Notes under the pieces: model-generated | The model's database searches: none | The model's input: the letters and a program-made list of their open reading frames with translations, nothing else | What the model was told of the DNA's origin: nothing | DNA from: Thermococcus sp. | Lineage (GTDB): Archaea > Methanobacteriota_B > Thermococci > Thermococcales > Thermococcaceae | DNA length: 64,000 nucleotides | NCBI RefSeq assembly: GCF_026991495.1 | Contig: NZ_JALXBJ010000088.1 | Location: 1 to 64,000 of the forward strand | Direction of reading: 5' to 3' | Part shown: piece by piece, positions 1 through 64,000 of the stretch | How positions within the stretch are numbered: the stretch's first letter is position 1 | How the letters are laid out: each line of letters begins with the position of its first letter | Made by a program: the position numbers and the translations under genes

Positions 1-87
1 CCTTTCTACGGAGGATACTTCCCTCGCAGGTATTACCTAACGTACACAATTATCCCCGGTTGGGGTGCTGCCTTCGAGTGGGCCTGA
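1..87 (+). CDS. C-terminal end of an unidentified protein (5' end outside window)
   Basis: Open frame from base 1: PFYGGYFPRRYYLTYTIIPGWGAAFEWA*, stop TGA at 85-87, followed by a T-rich tract. Confidence 0.6.
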   Translation, partial: PFYGGYFPRRYYLTYTIIPGWGAAFEWA

Positions 88-100
88 GCGCAATTGTGAG

Positions 101-118
101 CCTTTTTTTCCTTTTCTC
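101..118 (+). terminator. Poly-T archaeal-type terminator after the partial CDS
   Basis: cctttttttccttttctcc directly downstream of the stop at 87. Confidence 0.5.
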
Positions 119-307
119 CAGTTTCAGGTTCAACCTCACAGGATTTTAGCAGTTGGGGCCAGGCAATGGAGAAAAGAGAACGTTATTCGTTCGCTACAAG
201 TGGTAACTCTAAGGGGATAAAGGGCGTAATGCCGCTCCGCGAAGGTTTGAGTAGTCGAGGGAAAGGAGCATGTTTTGAGTTGGCGGGTTTAAAAGATTCG
301 CCGTTTG

Positions 308-419
308 TGAAAGTGGACTTTTACAAAAAGCCCAAATTATGAAAGCTCACTTTCATAAACCGCCGTTTTTATGAAAATTGACTTTCACCAACCGCACCAT
401 CTATGAAAACGGGCTTTCA
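308..419. repeat. Array of four 16-bp dyads with exact 32-bp period
   Basis: TGAAAGTGGACTTTTA (308-323), TGAAAGCTCACTTTCA (340-355), TGAAAATTGACTTTCA (372-387), TGAAAACGGGCTTTCA (404-419); each start is 32 bp from the previous one. Confidence 0.9.
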
Positions 420-466
420 GGGCAGGCCAAGGGTTAGATGGAAAACAAAGTGAGGGAGAAAAACCC

Positions 467-1414
467 TCAAACCTTAATCCCGCCCATGACGAGGGCCATA
501 ACCGCTTTCTGGGCGTGCAAGCGGTTCTCTGCCTGGTCGAAGACTACGCTGTTCGGACTGTCTATGACGTCGTCAGTAACTTCCTCGCCCCTGTGGGCCG
601 GGAGGCAGTGCATGAAGATGTAATCAGGTTTAGCGTGCTTTACAAGCTCCTTGTTGACCTGGAAGGGCCTGAATATCTTTCTCCTCTGCTCTGCTTCTGC
701 CTCCTGTCCCATGCTCGCCCAGACGTCGGTGTAGATGACGTCGGCGTCTTTAACGGCTTTAGCCGGGTCGTGGAGGAGCTCAAAGGAACCACCGCTCTCG
801 GCCGCGTTCTTCTCGGCCCACTTGATAACCCTCTCGTCAGGCTCGTAGCCCTCGGGTGTTGCAACTACAACGTTTGCCCCGAGCTTTGTGCCCGCTATCA
901 TGAGTGAATGTGCCACGTTGTTCCCATCGCCGACGTAGACGATTTTAAGGCCCGCTATGCGACCCTTCTTTTCGAGTATTGTCTGGTAGTCCGCTAAAGC
1001 CTGGCATGGATGACTGAAGTCGCTTAAACCGTTTATGACGGGAACGCTCGCGTACTTGGCGAGGTCTTCAACATCTTTGTGGGCGTAAACCCTCGCCATT
1101 ATCCCGTCTACGTACCTGCTGAGAACTCTAGCCGTGTCGGCAATCGTCTCCCCCCTACGGAGCTGTAAATCCTGGGCGTTGAGGTAGAGGCCGTAGCCAC
1201 CGAGCTGATAGATGCCAACCTCGAATGAAATCCTCGTTCTCGTTGACGGCTTCTGGAAAATCATTGCCAGAGTCTTCCCCTCAAGAACGCGGTGCGGCTT
1301 TCCAATCTTGTTCCATATCTTCATCATCTCGGCCGTCTTGAGAATCGTCTCAAGCTCCTCCCTCGTGAAGTCTTGAAGGCAGAGGACGTCCCTTCCGGCA
1401 AGGCTAACCACCAT
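467..1414 (-). CDS. argF: Ornithine carbamoyltransferase
   Basis: MVVSLAGRDVLCLQDF...FQKPSTRTRISFEVG...FMHCLPAHRGEEV; hallmark STRT and HCLP motifs. Confidence 0.95.
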   Translation of the reverse strand: MVVSLAGRDVLCLQDFTREELETILKTAEMMKIWNKIGKPHRVLEGKTLAMIFQKPSTRTRISFEVGIYQLGGYGLYLNAQDLQLRRGETIADTARVLSRYVDGIMARVYAHKDVEDLAKYASVPVINGLSDFSHPCQALADYQTILEKKGRIAGLKIVYVGDGNNVAHSLMIAGTKLGANVVVATPEGYEPDERVIKWAEKNAAESGGSFELLHDPAKAVKDADVIYTDVWASMGQEAEAEQRRKIFRPFQVNKELVKHAKPDYIFMHCLPAHRGEEVTDDVIDSPNSVVFDQAENRLHAQKAVMALVMGGIKV

Positions 1415-1680
1415 GTGCATCACCGTCTAAGGCTGGGGAGGGAGTTTAATAACCCTTTCGTCGTATTGGATGGCCCTATTCTGAAATTCTTTGGATTTAG
1501 AGCTGGAGGGATTTTCCAAAGGTAATGGCGCAAACGACCTGGACTGATACCCGCTATGCCTCGGTGCCTCCTGTTGCGCCTGGGGTGCCAACGCTTCCGC
1601 TCAGAGCGAACGTTTGTGAAATCCTTTTAAGGACTTTACCGCTCTGCTTTAATTGAGACGGTGCCCAGGAAGGTGGTTCA

Positions 1681-2364
1681 ATGAGAAGATCCCACGCCAT
1701 AGTTCTGTTGCTGCTGGTGCTGTTGGCGGTAACAGTGGAAGCCATCCGGTATCACGGGGATGTCCAGTGTTTCTCAACGGTATCCGTGAACGTGAGTGGA
1801 GTCAAACCACCAATCGTCAGCGGGCCGGGCTTTCCGCCCTGGGCGAGATTTAAAGGTGTGGCCGTTGACGAGATTGTAAACGGGAGCCCGATGCACGTGC
1901 TCGCTGGCATCTTTAACTTTGAACCCTCAAACTGGACGAAAAAGAGGCCAACATGCTACTTTAAGGCGCTCGAAGGCTTTTCCGAGAACTGGACCGGTCT
2001 AATTCTCCCCGGCGTTTCTCCCTCAAACATAACGCTTTCCGGGAGGGTGTATCTGGCACTCTACGTGTACCCTAAGGAGACATCCATTATAATCTCGAAA
2101 TTGAAGTACGGAGAAACACCCGAAGAGTCCAGAATAACCGAGGCCTTCCGTCTTGACTACCCCCAGAGCCCCGGGAAGTACATAGACGACTACGTGAACT
2201 CGCTTGAGGGTTCCGGGTACCACAGGATCAAGGCGCTTCCCAACGGCGTTCTCTTTAAGAAGGGTCGCAACTTTCTGCTCGTGCTGGAAACCAAGGACAG
2301 CGCCAACATTTACCTCCTCGTTGCAGAGGGAGGTGAGGGGGACGTGCTGAAAATAACTGGTTGA
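1681..2364 (+). CDS. Secreted/membrane-anchored hypothetical protein
   Basis: 227-aa ORF with N-terminal hydrophobic signal (MRRSHAIVLLLLVLLAVTVEA); GGTGG-like RBS upstream. Confidence 0.75.
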   Translation: MRRSHAIVLLLLVLLAVTVEAIRYHGDVQCFSTVSVNVSGVKPPIVSGPGFPPWARFKGVAVDEIVNGSPMHVLAGIFNFEPSNWTKKRPTCYFKALEGFSENWTGLILPGVSPSNITLSGRVYLALYVYPKETSIIISKLKYGETPEESRITEAFRLDYPQSPGKYIDDYVNSLEGSGYHRIKALPNGVLFKKGRNFLLVLETKDSANIYLLVAEGGEGDVLKITG

Positions 2365-2461
2365 GAGGCTCTAATGAAGTCTCAAAAGAAGGTCTTAAAA
2401 TATCGAAGTCTATCCCTTAATCCCTCAAAAACCTAATAAACTCCACGTCCCCCTATTCCCT

Positions 2462-4120
2462 GTGGCAGGCATGGATGATAAAATCCGGATAACCCTTGTC
2501 AACTATACAAAGAGACCCCTTGAAACTGTCACCTGGGCGGCACTGATAAGCTACTGGGAGGGCTGGGAAACCGGGGCCTTTGAGCGGATGAGCGAGAAGG
2601 ACGTCGAGATGCACCTCCCGAGGGTTCTCGGCTACGGCCACGAGTCAATCCTTGAGCACGCGACGCTGACCTTTGCCATTGAGGGATGTTCTCGCGTTTG
2701 CAGCCATCAACTAGTTAGACATAGGCTCGCAAGCTATACCCAACAGTCACAGCGGTATCAATTCGTGTCTTCTGTAGATTTAAAGGAATACAAACTTCCC
2801 GAGCCCTCAGGGGAAAAGAGAAACCCGCACTGCAAGCTCAGCATAAACCAGGAAGAGGAGATCGTCAAATGGTACCTTGAAGATGGCCTCTCGTCGTGGC
2901 AAATAGCGAAGATAGTAGGGCTTCACCCCACTTCGGTTCTCTCAATACTAAGGGCGTATGGCGTCAGCCCGCGGAAAGCTGGGGAAGCTTACAACGGAAG
3001 GATCGTGAATGAGAACTTCTTCGAGGATATCAGCGATCCGGACAGGGCTTATATCTTAGGTTTTATCATGGCAGACGGCAGCATCAACGAGGCAAGGAAT
3101 GCCCTTATAATTGATCAGAAAAACCTCGAAAAAACCCTCCTAATAGAGATAGCAGAGCATATTGGACGTGGAATACGGGTAAGGGCTCAAAAGGGCAGGA
3201 ACACCGTCAGGCTATGGGTTGGAAACAAGAAGCTAATCGAAGACCTCAAGAGGTGGGGAGTTTCAGAGAGAAAGGCGAAAACCCTAAGTTTTGAGAGGGT
3301 TATCAAAGGGATGTCCAAAGACCTCTGGCCCCACTTTCTCAGGGGCTACCTGGATGGGGACGGGTACATTAAGGTGGTCTTCAAGGACGGTACTTTCCAG
3401 AGGGCTGAGGTGACGTTCGTTAGCTCGAGCAAGAAGGCCCTTGAAGATACGATGTTTATGCTGTCTGAGCTGGGGCTTCCCGAGGGTGCATTGAGATACT
3501 ATGAAAACAGAGAGGTTGGATACCTCCGCTACACCAAGGGCAGGAGTTCCGAAGAACTGCTAAGAATCCTCTACAGAGATGCTGATCCATTCCTGACAAG
3601 GAGAGCCAACCTACTCAAGGTCCTTGCCGTTCTTCCAGAGCTTAGGGGGAGGATTCAGAGCGCCATACGCAGGAGACTCGCAGAGTATGAGTTCACAATA
3701 CCCGAAAGCGTTTTGGAGGATCCATTTTTAGCGTACCGCTGGTACGACCTGATGAGAGACGCTAGGGATCTCTACGTTAAGTCCGTCCAGGAGGGGGTTC
3801 CAAAAGAGGACGCGCGCTTCATCCTACCCCAGGCTGTGAGGACGAAGATAGTTGTCACGATGAACCTCCGCGAGCTGAAGCACTTCCTCGGTCTGAGGGC
3901 CTGCGAGAGGGCCCAGTGGGAGATAAGGGAAGTTGCATGGAAGATGTTAGAGGAGATAGCGAAGAACGAAGAGCTTAGGCCGATAATAAAGTGGGCGAAG
4001 CTCGGGCCACGCTGTATACAGCTCGGCTACTGCCCCGAGGGCGAGCTTATGCCCCCCGGCTGCTGGAAGAGAACGAGGGAGAGATGGAAGGGACTGCTCT
4101 CTGCCGTTAGGGAAGATTGA
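2462..4120 (+). CDS. thyX: Flavin-dependent thymidylate synthase ThyX, interrupted in frame by a LAGLIDADG endonuclease
   Basis: N part carries the ThyX motif [15 protein letters not shown] part ...[41 protein letters not shown] is ThyX; one continuous frame. GTG start at 2462 or ATG at 2471. Confidence 0.9.
2761..3682 (+). mobile_element. In-frame LAGLIDADG homing endonuclease insertion (HTH + two LAGLIDADG motifs) inside thyX
   Basis: Motifs [12 protein letters not shown] and [14 protein letters not shown]-terminal HTH-like [43 protein letters not shown]; boundaries approximate, placed where ThyX-like sequence stops and resumes. Confidence 0.85.
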
Positions 4121-4236
4121 TTTTTGTTGTCATTTATTCAAATTTTCCAGAAATCTTCTGCATTATTTAGCACTTTTTCAGCCTTTCTGCCAAAAGATTG
4201 ATAACCCCCCGCCCGAACTTTAGAGGGTGGTCAGCG

Positions 4237-4332
4237 ATGGTGGAGGTACCTGATGCCGAACTCTTGATAAACCTGACGAACTTCGAGCTGATGTATGAAA
4301 GGGTAAAGAAAAATCTGGGAGAGGGCTCATAG
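4237..4332 (+). CDS. Possible 31-aa small protein (or remnant)
   Basis: ATG preceded by a GGTGGT RBS-like sequence; MVEVPDAELLINLTNFELMYERVKKNLGEGS*; stop overlaps the pheT 3' end. Confidence 0.35.
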   Translation: MVEVPDAELLINLTNFELMYERVKKNLGEGS

Positions 4333-6051
4333 GTAGGGGTCGGTGTAGAGGGGCCTCAGGAAGAGCTCAAAGGTAGCGACGGACATCTCTAAGCCCCAGT
4401 TCTCAAGGACTGTCGGATGAACCTCCCCGATAACCCCTATCACCTCCCCTCCGACGACTATTTTTCCAGCCCTGCCGGGAATGAAGCTCGGGTGTTCGAC
4501 CTCTTCAAGCTCGTACTCAAAGCCGAGGTGCCTCATTACCGAGTCGAGTATTTCCTTGGCCTCCGTGAAGGTAACGCGCGGATGTGCCAGAGCAACCGCT
4601 AATTTGCTCTCGCTCACCGTTTTTGTTTCTCTGCTCTCATCTATCAGCGTCGCCTTCCCGACTTCAAAGATTTTCTGCGGGTATTCTTCGTGGGTGTTCT
4701 GGCTCAGAAAGTCGAGCAGGCTCGGCAAAAGCCAGTTCCTCAGGGCCGACCACTTCGGACTTACCGGGTTCTCTATCTCGACGAGCTCAGTCGGCGGGTG
4801 GTTGAAGTAGTCCGCGCACTCCTCAGGGTGCTCCCCGCAGGGGAGATGCATCTTTGAAAACTGGGCCTCCCTGTTGGTCAGGTTGAAGGTCATTACCTCC
4901 TGCAGGCCAAAGCCGACCATGAGTTCCCTCACGGCATCCTCAAAGTCAGTGAACTTGTCCCCCCTGCCCTGAACGGCAAGCTTAGGCTCTTCCGGCTCGA
5001 TCTCGTTGTAGCCGTATGCTATTAGGACATCCTCCAAAACGTCCCTCGCGTGCATTATATCGTCGCGGAAGGCCGGATAAAGGAGCTTTGCCCTTCCATC
5101 TTCGAGTTTAACCCCGTACATCATCCTCTCAAGGAGCTCCTTTATTTCCCCGTCGCTCAGCTCAAGGCCTGCTAACTTCCTTATGTAGTCCAGCTCGACC
5201 TCGAAGGGCTTTGGCGTCAGGTCTGGTGTTTCAATCTCGAAGTCGGGGTAGATTACCTTCACGCTCCTGATTTTTCCACCGCGTTCAGATAAAGCAGTAA
5301 CGACGACGTTCAAAGCCAGCATGATCTTCCTCAGATCCCACCCGGTCACGTCAACGAAGACGTTCTTAGTTTCGGTCGTTACCCTTCCTGTTATCTCGGA
5401 GTTGATAATCGGCGGCATCGAGAGTACTTTGCCCTCGCTGTCGACGAGGAGCGGGTAGTAGGGCTTGTGTTTTATCAGATGCCCGTACTCTTTCCCCTTC
5501 TCGTGCTTCTCAAGAATTTCCTCAAGCGTTAGCTCCTCGGTGAAGCCGAGGGGGACGAACTTTTCAGTCTTTTCTGCTGCCCTGTAATAGATTGGAGGCT
5601 TCACTCTGTCGAAGTCAAAGATGCCAATCGCTACCTCCCTTCTACGCCTTCCGAAGGTTAAGGCAACTTTCTCCTGGAGGTTTATCATCTGCTTTAACGC
5701 TTCTTCATCGAGTTTTAGGCCTTCAACTATGGCGTAGACACCGTAGGGACGTATATCCTTCAGCTTTTCGTCAACGTAAACCACAACGTCGCTCTTCTCC
5801 ACTTTATACCTCGGAAGACCCTTCTCCATTCCGAGCGCCCACTTGATCTGCCTCGCTATCCCTTCTGCACTCCAGAGGTCGGGCCTGTTGGTGTCCTTTG
5901 AGTCGGCCTTGAAGTATATCTCCCCGTTCTCCTCCCAGAAGTCGTCGAGCTCGCATTTCGCATAGAGGAAGAGGTCTTCCCACTCCTCGACGGTGAAGCT
6001 CTTCCCGATGAGCCTTTCAAGGTCGGACTTCGAAACGTCGAACTTCGGCAT
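4327..6051 (-). CDS. pheT: Phenylalanyl-tRNA synthetase beta subunit
   Basis: MPKFDVSKSDLERLIGKSFTVEEWEDLF...KADSKDTNRPDLWSAEGIARQ...; adjacent to pheS. Confidence 0.95.
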   Translation of the reverse strand: MPKFDVSKSDLERLIGKSFTVEEWEDLFLYAKCELDDFWEENGEIYFKADSKDTNRPDLWSAEGIARQIKWALGMEKGLPRYKVEKSDVVVYVDEKLKDIRPYGVYAIVEGLKLDEEALKQMINLQEKVALTFGRRRREVAIGIFDFDRVKPPIYYRAAEKTEKFVPLGFTEELTLEEILEKHEKGKEYGHLIKHKPYYPLLVDSEGKVLSMPPIINSEITGRVTTETKNVFVDVTGWDLRKIMLALNVVVTALSERGGKIRSVKVIYPDFEIETPDLTPKPFEVELDYIRKLAGLELSDGEIKELLERMMYGVKLEDGRAKLLYPAFRDDIMHARDVLEDVLIAYGYNEIEPEEPKLAVQGRGDKFTDFEDAVRELMVGFGLQEVMTFNLTNREAQFSKMHLPCGEHPEECADYFNHPPTELVEIENPVSPKWSALRNWLLPSLLDFLSQNTHEEYPQKIFEVGKATLIDESRETKTVSESKLAVALAHPRVTFTEAKEILDSVMRHLGFEYELEEVEHPSFIPGRAGKIVVGGEVIGVIGEVHPTVLENWGLEMSVATFELFLRPLYTDPYL

Positions 6052-6061
6052 GAACATCACC

Positions 6062-7564
6062 TCACCACACCAGCTTCGCTTCCCGGAGCCACCTCAAATC
6101 GTAGCTGAAGAGGTAGCGGATGTCGTCAATGCCGAGCTTGAACATGGCCAATCTGTCAATTCCTATTCCCCACGCTATTACCGGTGCGTCTATGCCCAAA
6201 GCCTTGGTCATCTCCTCGCGGAATATCCCGGCACCGCCAAACTCGACCCAGCCGAGCTCTGGATGGTAGGCGCTCATCTGGACGCTTGGTTCCGTAAATG
6301 GATAGTAGTCGGGCAGGAACTTGACTTTCTTCGCTCCCGCTATCTCCACCGCGAAGCGCTTCAGAATCCCCAGGAGGTGCCTGAAGGTTAAATCCTCGCC
6401 TACGACGAAGCCGTCCACCTGGTTGAACTCGATGAGGTGGGTCCTGTCTAAAACATCTGGCCTGAAAACGCGCTGAATCGTGAAGTACTTGCCCGGTATT
6501 TCAACGCCTTTAGCGAGCTGTCTCCCGCTTAGGGCGGTTCCGTGAGCCCTTGGCATCAGGAGCATGGCCCTCTCAGGAGACCAAGTATAGCCCCAGCCAC
6601 GGGAACCGGCCAAACCGCGTTCATGGGCGGTCTTAACCCTCTCAACGAGCTCCTTCTCGGGTAGGTAACCGCTCTTCGGGTACTTGAGCTGGTAGGTGTC
6701 TGTCCACTCGCGGGCGGGGTGGTTTTGCGGCTGGAAGAGAGCGTCGAAGTTCCAGAACTGGGTTTCTATGAGGCTCTCAACGGTCATCTCGATGAAGCCC
6801 ATCTCTATGAGCCTTCTCCTTATCTTGTCGAGGAAAGCCCTATAGGGTTGCTTCTTGCCCGGATAAATCCTCCTCACGGGGGCCCTGATATCAAAGCGCC
6901 TGAACTCAACCTCGCGCCATTTCCCCGACTTTATGAGCTCGGGCGTTAAAACGGAAACCTCTTTCTTCAGCTCGATGCCCTTCCTTACCAGCTCCTCCCC
7001 GGCGGGGGTTATCTCGACGGTTCTCTCGGTTACGGTTTCCTCCCCTCCAATCTTCCTCCTCTTGAGCTCCTTGAGCGGGACGAGCTTTTCTATCTCCTTC
7101 GCGGGCACGCTTCCCTTCTCTGCCAGAAGTTTTAGTGCCCTATCAATGGGCCTCTCCTCAGCTTTGAGCCCCTTCTCGGTAACCTCCAGAACGAGCTTTC
7201 CGTCCTCTTTCCTAACGCTCGCCCAGCCTTCCCTCCTGAGGAGGCCTACGATGGGCTTCAACTCATCCTCGCTGAGAACCTCCCTGAGGTCATCGAGCGT
7301 AGCTTTGCCCTTTTCCCTCAGAACCTTCAGGGCTCTCCACTCGGGAAGACCGATTTTAGCGTACTCCCTTCCGGTCTCGGTGAGCTTAACGACCTTCTCG
7401 CTCCTCTCGTGGAGCTTTGCTAAACCCTTCGCCTGAAGACCGAGAGCTGCCCTCATAACCGCTACCTGCTCAAGGCCCGTCTTCTCCACCAGTTCCTTGA
7501 ATTTAGCCTTCTTGAGCTCTCCAAGTTTTATGAGCGTGAGTTTTTCCTGATAGCTTAGCTCCAT
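6062..7564 (-). CDS. pheS: Phenylalanyl-tRNA synthetase alpha subunit
   Basis: 500 aa; ...[28 protein letters not shown]...[30 protein letters not shown] class II aaRS motifs. Confidence 0.95.
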
Positions 7565-7679
7565 ACCCCCACCTCCGGTGGGGATGAGTGGGAGGACTTA
7601 AGAGAATTGCGGTGGTTCGGTTCATGCGGCACCGGGTGTTATGTTTATAAATGAATCCAGCGATCCGATGGGGAGGAAG

Positions 7680-8615
7680 ATGGTGAGCAAACTGTTGGCC
7701 CTCGAAGCCTATCCAAACCTCAAAGACCTCGACTTCAGGTTGCTCAGGGCCGTTGAGCTCAAGATGAGGCGCTACATGTGGGTGCCCCTCGAGGAGATAG
7801 CGAAGTTCGCAAGGGTGGACGTTGAGACAGCTTCCTTCAGGCTGGGGAAGCTCGACAACTGGTCCCTGGTGAGGCGGAGGAGCGACATAGGCTACATCGG
7901 CTACCAGCTCACGATACACGGCTACGATGCCCTCGCGATAAAGGCTCTATCTAAGAAAGGGGTCATCGAGGCGATGAGCACGGCCCAGATAGGCGTCGGG
8001 AAAGACGCGGACGTTTACGTCGGGATAACGCCCTCGGGGGAGAGGGTCGCGGTTAAATTCAACAGAATAGGCGGGAGAACCGCATCGAGGAAAGCCGGCT
8101 ATCACTCTAACGTCTTCCGCGACAAGCACCACACGAGCTGGCTCTACGTTTCGAGGCTCATAGCGAGGAAGGAGTACGACGCCCTGGTGCTCTTGAGCCC
8201 GATAGCGAGCGTCCCCAAACCAATAGCCTGGAACAGGCACGCCATCGTGATGGAATTCATCGACGGGAATGAGCTCGCAGAGCTCCGCGACACGGATTTA
8301 AGCAGGGAGGAGGCCAGAAAAGTCCTCGATAAGGTGCTGGAAGAATACCTGAAAGTCGTCCGCTTCGGAATAGTGCATTCGGACTTAAGCGAGTTCAACG
8401 TCGTCCTGCTGAGGGACGGCGGGATTATGATAATCGACTGGGCCCAGTACCTCCCGACGGCCCACCCGGAGAGCTACGAACTCCTGAAGAGGGACGTAAC
8501 GGTCATACTCAACGCCTTCAGGAGGAGATGGGGGGTTAGGGTTTCCTTCGAGGAGGTCTGGCCCGAGTTTGAATCAGCTTGGACGGAGAGCAGGGGTGAG
8601 GGAGATGGTGATTAA
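7680..8615 (+). CDS. rio2: RIO2-type serine/threonine protein kinase
   Basis: N-terminal winged helix (MVSKLLALEAYPNLKDLDFRLLRAVELKMRRYMWVPLEEIAK) plus RIO kinase core (GVGKDADVYVGITPSGERVAVKF; IVHSDLSEFNVVL; MIIDWAQ). Confidence 0.95.
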   Translation: MVSKLLALEAYPNLKDLDFRLLRAVELKMRRYMWVPLEEIAKFARVDVETASFRLGKLDNWSLVRRRSDIGYIGYQLTIHGYDALAIKALSKKGVIEAMSTAQIGVGKDADVYVGITPSGERVAVKFNRIGGRTASRKAGYHSNVFRDKHHTSWLYVSRLIARKEYDALVLLSPIASVPKPIAWNRHAIVMEFIDGNELAELRDTDLSREEARKVLDKVLEEYLKVVRFGIVHSDLSEFNVVLLRDGGIMIIDWAQYLPTAHPESYELLKRDVTVILNAFRRRWGVRVSFEEVWPEFESAWTESRGEGDGD

Positions 8616-9096
8616 GTACGAGCCCCTTAACAGAAGGGAGAGAATCGTGAGGCTGTTCCGGGAGGCCATAGAGGCCGAGAACAGGAACGACCTTGAGACC
8701 GCCAAGAGGAAGCTCGACGAAATTCTTCACGAGAGCTTTAAAGCCGAGCCCGAGTTCTACTTCGAGGCCTGCTTCCGCCTCGCGGACATATTCGTGCAGG
8801 AGGACAACTACCGCGGGGCAGTTAAGTGCGCCCTCCAGGCCATATCCCGGGCCCCGAGCAACGACCACTACCGCCTCGGCCTCAAGAGGCTCGGCGGGAT
8901 CCTTGAGATAATGAAAGTGCGCGGGAGGCTCTCCGATCTGACCGAGAACATGGAGAGCACTCTGAAACTGATTGAAGAAGATGAGGAGCTCCACCGCTTT
9001 GTAAAGGCGCTGATAAGACTCGCAAGGGGAGAAAGAGTTGAGGAGAGCTTTTCCCTTGAGGAGTTCAACGAGGTAATAAGAGCCCTCTCAGGGTGA
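8605..9096 (+). CDS. TPR-like helical hypothetical protein
   Basis: ATG at 8605 overlaps the rio2 3' end; TPR-like helices, no specific family recognised. Confidence 0.75.
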   Translation: MVIKYEPLNRRERIVRLFREAIEAENRNDLETAKRKLDEILHESFKAEPEFYFEACFRLADIFVQEDNYRGAVKCALQAISRAPSNDHYRLGLKRLGGILEIMKVRGRLSDLTENMESTLKLIEEDEELHRFVKALIRLARGERVEESFSLEEFNEVIRALSG

Positions 9097-10027
9097 GCTC
9101 GACCTCTTCCCTTTTGGGCCGGAAGGGGTAGTTGTAGGGCTCCTTCCCCGGCCTCTCGTTGTAGTAGGGCCTGTTGCAGCCGGGACAGCCGTGGGTCGAG
9201 AAAACCTCGGCGGGAATCCTCGAAAGCTCTTCCTCAGAGAGCGAAAAGCCCGCTATGGAGTCTCCCTCGAAGACTATGGCATCTCCCATTCCCTTCTCTA
9301 AGAGCCACCTTGCCAGCTGTATCCTGCGGTAGCGCTCCATGGAAGGGGGCTTCGCCTTTTCAAGCCTCGTTCCCCTGATCGGTGTGAATGCGAAGAGGGA
9401 AACGTCCCCGCCAATCCTATAAACCTTTCTCATTGCCTCTACGAGCTCCCTGTCCGTCTCACCGAGGCCGACGATGATGTGAACGAGCGCCCTTCCAGTT
9501 CCGAAGACCCTAACAACGTCGCCGATAAACCTCCAGATTTCCCCCCAGCTCAGGTCGGGCTTTATCTCATTGAAGAGCCTCTCGCTCGCCACGTCGAGGC
9601 CGACGCCTATGTAGTCAACGCCAAACTCTCTGAACTCCTCAAGGAGTCCCCTCCCAACCGGGGTTATTGAGAGGGAAGCGGGGAGCCCCAGGGCAGATAG
9701 CTCGGAGAGCAGCTCAATCACATCCCCCTGCATCCTCGGATAATCAACCGTCTGGAGGCAGAGTCTTGAGAAGTTGCCCTTGGGCAGGTTCTCGATTACC
9801 TCATCAAGCTCAAAGGCCGGCCACGTGACGCGGGAGAGCTTTTCCCAGTTGGCTCTGCTTGAGCGCGCCTGGGCGCAGAAGGCACAGTCGTTCAGGCACT
9901 TCCCGGGCCAGTAGGTCATGAGGTAAGCCGTCGTCGGCTTAGCAAGGAGCTTCGCCCTTACGAGACCCATGGCTATCGCGGTGCCGTAGGAAACCCTAAC
10001 CATTTCAACCATTTCCTTCACCCCCAA
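9065..10027 (-). CDS. BioB-like radical SAM protein; candidate archaeal lipoyl synthase subunit (LipS type)
   Basis: CLNDCAFCAQA (CxxxCxxC) and SPASM-free radical SAM fold; second Cys cluster HGCPGCNRPYYNERP. Gene order with an MFS gene and plant-type asparaginase matches my recollection of T. kodakarensis TK2246-TK2248. Confidence 0.8.
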   Translation of the reverse strand: MGVKEMVEMVRVSYGTAIAMGLVRAKLLAKPTTAYLMTYWPGKCLNDCAFCAQARSSRANWEKLSRVTWPAFELDEVIENLPKGNFSRLCLQTVDYPRMQGDVIELLSELSALGLPASLSITPVGRGLLEEFREFGVDYIGVGLDVASERLFNEIKPDLSWGEIWRFIGDVVRVFGTGRALVHIIVGLGETDRELVEAMRKVYRIGGDVSLFAFTPIRGTRLEKAKPPSMERYRRIQLARWLLEKGMGDAIVFEGDSIAGFSLSEEELSRIPAEVFSTHGCPGCNRPYYNERPGKEPYNYPFRPKREEVELTLRGLLLPR

Positions 10028-11186
10028 CGAAACGGGGAAGGTGGAGTGTTAAAAGTGCCACCACCGCTATGGCCGGGAGCAGGGGGAAGACGCCGGCATA
10101 ACCCCTGAGCTGGGCGACGTAGCCGAGGGAGACCTGACCTGCTAAGGTGCCGAGGTCGAGGAACATCGTGTAGACGCCCGAGCCCATCGTCCTTATCCTC
10201 TGGGGCAGGTTTCCTATCGCCATCACCTGCATCGCCGGGACGGAAAGGCCAAAGCCGGCCCCTATTATGGCCGCGCTCAGGTACGACCGCAGCGGAAGGG
10301 GGTAGAGGTAGAGGGAGGCATAGCCCCCGATAACTATGAGCATCCCCGTGGTCGCAACCGGGAGCGGCCCCCACCTGTCGGTCCCCTTTCCACCGGCCAT
10401 GCGGGTTGCCAGCGAGAACGTGCCTAAAACCATCATGTAGTAGCCGAAGACCCTCTGGGGGAGCCTGAGAACCTTGTAGTAGGCGGGCAGAAAAGTTGTA
10501 ACGCCCGAGTAGCTGACTGAGAAGAAGAACAGCGCCAGGGACACGCCGATGAAAGTGGCCGTAAGGAGCGCCCTGTAGCTCGCCCCCTCCCCAGATATGC
10601 CGTTTTCCCCATCAAGGGAAGTCCCGGCTTTCTTCCACGCCTCAAAGGCAAAGGCGGCCCCTAAAAGAGAGAAAACGGCGGTAAATGAAAAAGCCGCCGA
10701 AAAGCCCAGGGCGTCAGAGATGTAGCCCCCAAGCGCCGGCCCTATTATGTTCCCGAGGGAGAACATCATACCGCGCCAGCCGAGGGTTTCGCCGACCCTA
10801 CCGGGAGGGGCCAGGTCAACGGCAGTTGAGAGGCTGGGCGGGAAGAAGAAGCCCATTGAAAAGCCGTGGATTGCCCTTCCTACCGCAAACAGGTAGATGT
10901 TGCCGGAGACTGCCGAGAGGGCGTAGAGGGTTCCTGCTAAGGCACCGAGCAGGTTCCCACCGACGAGGGCGTGGAAGCGGTAGCCCCTGTCCCCGACAGC
11001 CCCCCCGATTGGCTTTGAGAGGAGGGAAAGGCCGGAGGTAACGCCCGTTATGAGGCCGACGAGAAAAGGCTCGGCCCGAAGGCTGACCAGGAAGGGGGAG
11101 ACCACAGGGGTCAAAACGCTTATCCCCAAGAAGAAAAAGAAGAGCGAGAGGTTGAGGAGCCAGACGCCCTTGAGCCAGTTCTCCAC
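10005..11186 (-). CDS. MFS transporter
   Basis: 393 aa, about 12 hydrophobic segments, MFS-type motif GGAVGDRGYRF. Confidence 0.9.
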   Translation of the reverse strand: MENWLKGVWLLNLSLFFFFLGISVLTPVVSPFLVSLRAEPFLVGLITGVTSGLSLLSKPIGGAVGDRGYRFHALVGGNLLGALAGTLYALSAVSGNIYLFAVGRAIHGFSMGFFFPPSLSTAVDLAPPGRVGETLGWRGMMFSLGNIIGPALGGYISDALGFSAAFSFTAVFSLLGAAFAFEAWKKAGTSLDGENGISGEGASYRALLTATFIGVSLALFFFSVSYSGVTTFLPAYYKVLRLPQRVFGYYMMVLGTFSLATRMAGGKGTDRWGPLPVATTGMLIVIGGYASLYLYPLPLRSYLSAAIIGAGFGLSVPAMQVMAIGNLPQRIRTMGSGVYTMFLDLGTLAGQVSLGYVAQLRGYAGVFPLLPAIAVVALLTLHLPRFVGGEGNG

Positions 11187-12106
11187 TAAACACCAGCCTC
11201 CGGTTCCTTCATGCCTTCCCTCATGAAGGCGTGGCTCATATGCCTCGTGTTCTTGGCAAAGCCGACGTTTCCGTTCGAGTCAACCATTATGATGCCCATC
11301 GTGTCCCTGCCAAAGTACTTCGTTGCGAGGCTTATAGCGGCCTCACTCGCGGCCTGAGCGTCCATGCCCAGGCGAACGAAGTCGGTGGCGCTTTTAGCTA
11401 AAGCGAGCTTTATCGCCACCTCGCCGAGCCCCGTGCATGAAGCTCCGGCAACTTCGTTGGCGTAGGTTCCGCCACCTATTATTGGAGTATCGCCGACCCT
11501 GCCGAAGACCTTGAGGAAAACGCCGCCCGTTGATGTGCCCGCAACCACCTCCTCGCCGTCGAAGGCCACCGCCCCAACCGTGCTCCTGAGCAGTTCGGGG
11601 TACTCCTTTATCAGCTCGTTGAGCTTCTTCCAGTGCCTGGTTTCTCCCTTCTCAAGGAGCTTTTTCCTCAGCTCCTCCCACTGCTTCAACCGCTCCTCGG
11701 TTACTGGGTCGTACTCCTCAAAGCCGAGCAGGCGGGCGAACTTTACGGCACCCTCGCCAGTTAGGAGCACGTGGTCGGTTCTCTCCATCACCTTCCTGGC
11801 GACGCTTATCGGGTTCTTAACCCCCCAGATCCCAGCTACCGCGCCTGCCTCAAGGGTCTTCCCGCGCATTATTGCAGCGTCCATCTCAACCCTGCCGTCG
11901 AGCGTCAAAACGCTCCCGGTTCCGGCGTTGAAGAGGGGATTGTCCTCAAGGGATTTAACCGCTTCCTCAACGGCATCGAGGGCGGAGCCGCGCTTAAGCT
12001 CTCTCCAGCCGGCTAAGAGGGCTTCCCTGACGCCAGCTATGACCTTTGGAATTCTGTCCTCCTTCCTTATCGTCCCGGCACCGCCGTGAACTATTATCGC
12101 AACCAT
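11186..12106 (-). CDS. Plant-type L-asparaginase / isoaspartyl peptidase (Ntn-hydrolase)
   Basis: MVAIIVHGGAGTIRKE...STVGAVAFDGEEVVAGTSTGGVFLK; cleavage-site Thr context TVGAVA. Confidence 0.93.
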   Translation of the reverse strand: MVAIIVHGGAGTIRKEDRIPKVIAGVREALLAGWRELKRGSALDAVEEAVKSLEDNPLFNAGTGSVLTLDGRVEMDAAIMRGKTLEAGAVAGIWGVKNPISVARKVMERTDHVLLTGEGAVKFARLLGFEEYDPVTEERLKQWEELRKKLLEKGETRHWKKLNELIKEYPELLRSTVGAVAFDGEEVVAGTSTGGVFLKVFGRVGDTPIIGGGTYANEVAGASCTGLGEVAIKLALAKSATDFVRLGMDAQAASEAAISLATKYFGRDTMGIIMVDSNGNVGFAKNTRHMSHAFMREGMKEPEAGV

Positions 12107-12288
12107 GTGGGGCACCCGATAAAAAAGAGGTCGAAAGGTTAAAAGGCTTATCTTTTTCCGGCCCTCCTCGATGACCAGCCGGTGGCCCCCCCGGGAGCGG
12201 CCGCTGTTTTGAATATTTTTCGGCCTTGAACAACTTTTTCCGAGCCACAAGTTTTATACCCTCTCCCCAAATCCCTGTGGTGGTCATC

Positions 12289-14199
12289 ATGGAAGCGGCC
12301 GAGAGCCCTTTGACCGCGTCATCCCGTCATCTTAAAAAACGGGAGAGAAAGCTCCTCATGGGCAACGAGGCGATAGCCTACGGCGCCCTTGAGAGCGGTG
12401 TCGTCTTCGCAACAGGCTACCCTGGAACGCCCTCAACGGAGGTCGTAGAGACGATAGCCCATCTCCACCCGGAGGTCTTCGCAGAGTGGGCGCCCAACGA
12501 GAAGGTTGCCCTGGAGGAGGCCGCAGGGGTTGCCTACACCGGCTTAAGGGCGCTCGTCACGATGAAGTGCGTGGGTTTAAACGTCGCCGCCGATCCCCTC
12601 ATGAGTTTGGCTTACTCGGGAGTTGAGGGAGGTCTCGTTGTCCTCGTGGCGGACGATCCAGGCCCCCACACATCCCAAACGGAGCAGGACGACCGCTACT
12701 ATGGAAAACTCTCCCTGCTGCCAGTTCTTGAACCAGCTGACCCCCAGGAGGCCCACGACCTGATAAAGTACGCCTACGAACTGAGCGAGCGCTATAAGGT
12801 TCCGGTGATCTTCCGAACGACGACGAGGGTTAACCACACGACGGCCGATGTGGAGGTCGGCGAGTTCATCGAGCTCGACAGGAAGCCGGTCTTCAAGAAG
12901 GACATTGAGAGATACGTAAGGGCCAGCATGGAGGGCAACAGAAAGCGCCATAGGTGGCTCAACGAGACCTTAGCTAAGATAGAGGAGGAGTTCAATTCGA
13001 TGCCCTTCAACTGGACCGAGGGGAAAGAAGACGCCAAAATCGGAATAATCGTCGAAGGCGCACCCTACAACTACGTGAAGGAGGTCCTGCCGGAGGTTAA
13101 CGCTGAGTTCAGGGTACTCAAGCTCTCAACTCCACACCCGCTCCCGAGGAAGCTGGTCGTTGAGTTCCTGAAGGGCCTTGACTACGCGATCGTTGTGGAC
13201 GAGGGGGCTCCGTTCCTTGAGGAGGAGGTTAAGGTCGCGGCCTACGAAGCCGGCTTAAACGTCCCGATTTACGGCAAGAGGACTGGGCATCTACCCCTTG
13301 AGGGAGAGCTAACGCCCAGTCTTGTGAAAAACGCCCTTCTCAGACTCATTGGTGAGGCGGAAGAGGCCTACGAGAAGCCGGAGGAGATAAAGCTGGCGGA
13401 AAGCTTGGCACCAAAGAGACCGCCAGTGATGTGCCCCGGCTGCCCCCATCGCGGGAGCTACAGGGCCGCGTTAGATGCCCTCAGGGACCTGAAGCTCGGC
13501 CGCTATAAAGTTCCGATACACGGCGACATAGGCTGCTACGCGTTATCGCTCCTCCCACCCCTTGAGGCCATCTGGACGGAGTTCGTCATGGGCGCGAGCA
13601 TCAGCCTGGCGAACGGCCAGAGCATCGTCATGGACAAGAAGATCATAGCGACGATCGGGGATTCAACGTTCTTCCACAACGGGATACCTCCCCTGATAGA
13701 CGCCGTCTACAAGAACCTGAACGTTTTGGTAATGATCCTCGACAACAGGACAACCGCGATGACCGGCCACCAGCCGCACCCGGGAACCGGCGGAAGCGAG
13801 ACGGGCAGGAAGTTCAACGAGATAGACATCGAGGCGCTGGTTAAAGCGCTCGGTGTCAAGTACGTGAAAACGGTCGACCCCTACAACCTCAAGGAGACAA
13901 GGGAGGCGATAGAGGAGGCCATGAAGGTCGAGGGGCCTGCAGTGGTGATAGCGAGACGCGAGTGCGTCATCCCGGTGATAAGACGCGGGGAGATCGGGGA
14001 GAAGCCAATAGTCGTCGAGGACAGGTGTACGGGCTGTAAAGCGTGCATACTCCTGACTGGATGTCCGGCGCTAATCTACGACCCCGAGACTAACAAGGTC
14101 AGGATAGACGAACTCCTCTGCACCGGCTGCGGCGTCTGCAACCAGACGTGCCCCTTCGACGCCATAAAGTTCCCGAGCGAGCTGAAGAGGGGGGCTTAG
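12289..14199 (+). CDS. iorA: Indolepyruvate ferredoxin oxidoreductase alpha subunit
   Basis: LLMGNEAIAYGALESGVVFATGYPGTPSTEV...; TPP domain GDSTFFHNGI; C-terminal 2x[4Fe-4S] CTGCKACILLTGCP / CTGCGVCNQTCP. Confidence 0.95.
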   Translation: MEAAESPLTASSRHLKKRERKLLMGNEAIAYGALESGVVFATGYPGTPSTEVVETIAHLHPEVFAEWAPNEKVALEEAAGVAYTGLRALVTMKCVGLNVAADPLMSLAYSGVEGGLVVLVADDPGPHTSQTEQDDRYYGKLSLLPVLEPADPQEAHDLIKYAYELSERYKVPVIFRTTTRVNHTTADVEVGEFIELDRKPVFKKDIERYVRASMEGNRKRHRWLNETLAKIEEEFNSMPFNWTEGKEDAKIGIIVEGAPYNYVKEVLPEVNAEFRVLKLSTPHPLPRKLVVEFLKGLDYAIVVDEGAPFLEEEVKVAAYEAGLNVPIYGKRTGHLPLEGELTPSLVKNALLRLIGEAEEAYEKPEEIKLAESLAPKRPPVMCPGCPHRGSYRAALDALRDLKLGRYKVPIHGDIGCYALSLLPPLEAIWTEFVMGASISLANGQSIVMDKKIIATIGDSTFFHNGIPPLIDAVYKNLNVLVMILDNRTTAMTGHQPHPGTGGSETGRKFNEIDIEALVKALGVKYVKTVDPYNLKETREAIEEAMKVEGPAVVIARRECVIPVIRRGEIGEKPIVVEDRCTGCKACILLTGCPALIYDPETNKVRIDELLCTGCGVCNQTCPFDAIKFPSELKRGA

Positions 14200-14275
14200 C
14201 CCCTTACTATTTTTAGGGCTTCAAAGTCAGCATCGAACGTGGCAATCAACACTAAGTGGGGAGGGTTAAATCTCT
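14196..14275 (-). pseudogene. C-terminal remnant of a PIN-domain (VapC-like) toxin
   Basis: Minus-strand frame ERFNPPHLVLIATFDADFEALKIVRG*; the IATFDADFE-type ending is typical of PIN proteins; in-frame stop just upstream, stop codon overlaps the iorA stop. Confidence 0.55.
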
Positions 14276-14276
14276 C

Positions 14277-14960
14277 TCATTCCCTCCATACTTCCAAGAC
14301 CATGTACCTTCTCACGAGCGGGTTTGGATACAGCTCCCAGCCGATTCCCTCAGTTTTTGCCTCAATCTCCCCGAAGAGACCGCCCTCGCGCGGATCGAGG
14401 CTCTCGCCGTAGATCTTTCCGGGGCGGAGCTCGACGCCCATGTATCTGGGAAGTCCAACAACGATCCTGCCTTCATTCCTTGCGCGCTCGATGGCCCACT
14501 TGGCCGTGTACAAACCGGAGTAAATCTCCGCTATCCGCACCGGGACGCTCGATTTCCCGATGGCTACCATCTCGATACCCGTTTCTTCCCAGAGCCTCTT
14601 TGCCAGTGGCTGGAGATCCTTAGCGAGGTCCTTCCACACCTCCTTTCCGCGGTCGGTTATGGTCAAAGCGTCTATTGTCGGCTCGTCGAGCTTCCTGACC
14701 TCTATGCCGCCTATCGTCGAGTCGAGGTGGATCACATCCGGTCTCAACTTCATCGCGAGTTCAACCGCGAGAAAGGCCTCGTCCCTCACGGCCTGCCTTC
14801 CGCTCATGTCGTAGTTGAAGGGATCGGCGTACCTGACCTCGCTGAGCGTCGCCGTCCTGTAGGGCTTCTCAACGAGGACGGCCACCGTCGCTATAAGCCC
14901 CACCGGGTTGTAGGCATCGTCGAGCAGGGCGCCACCGGTATCGGCTGCGATTATCCTCAT
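14277..14960 (-). CDS. DUF4152-family protein (RNase H-like fold suspected)
   Basis: MRIIAADTGGALLDDAYNPVGLIATVAVL...; archaeal conserved family. Confidence 0.7.
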   Translation of the reverse strand: MRIIAADTGGALLDDAYNPVGLIATVAVLVEKPYRTATLSEVRYADPFNYDMSGRQAVRDEAFLAVELAMKLRPDVIHLDSTIGGIEVRKLDEPTIDALTITDRGKEVWKDLAKDLQPLAKRLWEETGIEMVAIGKSSVPVRIAEIYSGLYTAKWAIERARNEGRIVVGLPRYMGVELRPGKIYGESLDPREGGLFGEIEAKTEGIGWELYPNPLVRRYMVLEVWRE

Positions 14961-14975
14961 AGAGCATCACCCATC

Positions 14976-15263
14976 TCAAAGCCCGGATTTGAGGTATCTA
15001 AGAAGCTCCTCAGCGCTCTCACGGGCAGGCTCTCCCCCAACTTCCTCCTCCAGGGGGAGCAGGAGGGCCCGCCTTTCAGGGAACCTTATTTTGAAGGACT
15101 CACGCGCCACCGCGGGGGACATCAAACGGCCCGTCTCCCTGTAAACGGCGGCCACGATGAGCATGCTGAGTGCCTCAAGCTCACCCGATGGTTCTTCAAG
15201 CTTTCTCTCAGCCATTTCCAAGAGGTTCCGGAACACACCGTCCGAGGCTCCCACCTTGTCCAC
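14976..15263 (-). CDS. Small helical hypothetical protein
   Basis: GTG start (VDKVGASDGVFRNLLEMAERK...) just downstream of TATA-like ttataa; ORF-track start is upstream of this promoter and unlikely. Confidence 0.6.
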   Translation of the reverse strand: MDKVGASDGVFRNLLEMAERKLEEPSGELEALSMLIVAAVYRETGRLMSPAVARESFKIRFPERRALLLPLEEEVGGEPARESAEELLRYLKSGL

Positions 15264-15307
15264 CTTAGCTTTATAACTCCAAGAGTGTAAAAAACCTAAC
15301 GGTGGCG

Positions 15308-16342
15308 ATGAACAGGGAAAAACTGGGGAAAGCAACGTGGGCGGCGGTCGTGCTGGTGATCCTCTACGTATCCTGGAAGACCGTGGAGCCCCTGGTCACC
15401 GCCATATTCTTCGGGGTAGTCTTGGCCTACCTGGTCTACCCGATCCACCGATTGCTGAAGGGCAGGATAGGGGATTACTACTCCGCCATTGCTCTGACGG
15501 TTCTCATGCTCTTCATCGGCGGTCTCCTCTTCGCGCTCATGGCCCTCGTCTCGGTGAACCTCCTCCAGACCTTCTACCACAGCCTGAGTGACGTAATGAA
15601 CTGGCTGACGGCCCTGAACCTGCCGCCGTCCATCGGAAAGTTTGTCTTCGATACGAGGACGCAGCTCCTGCCCCGCGTTTCTGATTACGTATCTTCATTC
15701 ACCTTCTCCATACCAGGCTACCTCCTCCAGCTCACGGTCCTGGTCTTCACCTTTTACTACTCCCTCGTCTACAGCGACAGGGTGCTGCCCTTCATAATGA
15801 GCCTCGCCCCACCGGAGCGAAAGAACCTCTTGGAGGAAGCGGTGGGAAGGCTCGACAGGACAATGAGCGCCCTCGTAAGGGCCTGGCTCCTCCTCAACCT
15901 CGCCAAGAGCGTTCTCATGACCATCGGCTACCTCCTTTTCGGGGTTTCAGACGTGTACACCGCGGTGGTCGCGGGCTTCCTGACCTTCGTCTTCAGCTTC
16001 GTCCCCCTCCTCGAAGGCTGGATGCTCTGGGTGGCCGCGGCGGTGTACTTCGTGATCCACGGGAGCATCATAAGGGCAGTCGGCATATCAATCTACGGCT
16101 TCGCCCTCGTCTCCCCCCTCCCAGATTACACAATAAGGCCGATGCTTGTGGCCAGGGACGCCGATCTGGACGAAACCTTGGTCTTCGTTGGGATGCTTGG
16201 GGGGGCCTGGGCCTTTGGACTAAAGGGCATCCTCCTCGGCCCGATAATCCTGAGCATGGCCCTCGTTTTGATAAAAGAGTGGAAGGAAAGGCATGCCCTT
16301 CAGACTGAGGAGCAGTCAACGAGCTTAACGCCGGCGGATTGA
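15308..16342 (+). CDS. AI-2E family transporter (UPF0118)
   Basis: Multi-TM protein with C-terminal ...PLPDYTIRPMLVARDADLDETLVFVGMLGGAWAFGLKGILLGPIILSMALVLIKEW. Confidence 0.9.
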   Translation: MNREKLGKATWAAVVLVILYVSWKTVEPLVTAIFFGVVLAYLVYPIHRLLKGRIGDYYSAIALTVLMLFIGGLLFALMALVSVNLLQTFYHSLSDVMNWLTALNLPPSIGKFVFDTRTQLLPRVSDYVSSFTFSIPGYLLQLTVLVFTFYYSLVYSDRVLPFIMSLAPPERKNLLEEAVGRLDRTMSALVRAWLLLNLAKSVLMTIGYLLFGVSDVYTAVVAGFLTFVFSFVPLLEGWMLWVAAAVYFVIHGSIIRAVGISIYGFALVSPLPDYTIRPMLVARDADLDETLVFVGMLGGAWAFGLKGILLGPIILSMALVLIKEWKERHALQTEEQSTSLTPAD

Positions 16343-16851
16343 AGCTCTTCAAGCGCCTTTTCCTCGTCGGCCGGGTTTATGCCCTTAACGGCGTCCCTGA
16401 TGAGGTAGGTCTCAAAGCCCTCCTTCACTGCGTCGAGTGCCGTCGCCCTAACGCAGTACTCCGTCGCAACGCCGCAGACGTAGACCCTCACGACACCCTT
16501 TCCCCTGAGGATCCCGCTCAGCCCGGTGCCTTCAAAACCCGAGTAGGCTTCCCTATCCGGTTCCGTGGCCTTTGATACCACGATGGCGTCCTCGGGAAGC
16601 TCAACGACGAACTCCGCTCCCGCCGTGCCCCTGACGCAGTGTCTCGGCCAGGGCCCTCCCCTCTCCCTGAAGCTCATGTGGTCGGGCGGGTGCCAGTCCC
16701 TCGTGGCCACAACGAGGGCTCCCCGGGACTTGAACTTCCGTATGCACTCCTCGACAACCGGTATAATCCCGTCCGCACCGGGCACCGGAAGGGCTCCTCC
16801 AGGCATGAAGTCCCTCTGCATGTCAACAACTATGAGCGCTTCTCCTGGCAT
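16300..16851 (-). CDS. pncA: Nicotinamidase
   Basis: MPGEALIVVDMQRDFMPGGALPVPGAD...TRDWHPPDHMSF...YVCGVATEYCVRATALDA. Confidence 0.93.
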   Translation of the reverse strand: MPGEALIVVDMQRDFMPGGALPVPGADGIIPVVEECIRKFKSRGALVVATRDWHPPDHMSFRERGGPWPRHCVRGTAGAEFVVELPEDAIVVSKATEPDREAYSGFEGTGLSGILRGKGVVRVYVCGVATEYCVRATALDAVKEGFETYLIRDAVKGINPADEEKALEELQSAGVKLVDCSSV

Positions 16852-16904
16852 CGTCCCCACCAATTCACCGTACCTTCGAAAGCTCAAAAGGCTTTCCAGT
16901 CCCC

Positions 16905-17273
16905 TCACAGCTCAAGCCTGTCCCTGAAGGCCGACATGTCAAGCCCCCTGTCGAGGCCGAGGAGGTACAGGAGGAGCTTAACGTCAAGGTTGCCGTACCG
17001 CTCGGAGAGCCTCTCCGCCTCCTCAAGGGTCTCCTCCCTGGACCATCCCAGCTGGGAAGAAACGTAATCCAGCATTTCCTCAAAAACGTCCGGGGCCTCA
17101 CCGAGCTTCTCCTCAACGACGACGAGCTCCCCTTCTTCCTCCACGAGGAGCCCCTCTTCGATCCACTTCCTTATCGAGGTTTTGGCCTCGGAGGGACTCA
17201 TCAAGCGGAGGGTGAAGGACAGGAGGCCGATGAGCTCCCGGCGGGAGAACCTGCTGCCGCCCTTAACCTTCAT
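16905..17273 (-). CDS. DUF2240-family protein
   Basis: MKVKGGSRFSRRELIGLLSFTLRLMSPSEAKTSIRKWIEEGLLVEEEG... Confidence 0.65.
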   Translation of the reverse strand: MKVKGGSRFSRRELIGLLSFTLRLMSPSEAKTSIRKWIEEGLLVEEEGELVVVEEKLGEAPDVFEEMLDYVSSQLGWSREETLEEAERLSERYGNLDVKLLLYLLGLDRGLDMSAFRDRLEL

Positions 17274-17351
17274 GGCGCTCTCCAGGGGGTGCACGGGATC
17301 ACCGCTGGATGTTGTTTAAAGGGCTATAAAAACGTGGCGATGGAAAATGGA

Positions 17352-17424
17352 GCCGGGACCGGGATTTGAACCCGGGACCTGGGGATTACGAGTCCCCCGC
17401 CCTACCGAGCTAGGCTACCCCGGC
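17352..17424 (-). tRNA. tRNA-Thr (anticodon CGT)
   Basis: Reverse strand gccggggtagcctagctcggtagggcgggggactCGTaatccccaggtcccgggttcaaatcccggtcccggc; acceptor, anticodon and T arms pair. Confidence 0.95.
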
Positions 17425-17470
17425 AAAGGCCGATTGAAAAATGGGGGGATGCTTTATAAGCTTTTCCCGC

Positions 17471-18280
17471 TCAGGGCTTCGGCATGGTAAGGGCTATGAG
17501 GAGCACGTAAACGCTGACGAGGAAACCTATCGCCGTGGCCAGCTGAATCCCCTTGACGTTGATGCCCTTCAGGCTCTCATGGACTTTGATCCTGTGGCCC
17601 TCCGTGACGTTCCCGATGAGGGCGGCGAGCACTATGCCGGCCAGGGCATCGTAGAGCCAGTGGTGGCCGAGAAAGAGGGTTGAGAAGGGAACGAGGGTGT
17701 TGAGGGCTATCAAAGCTGCGCCCCAGATATTTTTCCTGTACTTCCACAGGGTCAGGATGTTAAGGGCCGCTATCGTGTTGTGAAGTGAGGGGAGGACGAA
17801 CTCCTCCTGCGTTAGGTACGTTGAACCAGGGGAGAAAACGCTTATGTGGTAAACGTGGTGGGGAGCGTAGACGTGGAAGAGCATGTAGGCGCCGCCGCAC
17901 GTGACGTATGCGAGCAGGTACCGGGCGGCGAGCTCGTCCGAAAGGGGCAGGTCGCGCCAGTACATGAGAACGAAGAACACCGTTAGGGCTATGGAGCCCG
18001 TAAAGCCTATGTAGTAGGTTCCCTTCATGAGGTAGTAGAGGGGGGGCACTGAGTGGACAAAGCTGATGAGGGAGAGTACGAATGGCCTTGAGGTGAAGGG
18101 TAGCCTCAGGAGCGCCCCAGTCACGTCCCTGCTGTATTTCTCAACAAATGAGTACATGAAGGTGAAGGCCATCCAGCCGAAGTAGAGCAGGAGGAACACG
18201 TCAAGCCTTATTAGCACCTCCTTATCATGCAGAGCCCCCAGAGACCCTTTGAGTCCTTTCAGTGAAGGTCTCGCCCCCAT
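17471..18280 (-). CDS. PAP2-superfamily membrane phosphatase
   Basis: Multi-TM; FVLPSLHNTIAA (PSxH) and LFLGHHWLYDALAGI (SxxxGxHxxxD-like). Confidence 0.85.
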   Translation of the reverse strand: MGARPSLKGLKGSLGALHDKEVLIRLDVFLLLYFGWMAFTFMYSFVEKYSRDVTGALLRLPFTSRPFVLSLISFVHSVPPLYYLMKGTYYIGFTGSIALTVFFVLMYWRDLPLSDELAARYLLAYVTCGGAYMLFHVYAPHHVYHISVFSPGSTYLTQEEFVLPSLHNTIAALNILTLWKYRKNIWGAALIALNTLVPFSTLFLGHHWLYDALAGIVLAALIGNVTEGHRIKVHESLKGINVKGIQLATAIGFLVSVYVLLIALTMPKP

Positions 18281-18372
18281 GCATTTCCCCCTGTTCTACT
18301 ACCGAATAGTCTTTTTAACCTTTTTTGAAGTTGTACGTAAAGCCTTTTTAAAGATAGGGCAGACGGTGAACG

Positions 18373-18834
18373 GTGGTCTCAATGGAGGTTGAGGTTCCAA
18401 ACTACGGCATGGTTAAGTTTAGCGCGGTTCTCTTCGACCTCAACGGAACCCTCGGTGAAGCTGGGAGGGTGAGTAAGGAGGTGAAGGAACTCCTCAGGAA
18501 GCTCTGCGAAAGGTACACCGTCGTGATCCTCAGCTCCGACACCTTTGGAACCCTAGGTGAGGAGATGGAAGGCCTTCCCGTAAGGATCGAGAGGGTGAGG
18601 GACGGGGTTGAGAAGGCAAAGATAGCAGGAACCTACAGCCCATACGCCGCCGTTGGAAACGGCAACAACGACGTGGCGATGCTCGAAGCCGCTGAGCTTG
18701 CCTTCTGCGTAATCGGGCCAGAAGGAGCAACGGTGGATGCACTCCTCGCCAGCGACATCGCCGTCAGGGATGTAAAAGACGCAATGGAAATGCTCCTGGA
18801 CGAGAGAAAGCTCGTCGCAACCCTCAGGAGGTAA
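18373..18834 (+). CDS. HAD-superfamily hydrolase (soluble P-type-ATPase-like)
   Basis: VLFDLNGTLGEAG, VGNGNNDVAMLEAAELAFCVIGPEGA. Confidence 0.88.
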   Translation: MVSMEVEVPNYGMVKFSAVLFDLNGTLGEAGRVSKEVKELLRKLCERYTVVILSSDTFGTLGEEMEGLPVRIERVRDGVEKAKIAGTYSPYAAVGNGNNDVAMLEAAELAFCVIGPEGATVDALLASDIAVRDVKDAMEMLLDERKLVATLRR

Positions 18835-18838
18835 AGGG

Positions 18839-19246
18839 TCAGCCTTCGAGCATGGCCTCCCCTATTCTCTCCCTCTTGTCCCGAACCTGCTCCCAGAGCG
18901 AGCTAAAGTTTTCCACGACCCTCTGAAGGGCGAGCTTTAGATCCCTCGTCCTCGTGAAGAAGGCCACCTTGTTGGTTCTGTCCCTTATCCTCAGGAAGTT
19001 TGGACCCATTCTGAAGGCGGCGAGGACGTCAACGTCGAGGAGCTGGCTCACGACGGCCTTGAACTTCCTCGGATCCCCATGTTCCTCCTCAAAGTCCTTG
19101 GCTTTGTTGGGCCTCTTTTCGAGGAGTTTAATCCTCCCGTCCTCGCAGACCTCATAGACCGCGAAGAACTCTGAGTCACCGTAGTGCGCGTCAATTAAAT
19201 GCCCCTCATCCTCCATTCCAAAGGCGACCCTGAGACACCTCGTCAT
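18839..19246 (-). CDS. NifX/NafY-like (dinitrogenase Fe-Mo cofactor-binding superfamily) protein
   Basis: MTRCLRVAFGMEDEGHLIDAHYGDSEFFAVYEVCEDGRIKLLEKRPN... Confidence 0.75.
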   Translation of the reverse strand: MTRCLRVAFGMEDEGHLIDAHYGDSEFFAVYEVCEDGRIKLLEKRPNKAKDFEEEHGDPRKFKAVVSQLLDVDVLAAFRMGPNFLRIRDRTNKVAFFTRTRDLKLALQRVVENFSSLWEQVRDKRERIGEAMLEG

Positions 19247-19313
19247 AGGCACCACCGCCACGCCATCCAGTCCGGGGCTTATAAGGGTTAGGGATGCCGA
19301 AAAGTTTAAATGG

Positions 19314-19327
19314 TGTGCATATGCACA
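19314..19327. promoter_or_regulatory. Perfect 14-bp palindrome (operator candidate)
   Basis: TGTGCATATGCACA, directly after TATA-like tttaaa and about 20 bp upstream of the ATG at 19348. Confidence 0.75.
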
Positions 19328-19347
19328 AAATAATGGAGGTGATATGT

Positions 19348-19938
19348 ATGAGGGTCGCGGTTCCGACGAATGGTGGAGGTAGGAACGACACCGTTGCACC
19401 GGTCTTTGCACGTGCCCCAGCCTTCTACATAGCGGAGGTGGACGAGAAGGGCAACGTTATCAACGAGAAGGTCATCCAGAACGGGGCTACGATGGCCGGC
19501 GGAGGAGCCGGTCCAATAGCGGTTCAGACGCTCATCAACGAGGGCGTTGAGGCGATAATAGCACCACAGGTGGGCCCGAACGCCCTCGGAGCGATACAGG
19601 CAGCGGGCATGAAGCTCTACCAGGTCGCCCCTGGAACTCCGGTTGAGGAGGCGATAAAGGCAGTCGTCAGTGGAACTGCCCGCGAGTTCACCCTGCCTGC
19701 ACCGGCTGCACCAACCGCTCCAGTGCCCCCCACTGCTCCGACTGCTCCAACGCCGGCCTACGGTCCGTACCCCGCTCCGGCTTATGGCTTCGGCTGGGGA
19801 AGAGGCTGGGGCAGGGGAAGAGGATTCGGAAGAGGATGGGGAAGGGGCAGAGGCTGGGGAGCGAGGCTCGGCTACTGCCCGTGGACAGGTCAGCCGAGCA
19901 GGAGAGCGTGGCTCGCAAGGTTCTTCGGCTGGTGGTGA
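19348..19938 (+). CDS. NifX-like protein with Pro/Ala linker and Gly/Arg/Trp-rich tail
   Basis: MRVAVPTNGGGRNDTVAPVFARAPAFYIAEVDEKG... then GWGRGWGRGRGFGRGWGRGRGWG. Confidence 0.88.
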   Translation: MRVAVPTNGGGRNDTVAPVFARAPAFYIAEVDEKGNVINEKVIQNGATMAGGGAGPIAVQTLINEGVEAIIAPQVGPNALGAIQAAGMKLYQVAPGTPVEEAIKAVVSGTAREFTLPAPAAPTAPVPPTAPTAPTPAYGPYPAPAYGFGWGRGWGRGRGFGRGWGRGRGWGARLGYCPWTGQPSRRAWLARFFGWW

Positions 19939-19983
19939 GCTCTTTTTCCCCTTTTGATCTGTATGGCATCAGGGGGCTAAAAA

Positions 19984-20199
19984 ATGCCAAGGGGGATGGG
20001 TAGAGGCTACGGCAGGGGGAGAGGGTTCTACCCCCTCCGCGGGGTTTACTGGCTGGTCGAGATTCTCATACTGCTTGGCGTCCTCTACTTTCTGCTGAAG
20101 CTCTTTCTCGTGGCCCTTCCGTACGCCCTCGGTCTGCTGGTGCTCCTCCTACTATGGAAGCTCATCAGGGCGCGCCCCAGAGCGTTCGGGCCGTTCTGA
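19984..20199 (+). CDS. Small membrane protein with Gly/Arg-rich N-terminus
   Basis: MPRGMGRGYGRGRGFYPLRG followed by a long hydrophobic region. Confidence 0.75.
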   Translation: MPRGMGRGYGRGRGFYPLRGVYWLVEILILLGVLYFLLKLFLVALPYALGLLVLLLLWKLIRARPRAFGPF

Positions 20200-20253
20200 G
20201 CGTATGCAAACTTTTTTAAGTTCGGTCGTCCTAATTTTTGCGGAGGTGATAGG

Positions 20254-20709
20254 ATGAGGATCATAGTTCCAACCTTAACCGGGGGTCTCGACGACAGGGT
20301 GAACCCGGCCTTTGGGAGAACTCCAACCTTTACGATAGTCGACGTGCAGAACGGCACGATAACCAACGTCCAAGTGCTCCCGAACCCCGGCTACACTCAG
20401 CCGAGAGGTGCTGGAGTCACCGCGGCCCAGTTCGTTATTGATCAGGGCGCCGATGTCGTAATCTCCGGTGAGTTCGGGCCGAACTCCTACGGCGCCCTTC
20501 AGGCTGCCGGGATAAGGATGGTCTCCGCGCCAGCGACCATGACGGTAAGGGAGGCCGTTGAGGCCTTCCTTAGAGGAGAGCTCTCAGGCCCGGTTATGGG
20601 GCCTGAAGGCGGTGGAATGGGTGGTTACGGCGGCTACGGCCCCGGAATGGGCAGAGGAAGGGGCCGCGGAAGGGGAATGGGCAGAGGACGTGGAAGGAGC
20701 GGCTGGTAG
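20254..20709 (+). CDS. NifX-like protein with Gly/Arg-rich tail
   Basis: MRIIVPTLTGGLDDRVNPAFGRTPTFTIVDVQNG... tail GMGRGRGRGRGMGRGRGRSGW; RBS ggaggtgata. Confidence 0.9.
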   Translation: MRIIVPTLTGGLDDRVNPAFGRTPTFTIVDVQNGTITNVQVLPNPGYTQPRGAGVTAAQFVIDQGADVVISGEFGPNSYGALQAAGIRMVSAPATMTVREAVEAFLRGELSGPVMGPEGGGMGGYGGYGPGMGRGRGRGRGMGRGRGRSGW

Positions 20710-20881
20710 CTTTTGCCCTTTCATATTCCCTTTGCTCCCATTGACAGGGGATTAATAGCACACTTCAGAACTGCATTTTCTTTTGAAATTCCCGCCTTCT
20801 TGATAGGGGGTCCTGTTGGGATAGTGTTATTAAGCCAAGCACGGTATTGTTCCACTATGGATTGCGCAAGGGGGCCATATA

Positions 20882-22519
20882 ATGGGGTGCAGAAGAGCCT
20901 TGCTCGCACTGTCGTGGGCTTTTCTGCTGGTGCTCAGCCTTTTGACCGCCCCAAAGTTGGTTGAGGCCGGTCATCTGGGTGAACCCAGCACAACCTGGGC
21001 GGCAGTGTATGGGGGAGTAAGTAGCAACGGGGCAAACAGGGTTACCATCAGCGACGCCAATGCGATCGCCATTGCCCCGAACGGTGACATTATAATTGCG
21101 GGAAACACCTTCGGCTTCGGTGCTGGGGGCTCTGACGTCTGGGTTCTCCGTTTGAGTGGAAACGGTAGTATTATCTGGCAGAAAACCTTCGGTGGAAGCG
21201 ATGACGATTACGCCAACGCGGTTGCCATTGCCCCGAACGGTGACATAGTGGTAGTCGGGGACACCTCAAGCTTTGGAAATGGGGGATGGGATACGTTGGT
21301 CATAAGACTCGACGGCAGGGGGAACGTGAAGTGGCAGAGAACCTACGGCGGAGAGGATGATGAGTACACAAACGCCGTCGCCATTGCTCCGAACGGTGAC
21401 ATCATAACGGCTGGAAGCACCTCAAGCTTTGGGGCAGGCAACGCGGATGTCTGGGTCATGAGACTAAGCCCCAGTGGGGACGTAAAGTGGCAGATGACAT
21501 ATGGGGGAACGGGGGACGACGAAGCCTACGGGGTCACCCTAACCCCGGGCGGGAACATCGTCGTTTCGGGCTACACCGAGAGCTTCGGCGCAGGCGATTG
21601 GGACGCATGGATCCTCCGTTTGAAGGGAAACGGAAGCGTTATCTGGCAGAAAACCTACGGTGGAAAGGGGAGTGACGAAGCCAACGCGGTTGCCATTGCC
21701 CCGAACGGTGACATCATCGTTGCCGGAGACACGTCGAGCTTCGGTGCCGGCGCCTCTGACGTCTGGGTTCTCCGGCTTGATGGGGATGGAAATGCTAAGT
21801 GGGAGAAGGCCTACGGGGGAAAGAAGGATGATTACGCAAATGCAGTCTCTCTGAGTCCCAGTGGGGACATAATCGTGGCTGGGGGCACCTACAGCTTCGG
21901 GGCAGGGGGAAAGGACATCTGGGTTCTCAAGTTAGACAGCGAGGGAAACGTGGAATGGGAGAAAACATACGGAGAAAAACACGACGATACTGCCAATGGA
22001 GTTACCTTTGCCCCAAACGGTGACATCCTTATAGCCGGCCGGACATACATCCCCGGCTCTGGCGCTGAGGCATGGGTCATCAGGCTTGGGGGAAACGGAG
22101 GGTTCGAAATTAAGCATCCTCCCTTCAAGTGCGGCGTTGGCACAGAGGCAAAGGTCTCTGATGTAAAGGCCGCCGTGAAGGAGGGCAGCGCCCAGGTCTC
22201 CCCCAGTGAGACGTTGGCAGTAACTCCCAAAGCCGTAGTCAGCTCCTCGAACGTTAAGGCAGTTTACCTCCCATCCTGCGAGCCCACCGTAACCTCAACC
22301 GCCAGCGGGACGACAGCGTCCAGCTCATCGTCGGCTCCCTCGTCCATAACAACGGCCTCGATTCACCTCCCCTCGGTGTCCTCTTCCGAATCCCCTGGGT
22401 CTTCTTCAAGCAGTTCTCTGAGTGGCTCCACCACTAAAAAAGGCCGCGGCATCTGCGGGCCCGCCGCGCTCATAGGCCTCGCCATCGTTCCGATCTTCCT
22501 CCGCAGGAGACGCCGCTGA
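20882..22519 (+). CDS. Secreted repeat (beta-propeller-like) surface protein with CGP-CTERM-like anchor
   Basis: Signal peptide; repeats of the type ANAVAIAPNGDIIVAGDTSSFGAGxxDVWVLRLDGxGNxxWxKxYGG; Ser/Thr-rich stalk; C-terminus GICGPAALIGLAIVPIFLRRRRR. Confidence 0.9.
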   Translation: MGCRRALLALSWAFLLVLSLLTAPKLVEAGHLGEPSTTWAAVYGGVSSNGANRVTISDANAIAIAPNGDIIIAGNTFGFGAGGSDVWVLRLSGNGSIIWQKTFGGSDDDYANAVAIAPNGDIVVVGDTSSFGNGGWDTLVIRLDGRGNVKWQRTYGGEDDEYTNAVAIAPNGDIITAGSTSSFGAGNADVWVMRLSPSGDVKWQMTYGGTGDDEAYGVTLTPGGNIVVSGYTESFGAGDWDAWILRLKGNGSVIWQKTYGGKGSDEANAVAIAPNGDIIVAGDTSSFGAGASDVWVLRLDGDGNAKWEKAYGGKKDDYANAVSLSPSGDIIVAGGTYSFGAGGKDIWVLKLDSEGNVEWEKTYGEKHDDTANGVTFAPNGDILIAGRTYIPGSGAEAWVIRLGGNGGFEIKHPPFKCGVGTEAKVSDVKAAVKEGSAQVSPSETLAVTPKAVVSSSNVKAVYLPSCEPTVTSTASGTTASSSSSAPSSITTASIHLPSVSSSESPGSSSSSSLSGSTTKKGRGICGPAALIGLAIVPIFLRRRRR

Positions 22520-22582
22520 GCGGCTTCCCTTTTCACCTTTTCGATATCCATTTAAATGGTGCCCGCCAACTATTCCGGGGTG

Positions 22583-23230
22583 ATGAACGTGACGAGGAAG
22601 CTCTACTACGAGGACGCCTATCTGAAGGAGGCCAAAGCGAAGGTCTTAGAGGCCAGGGGCAACGCACTCCTGCTCGACCAGACAATTTTCTACCCGACCG
22701 GCGGTGGCCAGCCGCACGACAGGGGGACGATAAGCGGCGCTGAAGTCCTCGACGTTTACAAAGACGATGCCGGAAACGTCTGGCACGTCGTTGCCGAGCC
22801 GGAGAAGTTCAGGCCCGGCGATGAGGTCGAGCTCAGAATAGACTGGGACTACAGGTACAAGCTCATGAGGATCCACAGTGCGATGCATCTTTTAGAGCAC
22901 GTCCTCAACGAAGTCCTTCCCGGGAAGTGGGAGCTCTACGGGAGCGGGATGAGCGCCGAGAAGGGCCGCTACGACATACTCTACCCGGAGAACGTCAACA
23001 AATACAAGGAGAAAATCATCGAGGCCTTCAACCGCTACGTCGATGAGGGTGGCGAGATGAAGATTTGGTGGGAAGGGGAAACGCGCTACACCCAGATAAG
23101 GGACTTCGAGGTCATCCCCTGCGGTGGAACCCACGTCAGGGACATAAAAGAGATAGGACATTTGAGGAAGCTCAAGCGCTCCAGCCTCGGAAGGGGAAAG
23201 CAGAGGCTTGAGATATGGCTTGAGGGATGA
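22583..23230 (+). CDS. alaX: Alanyl-tRNA editing protein AlaX
   Basis: YPTGGGQPHDRGTI, RIHSAMHLLEHV (HxxxH), CGGTHVRDIKEIG. Confidence 0.92.
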   Translation: MNVTRKLYYEDAYLKEAKAKVLEARGNALLLDQTIFYPTGGGQPHDRGTISGAEVLDVYKDDAGNVWHVVAEPEKFRPGDEVELRIDWDYRYKLMRIHSAMHLLEHVLNEVLPGKWELYGSGMSAEKGRYDILYPENVNKYKEKIIEAFNRYVDEGGEMKIWWEGETRYTQIRDFEVIPCGGTHVRDIKEIGHLRKLKRSSLGRGKQRLEIWLEG

Positions 23231-23237
23231 TGAACCG

Positions 23238-23903
23238 GTGGCTCTCTTGGACTTCGAGCCCTTCAAAGTAGTTCCAGTTGGCTATGTGAGGAAGGACAAT
23301 AGTGAAACCTTCATCGAGATCCTCCCAGAGTTCAGGGAAGCTGTGGACGGCCTCCGCGAGGACGACTGGATAAAACTAATCCTCTGGTTCCACGAAAGCG
23401 AGGGGCCGAGGAGGAAAATCCTGAAGGTTCACCCCCACGGCAACCCGAAGAACCCTCTGACCGGGGTCTTCGCGACCCGCTCCCCCTACAGGCCCAACCC
23501 GATAGCCCTTTACACCGTCAGGATTCACTGCATAAGCGACGGAAAGCTCTACATAGACTGGATAGATGCCAAGAACGGAACCCCTGTTGTTGACATCAAA
23601 ATCTTCGTTGAGAGATACGATTGTCCAAAGGAGGTGCCCATAGAGGAGAGGGAAGCCCACATCAGGGAGGGCCGGATGATAGGCGAGGTGAACGTAATCC
23701 CGAGGAGGAGCGAGCACCTCGACGAGCTTGAGGAGGTTTCTCCAGAGGAATACGACGCGGTTATCCTTGAGATAGGGCCGAAAACGACGACGCTAACGGC
23801 CAAAGAACTCGTTGAACTGATAGATGGCCTAAAAGAGGTCTATGAGAACCTCCCCGTGGAGATAAAGGACAAGCTCAGAAGACGTGGAGGGCGCTCGCCT
23901 TGA
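23238..23903 (+). CDS. trmO: TrmO/TsaA-family tRNA methyltransferase
   Basis: VGYVRKDN...[32 protein letters not shown]...[13 protein letters not shown]. Confidence 0.88.
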
Positions 23904-24909
23904 ACCCCGCGTAGACCTCCTTCCCAGTTCTTATTCCAAGCTCAATGAGAGAGGAGCGCGTTATGAAGGCCGAAATGGACAGGCCCGAGGCGTTGAGGCG
24001 GAGCCTCACAACGGGCCCGAGCTCCTCAACTCCCTCAACCCTCGCCCTCAGGACGTTCCTGACGGAGGTTTTCATCGGTTGGGTGGAGATTATCACGTCT
24101 TCCGGGCGGAGGCCGACGCGGACTTTCCCCTCGGCCTCCACCGGGAGCTCTATCTCGATGCCGTTGATCCTTAGCTTCCTTCCAAAAGCGGTTCCCTCTA
24201 TGATGTTCTCGAAGCCGAGGAACCTCGCAACCCTCTCGCATTTCGGCCTCGAAAAGACATCCCTAACGTCCCCCACCTGAACGAGTCTTCCGTCGAGCAT
24301 TACCCCGACGCGGTCGCCCAGGCTGACGGCCTCCTCGAAGGAGTGGGTAACGTGCAAGGTCGTGAAGCCGAGCTCTTTCCTCCAGCGCTTCATCTCGTTG
24401 ATGAGCCTACCCCTCGTCTGGACGTCGAGGTTTGCGAAGGGCTCGTCTAGGAGTATCAGCGGGGGCTCGATGACGAGTGCCCTCGCGAGGGCAACGCGCT
24501 GCTGCTCGCCACCGCTCAGCGTTCTGGGCTTCCTCTTCAGGAGGCTCTCGATGCCGAGAACTTCAACTATCTCCCCAACTCTCCTCTCTATTTCAGCCTT
24601 CGGGAGCTTCCTGAGTTTGAGGCCAAAGGCTATGTTGTCGTAAACGCTCATGTTTGGGAAGAGGGCGTAGCTCTGGGGGACGTAGGCCAGACCCCTCTTC
24701 TCCGGTGGCCATCCGGTAACGTCAACCCCGTTCAGGAGTATCCTGCCGGAGTCAGGGCTTATGAGGCCGGCTATCACCTCAAGGAGAACGGTCTTCCCGG
24801 CACCGCTCGGCCCGAGAATTATGAAGTACTCGCCCTTCGAGACCGTGAATGAAACGCCCCTTAAGTGGAAGTCGCCGTAGTCCCTGGAGACATTTTGCAC
24901 GTTAAGCAT
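23875..24909 (-). CDS. wtpC: Tungstate/molybdate ABC transporter ATP-binding protein
   Basis: Walker A GPSGAGKT, signature LSGGEQQRV, Walker [13 protein letters not shown]-like C-terminus; same strand and order as wtpB and wtpA but separated from them. Confidence 0.88.
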
Positions 24910-24913
24910 GTTC

Positions 24914-25633
24914 TCACCCAGTGAGGAAATCGAGAAACGTTTTCAAACCGGATTCATTTAAAAATTCTTTCACAACTTTAGGGTTTTTCCTGATCATTTC
25001 CTCGATAAAGTTTCTATATAAGCCCGAAAGTGAGTCTCCTGTATAGTTTTTAGCGATTGCCAAGAGATGCATGATGTCTTTCGGCATGAGCTTTCTTCCC
25101 AGCTCTACAGTTAGTTGGCCTATCGAACCTTCGAGCTTTGAGAGGGTGCTCTCTTTTCTGGCGAGGAGGGCTATCAGAAGCTCAAGTTCTTTTTTGGCTT
25201 CGAGGTTTTGTTCATCAATGGTGACGTTCCCAACACCAAAGGGAACAACTTTTACCCCATTTACAAGGAGATAGCCATCCTTCACCTCCGACTCAAACTT
25301 TCTTAAAGTGCTCTTGGCCCAGTTTAAGACATCCTCCTCGGTATCAACGTCTCTAGCTACCCCCATGAGAGCAGGCAACTCCTCGAACCTGTTCAAGCCC
25401 TTAAAGATTGCACTAAGAGCCCTTTTGATTTTATCTTTTCCATTGGCATGTAATACGACTAACAGGGTTTCACCCTTAGTTAGGCAGATGGGTCTTGAGA
25501 TGTCGTTATCTCTCGAAAAGGGCAGGATTTCACATACCTCTCTGTTTTCTCTGAACCTGTAGAAGTGTTCTATCAGGGGAAGAAAGAAGCTAACATCAGT
25601 CCTGCCTTCCAAGAGCAAAATCCTCACTTCCAT
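24914..25633 (-). CDS. DUF3226-like / TOPRIM-like protein, partner of the upstream ATPase
   Basis: TOPRIM-like [16 protein letters not shown] (conserved Glu) and [14 protein letters not shown] (DxD); 3-nt gap to the ATPase gene. Confidence 0.7.
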
Positions 25634-25636
25634 ATC

Positions 25637-26662
25637 TCATCCCCTCAAGTCGACTCCAAGGGTTTCCCTAAGCTCCCTTGACTCCTCGAAGGTCTCTATT
25701 GACGCCTTAACGTCCCCGTCTTCCCGTCTCATATAAATGACTCGCCCATCAATGTTTTTCTTGAGGCCTTCACTTAGGAGGAGGTCCATTAACTCAAGAC
25801 TATGGGTCGTTAGGAATACCTGAACGTTGTTCTCTTTTGCCCCTTTAAGGAGGGTTTTAGCTATGACCCTCAAAGACTTGGGATGGTGGAAGGCCTCAGC
25901 CGAATCTATGAGGAGGTATCCCCCTCTCAAAAGTGACGACAGGAAGGCTATAATCATGGCGTTTTTGAATCCCTCCCCCATCAGGTAATAGGGATAAACG
26001 CCGTATTCTGTTTCAACGTGAAGTATCCACTTATTTGCTTTAAATAATGGGCTGAAACCTTCGACCTCTGGATAAGCCTCTCTAAGAATTCTCAAGCTGT
26101 CCTTCACGACTTTCTTCTCGTATGCGTAAGAATAAAGGCTCTCAACGTATCCAAACTTACGAAGGGTGAAGGGAGTTACAAACTCAAAATTTAGATTGGG
26201 GTCAAACTTTGAGGAGAGCAGGAACGAAGACAGCACACTCGAATCAACGAGATTGTGCATTTGAAATCCGGTATCTAATTTTGGTGACTTTTCATCAACC
26301 TCTCTCAGCACAATGTGAAAAGTTGGTAATGCATTAATGCCTTTGACCTCTTTTTTTAATGTGAGTATCCAGGGGATACCATTCTGCACCGCCTCAATCC
26401 TCACAAATTCGGCCCCTATGTGGAACAAATCTTCTACTGCCTGAGGCCCGTACCACCCCCTCCACATCAGAATCTCCTGAAGGAGACTCCTGAATGATTG
26501 AATTCCCCCGAAGGCACCCAAAAGAAGGGATAACCCCTCAAGTACACTCGACTTGCCCGCGTTGTTTTTACCAGCAATAACATTAACTTGGCCAAGATTG
26601 TTGAGTTTCAATTCCATTATACCCCTAAAATTCTCAATTGTAAGAGATGTTATCATGAGCAT
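25637..26662 (-). CDS. AAA ATPase (OLD/RecF-like, AAA15/AAA21 type)
   Basis: MLMITSLTIENFRGIMELKLNNLGQVNVIAGKNNAGKSSVLEGL (Walker A); YLLIDSAEAFHHPKSLR and QVFLTTHSLELMDLLL. Confidence 0.85.
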   Translation of the reverse strand: MLMITSLTIENFRGIMELKLNNLGQVNVIAGKNNAGKSSVLEGLSLLLGAFGGIQSFRSLLQEILMWRGWYGPQAVEDLFHIGAEFVRIEAVQNGIPWILTLKKEVKGINALPTFHIVLREVDEKSPKLDTGFQMHNLVDSSVLSSFLLSSKFDPNLNFEFVTPFTLRKFGYVESLYSYAYEKKVVKDSLRILREAYPEVEGFSPLFKANKWILHVETEYGVYPYYLMGEGFKNAMIIAFLSSLLRGGYLLIDSAEAFHHPKSLRVIAKTLLKGAKENNVQVFLTTHSLELMDLLLSEGLKKNIDGRVIYMRREDGDVKASIETFEESRELRETLGVDLRG

Positions 26663-26705
26663 CCCCTTTTATTATTGAATGTTTAGCCCACTTAAAGCTT
26701 TATCC

Positions 26706-27452
26706 TCAAGCATTTTTGGCCCTCCCGACGAGCCAGCGCAGGAGCACGAAGATTCCGAGGCTCAGTGAGACCATCAAAACCGCTATTGGGCGCGATGACC
26801 TGAGGCCGTAGTTGTTGAAGTACTCAAGGATGAGAACCTGGGCCGTCTTCGGGTAGTAGGCAACAACGAGTATTGCACCGACCTCGCTGACCGCTCTCGC
26901 CCACGTCATTATCGCACCGCTCGCTATGCTCGGGAAGGCGAGGGGCAGGGCTACCGAGGCGAAGGCCCTCAGCCGGGACGCTCCGAGGGTTCTGGCAACG
27001 CCCTCAAGCTTCTCGTCTACCGCTGAAAAGCCGTCCCTTGAGGCGTTTATAGTGAAGGGGGCGGAGACAAAGAGCATGGCGGAGATTATGCCGAGGTAGT
27101 TGTCGAGGATGGCCCTTGAAAAGGTCACGAGGAGCATTATGCCCACGACCGAGTGGGGGATAACGATGGGGACGTCAATGAGGGCCTGCACAAAGCTCTT
27201 TCCCGGGAACTCTTCCCTAGCTAGAACGTAGCCGAGGGGAACACCGAAGAGAAGGGCTATTAAAGCTGTCGCCGTCGCCGTTGCGAGGGAGTTCCTGAGG
27301 GCTTCGAGGACGAGGGGGTCGTGGAGGGTCTTTACGAGCATACCGGCGTCAGAGGCCTGCTTGAGGAAGATGACCGCTATGGGCAGGGCTATGTAGAGAA
27401 TAAGGAAAGTCCCGAGGGTTGCGAAGAGGTAGAGGATGTAGTCGCGCCTCAT
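26706..27452 (-). CDS. wtpB: Tungstate/molybdate ABC transporter permease
   Basis: BPD permease, multi-TM with EAA-like loop [24 protein letters not shown]. Confidence 0.88.
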
Positions 27453-27608
27453 CCCTAAACGCTTTGAGGAAAGTTATTTATGATTTTCGGGGGTGTTAAA
27501 CTAGAATGTTCAACAAGATTTCCTCCCCATTGCCATGGGTGGTATCGGGACCTTTGTAGGGGCAAAACTTTTATGTTTGTCGGACATATGGAACCATCGG
27601 TGAGCCAT

Positions 27609-27893
27609 ATGGGAACCAGCGTTAAGATTACCGCGAGGATACCACCGGCCCTCGCGGCAGAAATAGACCGCCTAGTCAATGCAGGATACTACTCAAACAG
27701 GAGCGAGGTCATCAAGGAGGCCCTCCGCGATTTTCTCGTAAGGAAGAGGGCCCTTATCGAGGAGGCCTCAGATGAGGAGTTCGTCCGCCTTGCAAAGAGG
27801 ACTATCGAGCCCCTTCTCGCTGAAGACTGGGAGAGCGAGGCGGATGAGTACTGGGATAAAATCACGGGTGTGAGGTATGAGCCCGAGGTGTGA
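27609..27893 (+). CDS. Ribbon-helix-helix (CopG/MetJ-type) antitoxin
   Basis: MGTSVKITARIPPALAAEIDRLVNAGYYSNRSEVIKEALRDFLVRK; overlaps the MazF-like gene. ATG at 27588 is an alternative start. Confidence 0.85.
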   Translation: MGTSVKITARIPPALAAEIDRLVNAGYYSNRSEVIKEALRDFLVRKRALIEEASDEEFVRLAKRTIEPLLAEDWESEADEYWDKITGVRYEPEV

Positions 27894-28281
27894 GGCTCCA
27901 AGAGGGCTGAGACAGTGGGAGGTAGTCCTTCTCGAGTTTCCCTTTTCGGACTCGTCAAAGAAAAAGCTCCGGCCCGTTCTGGTGCTCTCGAACTCAGACT
28001 TCAACCGGATTAGCAACAGCGTGGTCGTCTGCCAGATAACTTCCAACCTTTCAAGCGGGTTCAGGGAGTACAACGTTTTCATAGAGCCCAGTGATGTGTG
28101 CCTTTACGGCGATGCCTTCATGCGTCCCAGTCTTGTAAAGCCTTACATGGTGTTCTCTGTGTCCAAGAGGGAGGTTCACTTCAAGGTCGGAGTCCTCTCA
28201 GAGGAGAAGGCGGATGAAGTTAGGGAAAGACTCCGAAAGCTCTTTGATTATCGGGTCTTCACTGTAGAGCAGGGAAAATAG
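27877..28281 (+). CDS. PemK/MazF-family endoribonuclease toxin
   Basis: QWEVVLLEFPFSDSSKKKLRPVLVLSNSDFN...VVVCQITSN...MRPSLVKPYMVFSVSKREV. Confidence 0.88.
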   Translation: MSPRCEAPRGLRQWEVVLLEFPFSDSSKKKLRPVLVLSNSDFNRISNSVVVCQITSNLSSGFREYNVFIEPSDVCLYGDAFMRPSLVKPYMVFSVSKREVHFKVGVLSEEKADEVRERLRKLFDYRVFTVEQGK

Positions 28282-28312
28282 GGGAAATTAACGGGGAATT
28301 GGGATAAAAATC

Positions 28313-29392
<1,080 letters not shown>

Positions 29393-29409
29393 TCAGCAAA
29401 CAAATTGTT

Positions 29410-29982
29410 TTAACGTAAACATTGCTGTTTCACAAGATTCCTCCTCTCCACAAGCTCCTCCACGATGTCCTTGAAGTGGGAATAGAACTCGCTCTCCCTT
29501 AACCCTTCAACGGCCTTCCAGAACTCATCGAGATTGAGAAAGCCGGCCCTCTCGTATTCGTAGGCCTGAATGAGCATCTCAAGCCTGTCGGCGAACTTCA
29601 CGAGCCTTCCCTCTGGCGTTGACTCCTCCTCGTACTCCCTCCACAGCTTGAAGTATTCCCCCGGGAGGGGGCTCTTAAGGAGGAGCTCCCTAACTGCTTT
29701 CCTCTCGGCTTTCCCTTTATCGAGGTAGCCCTGGGCAGTCAGCGGAACGTCGGTTATCCTCGCCTCCCCGATGTCGTGGAGGAGGGCTATCTTAACCGCC
29801 CTCTCGACGTTTATCCCAACCCCCCTCTTAACGAGCTCATCGGCCAGAAAGAGGGTTATGATTGCCGTCCTGAAGGAGTGGTCGGCTATGCTCTCCGGAC
29901 TAACAATACCCCTGAGAAGCCACCCGGCCCTCGGGAGTCTCTTCAGGTTTCCGAGTTCGAGGAAAAGGTCGAGCATGCTCAC
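29410..29982 (-). CDS. HD-domain phosphohydrolase (YfbR-like)
   Basis: SIADHSFRTAIITLFLADEL...ALLHDIGEARITDVP...KFADRLEMLIQAYEY. Confidence 0.9.
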   Translation of the reverse strand: MSMLDLFLELGNLKRLPRAGWLLRGIVSPESIADHSFRTAIITLFLADELVKRGVGINVERAVKIALLHDIGEARITDVPLTAQGYLDKGKAERKAVRELLLKSPLPGEYFKLWREYEEESTPEGRLVKFADRLEMLIQAYEYERAGFLNLDEFWKAVEGLRESEFYSHFKDIVEELVERRNLVKQQCLR

Positions 29983-30293
29983 TCCTCCGTTGTGAAGAGG
30001 GCCCTCTCTGTCTCTATGGCCGTGGCTATGATGCCGTCCCCGACGAAGCGACCGTAGACCTTCACCCTGTCGCCCTTTCCGAGGCAGGGGCTGCCCGCGA
30101 ACTCGATGGAGAGGCCGTGAAGCTTAAAGGTCGTCCTCCAGCTCGGGAGCTCCATAGGGAGGAACTCTATAAGGGGTTTAGTCTCTATCTCCCCCTCAAG
30201 GACGATGTTCTTGCCCCTCATTTTGCTGTCCTTTAGGTCTTCAATTGTAACAACATAGTAAAAATGATGGCCGAATTTGACCCTTCTAACCAT
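29979..30293 (-). CDS. Small OB-fold-like hypothetical protein
   Basis: MVRRVKFGHHFYYVVTIEDLKDSKMRGKNIVLEGEIETKPL...GDRVKVYGRFVGDGIIATAIETE; the longer upstream ORF extension is antisense to the GTPase gene. Confidence 0.65.
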   Translation of the reverse strand: MVRRVKFGHHFYYVVTIEDLKDSKMRGKNIVLEGEIETKPLIEFLPMELPSWRTTFKLHGLSIEFAGSPCLGKGDRVKVYGRFVGDGIIATAIETERALFTTEE

Positions 30294-30360
30294 GCTCCCA
30301 CCCGCACTACCTTTATATCCCTGGGAGTGGTTATCGACGTAGGGAAAATAAAGGTTTTGG

Positions 30361-30939
30361 GTGGTGCGGGTGATAAAGGTCGTTATAACAGGGGCTGAGA
30401 ACGTCGGCAAATCGACCCTCATGAACGCCCTCGTGGGAGCGAGGGTCAGCGAGGTCGAGAGCCTGCCCGGGACGACCAAGGGGACGATAAAGAGGTACTT
30501 CGGAAAGCTGAGGATACCGAAGGGCATGAAGAACCCGCTGGGCGGTGCGGACGAGTTCGTCCTCGTGGACACGGCCGGTCTCTTCGACCCGAGGATGGAG
30601 CTCAGGGGAAAGGTTCTGAGCGAGGAGAGGTTTAAAGAGCTCATCCGGGAGATAGCCTCAGCTGACATCGTGATCCACATGGTGGACGCTACCGTCGGCC
30701 TGCACAGGGGCATGGAGAAGCTCCACCACCTCCTCAAGATGCGCTATGGGAAGCCTATAATAGTCGTCGTAAACAAGGTGGACCTCGTCCCCAGGGAGAG
30801 GGTCGAGGAGCTGAGGGGGCTCATAAAGAAGAGGCTCGGCCAGGACGCAATACCCCTCTCGCTGGTGACCTTTGAGGGCTTCAACGAGCTCCTTGAGAGG
30901 ATAGCCTACATGGCCCAGTACTCCAGGGGAGGGGCTTAA
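30361..30939 (+). CDS. Era/Der-like small GTPase
   Basis: VVITGAENVGKSTLMNALVG (G1), VDTAGLF (G3), VVNKVDLV (G4). Confidence 0.9.
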   Translation: MVRVIKVVITGAENVGKSTLMNALVGARVSEVESLPGTTKGTIKRYFGKLRIPKGMKNPLGGADEFVLVDTAGLFDPRMELRGKVLSEERFKELIREIASADIVIHMVDATVGLHRGMEKLHHLLKMRYGKPIIVVVNKVDLVPRERVEELRGLIKKRLGQDAIPLSLVTFEGFNELLERIAYMAQYSRGGA

Positions 30940-31003
30940 GGCGCCCATCCCCGGACCCTCGGAAAACCAGTGGGGACGTGCTTAAATTTATGGAAAACTC
31001 TGG

Positions 31004-31813
31004 CTAACTCCAAGTCTCGGCTATAACGTCGTGCTTGTGGATGCTCTCCTGGCTTACCACCTTGACGTGGATCTTCCCCTTAAAGCGCTCTTTGGCCTTG
31101 GAAAAGATCTCCCTCGCGACGTCCTCTACGAACTTGGGGTTTTCAAACATCCTCCGAACGACGGCGTTCTCGTCGGGGGTCTTGAGGAGGGTGTAGGTTG
31201 GACTGCTGAAGGAGCCCTCGACAACGTCCACCATCTCCTCCAGAGGTATCTCCACCTCAAAGGGCGCCCTGACCTCCAGCTCACCTATCGCGCGCTGGAT
31301 GTGGGTTTTTCCGTTGTTGTTGGCCATAGCGTGGGGGCAGACCGTGTTGCCAGTAACCTTAACGCGGAGGAGCTTTTCAAAGGAGCCGTCCTCGTTCTTG
31401 ATGATGGCGACCTCGACGTCGTAAGGCTCGTAACTGGTTCTACCGCTCGCGGGCGTCTTCCTCGGGATTATGAGGTGGGTCTTTATCCTGACCTCCGCGC
31501 GCCTGTGAGGGTGCTTCTCCTCAAGGCGCTTGATTATGCACCTTCCGAGCTCCTCAAGGGAAGTGTGGGCCTCCATGACCTCTTCCTCGACTGCCTCGCT
31601 TATCGCCCCCGTTATGCTCTCAACGAGGCGGCTCATGTGTATGCCCTTTTTCTCGGCCGGGAGGTCTATCGTGACCTCGAACAGGGGCAGGAATGTGTAA
31701 ACCTTCCCCTTCCAGTTTATCTTGGCTACGCTCCTCAGGTTGGTTATCCCGACGCGCCTGAGCGGCTCCCTGATGAGAGGAGCTTCCTCCTGTGTCTCAA
31801 ACTCCATCTCCAT
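31004..31813 (-). CDS. mptA: GTP cyclohydrolase MptA (GCYH-IV / FolE2-like)
   Basis: [18 protein letters not shown]...[13 protein letters not shown]...[22 protein letters not shown]. Confidence 0.9.
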
Positions 31814-31843
31814 CCCTCCAGTTCAGCTCCAAACGAGCGCGAT

Positions 31844-32251
31844 CTACTTGGACTCCCAGGCCCTGCTCTTCTCAATAAGGTAGTACACGGTTCTGAGGGG
31901 TATCCTTAGGCGTTTGCTTATCTCTTTGGGCCCCTTCCCCTGTCTGAGGAGGTTCTCTATCTCGTCGAGGGTCTTCCTCCCGTACTTCCTCGGACGCCCC
32001 CTCGGATAGCCCTCCGGCACGAGCTCAACACCAACCTTTGAGAGTGCGTCAACTATCTTCTTAGAGACCTTTGGGTAGAGGCTCGGGGGGCAGGATATTT
32101 TCCTGACGTTCGGGGCCCTCTCAAGGATGTGGACCACTATCTCCTTGGTGGGCCTCCTGTTTATGTAGACTTCCATCACATCCTCGTCCAGGCTTTCATC
32201 GATCTTCCTCAGGAGCTCGAAGTTGTCCCGGGCCTTTATCTCCACCCTCAT
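31844..32251 (-). CDS. DUF1699-like protein with C-terminal HTH
   Basis: MRVEIKARDNFELLRKIDESLDEDVMEVYINRRPTKEIV...GRPRKYGRKTLDEIENLLRQGKGPKEISKRLRIPLRTVYYLI. Confidence 0.7.
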   Translation of the reverse strand: MRVEIKARDNFELLRKIDESLDEDVMEVYINRRPTKEIVVHILERAPNVRKISCPPSLYPKVSKKIVDALSKVGVELVPEGYPRGRPRKYGRKTLDEIENLLRQGKGPKEISKRLRIPLRTVYYLIEKSRAWESK

Positions 32252-32255
32252 GGGA

Positions 32256-33503
32256 TCACCCCTGCAGGAGGGCGAGGAAGCGTTTGGCCCTCTCACTCTT
32301 GGGCAGGAACTTCTCAAACTTGCCGGCATCGCTGAAGAGCACCCTCTGAAGGCCCGAGAGCACGAACCTCTTTATGGCCTCAACGAGCTCGTCCTCCGGT
32401 ATCTCAAGGATCTTGGCGACTTTCCCCTCGTCCCACTCCGTCATCCCGTATAGGAGAACTCCCCCCAAGAGGTAGTTGGGGATCCCGCCGATGTCCGCCC
32501 TCTTCCCGGTCAGCATCCCCTCCATCTCGCACTTTCTGATGAGTAACATGCTCCCGTAGCCGGTTCTGTAGTCGGGCTCCCCCTTGAAGGGAAGATCCAG
32601 CAGGGAGTAGTGGCAGTCCACGCACCTCTTTATACCGGGGTAGAGGCCGAGTGACTCCCTCTCATTGGGTGATGTTAGGAAGTAGTACCTGAAGATGTCG
32701 AGGGCGAGCTTCTCCGCCCCCTTCCCAGGATCAAGGGTCGCGTAGGCGAGGGCTAAGTTGTCCACTGTGTAGTGGTTGTTTACTAAGGTGCCCTTAGTCT
32801 TCACGAAGCTGAGAACCCTCCACCTGAACCTCCTCCCGTACCTCCTCCTGAGTTCGAGCTCAACGTCCGTGTCAGCGGGCAGGTCGAGGCGGTCCCTCTT
32901 CAGCCTGTTGCCCTCCCAGTACTCGACCTCTATCCTCATGCCCTTCATCTGAACGGTTCCCCTCTCGCGGAGCTTTCCCTTGATGAGCTTGAACGCCTCC
33001 CTAACCTCCAAGTTCTCCCCCGCGAGGAGCCTCAGAACGTCCCCGGAATAGGCGAGATGGGGGAGCACGGCAAGCCTCCCGATAGCGGTCTTCCTCGGAA
33101 CGGTCCTGACATCACCGGACTTGACCCTACCGAGATCCTCTGCCCTTAGCCTTTCCTTTCCTGAGATAAACTCGTAGTTGGTTGATATTATGGCGAGGGC
33201 CATTCTGTGTGCGGTTATCGCGGAGCGCAGCCTCTCGATGGCCAGCAATCTGTTGCGCTTCTTTCGGTACAGCCACTGGATGTGCGGATCCCTGCTCTTC
33301 CTGTCTATCCCCGCGGCCGGCAGCAGGGTCTCCCCAACCCGCCTCCCAAGTTCCCTTTCAAGGTCTCTGAGCACGTGAAGGTTTCTGTTCAGGACGCGGG
33401 AAACCTGGACTACGTCAAAATCCTCGAATAGGCCGGCCATGTCTATACCAACGTCATCGAGCAGCTTGTTGACCTGGGCGACGAGCTCTTCGGTCGTTGT
33501 CAT
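32256..33503 (-). CDS. DUF530-like archaeal conserved protein
   Basis: 415 aa, C-terminal [27 protein letters not shown]; lies upstream of the DUF1699-like gene and downstream of top6A. Confidence 0.6.
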
Positions 33504-34660
33504 GGGAGCAGATCACCGTTGTTTATCTTCTCAGGGAGGTATCTCTTCGCCACGAACTCAAGGGATTTGTTTGCCAGGGCCTGCTGCTCGATCCTCACAC
33601 CCATCCTCAGGGCCATCTTGAGCTGTCCCTGCCACTCCCTGTTCTGGAACCAGGGGTAGTTCATCTCCTCTATTATCCTCTTGTAGTCGCCGGTTGGCCC
33701 GCCCTTCTTGTTGGGGGGGATGCCCTTGAGCTTCTCGGTGACGTTCTCAAGGCCGTAGCGCCTTATGTCGCCCATGGTCATGCCCACGAACCTGGCCTCC
33801 GGCGTGGCGAGCTTGTCGCTGAGGTAGGCGAGGTTTATGGAGCCCTGCTTGATGGTGGAGTAGATGTACCAACCGTACGGGTCGCCATCGGTGAAGACTA
33901 TAATCGGTAAGCCCTCCTCGTAGTGGAGCCTGTGGATCAGCCTTCTGACGCCGCGCGATGCCTGACCCTGGGTCGCTATTATGAGGGCGTTTTCCTTCTT
34001 CGGGAACTTTTCCTCGATAAGGCGGTCTGCCATTGCCGCGGTCTCGACCACCAATGCGTAGTCCACGTTTATCTCCGGGAACTGGATGTGCTCGACGGTT
34101 CCAGGAACGGCCCAGCCGCCCATCCCTAACCTGCTCGCGTTGAACTCATCCTCGCCGTCCCTTATGACGATGTCCCCGTAGATGTAGCCGCGCCTGTCCG
34201 CCGTTATGTGCATCTCCTCCCTCAGTACGCCCATCATCCTCTCTAAATCCTCTATAATGTGGTCGCTTTCGCTCTGATCCTCGAAGGTGTTCTCCTTTGT
34301 TCCGGGGATGGTGTGTTTGTTGGCGTAGTAAGCCTCACGGAGGCTCGCGTGCTTCCTCTCGGAAACGAGCCTCTTGACGTAGGCCATTATTATGAGGGTC
34401 TGCATGAACTTCCTCGCGTGGGCCACGTTGAGGAAGTACCTCCTCGACAGCTTTTCCCCCATCCGTATGAGCCCCTTGCTCTCGTCGAAGTAGACGTTGC
34501 TGAGGCCCCTCATCGGGATGTCGAAGTGCGGGTTCTTGCCCGACTTGATGTCCTGGAGGATCCTCCGCCCGTACTCCTCAAGCCTGGCCAGCACCTTCCT
34601 CGGGTCGTAGGAAAAGCGCTCCTTCGGCTTCTCGCGGTGTATGGCCCTGCCTTTAGGCAT
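33500..34660 (-). CDS. top6A: DNA topoisomerase VI subunit A
   Basis: Catalytic-Tyr region and [57 protein letters not shown]. Confidence 0.96.
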
Positions 34661-36347
34661 TCTCGCTCACCTCCGCGGTTCCCTCCTTGGTCGAGAAGTG
34701 GTTCTCTATAAAGCTGATGAAGTACTCACTCACCCTCTCCTCGGGCTCCCCGGTCAGGATGCTCAGGGCCTTGGCTATCTCCGGGACGTACCTCTGAAAT
34801 GTCTTCTTCCTCTTGGCCTGGTGGAGCCTCCTGTGCTTGCCGCTCAGGTAGGTCTGGAGCCTCCTGGCCGCGTCCATTATGGCCAGGCGTATCTCGTTGT
34901 ATATCTCCTCGACGTTGGCTATGCTCTGCTTTCCGGTGCCGGTGTAGGGGACGTGAACGCTGATCACGTTCACCATCAGAATGAGCGGAGTCCTGTCCGG
35001 GTCGTCCACTTTGTAGCGCTTCCACTCTATCGAGCGCGCCGCTATGGTGGTCACGCACGAACCCGCGTCGAAGAGGAGTGGAACCCTGTTGGCGTACCTG
35101 AAAACATCGAAACCGCTCGGGATCTCGCCCCCGTAGGCTATCCCGACCTCCACCTGGAAGGGAATTCCACCGGAGTAGACCTTCGGAGACCTCGTCACTG
35201 CCGTCACGAACTCCGGCTTCAGGATCCCCCTCAGTCCCTTGGTTATGTTCTCCTCACCTATAGGCCTGAGGCCGTGGGTCGGCGGGGCTAAGAACTTCAT
35301 GTACTTGAAGGCCGTGACTATCTCCTCGGCCTCGTGCCAGCTGAGCTTCTCCGGCGGCTTCTCCATGATCTTGGCCACGCTCTTAACGACCTTGGTGTAC
35401 CCCCTGAAAGACCTCAGGACAGCCTTTACCTCCCCCTTCACAAGTCTCTCGTAGAGCTGCTCTCTCACCTTTTGATCCTTCTCGGTCTTGATGAGCCTCA
35501 GCGCGGCGATGTACTCGATGAGCTCGTCCACCTTCTTGTCGCTTATCCTTGAGAACTCGCCCACGAGAAACCTCTTGACGGTGGCGCGTCTCGTCTTCTT
35601 GGCCATCCTGTAGACGTCGTCCGTGAGGACGCCCCTAGGATGGGGCTTCATCTCGACAGGCGGGTCTGGTATCTCCTCACTCGAACGCGGGAAGACTATG
35701 AGCCTTCCGTCCGGTTCTACCAGCTCTATGTGGACGTGGGGGTTCGCTATGGCGGTCAGCTTCAGGTACCAATAAACGCCCTGCCTTGAGCGGATGTAGC
35801 GGACGTTCTTCACCTCAAGCTCTATCCTCGTCCCGCGCCAGCCTTTGGGGTTCGGGTGCCTCTCCTTTTTGATGATCTTGCCCTCGTTTCGGTCAACGTC
35901 TATCTTAACCCATGCCTCGACTATCTCACCGCCTGTTGAGGTCACGACGCGCGTTGCCTTCCCGCTCGTTATCTGGGCGAACATGACGGCACCGCTTATA
36001 CCGAGGCCCTGCTGACCGCGGCTCTGGATGTTCCTGTGGGCCTTGGTCCCGGCGAGCATCTTTCCGAAGACGTGGCTTATGTACTTCTCAGGAATGCCGG
36101 GTCCGTTGTCCTCGATCACAACCCTGTAGTGCTCGCTTCCGAGTTCTTCGATCTCAACGCGCACGTACGGGGGAATTCCAGCTTCCTCGCAGGCGTCGAG
36201 GGCGTTCGTCACTGCCTCGTGGACGAGGGTCGTCAGGGAGCGGACCTTGCCCGTGTAGCCCAACATCGCCGCGTTCCGTCTGAAGAACTCGCTGACGCTC
36301 TGTATCTTAAACTCCTTGAAGAGCTGGCTCGCCTCGGTCATCTTCAC
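34653..36347 (-). CDS. top6B: DNA topoisomerase VI subunit B
   Basis: GHKL motifs [50 protein letters not shown]. Confidence 0.96.
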
Positions 36348-37045
36348 TCCTCCTCATCCTTTTCCTTCTCGGGCGGAAGACCGCTTTCTATGAGCTCGTA
36401 ATAGGCGGAGCTCTCAAGTTCGAGGTCCTTCCTGCGCCTTTCGAGGTATTTGTAGACGACCCCGTGGGGGGAGCCCCTAACGAGCTTTTCAACGGCCGTT
36501 TTGGCAACCTCAACCTGAATGGGGTTCCCTATTATTGCGACGGTCTTCCCGTAGACGCTTATCTCGGTTCCGCTCAGCTCCTCGATGAGCTCCCGGGTCC
36601 TGCCCTTTCTCCCGATTATCCTCCCCCTCACCCTGGGGAGGGCGTTCCGCTCGTTGCCAACGATGATGTCGGTCAGGTTGATCACCTCAAGGGTCTCCCC
36701 CTCGTTGAGCAGCCTGAAGGCCCTTTCCGGGGAGAAGCCCCTGCCTATAGCCATCACGACGTCGCGCGCCTTCCACACTGAGAGGGGGTCGCTGCTATCC
36801 TTTTTAGCGGTTATGAACACCTCACCGGTTTCGCTGTCCACTTCAACCTTCGTCTCGGTTCGCCTTTCAATCTCGGCCTTGGTCTGGCCGTTCTTCCCAA
36901 TCAGAACGCCTATCCTCTCCTTTGGAATGCGGAGGAACTCCTCCTGGTCGGAGGGGCTGAAGTTGTCTATCCCGTGCTCCCCCCTCCCTTCGGAGCCTTC
37001 ATCAACGCGCTCGTACTTCTTCAGGAGCCTCTCAAACTCATCCAT
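36344..37045 (-). CDS. KH-domain rRNA-processing protein (Dim2/Krr1-like)
   Basis: Two KH-like motifs: IPKERIGVLIGKNGQTKAEIERRT and RVRGRIIGRKGRTRELIEELSGTEISVYGK. Confidence 0.9.
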   Translation of the reverse strand: MDEFERLLKKYERVDEGSEGRGEHGIDNFSPSDQEEFLRIPKERIGVLIGKNGQTKAEIERRTETKVEVDSETGEVFITAKKDSSDPLSVWKARDVVMAIGRGFSPERAFRLLNEGETLEVINLTDIIVGNERNALPRVRGRIIGRKGRTRELIEELSGTEISVYGKTVAIIGNPIQVEVAKTAVEKLVRGSPHGVVYKYLERRRKDLELESSAYYELIESGLPPEKEKDEEE

Positions 37046-37049
37046 CCCA

Positions 37050-37826
37050 TCACACCTCCAGGAGCTCGCGGAGCTTTTCATCGTAATCGTCAACATCAAT
37101 CCCCTTCCTCGCGAAATAACCTATGATGTTCCTCAAATCCCGCTTCAAAAGCTGCACGCTCATCCTGTTCCTCCTGACCGTGGCCTGCGACCAGTCTATA
37201 ACGACGGGCTCATCCCAGAGCAGGACGTTGTACTCGCTCAGATCACCGTGCACCATCTCGCCTTCCCTCCAGAGGCGCTCCACGACTTCAATAAGGTGGG
37301 AGTACAGCCCCTCCAGCTCGGCCTTTGAAAGCCCTCCCTCCGCGTCCTTCAGCCTTGGAGCGGGGCCTTCATCGCCTATGAACTCCATGACGAGGACATT
37401 GTTCCTGAAGGCTAAAGGCTTGGGGACGCGGACGCCGTGCTTTATCGCCCTCTGGAGGTTCTTGAACTCCCTCCTCGTCCACTGAAAGACGAGCTTCCGA
37501 ACGTCCTTCGGCAGGTAGCCCATCCTCGGATCGGCGGCTAGGTACTCCCACATCCTCCTGAACTCCGTTGTGTAAGTCCTGTATACCTTCACTGCTATCC
37601 TGCTGCCGCGGGAATCGAAGCCGGCGAAGACGTTTGCCTCCTTTCCAGTGCTCACGACACCCTGGAGCTCGGATATCTTTCCCCGTCTGTGGAGGAAGGC
37701 CAGGCTCTCCACCGTAGTCCTGTCAAAGACTTCGTTGAGCACTTTGTAAAGCTCGCTGTCCTTCCTGCGCCTCTCCCTGAGCCCCATCATCCTCTCGATC
37801 TCGCGTTCAACCCAGTCCCCACGCAT
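37050..37826 (-). CDS. rio1: RIO1-type serine protein kinase
   Basis: GVVSTGKEANVFAGFDSRGSRIAVKVYRT; MVHGDLSEYNVLLWDEPVVIDWSQA. Confidence 0.95.
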   Translation of the reverse strand: MRGDWVEREIERMMGLRERRRKDSELYKVLNEVFDRTTVESLAFLHRRGKISELQGVVSTGKEANVFAGFDSRGSRIAVKVYRTYTTEFRRMWEYLAADPRMGYLPKDVRKLVFQWTRREFKNLQRAIKHGVRVPKPLAFRNNVLVMEFIGDEGPAPRLKDAEGGLSKAELEGLYSHLIEVVERLWREGEMVHGDLSEYNVLLWDEPVVIDWSQATVRRNRMSVQLLKRDLRNIIGYFARKGIDVDDYDEKLRELLEV

Positions 37827-37845
37827 CTTACATCACGTAGATGGC

Positions 37846-38208
37846 TCAGAAGAGGGACTCCCCGCCGGTCAGGAAATCGTGGCTTATCTTGCCCTTCCTG
37901 AGGAGCCAGTCAACCTGTGTCCTCGTGTAGCGGTAGACTATGTCCCCCCTCTTGTCGCTCTGGACGGGCCAGGGCTGGACTATAACGACATCCCCGACGC
38001 GCATCCACATCCGCCTCTTGAGCTTCCCCGGGATCCTGCAGCGCCTCACGTTCCCGTCCTCGCACCGGACGTCCATCCAGCCTGAGCCGAGGGCCTGCTC
38101 TATGACCCCGAAGAGCTGTCCGCTTCTCCTGTCCGGTAAGGGCACGCGGATTATCTCCTCCCCGTGATCGTTCTGATTCTTCCGTCCAGTTCTCTTCCGG
38201 TAAACCAT
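37846..38208 (-). CDS. Translation initiation factor aIF-1A
   Basis: [68 protein letters not shown]. Confidence 0.95.
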
Positions 38209-38351
38209 TGAGCATCACCTCCCCCCATTGGGCCTCCCGATTTATAAACCTGCCCCTTGCAAAAATTCCGTAATTAATGCACAGCCACGGGCTTTTAAAA
38301 TTTTTGCACAGGGAAAGCGTTATATAAGCGCTCGCCAGAATCCAATCGGAA

Positions 38352-39008
38352 ATGACGGTGTACCTGTTCGATTTTGACGGCACCCTGGTGGACAGCCACG
38401 AGGCGGTTGAAAAGGCCCTCCGGCTTGCGATAGAGCGGACCATACCGGCGGTCATCGAGAGCGAGCTGTACGACGAGTACTACCGCGCCCTCTTCCTCTT
38501 CATCAAGGGAAAGCTCACCTACAGGCACCTCGGCGTGATACACGAGCTGGTCGCCCAGGGCACGATACACGAGTACTACCGCCTGATGCCGACCTTTATA
38601 AAGGACTTCCCGAACGCGAGGAGGGTTGTCAGAACCCTGCGGAAGAGGGGAAGGCTGGTGGTCAGCTTCTCCGGCGAGCACACCTACCCGGGGGGGAAGG
38701 TCATATTCCTGAAGAAAACCAACTGGTACGACGAGTTCGACTCCATCGTGACCTTCAAGGGAACCGGGGACATGCTCCAGAAGTTCGAGAGCGTGAGGGA
38801 TCTCCACCCGGACGAGCCCATCGTGTGGATAGACGACAGCCCAAGCAGGTTCACCTACGTAACCGACGACAACACCCTCCTCGTCCAGAAAGCCTCCCCG
38901 TACAAGCACGACGTCGCGCTCCTCTTCGAGAGGGACAACTTCCTCAAGATACGAAACATCAGGGAAGTCCTCGATATAGACGACAGGCTCGGGGAGTTCA
39001 TGGAATAG
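38352..39008 (+). CDS. HAD-superfamily hydrolase
   Basis: MTVYLFDFDGTLVDSHEAVEKAL; VVSFSGEHTYPGGKV; PIVWIDDSPSRF. Confidence 0.85.
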   Translation: MTVYLFDFDGTLVDSHEAVEKALRLAIERTIPAVIESELYDEYYRALFLFIKGKLTYRHLGVIHELVAQGTIHEYYRLMPTFIKDFPNARRVVRTLRKRGRLVVSFSGEHTYPGGKVIFLKKTNWYDEFDSIVTFKGTGDMLQKFESVRDLHPDEPIVWIDDSPSRFTYVTDDNTLLVQKASPYKHDVALLFERDNFLKIRNIREVLDIDDRLGEFME

Positions 39009-39046
39009 TTTTTATTCCTGGCGTCTTAATGGCTTCGGTGGTTTTG

Positions 39047-40775
<1,729 letters not shown>

Positions 40776-40807
40776 TCCCCGAAACGTTTTTGTAGTATAA
40801 GCCCGTT

Positions 40808-41998
40808 ATGGCTCTGGAGATGGGCGTGAAGAGGTTCAGGGACTTCCTGAAACTTGGGAACTACCGAGGGGCGTTTGCCGAGGCCCTGAAGGCCAACGAC
40901 CCCCTTCAGCGCACGATAATGATTGCTGAGATCGTATCAAAGTCCCGACGGGAGGAGTTTACGCCAGCGCTCCTCGACTCATTTTCCCAGGTTCGCTCCC
41001 CCTACGGAAGGGCTATAGCAGCCTCCTACGTCGGCATGGCATTCTACTCCCTGGAGCAGGAGAGGGACGCTGAGAGGTACTTCTCGCTCGCATTAGAGCT
41101 CGCCGGCTCGATGCCCTCGCCGATGTTGAGGGGAGAAGTTCTTATGGTGATCGGCAGGAACCTTACCCTCTCCGGCAGGTACTCCGATGGGCTGGAAGCC
41201 CTGAGGGAGGCCTTCGAGGCGGTTCAGTCTTCCAGGGCCCTGTACTCTGAGGTCGTCTCGGCCCTCGTCAAGCTCGCGAAGACTGTTGAGGAGTCGGCGG
41301 AAGAGGTCAACAACGAGAGGGCCCTCGATTTCTACGCCCTTGCGAGGGATGTGTACCTGACCGCGGGCTTCAAGCTCCAGGGAAGGGAAGTGAGCGACAG
41401 GATGAAACTTGCGGAAGACGTGCTCAGGAGGGGTTCAGCGGCCGTATGGGAGCTCCTCGAAAAAGGCGACATAGAGAACGCAGTCAGAATGGCCCGATTT
41501 CTCTCGTCCCCGGACAGGGCCGTCTCGATGCTTAGGATCGCCTACTGGCTGGTGGTTCACGAGATGGAAGGCCTCGCGAGGGAGGTCTTCAACGACGGGG
41601 TGGAAATGATCCTCGTCGGAAAGCTCCCTGTGAGCGATGGGGAGCTTGAGGCCACAGCCTACCGCTTTCTCAGGATAGGGCGGTTTGAGGAGGCCCTCGT
41701 GCTCTCGGGCCTCATCAAGGACGAAAAGAGGAGCTCGGAGCTCATAGGCAACATCGCGGTCCAGCTGGCCAAGAGGGGGCGCGTGGAGGAAGCAACTGAG
41801 ATAGCCGGGAGGATAGGCGATATCCTTATTAGGGATAAGGCCCTTAGAACTATCAAGAGGATTGAAGATGGAATGGGCTCTCGGAGTGATTCTAAAACCG
41901 AACCCCCGGAAGCCCCAATAAGCGCCCCTTCTAATCAGAGCAAGGGGGGTGAGGCGTATCCTGGTGGAGAACCTCGAGAACTACGTGAGAAGGGGTGA
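40808..41998 (+). CDS. Alpha-solenoid (TPR-like) hypothetical protein, paralog of the next gene
   Basis: 396 aa helical-repeat protein; segment LLEKGDIENAVRMARFLSSPDRAVSMLRIAYWLVVHEMEGLAREVF resembles the next ORF. Confidence 0.8.
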   Translation: MALEMGVKRFRDFLKLGNYRGAFAEALKANDPLQRTIMIAEIVSKSRREEFTPALLDSFSQVRSPYGRAIAASYVGMAFYSLEQERDAERYFSLALELAGSMPSPMLRGEVLMVIGRNLTLSGRYSDGLEALREAFEAVQSSRALYSEVVSALVKLAKTVEESAEEVNNERALDFYALARDVYLTAGFKLQGREVSDRMKLAEDVLRRGSAAVWELLEKGDIENAVRMARFLSSPDRAVSMLRIAYWLVVHEMEGLAREVFNDGVEMILVGKLPVSDGELEATAYRFLRIGRFEEALVLSGLIKDEKRSSELIGNIAVQLAKRGRVEEATEIAGRIGDILIRDKALRTIKRIEDGMGSRSDSKTEPPEAPISAPSNQSKGGEAYPGGEPRELREKG

Positions 41999-43061
41999 GG
42001 TTGAGAGGGCCATCAAAGTACTCCGGGAGGAGGATGACCCGATCATACGTACCGAGCTGCTCTGTGAGCTCTTCAAGCTCGTGCCCTGGGGAATGGATTA
42101 CAACATCGTGAGGGACGAACTCCTGTCCGCGAGGTACTTGGCGAGGGACAGAAAGGAAAAGGCCATAATACTGTCCCTCATAGCTGAAGCCCTCTTCCAG
42201 CGGGGAGAAGAGGGTAAAGCCGTGAAGATGTTCTCGGAGGCCATGGAGACAGCGGAGAGGATAGGCCTTCCATCCTCCAGGGCGGAGGCCCTTTCGGGGG
42301 TTGCCCTTAACCTGCTCCGGGCCGGCTTCTACGAGGACGCCTACGATCTCTTCGTTAAGGCTGTGGAAGCCCTTATGAGTGGCGAAACCAACACAATGCC
42401 CCTCCTATCCAAGATCGCCGACCTCATCACGGGCGGGGTGGAGGGAATAGACGATCCCGAGTGGGCGGTTGCCCATCTCCATCTCGCCGCGGAGGTCTAC
42501 GAGTACGTTGGAAGAAACCTGTCCTCCTCGATCTCCAAGCGAAAGGCGGAGCTCATAAAGCGCGCTATTGAAGGGGACGTCAGGATCCTCCGCCGGATCC
42601 TCGCGGAGAACAGGGTTGACGACGCGGTTCTTATAGCGAGGTACCTCCCCAAGGAGCTCAGGGGCATGGCCTTCTTAGAGGTCTCCTTCTGGCTCTACGC
42701 CAACGGCCATTCGGAGGCTGGAAGGCAGGTTTTCGAGGACGCCTACTCCCTGCTAACGGCCTTCCCCGGCGTTGGGGAGGAAGAGCTCTTCAGCATCGCC
42801 GTGGACTTCGTGAAGCTCGGCTACCCCCAGCTTGCCTCCCGCCTCGCGAACCTCATATCCAGCGAAAGGCTGATCTCAGGGCTCTTGGCGAGGATAGCAG
42901 TTGCCTACTACAGGTCGGGTGAGGAGTTCTTAGCCAGGACGATAGCCATGGGGATACCCAGCGAAACCATTAAGAGCAGGGTTCTCCAGGAGATTGGCGG
43001 TGAGGCTCATGTGGGATACGAGCAGGGACTACAGGTTGCTGGTGGCAGAGAAAAGCGTTGA
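41949..43061 (+). CDS. Alpha-solenoid (TPR-like) hypothetical protein, paralog of the preceding gene
   Basis: [46 protein letters not shown] matches the previous ORF; GTG start overlaps upstream gene in another frame. Confidence 0.8.
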
Positions 43062-43734
43062 GCTCTTTTTAAAGACCTTGGAGGGCGCAAGGTTCAAGGG
43101 CAAGTGGGACAAGAAACGGGCCGTTCAGCTCGCCAAGGGGATGATACCGGAGATAGAGGCCATGCGCTACTCCTACATCGGGCCCGAGGAGCTCATCGAG
43201 ACGCCCCAGATGAGGGAGCTGAAGGAGAGAGCTAAAGGAATAGTGGAGGCCTTAGGGGGTGAGGACTGGCACGAAAGGTTCCTGAGCCTGGCCGATAGGG
43301 GCGAGAAGGAGAGGGTTGAGGAGGCGGTCGCGCGCATAAAGTTCTTCCTCAACACGATACTCGGCCTCGATAGGAGGCTCGCCTTGGGCAAGATAAACGA
43401 CCCGGTTATAGGGGTGGACATCAAAGTCGGCGAAGTTATGAGCGTCGGAAGGCACCCCAACGCCGACAGGCTCCTCGTTACCAACGTCAACATCGGCGAC
43501 AGGGCCGTGACGGTGGTCACCAACGACCTGAGCGTGAAGGAGGGGAACCGTGTGGCGGTGGCCCTGCTGCCCCCAGTCAGCTTCAGGGGCATAGTCAGCG
43601 AGGGCATGTTCTTGGGTGCGGGTGAGGGCGTTCTAAAGGATGTCAAGGGGGAAATCGGCGGGCTCCCGAAGGGCATTCCACTTGAAGCCCTGAACGAGGC
43701 GAGGAACCTCGTGGAAGCTTTTCTGAAGGGCTGA
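43009..43734 (+). CDS. tRNA-binding (EMAP/Trbp111-like OB-fold) domain protein
   Basis: [66 protein letters not shown]. Confidence 0.88.
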
Positions 43735-43740
43735 CTTTTG

Positions 43741-43967
43741 CCTGCCTAAGCCGGCCAGCGCCCCGGTTGCCATCCCTTTTGGGTTCTTCTTTGAGACCTC
43801 AGCAGCAATGAAGGCCAAACCCCCACGAGCACCCCTGCCATCCAGGCGTCTGCAACACCGTGCTCATAGCCCCTTCCATTTTCAATCAGCACTCAAGATC
43901 GTCATCATCCTGCCGTCAGCAACTGCCGAGGTCATCACGTTCAGGGAATGGATTCCCGGCTTATATA
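43741..43967 (-). pseudogene. Decayed gene with retained TATA box and start codon
   Basis: Minus strand: tatataag (43960-43967), then about 25 nt to GTGATG; fragments MTSAVADGRMMTILSAD*, (fs) IENGRGYEHGVADAWMAGVLVG, (fs) LAFIAAEVSKKNPKGMATGALAGLG in shifted frames. Confidence 0.5.
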
Positions 43968-44032
43968 CCTGTTCCCAGTTCCAATGACCATCGAAACGCT
44001 AAGTTTTTAAGCTGAACTGCATCCCAAGGGCC

Positions 44033-44899
44033 ATGGACACCGTGGCCGGCATTGGTGCGGCCCTCCTCTCGGCGTTTGGATGGGCCTTCGCAACGGTACT
44101 CATAAAAGCGGGTATGCGCTCCCTAAGCCCCTCCTCAGCCAACGTGCTCCGGCTGTACACCGTCTCAGTTTTCTACGCCGTGACCCTCGTGGTGACGGGC
44201 GGATTTGGAGGGATTACCAGCGCCGGCCCCTGGAGGATTCTGATGGCCTTTCTCTCCTCCCAGTTCGGGTTCGTGGTAGGGGATTACTTCTACTTCCATG
44301 CACTTAAGAGGATGGGCGTTTCAAGAACCGTGCCCATAACCTCCACCTACCCCCTCTGGACGGTTGTCTGGGCGGTCACCATCCTCGGAAGGAGCGCTGA
44401 CTACAGGGTCTACCTTGGGGCAAGCCTGATCGTGCTCGCGGTTGTGGTGGTTAAGAGGGCGGAAGAAGCCGAGCACGCGGATCTTAAGGGGTTTATATTC
44501 GCTCTTCTCGCCCCCCTTTCGTGGAGCATGGGGATAATCATAATGGACTGGCTCACCCCCTACTTCAACCCCCTGACCCTCTCGGCGCTCAGGATGTTCT
44601 CGGCGACGGTGGGGGTCTCCGTCTTCGTCCCGGGCAACCTCGGGGAGATCATGCGCGTGACCCGGAGGGAGATCCTGATAATTGCCGGAGCGGCTTTTAG
44701 CGGGCTCTACCTAGGCCAGATACTCTTCGTTTACGCCACAGCCGAAGTTGGCTCCCAGATATCGGCGCCGGTCTCGGCGATAAACCCCATCTTGGCATCG
44801 GGCCTCGCAGTGGCTTTTCTTAGGGAGAAGCCGGGCAGGCGGATAGTTGAAGGCCTGGCCTTAGCGGTGGTCGGGATACTCCTAGTGTCAAGCGGCTGA
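44033..44899 (+). CDS. EamA/DMT-family transporter
   Basis: 288 aa, about 10 TM, two EamA-type halves. Confidence 0.9.
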   Translation: MDTVAGIGAALLSAFGWAFATVLIKAGMRSLSPSSANVLRLYTVSVFYAVTLVVTGGFGGITSAGPWRILMAFLSSQFGFVVGDYFYFHALKRMGVSRTVPITSTYPLWTVVWAVTILGRSADYRVYLGASLIVLAVVVVKRAEEAEHADLKGFIFALLAPLSWSMGIIIMDWLTPYFNPLTLSALRMFSATVGVSVFVPGNLGEIMRVTRREILIIAGAAFSGLYLGQILFVYATAEVGSQISAPVSAINPILASGLAVAFLREKPGRRIVEGLALAVVGILLVSSG

Positions 44900-44958
44900 G
44901 CTAACGCCGCACCCGCTGCCCTTATAAGCCCTCGGCCCAAGCGAAAGCGGTGTGAAAG

Positions 44959-45372
44959 ATGGAGCTGTTCGAGGAGGTTGAGGTCGAGGCCTACGTTTAC
45001 CCGACCGAGGAGGTGGAGAAGGTGAAGAGGGCCATGCTCAACCTGATCCCAGAGCTTGAGTTCGAGGCCTTTGAGAAGGGCGACCGCGTTCTCCTCACCG
45101 GAAAGACGAGGAGTAAAAAAGCCCTGCAGAGGCTCTACGAGCTCTTCCGGGGGCAGGCGATACTCGACACGGCAAGGGACTTTCTTGAGGAGGGCTACTT
45201 CGGCGAGGAGATCATAATCAGGGTGAACAAGCAGGCCGCCTATGCTGGGGTGGTGAACTTCAATGAAGAATGCCCCCTCGGCCCGATAACCATCGTCATA
45301 AAAACGAAAGACCCCCAGAGACTTATGAAGTGGCTCGCCCCGAGGACTAAGGACGGCGTGCCGATAGAGTGA
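44959..45372 (+). CDS. RNA-binding domain protein (COG1325-like, exosome-associated type)
   Basis: [73 protein letters not shown]. Confidence 0.8.
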
Positions 45373-46644
45373 CTACCGCCTTCTCCTCCCCCAACCCATC
45401 TTCGCCGTCAGGATCTTCTCGCCTGAGAACGCCCTCGCGGTGAGGTAGAGGAGAGCCAGGGCAGCGGCGGAGAGGTAACCTATGCTCCACGCAATCCTCG
45501 CGTATTCGCCAGCGAGCATCCACTGGTACGCCACAATGGGGTGGGTGAAGGGGTCAGAGAGCAGGGCGTAGGCGGCTGCCTTGGGGAGGGAGGAGAGGTC
45601 GGTGTACATCAGGATGAAAGATGGGAAGGCCAGCGGCAGTATGACTGAACTGACCACCGTGTTGGCGCTCTGGACGTCCTCAGAGAATATGGCCAGAAGC
45701 ATCGCGAGCGAGAGCGCGAACGCCACCGTCAGAAATACCACCACCCCGAAGAGGAGGATCCCCTGGGGGGTTATCCTTATCCCGAGGTCGCCGAGGCTGA
45801 CATTCGAGCCCCCGAAGGAGGAGCCGATGTAGCTCCTCATCCCAAAGGTGTAGGTCAGGGCTGCTATGAGCCCCATGACCGCGGTTCCGCCTATCTTCGA
45901 CGCAACTATCGTCGTCCTCTTTACGGGGAGGGTTAGGAGCGTCTCAAGGGTCTTGTTCTCCTTCTCGCTCGCTATTGCCCCGGCCGCTATCTGGGCTGTC
46001 AGTGTGACCATCAGGAAGACCACTATCGGAAGGGTCACGGACTGGGAGGCGAGTATAGCGGACACAGCTGAGGGGGAGACGTTCACGAGCCGGCCCCTGA
46101 CGTAGGACAGGCTCCTCGCCTGGATGGGGCTGAGCAGGGCGGAGGGCTCGCTGAAGCCCAGTTTCCTCACCTTTATCTCGGCTATACCCCTCGACAGGGC
46201 CTGGATGATGGCGTTTATCCTGCCCTCGCTGACGCTCTCCTTCATCCCCGTGCCCAGGGAGCTGAATATCCCATAGACGTAGACGATAGCGCTCCTGTTC
46301 TCGGCTATGCTTTCGCTGAAGCCTGGCGGGATTACCACGAGAACGTTCTGCTTCAGGTTACTGGCCCTTTCCAGCGCGGCCGCCACATCCCCCGCCTCCA
46401 CTAACGTTACAGTAACGTTCGGGGAGCTGTTCAGGGCCTTTATGAGGAGTGAACCGTAGTCGCCGGAGTCGAAGTTGGCTATCGCAACGTGGGTCTCCCC
46501 CCGCGCCTTCTCTATCCCAATGCCCATCCCCTTCCCCAGGGCGGGGTAGATGATGAGGGGCACTACCACGAGCCCGAAGATTAGCTTCTTATCCCTGAGG
46601 AGGTTTTTGAGCTCCTTGGCAAAGAGAACCCAGAAATCGCTCAC
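45373..46644 (-). CDS. ABC-2 type permease (NatB-like)
   Basis: FAKELKNLLRDKKLIFGLVVVPLIIYPALG; multi-TM C-terminal half; overlaps the ATPase gene. Confidence 0.9.
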   Translation of the reverse strand: MSDFWVLFAKELKNLLRDKKLIFGLVVVPLIIYPALGKGMGIGIEKARGETHVAIANFDSGDYGSLLIKALNSSPNVTVTLVEAGDVAAALERASNLKQNVLVVIPPGFSESIAENRSAIVYVYGIFSSLGTGMKESVSEGRINAIIQALSRGIAEIKVRKLGFSEPSALLSPIQARSLSYVRGRLVNVSPSAVSAILASQSVTLPIVVFLMVTLTAQIAAGAIASEKENKTLETLLTLPVKRTTIVASKIGGTAVMGLIAALTYTFGMRSYIGSSFGGSNVSLGDLGIRITPQGILLFGVVVFLTVAFALSLAMLLAIFSEDVQSANTVVSSVILPLAFPSFILMYTDLSSLPKAAAYALLSDPFTHPIVAYQWMLAGEYARIAWSIGYLSAAALALLYLTARAFSGEKILTAKMGWGRRRR

Positions 46645-47390
46645 TTCTGACCCCCCTCCAAGCCAATCGCCCTCATAAACACCTCTTCGAGGTTCTCGGC
46701 CTCGTACCTCTCCTTCAGCTCCGCCGGCGTGCCTGCCTCGACTATCCTGCCCCCGCTGATGAGGGCGACCCTGTGACAGAGGTACTCCACCTCCAGCATG
46801 TTGTGGCTCGATATGAGGAAGGTAACCCCCTCACTCGCCGATAGGGCCTTTATCGTCTTCCTTATCGTGTAGGCGTTTATTATGTCGAGGCCGCTTGCGG
46901 GCTCGTCGAGTATGGCCAGTTTGGGCTTCACCATCAGGGCCCTCGCCAAGAGCAGCCTTCTCGTCATGCCCTTGGAGTAGGTCGAGACCTTGTCATCGAG
47001 CCTCTCTCCGAGGCCGCTCAGCTCCACTCCGAGCTCCAGCATCTCGTCAGCGTTTCTTCCCCCCTTTGCGTAGAGCTTCGCCATGAACTCAAGGTATTCC
47101 CTCCCCGTCAGGTTCTTGTAGGCCCCGGCCTCCTCCGGCAGGTAGCTTATCATCCCCCTAACTTTCCCGGCCTCCTCGACCACATCGTGACCGAAGACCT
47201 CAGCCTTTCCCGCGGTCGGCTTCAGAAGCGTGGCGAGTATCTTGAGAGTGGTGCTCTTTCCGGCCCCGTTCGGCCCGATGAGCCCGAAGATCTCGCCCTC
47301 CCCAATCTGGAAGCTTATCCCCTTCAGGGCCCTGACTTTACCGTAGTCCTTCTCAAGCCCCTCGACCCTGACCGCCGGCACTTCCATCAC
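46641..47390 (-). CDS. ABC transporter ATP-binding protein (NatA-like)
   Basis: GPNGAGKSTTLKILATLLKPTAG; TYSKGMTRRLLLARALMVKPKLAILDEPASGLD. Confidence 0.93.
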   Translation of the reverse strand: MMEVPAVRVEGLEKDYGKVRALKGISFQIGEGEIFGLIGPNGAGKSTTLKILATLLKPTAGKAEVFGHDVVEEAGKVRGMISYLPEEAGAYKNLTGREYLEFMAKLYAKGGRNADEMLELGVELSGLGERLDDKVSTYSKGMTRRLLLARALMVKPKLAILDEPASGLDIINAYTIRKTIKALSASEGVTFLISSHNMLEVEYLCHRVALISGGRIVEAGTPAELKERYEAENLEEVFMRAIGLEGGQK

Positions 47391-47444
47391 CCCTCTCCCG
47401 TAAACAGCGGAGCACCGCCAGAACGAACCGGGCCGGCGGGCCCC

Positions 47445-47657
47445 TCAGCGGCCCTCATCGTTCTCGCCCTCATAGATGAAGATATCCTCAATCCCGACGT
47501 TAAAAAACCTTGCCATCCTGAAGGCGAGCTTTAGGGAGGGATTGTAGCGGCCCTTCTCGATGGCTATTATCGTCTGTCTGGTAACACCCAGCGCTTTTGC
47601 AAGCTCCTCCTGAGTTAAGCCCCTCTCCTCCCTGAGCTCGCGGAGCCTGTTTTTCAT
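47445..47657 (-). CDS. XRE-family HTH transcriptional regulator
   Basis: MKNRLRELREERGLTQEELAKALGVTRQTIIAIEKGRYNPSLKLAFRMARFFNVGIEDIF. Confidence 0.95.
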   Translation of the reverse strand: MKNRLRELREERGLTQEELAKALGVTRQTIIAIEKGRYNPSLKLAFRMARFFNVGIEDIFIYEGENDEGR

Positions 47658-47666
47658 GATGACACC

Positions 47667-47966
47667 TCACATTTTTTGCCCATAGTAGACCCTCAACGTT
47701 AGATTGCCGAAGATCATCAGGGCCAGCAGAGCGGAGAGAATTTCAGTACAGGGGGCATCTTTTGCCGCAATGATGGAGTAGTAAAGAAAGACAACATCTG
47801 TCAGAAGGACTAGTTCGAGGGTTCTCGCGGCAGCGAGCTTGGCTATCTCGTTGCCCCTCTCGTCCATGGGGACACCTACGCTCTTCACAACTCCCCTTGT
47901 GAGCAGGTAGCCGAGAATACCTCCAAAAAAGCCAGCAACGAGTGCCACGAGAGCCGTCCAGCTCAT
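47667..47966 (-). CDS. Small membrane protein (DUF2178-like)
   Basis: 99 aa, three hydrophobic segments; in cluster with the XRE regulator. Confidence 0.7.
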   Translation of the reverse strand: MSWTALVALVAGFFGGILGYLLTRGVVKSVGVPMDERGNEIAKLAAARTLELVLLTDVVFLYYSIIAAKDAPCTEILSALLALMIFGNLTLRVYYGQKM

Positions 47967-48590
47967 TCACATCCTCCTCCCGTGACAAACCCTCGCGGCA
48001 AGCCACGAGACCGCCCACAGGGCCAGGAGGCCCAAAAAGAGGCCCTGGAGACCCGGTTCCCAGGATTTATCGTAGGTGGCGAGCAGCATGAGTATCACCA
48101 CCGCGGTCATCAGGATGTCCCCGGCCAGGGCCCTGCTCTTTATGTCTATCAGTTTCTCCCTCTCATCCGTTACCGGAACGCTGGGCGTGAGCTTTTCACG
48201 TTTTGCCCTCGCCACGAGCAATATAGGGGCGAGTGCTACTGTTAAGAGAACCAGAGTCAGCTGTATGGACAGAAAACCGGTCATCCAGAAGGCTATAATA
48301 GTCGATGCGGCGCCGAGAAGGAGAGATATCAGGAACAGCTGCAGAACACCGGCTTTCTCCTTTGACAGATCCGGGTTCGTGAGCGCGAGCCCAGCAAAAC
48401 CCCCACCGAAAGCGATGGCGAAGATTACCGCTCCAACTAAAAACGGGAACGTCCACTCCGGCATTTCATAGCTCACGACCATGCTCCCCCCGCTCGCCCG
48501 GTAGAGCCATATGAGATATGCAACATAGGTCACAGCGGACAGGAGGATGAGTAAGAAAACTTCACGCTTCCAACGCTTCATTCCCATCAC
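47967..48590 (-). CDS. DUF2178-like membrane protein
   Basis: Multi-TM; VTDEREKLIDIKSRALAGDILMTAVVILMLL is DUF2178-like. Confidence 0.7.
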   Translation of the reverse strand: MMGMKRWKREVFLLILLSAVTYVAYLIWLYRASGGSMVVSYEMPEWTFPFLVGAVIFAIAFGGGFAGLALTNPDLSKEKAGVLQLFLISLLLGAASTIIAFWMTGFLSIQLTLVLLTVALAPILLVARAKREKLTPSVPVTDEREKLIDIKSRALAGDILMTAVVILMLLATYDKSWEPGLQGLFLGLLALWAVSWLAARVCHGRRM

Positions 48591-48593
48591 CGC

Positions 48594-48625
48594 GTAAAGT
48601 TTCCTTTACGTAAAGCTTCCTTTAC
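48594..48625. promoter_or_regulatory. Tandem pair of 16-bp dyads (operator candidate) over the start-site region of the DUF2178/XRE/ABC cluster
   Basis: GTAAAGTTTCCTTTAC (48594-48609) and GTAAAGCTTCCTTTAC (48610-48625), abutting, between TATA-like cttttTaag (minus strand) and the start codon. Confidence 0.85.
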
Positions 48626-48688
48626 ATGCTTAAAAAGTTTTCGGGGGAGGCTTTTAAGGAGCCCAACCCACTATCTTGGGTGCTCGGG

Positions 48689-49084
48689 ATGAATGGCGAG
48701 GTGTTCCTTATCGGCTTCAGCGGGGAGGAGGTTGAACTGCTCCGCTCAGCCCTCTCTGGGATAGGAGTCCACGAGATCCCGAAGGACTGCCTTAACTGGA
48801 CTCTCGGGGAGGTAATCGAGAAAAAGCCCCTCGGAAGAGGGAACTGGCACGAGAGGAAGTTCCTCGTGATCCACGGCGACAACGAGACCATAAAGTTCGT
48901 GATCTCGAAGGTAAGGCCGATGAAACTCGGGAGGGTGATCTTCGTCTCCACAACACCGATTTCGCTGGGCAGGCGGCTCGACGACCTCATAAGGGAGTGG
49001 ATCGAAGAGGACGAGTACTTCAGGGCCTTCAGGGAGATGAAGAGAAAGGCGGCGGAGAGAAAAGGGCCGTATTTGGAGGTTTAG
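48689..49084 (+). CDS. DUF3783-like protein
   Basis: MNGEVFLIGFSGEEVELLRSALSGIGVHEIPKDCLNWTLGEVIE...; TATA-like cttttaag about 30 bp upstream of ATG at 48689. Confidence 0.7.
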   Translation: MNGEVFLIGFSGEEVELLRSALSGIGVHEIPKDCLNWTLGEVIEKKPLGRGNWHERKFLVIHGDNETIKFVISKVRPMKLGRVIFVSTTPISLGRRLDDLIREWIEEDEYFRAFREMKRKAAERKGPYLEV

Positions 49085-49088
49085 ATGG

Positions 49089-49193
49089 TGCCGGGGCGGG
49101 GCTTTGAACCCCGGACCTCTCGGTTTCTCAGGCTCCCCCGAGGGGAAGCGGCCCTATGAGCCGAGCGCTCTGACCAGGCTAAGCTACCCCGGC
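49089..49193 (-). tRNA. Elongator tRNA-Met (CAT) with a 30-nt intron (49125-49154)
   Basis: Exons gccggggtagcttagcctggtcagagcgctcggctCATa / accgagaggtccggggttcaaagccccgccccggca, intron gggccgcttcccctcgggggagcctgagaa at the canonical 37/38 position; CC encoded downstream. Confidence 0.93.
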
Positions 49194-49246
49194 ACTGCCC
49201 GAGCGCTCGACCTATACCTCCCTGGGGGCATTTTTAAACCTTTCGT

Positions 49247-49966
49247 TCAGCGGAGGAGCCAGAAACCGATAGCCGCTATCAAAACCCCCGAAACCACCGA
49301 CAGCTCCCCGGAGTGCCGCACCATGACCCTCGAAACATCCTTCCTCTCCCTCAGGCTCCCGAAGGCGAGCAGTATCAGAAGGAGGGGGAGAATGAAAACC
49401 GCGTTGTAGAGCGCCAGGAGAACCGGAACCATCCCGGGGCTCCTGGAGATTATCGCCGCGTAGACTATGTACGGGCCAGCCGAACAGGGGAGCAGGGTTG
49501 TAGAAACGAAAAACCCGAGGAGCATGGCCCCAACTACACTCCCTCCCTTTGAAAAGGCCAGCCTCCTCAGGGTTCTCTTTCCCCCGACCCTTGACCTCTC
49601 GTATATGCCTGTCAGAACCGTGTAGGCGCCGAAGGCGATGGCGAAGTAGGCCGCCCACCTCAGCGGGACCCTTCCAGCGAGAAAGGCCAGACCGAGGCCG
49701 AGGGTGTAGTAGGAGATGTAGACGGCCGAGATGAAGGAGATGCCGACGAGGTAGAAGGCCCTGCCCCCGAGTCCGCGAACCGAAAGTGCTATCAGGAGCA
49801 TCGTGTAGACGGCAAAGGTGCAGGGGTTTATGGAGTCGCTCAACGAGAGGGCGAGGAATTTTGGGATGAAATCGGGCATTCCGAGGAGGGCCAGGAAAAC
49901 CGAGCTGAGGCCCACCGAGATGATAACCGTCACGGTGAGGTAGACCAGTGCTTTTCTCGACCCCAT
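49247..49966 (-). CDS. CcdA-like cytochrome c biogenesis/thiol-disulfide transmembrane protein
   Basis: Multi-TM; SLSDSINPCTFAVYTMLLIAL and TTLLPCSAGPYIVYAAIISR conserved Cys/Pro motifs. Confidence 0.85.
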   Translation of the reverse strand: MGSRKALVYLTVTVIISVGLSSVFLALLGMPDFIPKFLALSLSDSINPCTFAVYTMLLIALSVRGLGGRAFYLVGISFISAVYISYYTLGLGLAFLAGRVPLRWAAYFAIAFGAYTVLTGIYERSRVGGKRTLRRLAFSKGGSVVGAMLLGFFVSTTLLPCSAGPYIVYAAIISRSPGMVPVLLALYNAVFILPLLLILLAFGSLRERKDVSRVMVRHSGELSVVSGVLIAAIGFWLLR

Positions 49967-50029
49967 GATAACCGGTTCCCGGGGGGCTCTTTTATCCGTT
50001 TTTAAATCCAAAGGTTGCCAACCCATGGT

Positions 50030-50644
50030 TTAGGTGGCGGAGGGTTTTTTAGCGACTATGAGCCTGACGATACCGTGGTAGTAGGTCTCCTCCCTTTCCA
50101 CCTCAAAGAACTCTCCTATCAGGCGGTGGGTGTCCCTCAGAGGGTTATCGCTTAGAAGGAAACCGAGGAGCAAACCGAGGGGGCGGAGGAAGAGGGCGTT
50201 GATGGTCCGGCTCTCGCTCCTCGTGTGCTCAAGGAAAACCGCCCTACCCCCTGGCTTGAGGACTCGATGGAGCTCCCCCATGCCCCTCTCCGGATCAGGC
50301 ACCGTGCAGAATGTGAAGGAGGAAACGACCGTGTCGAAGAACCCATCCGGGAAAGGCAGCCTCTCGACATCAGCACGCTGGAAAATGACCTCCAGTCCGA
50401 GCTTCTTAGCTTTCTCTCGGGCGACCTCAAGCATGGCCTCGCTGCCGTCAACGGCGTACAGTTCGATGCCCCGTGGATAGTACCTCAGGGTCTTGCCAGT
50501 CCCGACGCCGACCTCCAGCGTCCTGCCCTCGGCTAAGGAAACCGCCCTCTCCCTGAGGGGTTCGAAGAATCTGTCCAAGGGCCTTTCAAGCAGGTCATAG
50601 TGCCTCGCCAGCCGGTTGTACTTCTTTCGATACACAAAAACCAC
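50030..50644 (-). CDS. Class I SAM-dependent methyltransferase
   Basis: TLEVGVGTGKTLRYYPRGIELYAVDGSEAMLEVA; FDTVVSSFTFCTVPDPERGMGELHRVLKPGGRAVFLEH. Confidence 0.9.
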   Translation of the reverse strand: MVFVYRKKYNRLARHYDLLERPLDRFFEPLRERAVSLAEGRTLEVGVGTGKTLRYYPRGIELYAVDGSEAMLEVAREKAKKLGLEVIFQRADVERLPFPDGFFDTVVSSFTFCTVPDPERGMGELHRVLKPGGRAVFLEHTRSESRTINALFLRPLGLLLGFLLSDNPLRDTHRLIGEFFEVEREETYYHGIVRLIVAKKPSAT

Positions 50645-50654
50645 CGAAAGGGGG

Positions 50655-51995
50655 TCACATGCCCCCGCTGACGGCCAACTCGATTATCTTCCTTATCTCC
50701 ACGAGGAACTCCATCGGTATGTCCTTGAGCATCGGCTCAAGGAAGCCCTTGACGATCAGCTGGGTTGCCTTCTCCTCGCTCAGGCCGCGGCTCATGAGGT
50801 AGAAGAGCTCCTCCTCGCGTATCTTGCCTATCGCTGCTTCGTGGCTCAGTTCGGCGTCGTCAACCCTGCTCACCAGCCCCGGATACGTCTCCATCCTCGA
50901 CTTATCGCTCAGGAGGAGTGCGTCGCAGCTTATGTGGCCCTTCGTCTTCGGCGCTTCAGCCGTTATGATGCCGCGTGTTATGACGGTGCTCTCGTCCATT
51001 ATCACCGCCTTGCTCGCGTTTATCCCGGCTGCGCCTTTACCCTGGAGGTACATCTCACCGCCGAGGTCGACGTACCAGTCCTTCTGGCCGAGGAGGATTC
51101 CGTTCAGCTCAACGTAGCCGTTTTCATCAACCCAGTACTTCGGGTTGGCGGTGTTGCTCTTCCCGGTCCCCAGCCCGACGGTGGTGTTTATGAAGCGCGC
51201 GTTCTTCCCTATTTTAGCCCTCGTCATAGGCCTCGTGTGGACGTATTCCGGCCAGTTCTGGAGGACGGTCAGCTGGCCCTTAGCGTTCTCGCCGAAGTAG
51301 GCCTCCGTCATGTCGAGGTGGAGCGAGTGTCTGACGAGTATCGGGGCTGTGCAGCCCTCTATCAGGTGAAACTCCGTGTTCGGCTCGGCGATTATGATTA
51401 TGTGCGGCGCCTGGGCCAAAGCGCTCTCCTGGATGAGGAAGAACAGGTGAAGGGGGAAGGGAACCTTCAACCCTTCTTTGACGTGGAGGAAGATTCCCCC
51501 GTTCCATACTGCGGTGTGGTATGCTGTAAGCTTGCTCTCGTCAACGCGGAAGAGCCGAAGGAAGTGCTCCTTCACGAGATCCGGGTACCTCCTGACGGCC
51601 TCTTCAGTCGGGAGGACGGTTAACCCCTTCTTCGCCCACTCCTGGAGGAACTGGTTGTAGATGACCCCCGTATCGGTCTGAACGGCTAAACCAGCGACGT
51701 ACTTCTGCTCGACCTCCTCTATACCAAGCCTGTCGAGGAGGGCCTTCAGTTCGGCCGGCAGGTCTTCGAGGCTCTCTATGTGCTCTGGAATGCCCTCCAC
51801 CTCGGGCTTGGCTATGAAGTGGAGAAGCTGCTCCTCGCTTATGACGGGGTCGTTGTGGGGTGCCCTCTCAAAGGCTTCAAGGGCCCTGTACCTTATCTTA
51901 GTCATCCACTCCGGCTCCCTGTTCCTCCTCGCGAGCTCTTCAATCTGGTTCTCGATCACCGCCTTGGCGTCGGCAAGGGTTATGGTCTCACTCAT
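50655..51995 (-). CDS. sufB: Fe-S cluster assembly scaffold SufB/SufD family
   Basis: EFHLIEGCTAPILVRHSLHLDMTEAYFGENA...DESTVITRGIITAEAPKTKGHISCDALLLSDKSRMETYPGL. Confidence 0.9.
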   Translation of the reverse strand: MSETITLADAKAVIENQIEELARRNREPEWMTKIRYRALEAFERAPHNDPVISEEQLLHFIAKPEVEGIPEHIESLEDLPAELKALLDRLGIEEVEQKYVAGLAVQTDTGVIYNQFLQEWAKKGLTVLPTEEAVRRYPDLVKEHFLRLFRVDESKLTAYHTAVWNGGIFLHVKEGLKVPFPLHLFFLIQESALAQAPHIIIIAEPNTEFHLIEGCTAPILVRHSLHLDMTEAYFGENAKGQLTVLQNWPEYVHTRPMTRAKIGKNARFINTTVGLGTGKSNTANPKYWVDENGYVELNGILLGQKDWYVDLGGEMYLQGKGAAGINASKAVIMDESTVITRGIITAEAPKTKGHISCDALLLSDKSRMETYPGLVSRVDDAELSHEAAIGKIREEELFYLMSRGLSEEKATQLIVKGFLEPMLKDIPMEFLVEIRKIIELAVSGGM

Positions 51996-52734
51996 CGCAA
52001 CCACACTCCTCGAATATGGCCTGGAATCCCCTCTCCTCTATTTCGTTCACGAACTCGCCGCCGCGCTCCATCACTATCCTGCCGTCCTTCATGACGTGAA
52101 CCCTGAACGTCCCCGGGTCGAGGTGCTCTAAGATCCTGCCGTAGTGCGTGATGAGGAGCACGGCGGTTCCCGCCCTGTTCAGCTCCTCTATCTTCCTGCT
52201 TATGATGCTGAGCGAGTCAACGTCGACGCCGCTGTCCGGCTCGTCGAGTATGAGGAGCTTCGGTTCTATGAGAAGGGCCTGGAGAAGTTCAAGCCTCTTC
52301 CTCTCTCCACCGGAGAAGCCGACGTTGACGTAGCGGTGAAGGTCATCCTCCTTGAACCACAGCTCCCCCGCCTTCTTAACGATGGCATCGTAAGCCTCCG
52401 CCGGGTCGATTCCCTTAAGCTCGACGAGAACCTGCTGGAGGAACTCGATTATCTTCACCCCCTCCACCTCGGGCGGAACCTGAAAAGCTAAGAGGATGCC
52501 CTTCCTTGCCCTCTCATCCGGCCCGAGGTTCAGTATGCTCTCGCCATCGAAGAGCAGCGTGCCTTTTGTGACCTTATAGCGCGGGTGGCCTGCCAAGGTG
52601 AGGGCCAGCGTCGACTTCCCCGAGCCGTTGGGACCCATGACGACGTGGAACTCCCCCTGCCCCACGGAGAGGTCAACACCCCTCAGGATCTCCTTGTCAT
52701 CAACCGAAACGTGAAGGTTCTCAACTTTGAGCAT
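51988..52734 (-). CDS. sufC: Fe-S cluster assembly ATPase SufC
   Basis: MLKVENLHVSVDDKEILRGVDLSVGQGEFHVVMGPNGSGKSTLALTLAGHPRYKVTKG; GFSGGERKRLELLQALLIEPKLLILDEPDSGVD. Confidence 0.95.
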   Translation of the reverse strand: MLKVENLHVSVDDKEILRGVDLSVGQGEFHVVMGPNGSGKSTLALTLAGHPRYKVTKGTLLFDGESILNLGPDERARKGILLAFQVPPEVEGVKIIEFLQQVLVELKGIDPAEAYDAIVKKAGELWFKEDDLHRYVNVGFSGGERKRLELLQALLIEPKLLILDEPDSGVDVDSLSIISRKIEELNRAGTAVLLITHYGRILEHLDPGTFRVHVMKDGRIVMERGGEFVNEIEERGFQAIFEECGCDE

Positions 52735-52808
52735 TAGCTCACCTCCGTGGGCAACGTTAATGGGACATCTTTTAAGCATTACGGGACATAAATGTGTAAA
52801 GGAAAAAG

Positions 52809-53696
52809 TCAGAATTCGAGGAGGCCGGTTCTAACGTCCACGGTCTCGGGGGTGCGGTATACGAAGGCCCCCTCCTCCTTGTGCACGTGCTTCCTCATGG
52901 GGCCAGGGGGGACTCCATTGGCCTCATAGATGGCAGCCTGAACGTCGGGGTCGTGGTAGAGTATCAGGCTCGGCCCTCCGAGTTTCATCACGCTGTCGAG
53001 GGCGTATTGGGTCGCTAAAACGGTCACCCTCGCCCTCATCGGCTTCGTCAGGAGGGGAAGCGCTGCGCTGGCGGTGTCGGTGTACGAGAGAACCCCTGCG
53101 TCGCTTACCCCCACCATGGTCTCCCTCCTCTTCTCAACGGCCGCGGCAACTATCAGGAAGGCGTTGCTGGCGGTTGTTATGCTGTAAACCTTCCCGAGGT
53201 TCAGGGTGAAGCTGCCGCCTAACTTAGGGGGATCGCCGGAGTAGAGCGCCTCGTCCAGCTCCGTGTACGTTTCAGCAATGACCTCCGAGTACTTCTCCTT
53301 TCTTCTCAGGGCGTCCTCAACGCTCTCAATCCGATCCCTTAAGATGTCCGCGTAGAGCTTCTCCGTCAGGAACCTGTCGAGGCCGTAGATGGTCTCGATC
53401 ACCGTCGCGGCGGTGTAGGGGTCGAAGTAGCCTTTGAGGGCCATCTTTATCGGGTCGAGGCCGGCCTCCTTCCCGTCCTCTACGGTTATAACCTCTCCAA
53501 CCCTCAGCTTCCCGGTTGTGTCAAACACAACCCTCTCGTAGCCTATCTCGCCGTACTTCCCGGATATGTACTCCATGAACTTTACCGGCCACTCGTCCAT
53601 CCCGAAGACCTTCAGGGTTCTCCCGTGGTAGACAGGGTCGTAGAGGATCTCCTCCTCATTCTTCAAAATCCCGACGGCTATTCTGCTGTACTTCAT
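52809..53696 (-). CDS. Archaeal conserved hypothetical protein
   Basis: 295-aa ORF with normal codon usage and upstream spacing; no family recognised. Confidence 0.6.
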   Translation of the reverse strand: MKYSRIAVGILKNEEEILYDPVYHGRTLKVFGMDEWPVKFMEYISGKYGEIGYERVVFDTTGKLRVGEVITVEDGKEAGLDPIKMALKGYFDPYTAATVIETIYGLDRFLTEKLYADILRDRIESVEDALRRKEKYSEVIAETYTELDEALYSGDPPKLGGSFTLNLGKVYSITTASNAFLIVAAAVEKRRETMVGVSDAGVLSYTDTASAALPLLTKPMRARVTVLATQYALDSVMKLGGPSLILYHDPDVQAAIYEANGVPPGPMRKHVHKEEGAFVYRTPETVDVRTGLLEF

Positions 53697-53739
53697 CCAA
53701 CCACCACGGGAGTTTGGGAGGGAAGGTATAAAGGCCTTT

Positions 53740-54891
53740 CTAAACGACCTTCACCATCTTCTCCATCCAGGGGCTGACGCGGACGCGGATGTAGCCCCTG
53801 AGCTTCCCATCCACCTCCTTATCCCCGGTATAAACCCTTATGAGGCCTTTCTCGACCTTGGAGGGAGCCGCCACGACGACGATGTTCTCCTTTGGAATCC
53901 TCCTCAGGACTTCCGCGGAGAACTGCTGGTTGCCCCTGCCGAAGAGGAAGTTCAGGCCGCCGATGATGGTGACCACTATCTTTGGGTTCCTGTCAACAAA
54001 GCGGAGGAGATCCTTTTCCGCCGCGTCCTTGACGAGGAGTCTCGCCTTTCCATTTTCGACCTCCACAACGTCCACGCCCAATAGAGTTCCGGCTATGCCG
54101 AGACGGTCCTTTATCCGCTTTACGGTAGAACCGGCGCCGAGGAAGTACACGCCATCCTCCTCGAGTATTTCCTCCGCAACGGCATCCGCTATGGCCTCAA
54201 GGGTCTCGCCCTCGTCCACCCTCTGGGCCTCTTTTGCACCCTGGACGAGGAGCTCGACCACGGGGGTGATGGCCCTGCCGTAGTGCTTCGGCCTTATCTC
54301 GTCCCGCCTGAAGGCAGCCTCATCGAGGTCCATCACGTCCCTCTCCTCAAGCCTTGCCCTTCCGCGGGCGAACTCAACGAGGAGCAAAGCGGCACTCTCA
54401 GGGGACGCGGCGAACACTCCGGAGAACATTTTAACCCCTGTGGGAACGCCGAGGATTGGAACGCGCCCGTCAACAACTGAATAAACGTCCCTGGCCGTCC
54501 CATCCCCCCCGGCGAAGACCAATACGTCAACTTCTTCCGCCATTTTGCCCGCGAGTTTCTTTGTGTCCTCCGATGTCGTGTCGGGTATTCTAAGGTCCTC
54601 CACCTCGCGGTAGCTGATCTTTCTATGCCGGATGACCTCAAAGGGAAAACCGAACTCCCGCAGGTAGTCCTCCCCCAATGGCCCCGGACCGGTGAGGAAC
54701 CGCATTTTCTCTGATTCTTCAAAGTGGCTCAGCTCGTTCAGGAAGAGGCGCGCCACGTCGGGGGCAACGGGCCTTGCACCCCTCTTTATGGCCTCCTCCA
54801 CGACGCCGTCCGTCCCCTTGAGGGCCACCCTGCCGCCCATACCAGCTATGGGATTGACTATAAACCCCACTCTCACCTTTCCCTCTGCCAT
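53740..54891 (-). CDS. ATP-NAD kinase family protein (COG3199-like)
   Basis: VGFIVNPIAGMGGRVALKGTDG...VLVFAGGDGTARDVYSVV...ILGVPTGVKMFSGVFA. Confidence 0.9.
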   Translation of the reverse strand: MAEGKVRVGFIVNPIAGMGGRVALKGTDGVVEEAIKRGARPVAPDVARLFLNELSHFEESEKMRFLTGPGPLGEDYLREFGFPFEVIRHRKISYREVEDLRIPDTTSEDTKKLAGKMAEEVDVLVFAGGDGTARDVYSVVDGRVPILGVPTGVKMFSGVFAASPESAALLLVEFARGRARLEERDVMDLDEAAFRRDEIRPKHYGRAITPVVELLVQGAKEAQRVDEGETLEAIADAVAEEILEEDGVYFLGAGSTVKRIKDRLGIAGTLLGVDVVEVENGKARLLVKDAAEKDLLRFVDRNPKIVVTIIGGLNFLFGRGNQQFSAEVLRRIPKENIVVVAAPSKVEKGLIRVYTGDKEVDGKLRGYIRVRVSPWMEKMVKVV

Positions 54892-54965
54892 CTTTATCCC
54901 AAAAAAGAGTGAAACTGACCGGGCTTAAACCTTCCCCTCACCCATGTACTTCCTGGCGAAAACCA

Positions 54966-55511
54966 TCACACAACGCCCTCGCCGTCCCTAAAACGCTCGT
55001 AGATCAGGACATCGACGAACCCCTCCCCCGGAACGTACTGATGCCTCCTCAACCTCCCGGCCCTCCTGAAGCCGTTGCTCTCAAGGATCGCTATGGAAGG
55101 CCTGTTGGGTTCGTAAACGCGGGCGAAGAGCTTTCGAAGATTGAGCCATGTGAAGGCGTAATCCACAGCTAAGGAAACGGCCTCGGTCCCGTAGCCCCTG
55201 TTCCAGTACTCAGGGCCTATGAAGTAGCCTATCTCCGCCGTCCCGCTGGTGGGCTCGATGTCGTGCAGCCCGACGACACCGACCAGCCTCTTCTGCTCCC
55301 TCGTGACGACCGCGAAGACCCTGTGCCTCTCCCTCTCCCTCCTTATTCTCTCGTACCACTCGACCTCGTCCTCGTAGAACAGCACGTCATACGGGCGGCT
55401 GAGATATGCCCTCACCCTCCTGTCGTTGTACCACCGCCACACCACCGGCAGGTCGTCCCTAAGCAGAACCGCCAGGGAGACCCTCTGCCCCTCCATAACC
55501 GCAGGTCTCAT
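54966..55511 (-). CDS. GNAT-family N-acetyltransferase
   Basis: GTAEIGYFIGPEYWNRGYGTEAVSLAVDYAFTWLNLRKLFARVYEPNRPSIAILESNGF. Confidence 0.92.
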   Translation of the reverse strand: MRPAVMEGQRVSLAVLLRDDLPVVWRWYNDRRVRAYLSRPYDVLFYEDEVEWYERIRRERERHRVFAVVTREQKRLVGVVGLHDIEPTSGTAEIGYFIGPEYWNRGYGTEAVSLAVDYAFTWLNLRKLFARVYEPNRPSIAILESNGFRRAGRLRRHQYVPGEGFVDVLIYERFRDGEGVV

Positions 55512-55556
55512 CCCACCACCGTAACTTTAAAAGCCCGTTTCCCTATTTAAACATTG

Positions 55557-56531
55557 ATGGAACGGGAAAAACTCGTGAAGGCCGTCGAGAGGATCTTCCG
55601 TACGGCGGGCTTTAAGACGAGCCGCGTGGAGCTCAGGGGCGGCTGCTTCGATATCGCCGCGAGCTCAAGCCTATTCCTCCTTTTCGTCAAGGTCGTGACC
55701 AACGTAGACACGGTGGGTGAGGAGCAGGCGGAAGACCTGAAGAGGCTCGCAAAGCTCTTCAACGCCACACCGATGATAGTCGGCCTGAAGACGAAGAACG
55801 CGGAGCTGGAGGAGGGCGTCGTCTACGAGCGCTTCGGGGTTTACACACTGAGTCCGAGGACGCTCTCCAGGGTTCTCCTCGAAGGGGAGCTCCCCGCGAT
55901 ATTCGCCGAGAGGGGCGGGCTCTACGTCCGCGTGAACGGCGAGCTCCTGAAGAGCCTCAGGGAGAAGCACGGCTATTCAGTGAACGAGCTCGCGGGCCTG
56001 CTCGGCGTCTCAAGGAAGAGCCTCCTCAACTACGAAAGGGGCGAGCAGGCGGTATCGCTCGACGTAGCGATAAGGATGGAGGAGCTCTTCGACGAACCTG
56101 TGGCCGAGCCCATAAACGTCCTCAGGGCGGAGGTCGAGGCTGACCTGAGCTCAAAGCCCGAGAATCCCCTTGAAAAGGAGGTCTTCACGAGGCTTGAGAA
56201 CCTCGGCCTCGGCGTCGTCAAGGTTAAGCGGGCGCCCTTCAACGCCCTCTCAAAGGAGAACCACCTCACCATACTGACGGGTATAGACGAGAGGAAAACG
56301 CGCTCAACGGTTAAGAGAGCCGAGATGGTGGCCGAGGTCGGGAGGATAGTCAACTCCGACGGGATGTTCATACTCAAGAAGACGAGGACCGAAATTGTCG
56401 GCGAGGTTCCGCTGATTCCCAAGGAGAGCTTGGACGAGATAAGGGACGTTGACGAGCTCATTAACCTCATCAGCGAGCTCAAAAAGAGGCTGAGGGAGAT
56501 GGGAGGGCTCACCTCCTCCGGTAGAGGGTGA
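55557..56531 (+). CDS. Archaeal HTH (XRE-like) transcriptional regulator, COG1395-like
   Basis: LREKHGYSVNELAGLLGVSRKSLLNYERGEQAVSLDVAIRMEELF in a 325-aa archaeal regulator. Confidence 0.85.
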   Translation: MEREKLVKAVERIFRTAGFKTSRVELRGGCFDIAASSSLFLLFVKVVTNVDTVGEEQAEDLKRLAKLFNATPMIVGLKTKNAELEEGVVYERFGVYTLSPRTLSRVLLEGELPAIFAERGGLYVRVNGELLKSLREKHGYSVNELAGLLGVSRKSLLNYERGEQAVSLDVAIRMEELFDEPVAEPINVLRAEVEADLSSKPENPLEKEVFTRLENLGLGVVKVKRAPFNALSKENHLTILTGIDERKTRSTVKRAEMVAEVGRIVNSDGMFILKKTRTEIVGEVPLIPKESLDEIRDVDELINLISELKKRLREMGGLTSSGRG

Positions 56532-58914
56532 GGGCCGCGAGGATGGCCAGGCCGACAATCCAGAGACCTCCGAAGAAGGGCACCGCAACGCTGTTCTGAT
56601 AGGTCGGCGTGCCCCCGTCAACGGCGCTCTCAGCCCAGTTTGAGGGGTCGTTTGAGTCCCCTGCAGGGTCCTTTCTCTCGATGCTCTTTCCGTCTCCGCT
56701 TCCTCCCCAGGACGGGCTGTACGTTACAGAGTCCACCACCGCGCCGCCGGCGCTCTTAAGGCTCACGCTCCCCCCGCCGTCGTCCAGGATAAAGGATGCG
56801 TTCCCGTATACCGCGGAGCCGTCAAAGCGCGGCTCGGTGGAGTACCTGCCGATGAGCCAGTCCGAGTCCTTGGCAACGACGAGAAAGCCCTTTGCTGGGA
56901 TCACGGTTCCAGTGGGGAATGTGTAGCCCCCGCTCCCGCTCCCCAGCCACCAGCCGCTGACGTCAACCTCAAAGTCGTTGGGGTTGTAGAGCTCGACCCA
57001 CTCACCGTAGCCGTCGTCCCCCTGGGAAGGCCAGTACATTATCTCGTTTATGACGACCCGCGGAGGGTTCTTAGGCTGGACTGAGATCTGGCGGGAGATC
57101 GTCACGGAGCCCCCATCATTAGTGTGAACAGTTACCTCAATAACCCCCAGCCCGGGAGTCGTCGCGGTGACGTTCCAGGAGAAGGTGTGGTTGACACCGA
57201 GCCCGTAGAGCAGGTGGTCCGTTGCGGGGTCGAGGTAGGCGAGGGACTCCTCCGGCGGGTTGTCAGTGGAGAGCTCCCCAGGGAGGGATAGGGTCACCGT
57301 TACGTTGTGGATGACGGGGTCGCCCGTGTTTGAGACAGTTACGTTTACCTCGAACCTTGAGCCCTCGGTAACAACCTGTGGCACACTGATCGAGTAGGAG
57401 AACCTCGGGGAGACGTCCACGAGCGTCCAGGCAACGGGGGTGGCCTTGACTTCCGAGCGGTTGAGACCGTCCCAGAGCCTGTAAACGGTGAGGTTGTAGG
57501 TGCCAGCTCCAATGCTCCCGAGAACCCTAACCCTCACAGGCACCGTCGTCGTTGAGCCAGCGGGTACGGCTGCATCGCTGAAGCCCCAGCCGTAGGCCTT
57601 AACTTTCCCGCCTGCGCCGACGGGAAGCAGCAGTGCCGCGAGGGCCGTTCCCTCTGACTCATCACCAGGGTTGCTCACCCTGACGTCCACCTCCCCTGTT
57701 CCAGCAGGAGAGAACCCGGAGTGGGAGCCTATGGAGTACCCCATGCCGTCGTCTCCCTCGGTTACCCTCAGACCCCTTGGAACCGCTAAACTCAGGTTCA
57801 CCGTCTCCCAGATACTGGTCCAGACGTCTGAGGTGCCCTCGTAGCCGAGGGCCCAGAAGCCGCCGCCCGCCAGGCCCGCCCTGTTGGCGTAGTCGAACTT
57901 TATCCCTATGGACTGATCATCGTCGTACCAGCACTGGTGCCAGTGACCGTCGGAGCCCTTGTAATAGTAGTAGGGGCTGTGTGAGCTGCCGTCCCAGTGC
58001 CTGCCGTACTTCTGGGCGTTTGGAACCGCGTACTTGACCAGGACGGCGCTCCCCAAACCGAGGGTTGAGGCCCCGGGGGAGGCCGAAGACGCGGGCCAGT
58101 CGTAGCCGTAGAGCGGTGCACCGAGCACTATCTTTTCCCTCGGGTAGTACTTCAGGAGAATGCCGATGGAGTCGAGGACGTCGAACTGGTTCGGGTCGTC
58201 GAAGGGGGCGACGGCGCCAGTATTGGGCGCCCCGGCCCAGTGATAGTCGTAGCCCATGAGGAAGACGTAGTCGAGGTACCTCGCCAGGCGGGAGTTCCTG
58301 AAAACGTCCTCCACGCTCCCCGTAACCGCCACGGCGACCTCGTACATTGGGTTCACCTTCTTGAGCTCATCATGAAGGTAGTTGAAGAACCACTCGACAT
58401 AGTATGAGTTGGACTTTCCGGTCAGGGAGTTCGTGCTCCTTATGAACTCGAAGTCTATAACCGCGCCGTCGGCCCCGTACTCCTCAACGGCCGAGACTAT
58501 GTTCCTCACGAGGGCAACCTTGTGGTAGGCCAAAACGCGGTCCTGGGTGTCGTGGTCAAAGCAGGTGAACGTCAGCAGAACCCTGGCCCCGTGGGAGTGG
58601 GCCTCGTTCCTGACCGAGTAGTAATAGTCCCCTATGTGGCTCGTGTCTATGCTCCCATCTGAACTCACGGGGATGTCGAAGAAAGCAACGTGCGTCACTT
58701 CCCTCCAGTCAGGCGCGTAAGAGCTCGAAGTCCAGTAGGGCCAGAATCCGTAGAGAACCCTCGAAAGCTCCGCCGGCACCGTTACGTAAGTAATTCCCCC
58801 TGTCCCTTTAGCTTCCACCATGTTACCCCCAAAGCCGGGATACAGGCTGATTATCAGCACCGCAAGGATAAAAGCGTTAGCAAAGGTCCACTCCTTTATC
58901 AGCAAGCCGACCAC
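56509..58914 (-). CDS. Secreted glycoside hydrolase family 18-like protein with CARDB-like and lamin-tail domains and a C-terminal membrane anchor
   Basis: GH18-type DGAVIDFEF; VFLMGYDYHWAG; RVVINEIMYWPSQGDDGYGEWVELYNPNDFEVDVSGWWL; C-terminal FFGGLWIVGLAILAALTLYRRR. Confidence 0.88.
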   Translation of the reverse strand: MVGLLIKEWTFANAFILAVLIISLYPGFGGNMVEAKGTGGITYVTVPAELSRVLYGFWPYWTSSSYAPDWREVTHVAFFDIPVSSDGSIDTSHIGDYYYSVRNEAHSHGARVLLTFTCFDHDTQDRVLAYHKVALVRNIVSAVEEYGADGAVIDFEFIRSTNSLTGKSNSYYVEWFFNYLHDELKKVNPMYEVAVAVTGSVEDVFRNSRLARYLDYVFLMGYDYHWAGAPNTGAVAPFDDPNQFDVLDSIGILLKYYPREKIVLGAPLYGYDWPASSASPGASTLGLGSAVLVKYAVPNAQKYGRHWDGSSHSPYYYYKGSDGHWHQCWYDDDQSIGIKFDYANRAGLAGGGFWALGYEGTSDVWTSIWETVNLSLAVPRGLRVTEGDDGMGYSIGSHSGFSPAGTGEVDVRVSNPGDESEGTALAALLLPVGAGGKVKAYGWGFSDAAVPAGSTTTVPVRVRVLGSIGAGTYNLTVYRLWDGLNRSEVKATPVAWTLVDVSPRFSYSISVPQVVTEGSRFEVNVTVSNTGDPVIHNVTVTLSLPGELSTDNPPEESLAYLDPATDHLLYGLGVNHTFSWNVTATTPGLGVIEVTVHTNDGGSVTISRQISVQPKNPPRVVINEIMYWPSQGDDGYGEWVELYNPNDFEVDVSGWWLGSGSGGYTFPTGTVIPAKGFLVVAKDSDWLIGRYSTEPRFDGSAVYGNASFILDDGGGSVSLKSAGGAVVDSVTYSPSWGGSGDGKSIERKDPAGDSNDPSNWAESAVDGGTPTYQNSVAVPFFGGLWIVGLAILAALTLYRRR

Positions 58915-59049
58915 CCGTCTTTCCTTTTTTGAAAGCTCGTGGGCGGGCTTATAAGCATTTCCCCTGTGGGACGGCCGGTTTGGGACTGTTTTGGCGCCAT
59001 CTGAGGCAAGGTTTGAAACCTAAAAGGGGGAAGCAAAGCGGGACCGGCC

Positions 59050-60291
59050 TCACCCAAAGAGCACCCTCCTCCAGCTCCCCCTTATTGCCTCCACGTACCT
59101 CTCGGGGGATGCGATGAGAACGGCCCAGCGGGGGGTCTGACGCCTCTTTAGGGCGTTCGCCAGGGGGGTGACCTTCGTCAGCGGCTCCAGCCGGCCGTCC
59201 TCCATGAGGACATTTATCTCGGTCGCCTTAAGCCGGGGCTCGCTGAGCATCAGGTCGGCTATGCTGAAATCGAGGATCACCTCACCCTCCCGCGCCCCAA
59301 CGGCGTCCGCCAGGGCGCGTTCTATCTCCTGCCTTCTCTTCACGTTTCTGTACGCCGTCAGGAGCTCCCTCTTCTCGTCCGGGCTGAGTTCATCGGCGCC
59401 TGCCAAAACAGCGGCCTTGTAAAGCTCCCTGTACTTTATCCGCCTAACCATCTCAGCGGGAAGCCCCTCGAGGTCTTCGAGCTCAACGAGCACCCTGCAG
59501 TCTATCATCTTCCAGAAGTCCCAGAGGTGCCCCTCCTCCATGGCGAACTCCAGCGCCCTCGTGAGCATGCCCTCGGCTATCTTCACCGTGTGGTGGAAGT
59601 AAACGCGGGAGTACATGAGCGATCTGGCCACCATCATGCCCTCGACGGCCTCTATGCCCTTCTCCTCGACCACGAGCTCACCGTTGTGGATCGTCAGAAC
59701 CTTCAGGAGCCTCTCAAGGTCGATTATGCCGTGGGCAACGCCGGTGTAGTGGGCGTCCCTCCTCAGGTAGTCGAGCTGATCAACGTCAACGTCCCCGTGG
59801 AGGGCCTGACCGAGGTAGGGCTCCCCGCTCTTCCCGAGTATGAGGTCCGCAACTTCCCGGGGTTCTATGCCGTACCCCTCCAGGATCTCCGGAATCCTGC
59901 CCCCACCGTTTCCGTCTGTTATGTCCGTCTTTCCAAGTACTATCTCCTGGCCGAGCCTCATGTGATCGTGTTCCGCCGTGTAATGCTTGTAGATGGTCTC
60001 GAAGGTATGGCTGAAGGGGCCGTGCCCTATGTCGTGCAGGAGGGCGCCCACCTCCAGGACAACCCCCTCGTCGCCGAGTTCTAGCTCTGAGGCAAGCCTT
60101 TTGGCGGTCTGCCACGCCCCGAGGGAGTGCTCAAAGCGAGTGTGATTTGCACCCGGGTAGACGAGGTAGGCGAGGCCGAGCTGCCTTATGTTCCTGAGCC
60201 TCTGGAACTCGGGCGTCTTAACGAGGTCGAGGATGACGCCGTCTATCTTCATGCTCCCGTGGATCGTGTCGTGTATCACCTTTCCGCTCAT
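59050..60291 (-). CDS. HD-domain (COG1078/dGTPase-like) phosphohydrolase
   Basis: IHDTIHGSMKI...QRLRNIRQLGLAYLVYPGANHTRFEHSLGAWQTAKRLA...VGALLHDIGHGPFSHTFE. Confidence 0.93.
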   Translation of the reverse strand: MSGKVIHDTIHGSMKIDGVILDLVKTPEFQRLRNIRQLGLAYLVYPGANHTRFEHSLGAWQTAKRLASELELGDEGVVLEVGALLHDIGHGPFSHTFETIYKHYTAEHDHMRLGQEIVLGKTDITDGNGGGRIPEILEGYGIEPREVADLILGKSGEPYLGQALHGDVDVDQLDYLRRDAHYTGVAHGIIDLERLLKVLTIHNGELVVEEKGIEAVEGMMVARSLMYSRVYFHHTVKIAEGMLTRALEFAMEEGHLWDFWKMIDCRVLVELEDLEGLPAEMVRRIKYRELYKAAVLAGADELSPDEKRELLTAYRNVKRRQEIERALADAVGAREGEVILDFSIADLMLSEPRLKATEINVLMEDGRLEPLTKVTPLANALKRRQTPRWAVLIASPERYVEAIRGSWRRVLFG

Positions 60292-60371
60292 GGTACCACC
60301 GAAAAACCTTCGTCAAAGGCCATATAAAGCTTCCCCACAGCCCGACGAAAAAACGGGGAAAAATTGGATAA

Positions 60372-62501
60372 CTACCTGTACCTGCCCTCGAGCTGCATCT
60401 GCCTTATCCTCGCGGTCAGGCCCCTCTTGGGGACGGTGTCCTCGCTCAGAACCTCGCCGGTTCTCGTGTCTATCCTCGCGTAGTAGAGCCTGTCCCTCCC
60501 GGAGACCTTTATGTGAACGTAGTTCCTGTCCTTGTAATGGGTCAGCCTCTCGGTACGCGGGCTCTCCTCGTTGTACTTCTCCCTCAGCCTCTTGTGGTAC
60601 TCCTCCTCTATTGCCCTCTCCGTCAGCTCCGACTCCACCTTCAGGAGCTCCCCGGTGCCCCTTGCGAGCACGAGCTTCCCAACCTTCCGGACGCCGATGA
60701 AGGTTGCGACCCAGTCGTTCCTCAGCTCGATCCCCTCGACCCTCGCCTCAGGGTCGATCTCCCTCGCCCTCTCCTCAGCTATCTTCTCCGCAAGCTGACG
60801 CCGCAGTATCCTGTCCTCCTCCTCAATCGTCTTTCCGTCCTTGCTCAGCCTCAACCTAACCTCACTGGTCTCGTCTATGGCGCTTACGATGTACTCGTCC
60901 TTCGATTCCGAGATCGAGACGATCTCATATCCCGGGTACCTCTCCTTAACGAGCTCCCGCGCCTTCTTCTCGGATACCTCAACGAGGTAGTCGAGGACTT
61001 CCCCGGTCTTTCCGTCTATCTTAACAACCGCCCTGCCGTCCTCGCCGGTCAGTTCGAGTTCGAGGTACTTGTGGTTGACGACGCGATACGAGTCCAGCGT
61101 GACGTCGGATATCGGGAAGTTCCGAATAACCGTCTCCCTCGCCCTCACAAAGGCTATGTTCGGGGCGGGAAGGCGGCCGGCCTCTTCCACTTTTCCGTTC
61201 CTCAGATCTACCTTCACGACCTTTACAGCACCGCCAACGAGGACGTCAGCCGTGGCTGTCTTCTTATCCCTATCAACGCCCAGCACCTTCCCAGTCGGGA
61301 AAGCCTCTCTGAGAAGGGCCTCAAGGGCCTCCTCCGTCATCTCGGTCTGAACGCCCAGGAGCCTCCCGGTGTAGGGATTAAACGCCATCAGGAAGGAGAA
61401 CCTCTCCGTCCGCCCCCTCAGCTTGATCTTCTTCTGGCCCTTCTCCATCTCCACCTCAACCGGCCCCTCCCCCGTCTCCTCCTTGAGTATCTCCCTTGCC
61501 TTCCCCATGAAGTAGGCCTCGGGGAGGGGCTCAACTTCGACGCTCATCTCCATCTTTTTCAGATCTACCTCGCCCTCGGCTTCGTTGTCGCCGATTTTAA
61601 GCTTTAGAAGGGCCCTTTCCGGGATGTAGACCTTCCTGAGCTCGACGATTGTCACCCTGTTCTCGTTCACGGAGAAAGTTCTTGAGGCGAGGTTCTTCAG
61701 GAGCACGACTGCATCGGTCGCGGAGATGGGCCTCTTCACCTCAACCCCGGTTGCCTTCACCCTTGAAGTGTCTTTGATCAGGGCCTTTTTTACGGCGCGG
61801 GAGAGCTTCTCGTCCTCACTCCCCTTCAGAACGATATCATCGGGGGAGAAAACAACTGCCCTGCCCCTCTCCTCGCTCCCATCAATACTCCAGGAGATCA
61901 CGTAGGCCTCCCTGAGCTCGACCTTCAGTGATTCAAGCTCAACCTCCCTGGGCTCCACGGGGTATTTGGAGGCGATGTACCGGGAGACCCGCTTCATAAG
62001 CTCATCGGCTGAGAAATCGAAGAGCAGCGGGGCATCAAGCTCTATCTCCTCCGGCTTCTCCTCCCCCTTTTCCTCCCCTCCAACTTCCGCGGCGGCCTCT
62101 TTGAGCCCCTCCGGGACCCCTATCGAGTACTTGTTGAAGATGGAGGCGAGCTTTTCGCCGTCCCAGACCGTCACCTTCCCCCGGTAGTTCTCACTCACGA
62201 GGGGCCCTACATCACGCGTGAAACCTGCTGGGGAAATCAAAAGCCCTTTATCGGCTTTCTGCTCCTTCAGGAGCCTGGCGAGGGCGCTAACGTCCTTGGG
62301 GCCGGCGAGCCCCCTCATGTGGAGTTTTACGATGAGCTTCTCCGGCCCGGCTATTGGGTCAACCCTGATAGCTACGAGGTCAAAATCAGCACCCGATGCC
62401 CTCTCGTAGTCCCTGAAGCCCATCTCCTTGAGAAGCCCGATGATTCCATCCATGAGAGCGTCGCGGGATGCGGCCATCACGAGCTTTTGGCTCCACGTCA
62501 T
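60372..62501 (-). CDS. Large archaeal protein with N-terminal Mrr-like (PD-(D/E)xK?) domain and repeated PepSY-like modules
   Basis: N-terminus GLLKEMGFRDYERASGADFDLVAIRVDPIAGPEKLIVKLHMRG...LLISPAGFT resembles Mrr-like endonucleases; the rest contains repeated ...DGKTGEVLDYLVEVSEKKARELVKERYPGYEIVSI-type units. Confidence 0.65.
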   Translation of the reverse strand: MTWSQKLVMAASRDALMDGIIGLLKEMGFRDYERASGADFDLVAIRVDPIAGPEKLIVKLHMRGLAGPKDVSALARLLKEQKADKGLLISPAGFTRDVGPLVSENYRGKVTVWDGEKLASIFNKYSIGVPEGLKEAAAEVGGEEKGEEKPEEIELDAPLLFDFSADELMKRVSRYIASKYPVEPREVELESLKVELREAYVISWSIDGSEERGRAVVFSPDDIVLKGSEDEKLSRAVKKALIKDTSRVKATGVEVKRPISATDAVVLLKNLASRTFSVNENRVTIVELRKVYIPERALLKLKIGDNEAEGEVDLKKMEMSVEVEPLPEAYFMGKAREILKEETGEGPVEVEMEKGQKKIKLRGRTERFSFLMAFNPYTGRLLGVQTEMTEEALEALLREAFPTGKVLGVDRDKKTATADVLVGGAVKVVKVDLRNGKVEEAGRLPAPNIAFVRARETVIRNFPISDVTLDSYRVVNHKYLELELTGEDGRAVVKIDGKTGEVLDYLVEVSEKKARELVKERYPGYEIVSISESKDEYIVSAIDETSEVRLRLSKDGKTIEEEDRILRRQLAEKIAEERAREIDPEARVEGIELRNDWVATFIGVRKVGKLVLARGTGELLKVESELTERAIEEEYHKRLREKYNEESPRTERLTHYKDRNYVHIKVSGRDRLYYARIDTRTGEVLSEDTVPKRGLTARIRQMQLEGRYR

Positions 62502-62627
62502 CGTAATCACCACGTTGTAACTAATCCGGCGGCGTCCTATAAATCTCTTTCTTTTCCCTGGTTATCACCCCGGGTGTTCGGAACTCTTTTTAACATACCC
62601 TGCTCTAAAAACTACGGGTGGAACAGG

Positions 62628-63872
62628 ATGAAAAGCACCTTCAGGCTCACCGACTTCGACTTCTCCAACCGAACCGTCTTCCTGAGGGCAGACCTCAACT
62701 CACCGGTAGAGAACGGCAGGATAACCAACGACGCCCGCTTCCGGGCGGTTCTTCCGACGATCAAATACCTCCTCGACAACGGCGCGAAGCTCGTCATAGC
62801 CACCCACCAGAGCAGGCCCTACAAGGGGGACTACGTAACCACCGAGGAGCACGCGGAGTTACTGAGCGGTCTCCTCGGTCAGGAAGTCGAGTACGTCGAG
62901 GACATCTTTGGAAGGCTCGCGAGGGAAAGGATAAGCTCGCTCAAAGCGGGAGAGGCGATAATGCTGGAAAACCTCCGCTTCTCAGCTGAGGAGGTCTTCT
63001 ACAAGCCACTTGAGGACTGCGAGAGGACTTTCTTCGTGAGGAAACTCGCGCCCCTCATAGACTACGTCGTCAACGACGCCTTCGCGGCGTCTCACCGCTC
63101 ACAGCCCTCTCTCGTTGGCTTTGCACGCTTGAAGCCGATGGCGATGGGATTTCTGATGGAGAAGGAGGTCAGCGCTTTGACGAGGGCCTACGAGCACGGC
63201 GAAAGCCCCAGGGTTTACGTCCTCGGAGGAGCGAAGGTCGAGGACTCGCTGAGGGTGGTCGAGAACGTCCTGAGGAAGGAGAAGGCCGACTTAATCCTAA
63301 CCGGCGGTCTCGTCGGTCAGGTCTTCACCCTTGCGAAGGGCTTCAACCTCGGCGACGCGAACATAGAGTTCATGGCTAAAAAGGGCCTCCTTGAGCTCGT
63401 TGACTGGGCCGAGAGGATACTCGACGAGTTCTATCCTATGATAAGAACCCCCGTTGACTTCGCGGTTGACTACAGGGGTGAGAGGATTGAAATTGACCTC
63501 CTCAGCGACGAGAAGAAGCTCTTAGATAAATATCCTATCCTCGACATAGGTTCGAGAACCGTCGAGAAGTACCGGGGGATACTCCTAAACGCCGGAACCA
63601 TAGTTGCCAACGGCCCGATGGGGGTCTTTGAGAGGGAGGAGTTCGCCCTCGGGACGGTGGGGGTCTTTAAGGCGATCGGCGAGAGCAAAGCTTTCAGCGT
63701 CGTCGGAGGGGGGCACAGCATAGCGAGCATCTACAGGTACAACATAACCGGGATAAGCCACGTCTCCACTGGTGGAGGGGCCATGCTCAGCTTCTTCGCG
63801 GGTGAAAAGCTTCCAGTCCTTGAGGCCTTCAGGATAAGTTACGAGACCTTTGGCAGGAAACTCGGCGGGTAG
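62628..63872 (+). CDS. pgk: Phosphoglycerate kinase
   Basis: FRLTDFDFSNRTVFLRADLNSPVENGRITNDARFRAVLPTIKYLLDNGAKLVIATHQSRP; start ATG at 62628 after TATA-like tttttaac. Confidence 0.96.
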   Translation: MKSTFRLTDFDFSNRTVFLRADLNSPVENGRITNDARFRAVLPTIKYLLDNGAKLVIATHQSRPYKGDYVTTEEHAELLSGLLGQEVEYVEDIFGRLARERISSLKAGEAIMLENLRFSAEEVFYKPLEDCERTFFVRKLAPLIDYVVNDAFAASHRSQPSLVGFARLKPMAMGFLMEKEVSALTRAYEHGESPRVYVLGGAKVEDSLRVVENVLRKEKADLILTGGLVGQVFTLAKGFNLGDANIEFMAKKGLLELVDWAERILDEFYPMIRTPVDFAVDYRGERIEIDLLSDEKKLLDKYPILDIGSRTVEKYRGILLNAGTIVANGPMGVFEREEFALGTVGVFKAIGESKAFSVVGGGHSIASIYRYNITGISHVSTGGGAMLSFFAGEKLPVLEAFRISYETFGRKLGG

Positions 63873-64000
63873 TCGTCTCTTTTCTTGCTCTCCCTAATCC
63901 TGAAGCCCGGTGCCGCCCTCAATCTTACCGCCACCGAAGTTGTTCCTTTTAAACCTCTCAACATGCTCCTTCCGGAAAACAAAGCTAAGGCCATACTTCT

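What the first reader, a model, noticed from the sequence alone, without database searches (positions are those of the whole stretch)
308..419. Four 16-bp dyads at exactly 32-bp period in a convergent intergenic region
Seen: TGAAAG/TGAAAA-n4-CTTTCA/CTTTTA units start at 308, 340, 372 and 404, with 16-bp unrelated spacers. The exact period is about three helical turns, so all dyads would face the same side of DNA; as RNA they would be four small hairpins, and unit 1 keeps pairing through a G-U. The region sits between two gene 3' ends (stop at 87 plus; argF stop at 467 minus), so a normal promoter operator is not expected. It could be a protein-binding array, a structured terminator/ncRNA or a CRISPR-like fossil.
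Basis: partly seen in the sequence, partly recalled or inferred. Interest (0 to 1): 0.75.

Follow-up and report, generated by a model that had tools for sequence, protein, structure and literature searches.

The report
Orphan operator of a lost ATPase
Four evenly spaced mirror-image DNA words in a heat-loving archaeon turn out to be protein docking sites that elsewhere sit exactly at the start of a widespread, uncharacterised gene thought to fight viruses; here the gene is missing and only its probable control switch remains, and comparison suggests that each gene of this family carries its own private switch.

Summary
In detail: four TGAAAR-N4-CTTTYA dyads start at exactly 32-bp steps (308/340/372/404). 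They are conserved: 32 of 61 genomes of the genus carry 2-5 such dyads, always in the argF-NSUN (RNA m5C methyltransferase) spacer, and the 24-bp dyad has no other clear copy in those genomes. The two flanking half-site bases (R before, Y after) vary independently, so the units are double-stranded protein sites, not RNA hairpins. All 15 orthologues of one AAA_14-wHTH-DUF4143 ATPase (a PDC-S01 candidate defence protein) have this array ending 3 bp before their ATG with the TATA box between the last two dyads, including 5 in other genera. Other DUF4143 ATPases, in Thermococcales and in distant archaea and Bacteroidota, also tend to carry paired dyads 31-35 bp apart, with a different word per gene. 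Best reading: a cooperative operator, probably bound by the ATPase's own winged helix. In the window the ATPase is absent and the array stands beside a pseudogenised NSUN 5' end, so it is probably an orphan. It is also kept in ATPase-less genomes where it abuts the intact NSUN promoter, so a second role there is open. Binding and autoregulation are inferred, not shown.

The parts
304..327 (.). dyad 1 (core TGAAAGTGGACTTTTA 308-323), next to the NSUN promoter remnant; one core mutation
336..359 (.). dyad 2 (core TGAAAGCTCACTTTCA 340-355)
368..391 (.). dyad 3 (core TGAAAATTGACTTTCA 372-387)
400..423 (.). dyad 4 (core TGAAAACGGGCTTTCA 404-419), next to the argF 3' end; outer flank on the argF side degraded
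288..300 (-). remnant BRE/TATA of the NSUN promoter (CGAATCTTTTAAA read on the minus strand), at the same distance from the proximal dyad as in relatives
   Evidence: comparison with about 15 relatives
225..271 (-). broken 5' end of the NSUN (RNA m5C methyltransferase) gene; the intact gene is on contig C69 of the same genome
1..87 (+). C-terminal end of an inserted DUF4932 gene
467..1423 (-). argF (ornithine carbamoyltransferase); the array lies just past its stop

Best explanation
The array is a cooperative operator: each 24-bp dyad binds one protein dimer, and the 32-bp step (about three helical turns) puts neighbouring dimers on the same face so that they can contact each other. In its complete form it is the promoter of a single-gene AAA_14-wHTH-DUF4143 ATPase (PDC-S01 class): the TATA box lies between the last two dyads and the last dyad ends 3 bp before the ATG, so occupancy would block TBP/TFB and RNA polymerase. 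The most likely binder is the ATPase itself through its internal winged helix, giving negative autoregulation. In the window's genome the ATPase gene is absent and the array is an orphan, next to a pseudogenised NSUN start, probably decaying. Shown: anatomy, conservation, 15/15 linkage to the ATPase start, absence of that ATPase from this genome assembly, absence of base-pair covariation. Inferred: self-binding, repression, cooperative contacts, and the loss history in this lineage.
For: (1) 15/15 full orthologues of the ATPase (10 in the genus, 5 in other genera) have the array directly upstream; at least three (G089, G103, G104) lie at unrelated loci without argF/NSUN sequence. (2) Exact two-dyad 32-bp matches in distant genomes fall at the start of AAA_14/DUF4143-type ATPases: L146, L162, L164 (archaea), L178 (a 'WOR-3' bin), L139 (Sphingobacteriaceae). 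(3) Family trend: 24 of 27 DUF4143 promoters in 12 Thermococcales reach the control 95th percentile for paired dyads 29-37 bp apart (p=3e-15; the top control is an NSUN promoter bearing this array). In other archaea/Bacteroidota 11 of 23 score >=20 against 4 of 84 neighbouring ORFs (p=4e-6). Words differ between paralogues. (4) The protein has Walker motifs, a wHTH-like stretch and an intact E-x-D...E-V-K nuclease motif; the predicted fold's best PDB match is the DNA-bound AAA+-wHTH initiator Orc1/Cdc6 (2qby, E=7.6e-8). (5) Half-site bases vary independently; core columns vary far less than other columns (p=6e-7 and 5e-5 in two groups). (6) G113 holds an orphan array beside an eroded piece of the ATPase gene (residues 401-439 at 72%) at the locus type of G103/G104; G022 holds a broken ATPase with a decayed array at argF-NSUN. 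(7) Arrays separated from a promoter, including the window's, carry more core mutations (8/23 units against 10/92, p=0.009, classes assigned by hand after the arrays were seen).
Against: No binding or expression data. In 22 ATPase-less genomes the array persists; in one ATPase-less clade core columns are unchanged (0/30 against 26/48 others), so another protein may bind there, or losses were recent. The NSUN BRE next to ATPase-less arrays looks ancestral, so simple deletion of the ATPase does not obviously produce that junction. The half-site word TGAAA is also that of the Lrp-type regulator FL11 (own knowledge), which is not excluded. Promoters in the family test are not independent (about 13 gene groups among 27; 3 are this ATPase), and some groups score at background. 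The structure model is only moderately confident (mean pLDDT 72; global TM to 2qby about 0.4).
Confidence: 0.68

Rival explanations
1. The array is an operator or upstream activating site for a host regulator (for example an Lrp/AsnC-type protein) that controls the NSUN RNA methyltransferase gene; the ATPase gene later slipped in between and captured it.
For: In about 15 ATPase-less genomes the proximal dyad abuts the NSUN BRE/TATA at a nearly constant distance; the core is conserved in an ATPase-less clade; clusters of dyads with two- or three-turn spacing are typical of archaeal Lrp proteins (PMC2995911).
Against: At least three ATPase copies in other genera carry the array with no NSUN near; distant archaea have such arrays at DUF4143 genes; about half of the genus genomes lack the array, many with NSUN still beside argF; a host regulator with a single locus per genome is unusual.
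Confidence: 0.2
2. A single-locus chromosome-organising or segregation site (parS-like), or an integration hot spot marker.
For: One locus per genome; the argF-NSUN spacer accumulates inserted genes.
Against: Absent from half of the genomes; its place changes with the ATPase gene; insertions occur there with or without an array; promoter-fitted geometry.
Confidence: 0.04
3. RNA element: four hairpins forming a terminator or small RNA.
For: The strand folds better than shuffles (z -3.58).
Against: Any palindrome gives this; A-C and G-U combinations are as frequent as Watson-Crick pairs at the flanking position (26+25 against 33+28); no Rfam match at the gathering score; in 15 genomes the dyads flank a TATA box upstream of the start codon.
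Confidence: 0.03

Closest known systems
Operators of archaeal Lrp/AsnC regulators (Ss-LrpB own control region, Ptr2 targets, FL11)
   Same: Several imperfect dyads phased by helical turns near a promoter; cooperative dimers; autoregulation (PMC2995911)
   Different: The linked gene encodes an AAA+ ATPase with a nuclease-like domain, not an Lrp protein; dyad words are gene-specific across a paralogous ATPase family
Orc1/Cdc6 initiators and their origin (ORB) repeats
   Same: AAA+ plus winged helix binding repeated DNA sites; best fold match of the ATPase (2qby)
   Different: Here the repeats are promoter dyads; a DUF4143 PD-(D/E)XK-like domain follows the wHTH; no origin context was tested
PDC-S01 candidate defence family (AAA_14-DUF4143)
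   Same: The linked ATPase matches PDC-S01 models (E=4e-34) and Pfam AAA_14 and DUF4143 over cut-off; reported as the fourth most common defence across prokaryotes, unvalidated (PMC12988326)
   Different: The passages read on this family mention no cis-regulatory array
CRISPR arrays
   Same: Regular spacing of partly palindromic units
   Different: Non-identical 16-24 bp units, 16-bp intervals, promoter position

Membership tests
PDC-S01 / AAA_14-DUF4143 ATPase self-operator (proposed) | Array directly upstream of a DUF4143 ATPase, TATA between the last two dyads | tested here: met
   15/15 orthologues in relatives
PDC-S01 / AAA_14-DUF4143 ATPase self-operator (proposed) | ATPase gene present at the window's own array | tested here: not met
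   No orthologue in G000; no remnant found in the window. The window copy is therefore called an orphan, not a complete module
PDC-S01 / AAA_14-DUF4143 ATPase self-operator (proposed) | The ATPase binds the array | not testable with these tools
   needs EMSA/footprint
Lrp/AsnC-type operator | Multiple 13-17 bp dyads at two- or three-turn spacing | tested here: met
   16-bp core, 32-bp step; criterion from PMC2995911
Lrp/AsnC-type operator | Bound by an Lrp protein, or linked to an lrp gene | tested here: inconclusive
   No lrp-type gene is the constant neighbour of the arrays; binding not testable
CRISPR array | Near-identical repeats with unrelated spacers | tested here: not met
   Units differ and intervals are partly conserved
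Structured RNA | Compensatory base changes | tested here: not met
   Independent R/Y positions in 116 units

The most novel reading that the evidence does not exclude
DUF4143/PDC-S01 ATPases, a very large uncharacterised candidate defence family of archaea and bacteria, commonly carry their own operator of dyads about three helical turns apart, with a private word read by each protein's own winged helix, so that many paralogues are regulated in parallel without cross-talk; when a gene is lost the operator can stay behind as a footprint or be taken over by the neighbouring housekeeping promoter, as in this window's lineage.
Probability: 0.5. Interest if true: 0.75.

Novelty: new variant of a known kind. 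Interest (0 to 1): 0.6.

Why it matters
PDC-S01/DUF4143 ATPases are reported as the fourth most common defence candidate in prokaryotes and remain unvalidated (PMC12988326); I found no paper on their regulation in the open library. A recognisable, gene-specific operator would say when they are silent, offer a direct binding assay, help to assign start codons and complete modules, and let lost copies be traced by their footprints. It would also be a set of orthogonal wHTH-word pairs within single genomes.

Tried and rejected
CRISPR fossil: unit and interval structure do not fit. RNA hairpins/terminator: covariation absent although the folding energy is low. Rfam: nothing at the gathering threshold; three chance-level matches. 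parS/oriC-type site: absent from half of the genus. Viral/mobile origin: five exact matches in viral contigs, all unlike the extended dyad. A TTGAAA...TTTCAA variant was not found in 115 genomes of the phylum. Many bacterial exact matches belong to other genes (RpiR-type regulators; a ParA-like ATPase gene in Bacteroidales) and were not used as support. A first control set drawn from loci chosen for the pattern was biased and was replaced. Sequence search of the ATPase profile against PDB found nothing. Literature terms DUF4143/PDC-S01 hit only 4 open papers.

Full report
Observation. The four dyads are exactly where reported, at a constant 32-bp step. The pattern with one mismatch occurs nowhere else in the window and exceeds all 100 shuffles. 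The symmetry extends to about 24 bp.

Conservation. A two-dyad pattern at 32-bp spacing was found in 32 of 61 genomes of the genus, in every case examined in the spacer between argF and the gene of an RsmB/F-type RNA m5C methyltransferase (NSUN). The reversed control pattern has no hits in that search. The 24-bp dyad has no clear match elsewhere in these genomes; one weak hit in G064 was not placed. A logo of 116 units gives GCANTTTRTGAAAGYNNRCTTTCAYAAANGGT. The core barely varies while loop and spacer do.

DNA, not RNA. The base before TGAAA is A or G and the base after TTTCA is C or T. The four combinations occur 28 (A-T), 33 (G-C), 26 (A-C) and 25 (G-T) times. Pairing would disfavour A-C. 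Each half-site therefore prefers R on its own, as expected for two monomers of a dimer. The low folding energy follows from the palindromes.

The setting in the window. In relatives without insertions, the proximal dyad abuts the BRE/TATA of the NSUN gene (..TTTCACAAACGAAGAACCTTTTAAACC..ATG). In the window the same junction is recognisable at 300-269 on the minus strand, but only a broken NSUN start follows. A DUF4932 gene has been inserted, and the intact NSUN gene is on contig C69 of the same genome with another copy of that gene type. G074 shows the complete arrangement argF - array - NSUN remnant - DUF4932 gene - NSUN. Hence the convergent layout is derived.

The partner gene. In ten genus genomes a 439-aa ATPase gene lies between the array and NSUN. 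These ten are the only ones of 61 with that ATPase at E<=1e-60. The gene starts 3 bp after the last dyad, and a TATA box (CTTATAA) lies between the last two dyads. Five genomes of other genera have the orthologue with the same array. In G082 and G090 short NSUN-derived pieces follow the gene, suggesting transfer from the argF-NSUN locus; in G089, G103 and G104 no such pieces are seen and the loci are unrelated. The array thus goes with the ATPase. Pfam assigns AAA_14 and DUF4143 with a weak winged-helix match, and PADLOC PDC-S01. The alignment keeps the Walker motifs and E-x-D...E-V-K. The predicted structure's best PDB match is a DNA-bound Orc1/Cdc6 initiator; the model is of moderate confidence.

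A family habit. An exact two-dyad scan of GTDB genomes hit, besides Thermococcales, the starts of AAA_14/DUF4143-type ATPases in a Euryarchaeota bin, a Thermoplasmata bin, a Micrarchaeota bin, a 'WOR-3' bin and a Sphingobacteriaceae bin. Other hits belong to unrelated genes. I then took DUF4143 genes irrespective of any pattern and scored their upstream regions for two similar dyads 29-37 bp apart: 24 of 27 reach the control 95th percentile (p=3e-15). Words differ by paralogue: TGGTAC..GTACCA (24/24), GATACT..AGTATC (24/24), TTTACC..GGTAAA, TTTGTG..CACAAA, TGTTTT..AAAACA and others. In genomes of other phyla, 11 of 23 score at least 20 against 4 of 84 neighbouring ORFs (p=4e-6). These 23 come from genomes that contain an exact array hit somewhere, and at least two of the hit genes are among them (L255, L262), so the sample is not fully independent. 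Further caveats: orthologues repeat within the 27 (about 13 groups), starts were chosen by rule with some by hand, and several groups score at background.

Mechanism. The gene-specific word, shared by orthologues and different among paralogues, is most simply explained if each ATPase reads its own operator with its own winged helix. Dimers on dyads 32 bp apart face the same side and can interact, as described for archaeal Lrp proteins (PMC2995911). Dyads on both sides of the TATA box and at the start codon predict repression. None of this has been tested at the bench.

The orphan. No orthologue was found in the window's genome (assembly about 95% complete) and no remnant in the window. Arrays without a promoter beside them carry more core mutations (8/23 units against 10/92, p=0.009; post hoc classes), and within the window's own clade core and other columns do not differ significantly (4/40 against 15/64, p=0.12). 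In G113 an orphan array stands beside an eroded C-terminus of the ATPase at another locus, direct evidence that such orphans form. Against a purely dead relic elsewhere: an ATPase-less clade with intact NSUN has 0 of 30 core columns variable. The NSUN tree shows ATPase, array-only and no-array states intermingled, consistent with repeated exchange or loss. I therefore hold open that in those genomes the array has been taken over by the NSUN promoter.

Verdict. The window copy is probably a relic; its interest lies in the system it points to.

Noticed in passing
window 2462-4120: The thyX ORF is 552 aa, about twice the usual length, with an insert that reads like a LAGLIDADG-type intein; relatives have ~250-aa ThyX (c2).
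   Followed up: no
L162:875-922 and L162:2158-2205: Identical 48-bp two-dyad arrays, in the same orientation, at both ends of a DUF4143 ATPase gene (895-2181 -) in a Thermoplasmata bin; a possible mobile cassette with terminal repeats.
   Followed up: partly
argF-NSUN spacer in L051-L108: Insertion hot spot: different ATPase genes (AAA_14-DUF4143, ATPase_2-DUF234), DUF4932 genes and others are inserted there in many Thermococcales, with duplicated fragments of NSUN and argF as scars (also G000 contig C69:1-350).
   Followed up: partly
L141, L148, L153, L158, L161, L165, L169, L174, L177: Bacteroidales and similar bins carry TTGAAA-N6-TTTCAA dyads at 32 bp upstream of a ParA-like ATPase gene (MENEKTPLYVAFSTQKGGVGKTT...), conserved over many genomes.
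   Followed up: no
L142, L155, L157, L172: The same 32-bp spaced dyad type precedes RpiR-like regulator genes in Proteobacteria, probably autoregulatory operators.
   Followed up: no
G090 (L212:1122-6400): The ATPase with its array sits next to a Cas1/Cas2/Cas4-like gene set, with pieces of NSUN-locus DNA around it, suggesting transfer of the whole block.
   Followed up: no

Follow-up and report, generated by a model that had tools for sequence, protein, structure and literature searches.

The operon for a tungstate transporter in a Thermococcus genome raises the question of how a toxin–antitoxin (TA) pair came to lie in antisense between two of its genes, wtpA and wtpB, and how the separated transporter genes may be transcribed. 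We analyzed the 64,000-nucleotide stretch of DNA carrying this locus (hereafter, the window) together with the corresponding loci of its relatives.

Gene content of the interrupted operon

The gap in the Thermococcus window extends from the wtpA stop (28313) to the wtpB start (27452), i.e., positions 27453-28312 (860 bp), and RHH and PemK are the only genes inside it. Both TA genes are on the plus strand; wtpA and wtpB are on the minus strand. The genes were assigned as follows.

23875-24909, minus strand: wtpC, tungstate transporter ATPase (NCBIfam NF040840 equivalog, 547; cut-off 440)
26706-27452, minus strand: wtpB, tungstate permease (NCBIfam NF040839 equivalog, 347.5; cut-off 340)
27609-27893, plus strand: RHH (ribbon-helix-helix) antitoxin, 94 aa (Pfam RHH_1, E = 3e-8; RHH_8, 7e-8)
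27877-28281, plus strand: PemK/MazF-family toxin, 134 aa (Pfam PemK_toxin PF02452, E = 5e-19, full-length match)
28313-29359, minus strand: wtpA, tungstate-binding protein (NCBIfam PRK04168/TIGR03730 equivalog, 503 bits; cut-off 355)

The Pfam matches and coordinates confirmed the claim of the earlier note that an RHH/PemK-MazF pair lies in antisense between wtpA and wtpB, and the objection that genes were misassigned fails, as the TA and wtp assignments are correct according to Pfam and NCBIfam. All three transporter subunits scored above the equivalog cut-offs of WtpABC and are encoded in the order A-B-C.

The RHH and PemK reading frames overlap by 17 nt, and RHH is partnered with PemK at 14 further loci, one of them on a plasmid. 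As expected for a type II TA system, the predicted DNA-binding antitoxin is encoded directly upstream in what appears to be the same transcription unit. R32 and T55 of the toxin aligned with R25 and T48 of EndoA (phmmer alignment to EndoA 4me7/4mdx), which we take to be catalytic residues; the family match and these retained equivalents are consistent with a type II MazF/PemK toxin, and PemK would, by analogy with its family, cleave RNA. The RHH frame is open further 5', to an ATG at 27480, and homology, the Shine-Dalgarno site, and the promoter point to ATG 27609 as the probable start. An assembly artefact was ruled out by the same arrangement in the complete one-contig genome G008 and by the pairing of both flanks with locus L099. 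No integrase, transposase, tRNA target, or terminal repeats were found at the insert, which thus lacks the marks of an integrated mobile element; boundary alignment with G008 indicated no evident repeat, and the single tRNA of the window is located at 17 kb.

Occupants of the wtpA/wtpB joint in relatives

The synteny comparison of wtp loci that the earlier note had proposed covered 48 loci with both a readable wtpA end and a readable wtpB start. No insert was present in 38 of these, where the joint mostly measured 0-66 bp (L112 and L117, with somewhat longer joints, were counted as lacking an insert). The remaining 10 of the 48 carried more than 250 bp extra, representing at least four kinds of genes. 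The occupants were as follows.

Window and G008, antisense: RHH/PemK pair
G011, antisense: AbrB-type antitoxin and PIN toxin (VapC)
G020, G002, G022, G026, L107, and L111/G016, sense: PEMT/ICMT-like membrane methyltransferase
L114: AAA_14-DUF4143 ATPase and a degraded methyltransferase

In G006 the contig stops at this joint, within a gene for a PEMT/ICMT-like methyltransferase. This methyltransferase, of approximately 160 aa, is found in the sense orientation in several clades (L064, L066, L075, L077, L107, and L111), and its start-stop overlap with wtpB is frequent. The operon of G009 is split: wtpA and wtpBC are approximately 154 kb apart, with a PIN-domain gene after wtpA (L074 and L142), providing a natural test of independent wtpA and wtpBC expression. 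Upstream of the operon, approximately 1.5-1.8 kb extra was observed between an HD-domain gene and wtpA in L063, L073, L079, L081, L084, and L087.

Origin of the TA pair

The nearest relative of the window is L099, whose WtpABC is 88% identical and whose operon is uninterrupted, which marks the pair as a recent arrival. In the tree of WtpA+B+C the window and L099 formed a fully supported sister pair, with G008 branching elsewhere; a host clade of the window and G008 was rejected (AU p = 2.8e-10). The TA proteins of these two were nevertheless 90-92% identical. Fourfold-site identity between the window and G008 was 0.76-0.78 in the TA genes versus 0.34-0.57 in the flanking genes, and even between the window and its sister L099 it was 0.55-0.65, below the TA value. 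The similarity between the window and G008 spans the TA promoter to the toxin stop. Because TA fourfold-site identity exceeds that of the flanks between non-sister hosts, the TA most likely entered one or both lineages after their split, at the same joint. The earlier note had named a TA position ancestral in all relatives as the finding that would speak against it; this does not hold, given the intact operon of the sister L099, the host tree, and the fourfold-site identity.

Alternatively, the joint in the crown group may have held a gene or TA, with the intact operons arising by deletion. This very unlikely history would fit the PEMT/ICMT-like gene found in several clades, degraded in L114 and with a possible remnant in L112, and parsimony, with 8 state changes on the tree at the joint, leaves polarity unfixed. 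However, wtpA-wtpB is intact in the Archaeoglobaceae outgroups and in deep-branching Thermococcales and, for the TA, the excess fourfold-site identity between non-sister hosts opposes vertical descent, adding to the departure from the host tree already indicated.

Plasmids of T. nautili and Methanothermococcus carry relatives of the toxin, and the same TA family also occurs at unrelated loci. Phage and viral-contig collections gave no match, and a virus-borne cassette was rejected, though plasmid relatives exist.

A conserved palindrome in the TA promoter

Fifteen RHH/PemK loci, picked by protein similarity alone, were aligned. The predicted promoter elements of the window are as follows.

27568-27575, plus strand: TA promoter, TATA-like box CTTTTATG directly preceded by an A-rich BRE (15-locus alignment)
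27578-27586, plus strand: palindrome TGTCGGACA in the TA promoter, predicted operator for RHH (15-locus alignment and genome scan)
27599-27603, plus strand: GGTGA, antitoxin ribosome-binding site (GGT conserved in 15/15 aligned loci)

GTCNGACA was present in 15/15 loci, all of which had, with minor departures, the order A-rich BRE, TATA-like box, TGTCNGACA, GGTGA, and start codon; the palindrome reads CGTC in one locus. When 41 genomes were scanned for this pattern, every hit was at a PemK locus, and the reversed control gave 0. The palindrome also occurs on the T. nautili plasmid NZ_OX281346.1 (L193:2181-2189); it was missing where toxins of this family are paired with another, non-RHH antitoxin and absent from the Methanothermococcus plasmid copy. 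As the nonamer alone is expected approximately 0.5 times by chance in the window, where it is present in a single copy, the case for an operator was weighted on the cross-locus comparison rather than on that single copy.

An operator-like palindrome in its own promoter is a further type II feature of the pair, seen here as TGTCNGACA between the TATA-like box and the Shine-Dalgarno site. RHH binding at this position, between TATA and the expected transcription start, would block initiation. The literature searched contained no description of TGTCNGACA as an operator; the motif provides a simple handle on the archaeal RHH/PemK family.

Transcription across the joint

Two minus-strand elements in the gap bear on the transcription of wtpA and wtpB.

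27475-27482, minus strand: predicted separate promoter for wtpB, TATA-like box (CATAAATA) and A-rich BRE (7/8 consensus, -30 from the wtpB ATG)
28303-28312, minus strand: T-tract just past the wtpA stop, GATTTTTATC, probable 3' end or termination element

TTTT occurs no more than 6 nt from the wtpA stop in 40/49 loci, compared with 8% of long-ORF stops in control regions, and the T-tract is retained in both the window and G008. In G036 and G003, wtpA overlaps wtpB and no T-tract occurs right past the wtpA stop. The sequence TTTTTAT also matches TTWTAW, the TATA motif of Thermococcus onnurineus (PMC5316973), so it could be the wtpB promoter in intact operons. Reading the T-tract as a 3' end is nevertheless favored over reading it as a promoter, because its distance is fixed to the wtpA stop and variable to wtpB, and because an A-rich BRE is absent at TTTTTAT. 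Most interrupted loci have a TATA-like box with 7-8/8 matches approximately 30 bp 5' of the wtpB start, whereas most intact loci lack one and mostly have the T-tract only. A clear wtpB promoter was not found in the sense-insert loci G022, G026, and L107.

The iron ABC transporter operon afuABC of Methanococcus maripaludis has a terminator between its first and second genes that was shown to matter for function (PMC10450193). From the T-tract, the TATA-like boxes of wtpB, and this terminator, we think that the joint was already a transcription boundary before the insertion, so that the insert would cost little. It is likely that wtpA and wtpB are transcribed separately. The reasoning that wtpA would not share a simple mRNA with wtpB/wtpC, put forward before from gene orientation, appears sound and is strengthened by the T-tract, the promoter-like sequence of wtpB, and the split operon of G009. 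Tungstate is unmentioned in the main text of the two Thermococcus start-site papers.

A functional coupling of the two systems was also considered, under which the TA would have been selected at this site for tuning tungstate uptake, be it through RHH, its promoter, or its antisense RNA, or for a response of the toxin to tungsten starvation. The PemK and VapBC inserts are both antisense to wtp, and the TA and wtpB share a divergent 156-bp region; on the TA strand, the first T-run occurs 113 nt beyond the PemK stop, making antisense transcription into wtpA possible. Such coupling is nonetheless highly improbable, given that the window has only one operator copy, approximately 95 bp from the TATA-like box of wtpB, that the same TA family resides at unrelated loci and on a plasmid, and that the TA is missing from most relatives. 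Direct control of wtpB by RHH was rejected, as there is no second operator near wtpB.

The wtpB/wtpC break and the tolerance of the joints

The joint between wtpB and wtpC is filled by two genes, which confirmed that one transporter carries two accessory insertions, as had been noticed earlier.

24914-25633, minus strand: DUF3226 protein (Pfam PF11536, 6e-10)
25637-26662, minus strand: AAA ATPase, PDC-M38A-like (PADLOC)

The pair is closest to the PDC-M38 candidate defence pair in PADLOC, where the best matches of 24914-26662 were PDC-M38A (7.5e-36), AbiLi, and AriA. ATPase/DUF3226 pairs occupy this joint in 8 loci (the window, G003, G011, L104, L111, L114, L118, and L119) and are strongly diverged (41-76%). 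In intact operons wtpC overlaps wtpB; that the pair is nonetheless present in 8 loci makes wtpB/wtpC a more unusual insertion site than wtpA/wtpB.

As a control, insertions at operon joints were counted in 20 genomes, using two neighbourhoods. None was seen where the genes overlap, and at least one occurred at each of 3 joints whose genes are separated by a small positive gap. The anchor 14256-15290 was dropped from this control as poorly conserved: it encodes a 344 aa protein whose C-terminal third (past approximately residue 240) was without counterpart in most congeners in this search, a difference that may reflect a fusion or frameshift. VapC-type PIN-domain genes beside an operon joint near sufB also vary between genomes (L178, L191, and L176), a further site of TA gene gain and loss. 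The wtpA/wtpB joint has received different genes repeatedly and independently, and the earlier note's suggestion of a tolerated hot spot holds as regards repeated use and at least four kinds of insert, although a rate far above that of similar joints would be a larger claim than this control supports. Since other non-overlapping joints also gain insertions, "insertion-tolerant joint" is safer wording than "hot spot".

Both joints are filled in the window and G011, each with a TA plus ATPase/DUF3226, and also in L111 and L114. Such co-occurrence would be expected if the wtp operon were a preferred harbour, nucleating a defence island, where defence-like genes such as PDC-M38-like ATPase/DUF3226 and TA pairs gather, and Fisher's test without relatedness correction gave p = 0.02. 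With relatedness considered, however, there were too few independent pairs (tree-aware pairs, median p = 0.25), and the link between both breaks is suggestive only. As the methyltransferase inserts are not defence genes and control joints gain genes too, a preferred harbour is unlikely.

Proposed model and comparison with known systems

Here, we propose that a self-contained type II TA was acquired horizontally at a pre-existing transcription boundary of wtp and that the transporter works as two units, a model we consider probable. A cassette consisting of BRE/TATA, the TGTCNGACA operator, RHH, and the PemK/MazF RNase would have been gained between wtpA and wtpB, its settlement being possible since the joint was an existing boundary. 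RHH, probably with the toxin, would bind the operator between TATA and the transcription start and repress the pair. This would make the pair an autoregulated module for addiction or stress, with RNA cleavage by any free PemK. The wtpA mRNA would terminate at the T-tract, ahead of the insert, and the 156 bp separating wtpB from the divergent TA would contain the promoter for wtpB-wtpC. In this way the transporter could function as two transcription units, and a tungsten-specific role of the TA would be unnecessary.

The locus provides a replicated example of a metal-uptake operon taken apart with its genes kept: two non-sister Thermococcus lineages share the same antisense TA, a third holds another TA class, and the operon of a fourth is fully split. 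The locus also suggests a testable rule, that operon-internal transcription boundaries are places where selfish cassettes can settle. More broadly, and with considerable doubt, archaeal ABC operons may offer a landing site at the joint of their binding-protein and permease genes. If true, a conserved internal terminator at this joint would make insertion by selfish or defence cassettes nearly cost-free, and TA and defence genes would preferentially gather there and rewire the transporter into two units. A TA insertion in wtp was not found in the literature searched.

Among known systems, 81 MazF-RHH pairs have been listed (Makarova et al. 2009, PMC2701414). The window pair resembles MazF/PemK-RHH type II pairs in having RHH first and the toxin second, their overlap, a promoter-proximal palindrome, and a scattered mobile distribution, but differs in its antisense position inside a transporter operon and its conserved TGTCNGACA operator. 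The importer passes the equivalog cut-offs of the WtpABC tungstate ABC transporter and keeps the A-B-C order, but both of its joints are interrupted in the window genome. Like afuABC of M. maripaludis (PMC10450193), it is an archaeal ABC operon with a probable boundary between its first two genes (afuA and afuB in that operon), although the wtp boundary is deduced from the conserved T-tract only and the wtp joint also hosts inserted genes. The locus with VapBC (AbrB-PIN) in G011 shares the antisense TA at wtpA/wtpB and ATPase/DUF3226 at wtpB/wtpC; its toxin and antitoxin families are unrelated to those of the window, and the two pairs were therefore acquired independently. Thus, cassette and importer alike are ordinary representatives of known families, the cassette in an unusual seat, and the locus is a well-documented new example.
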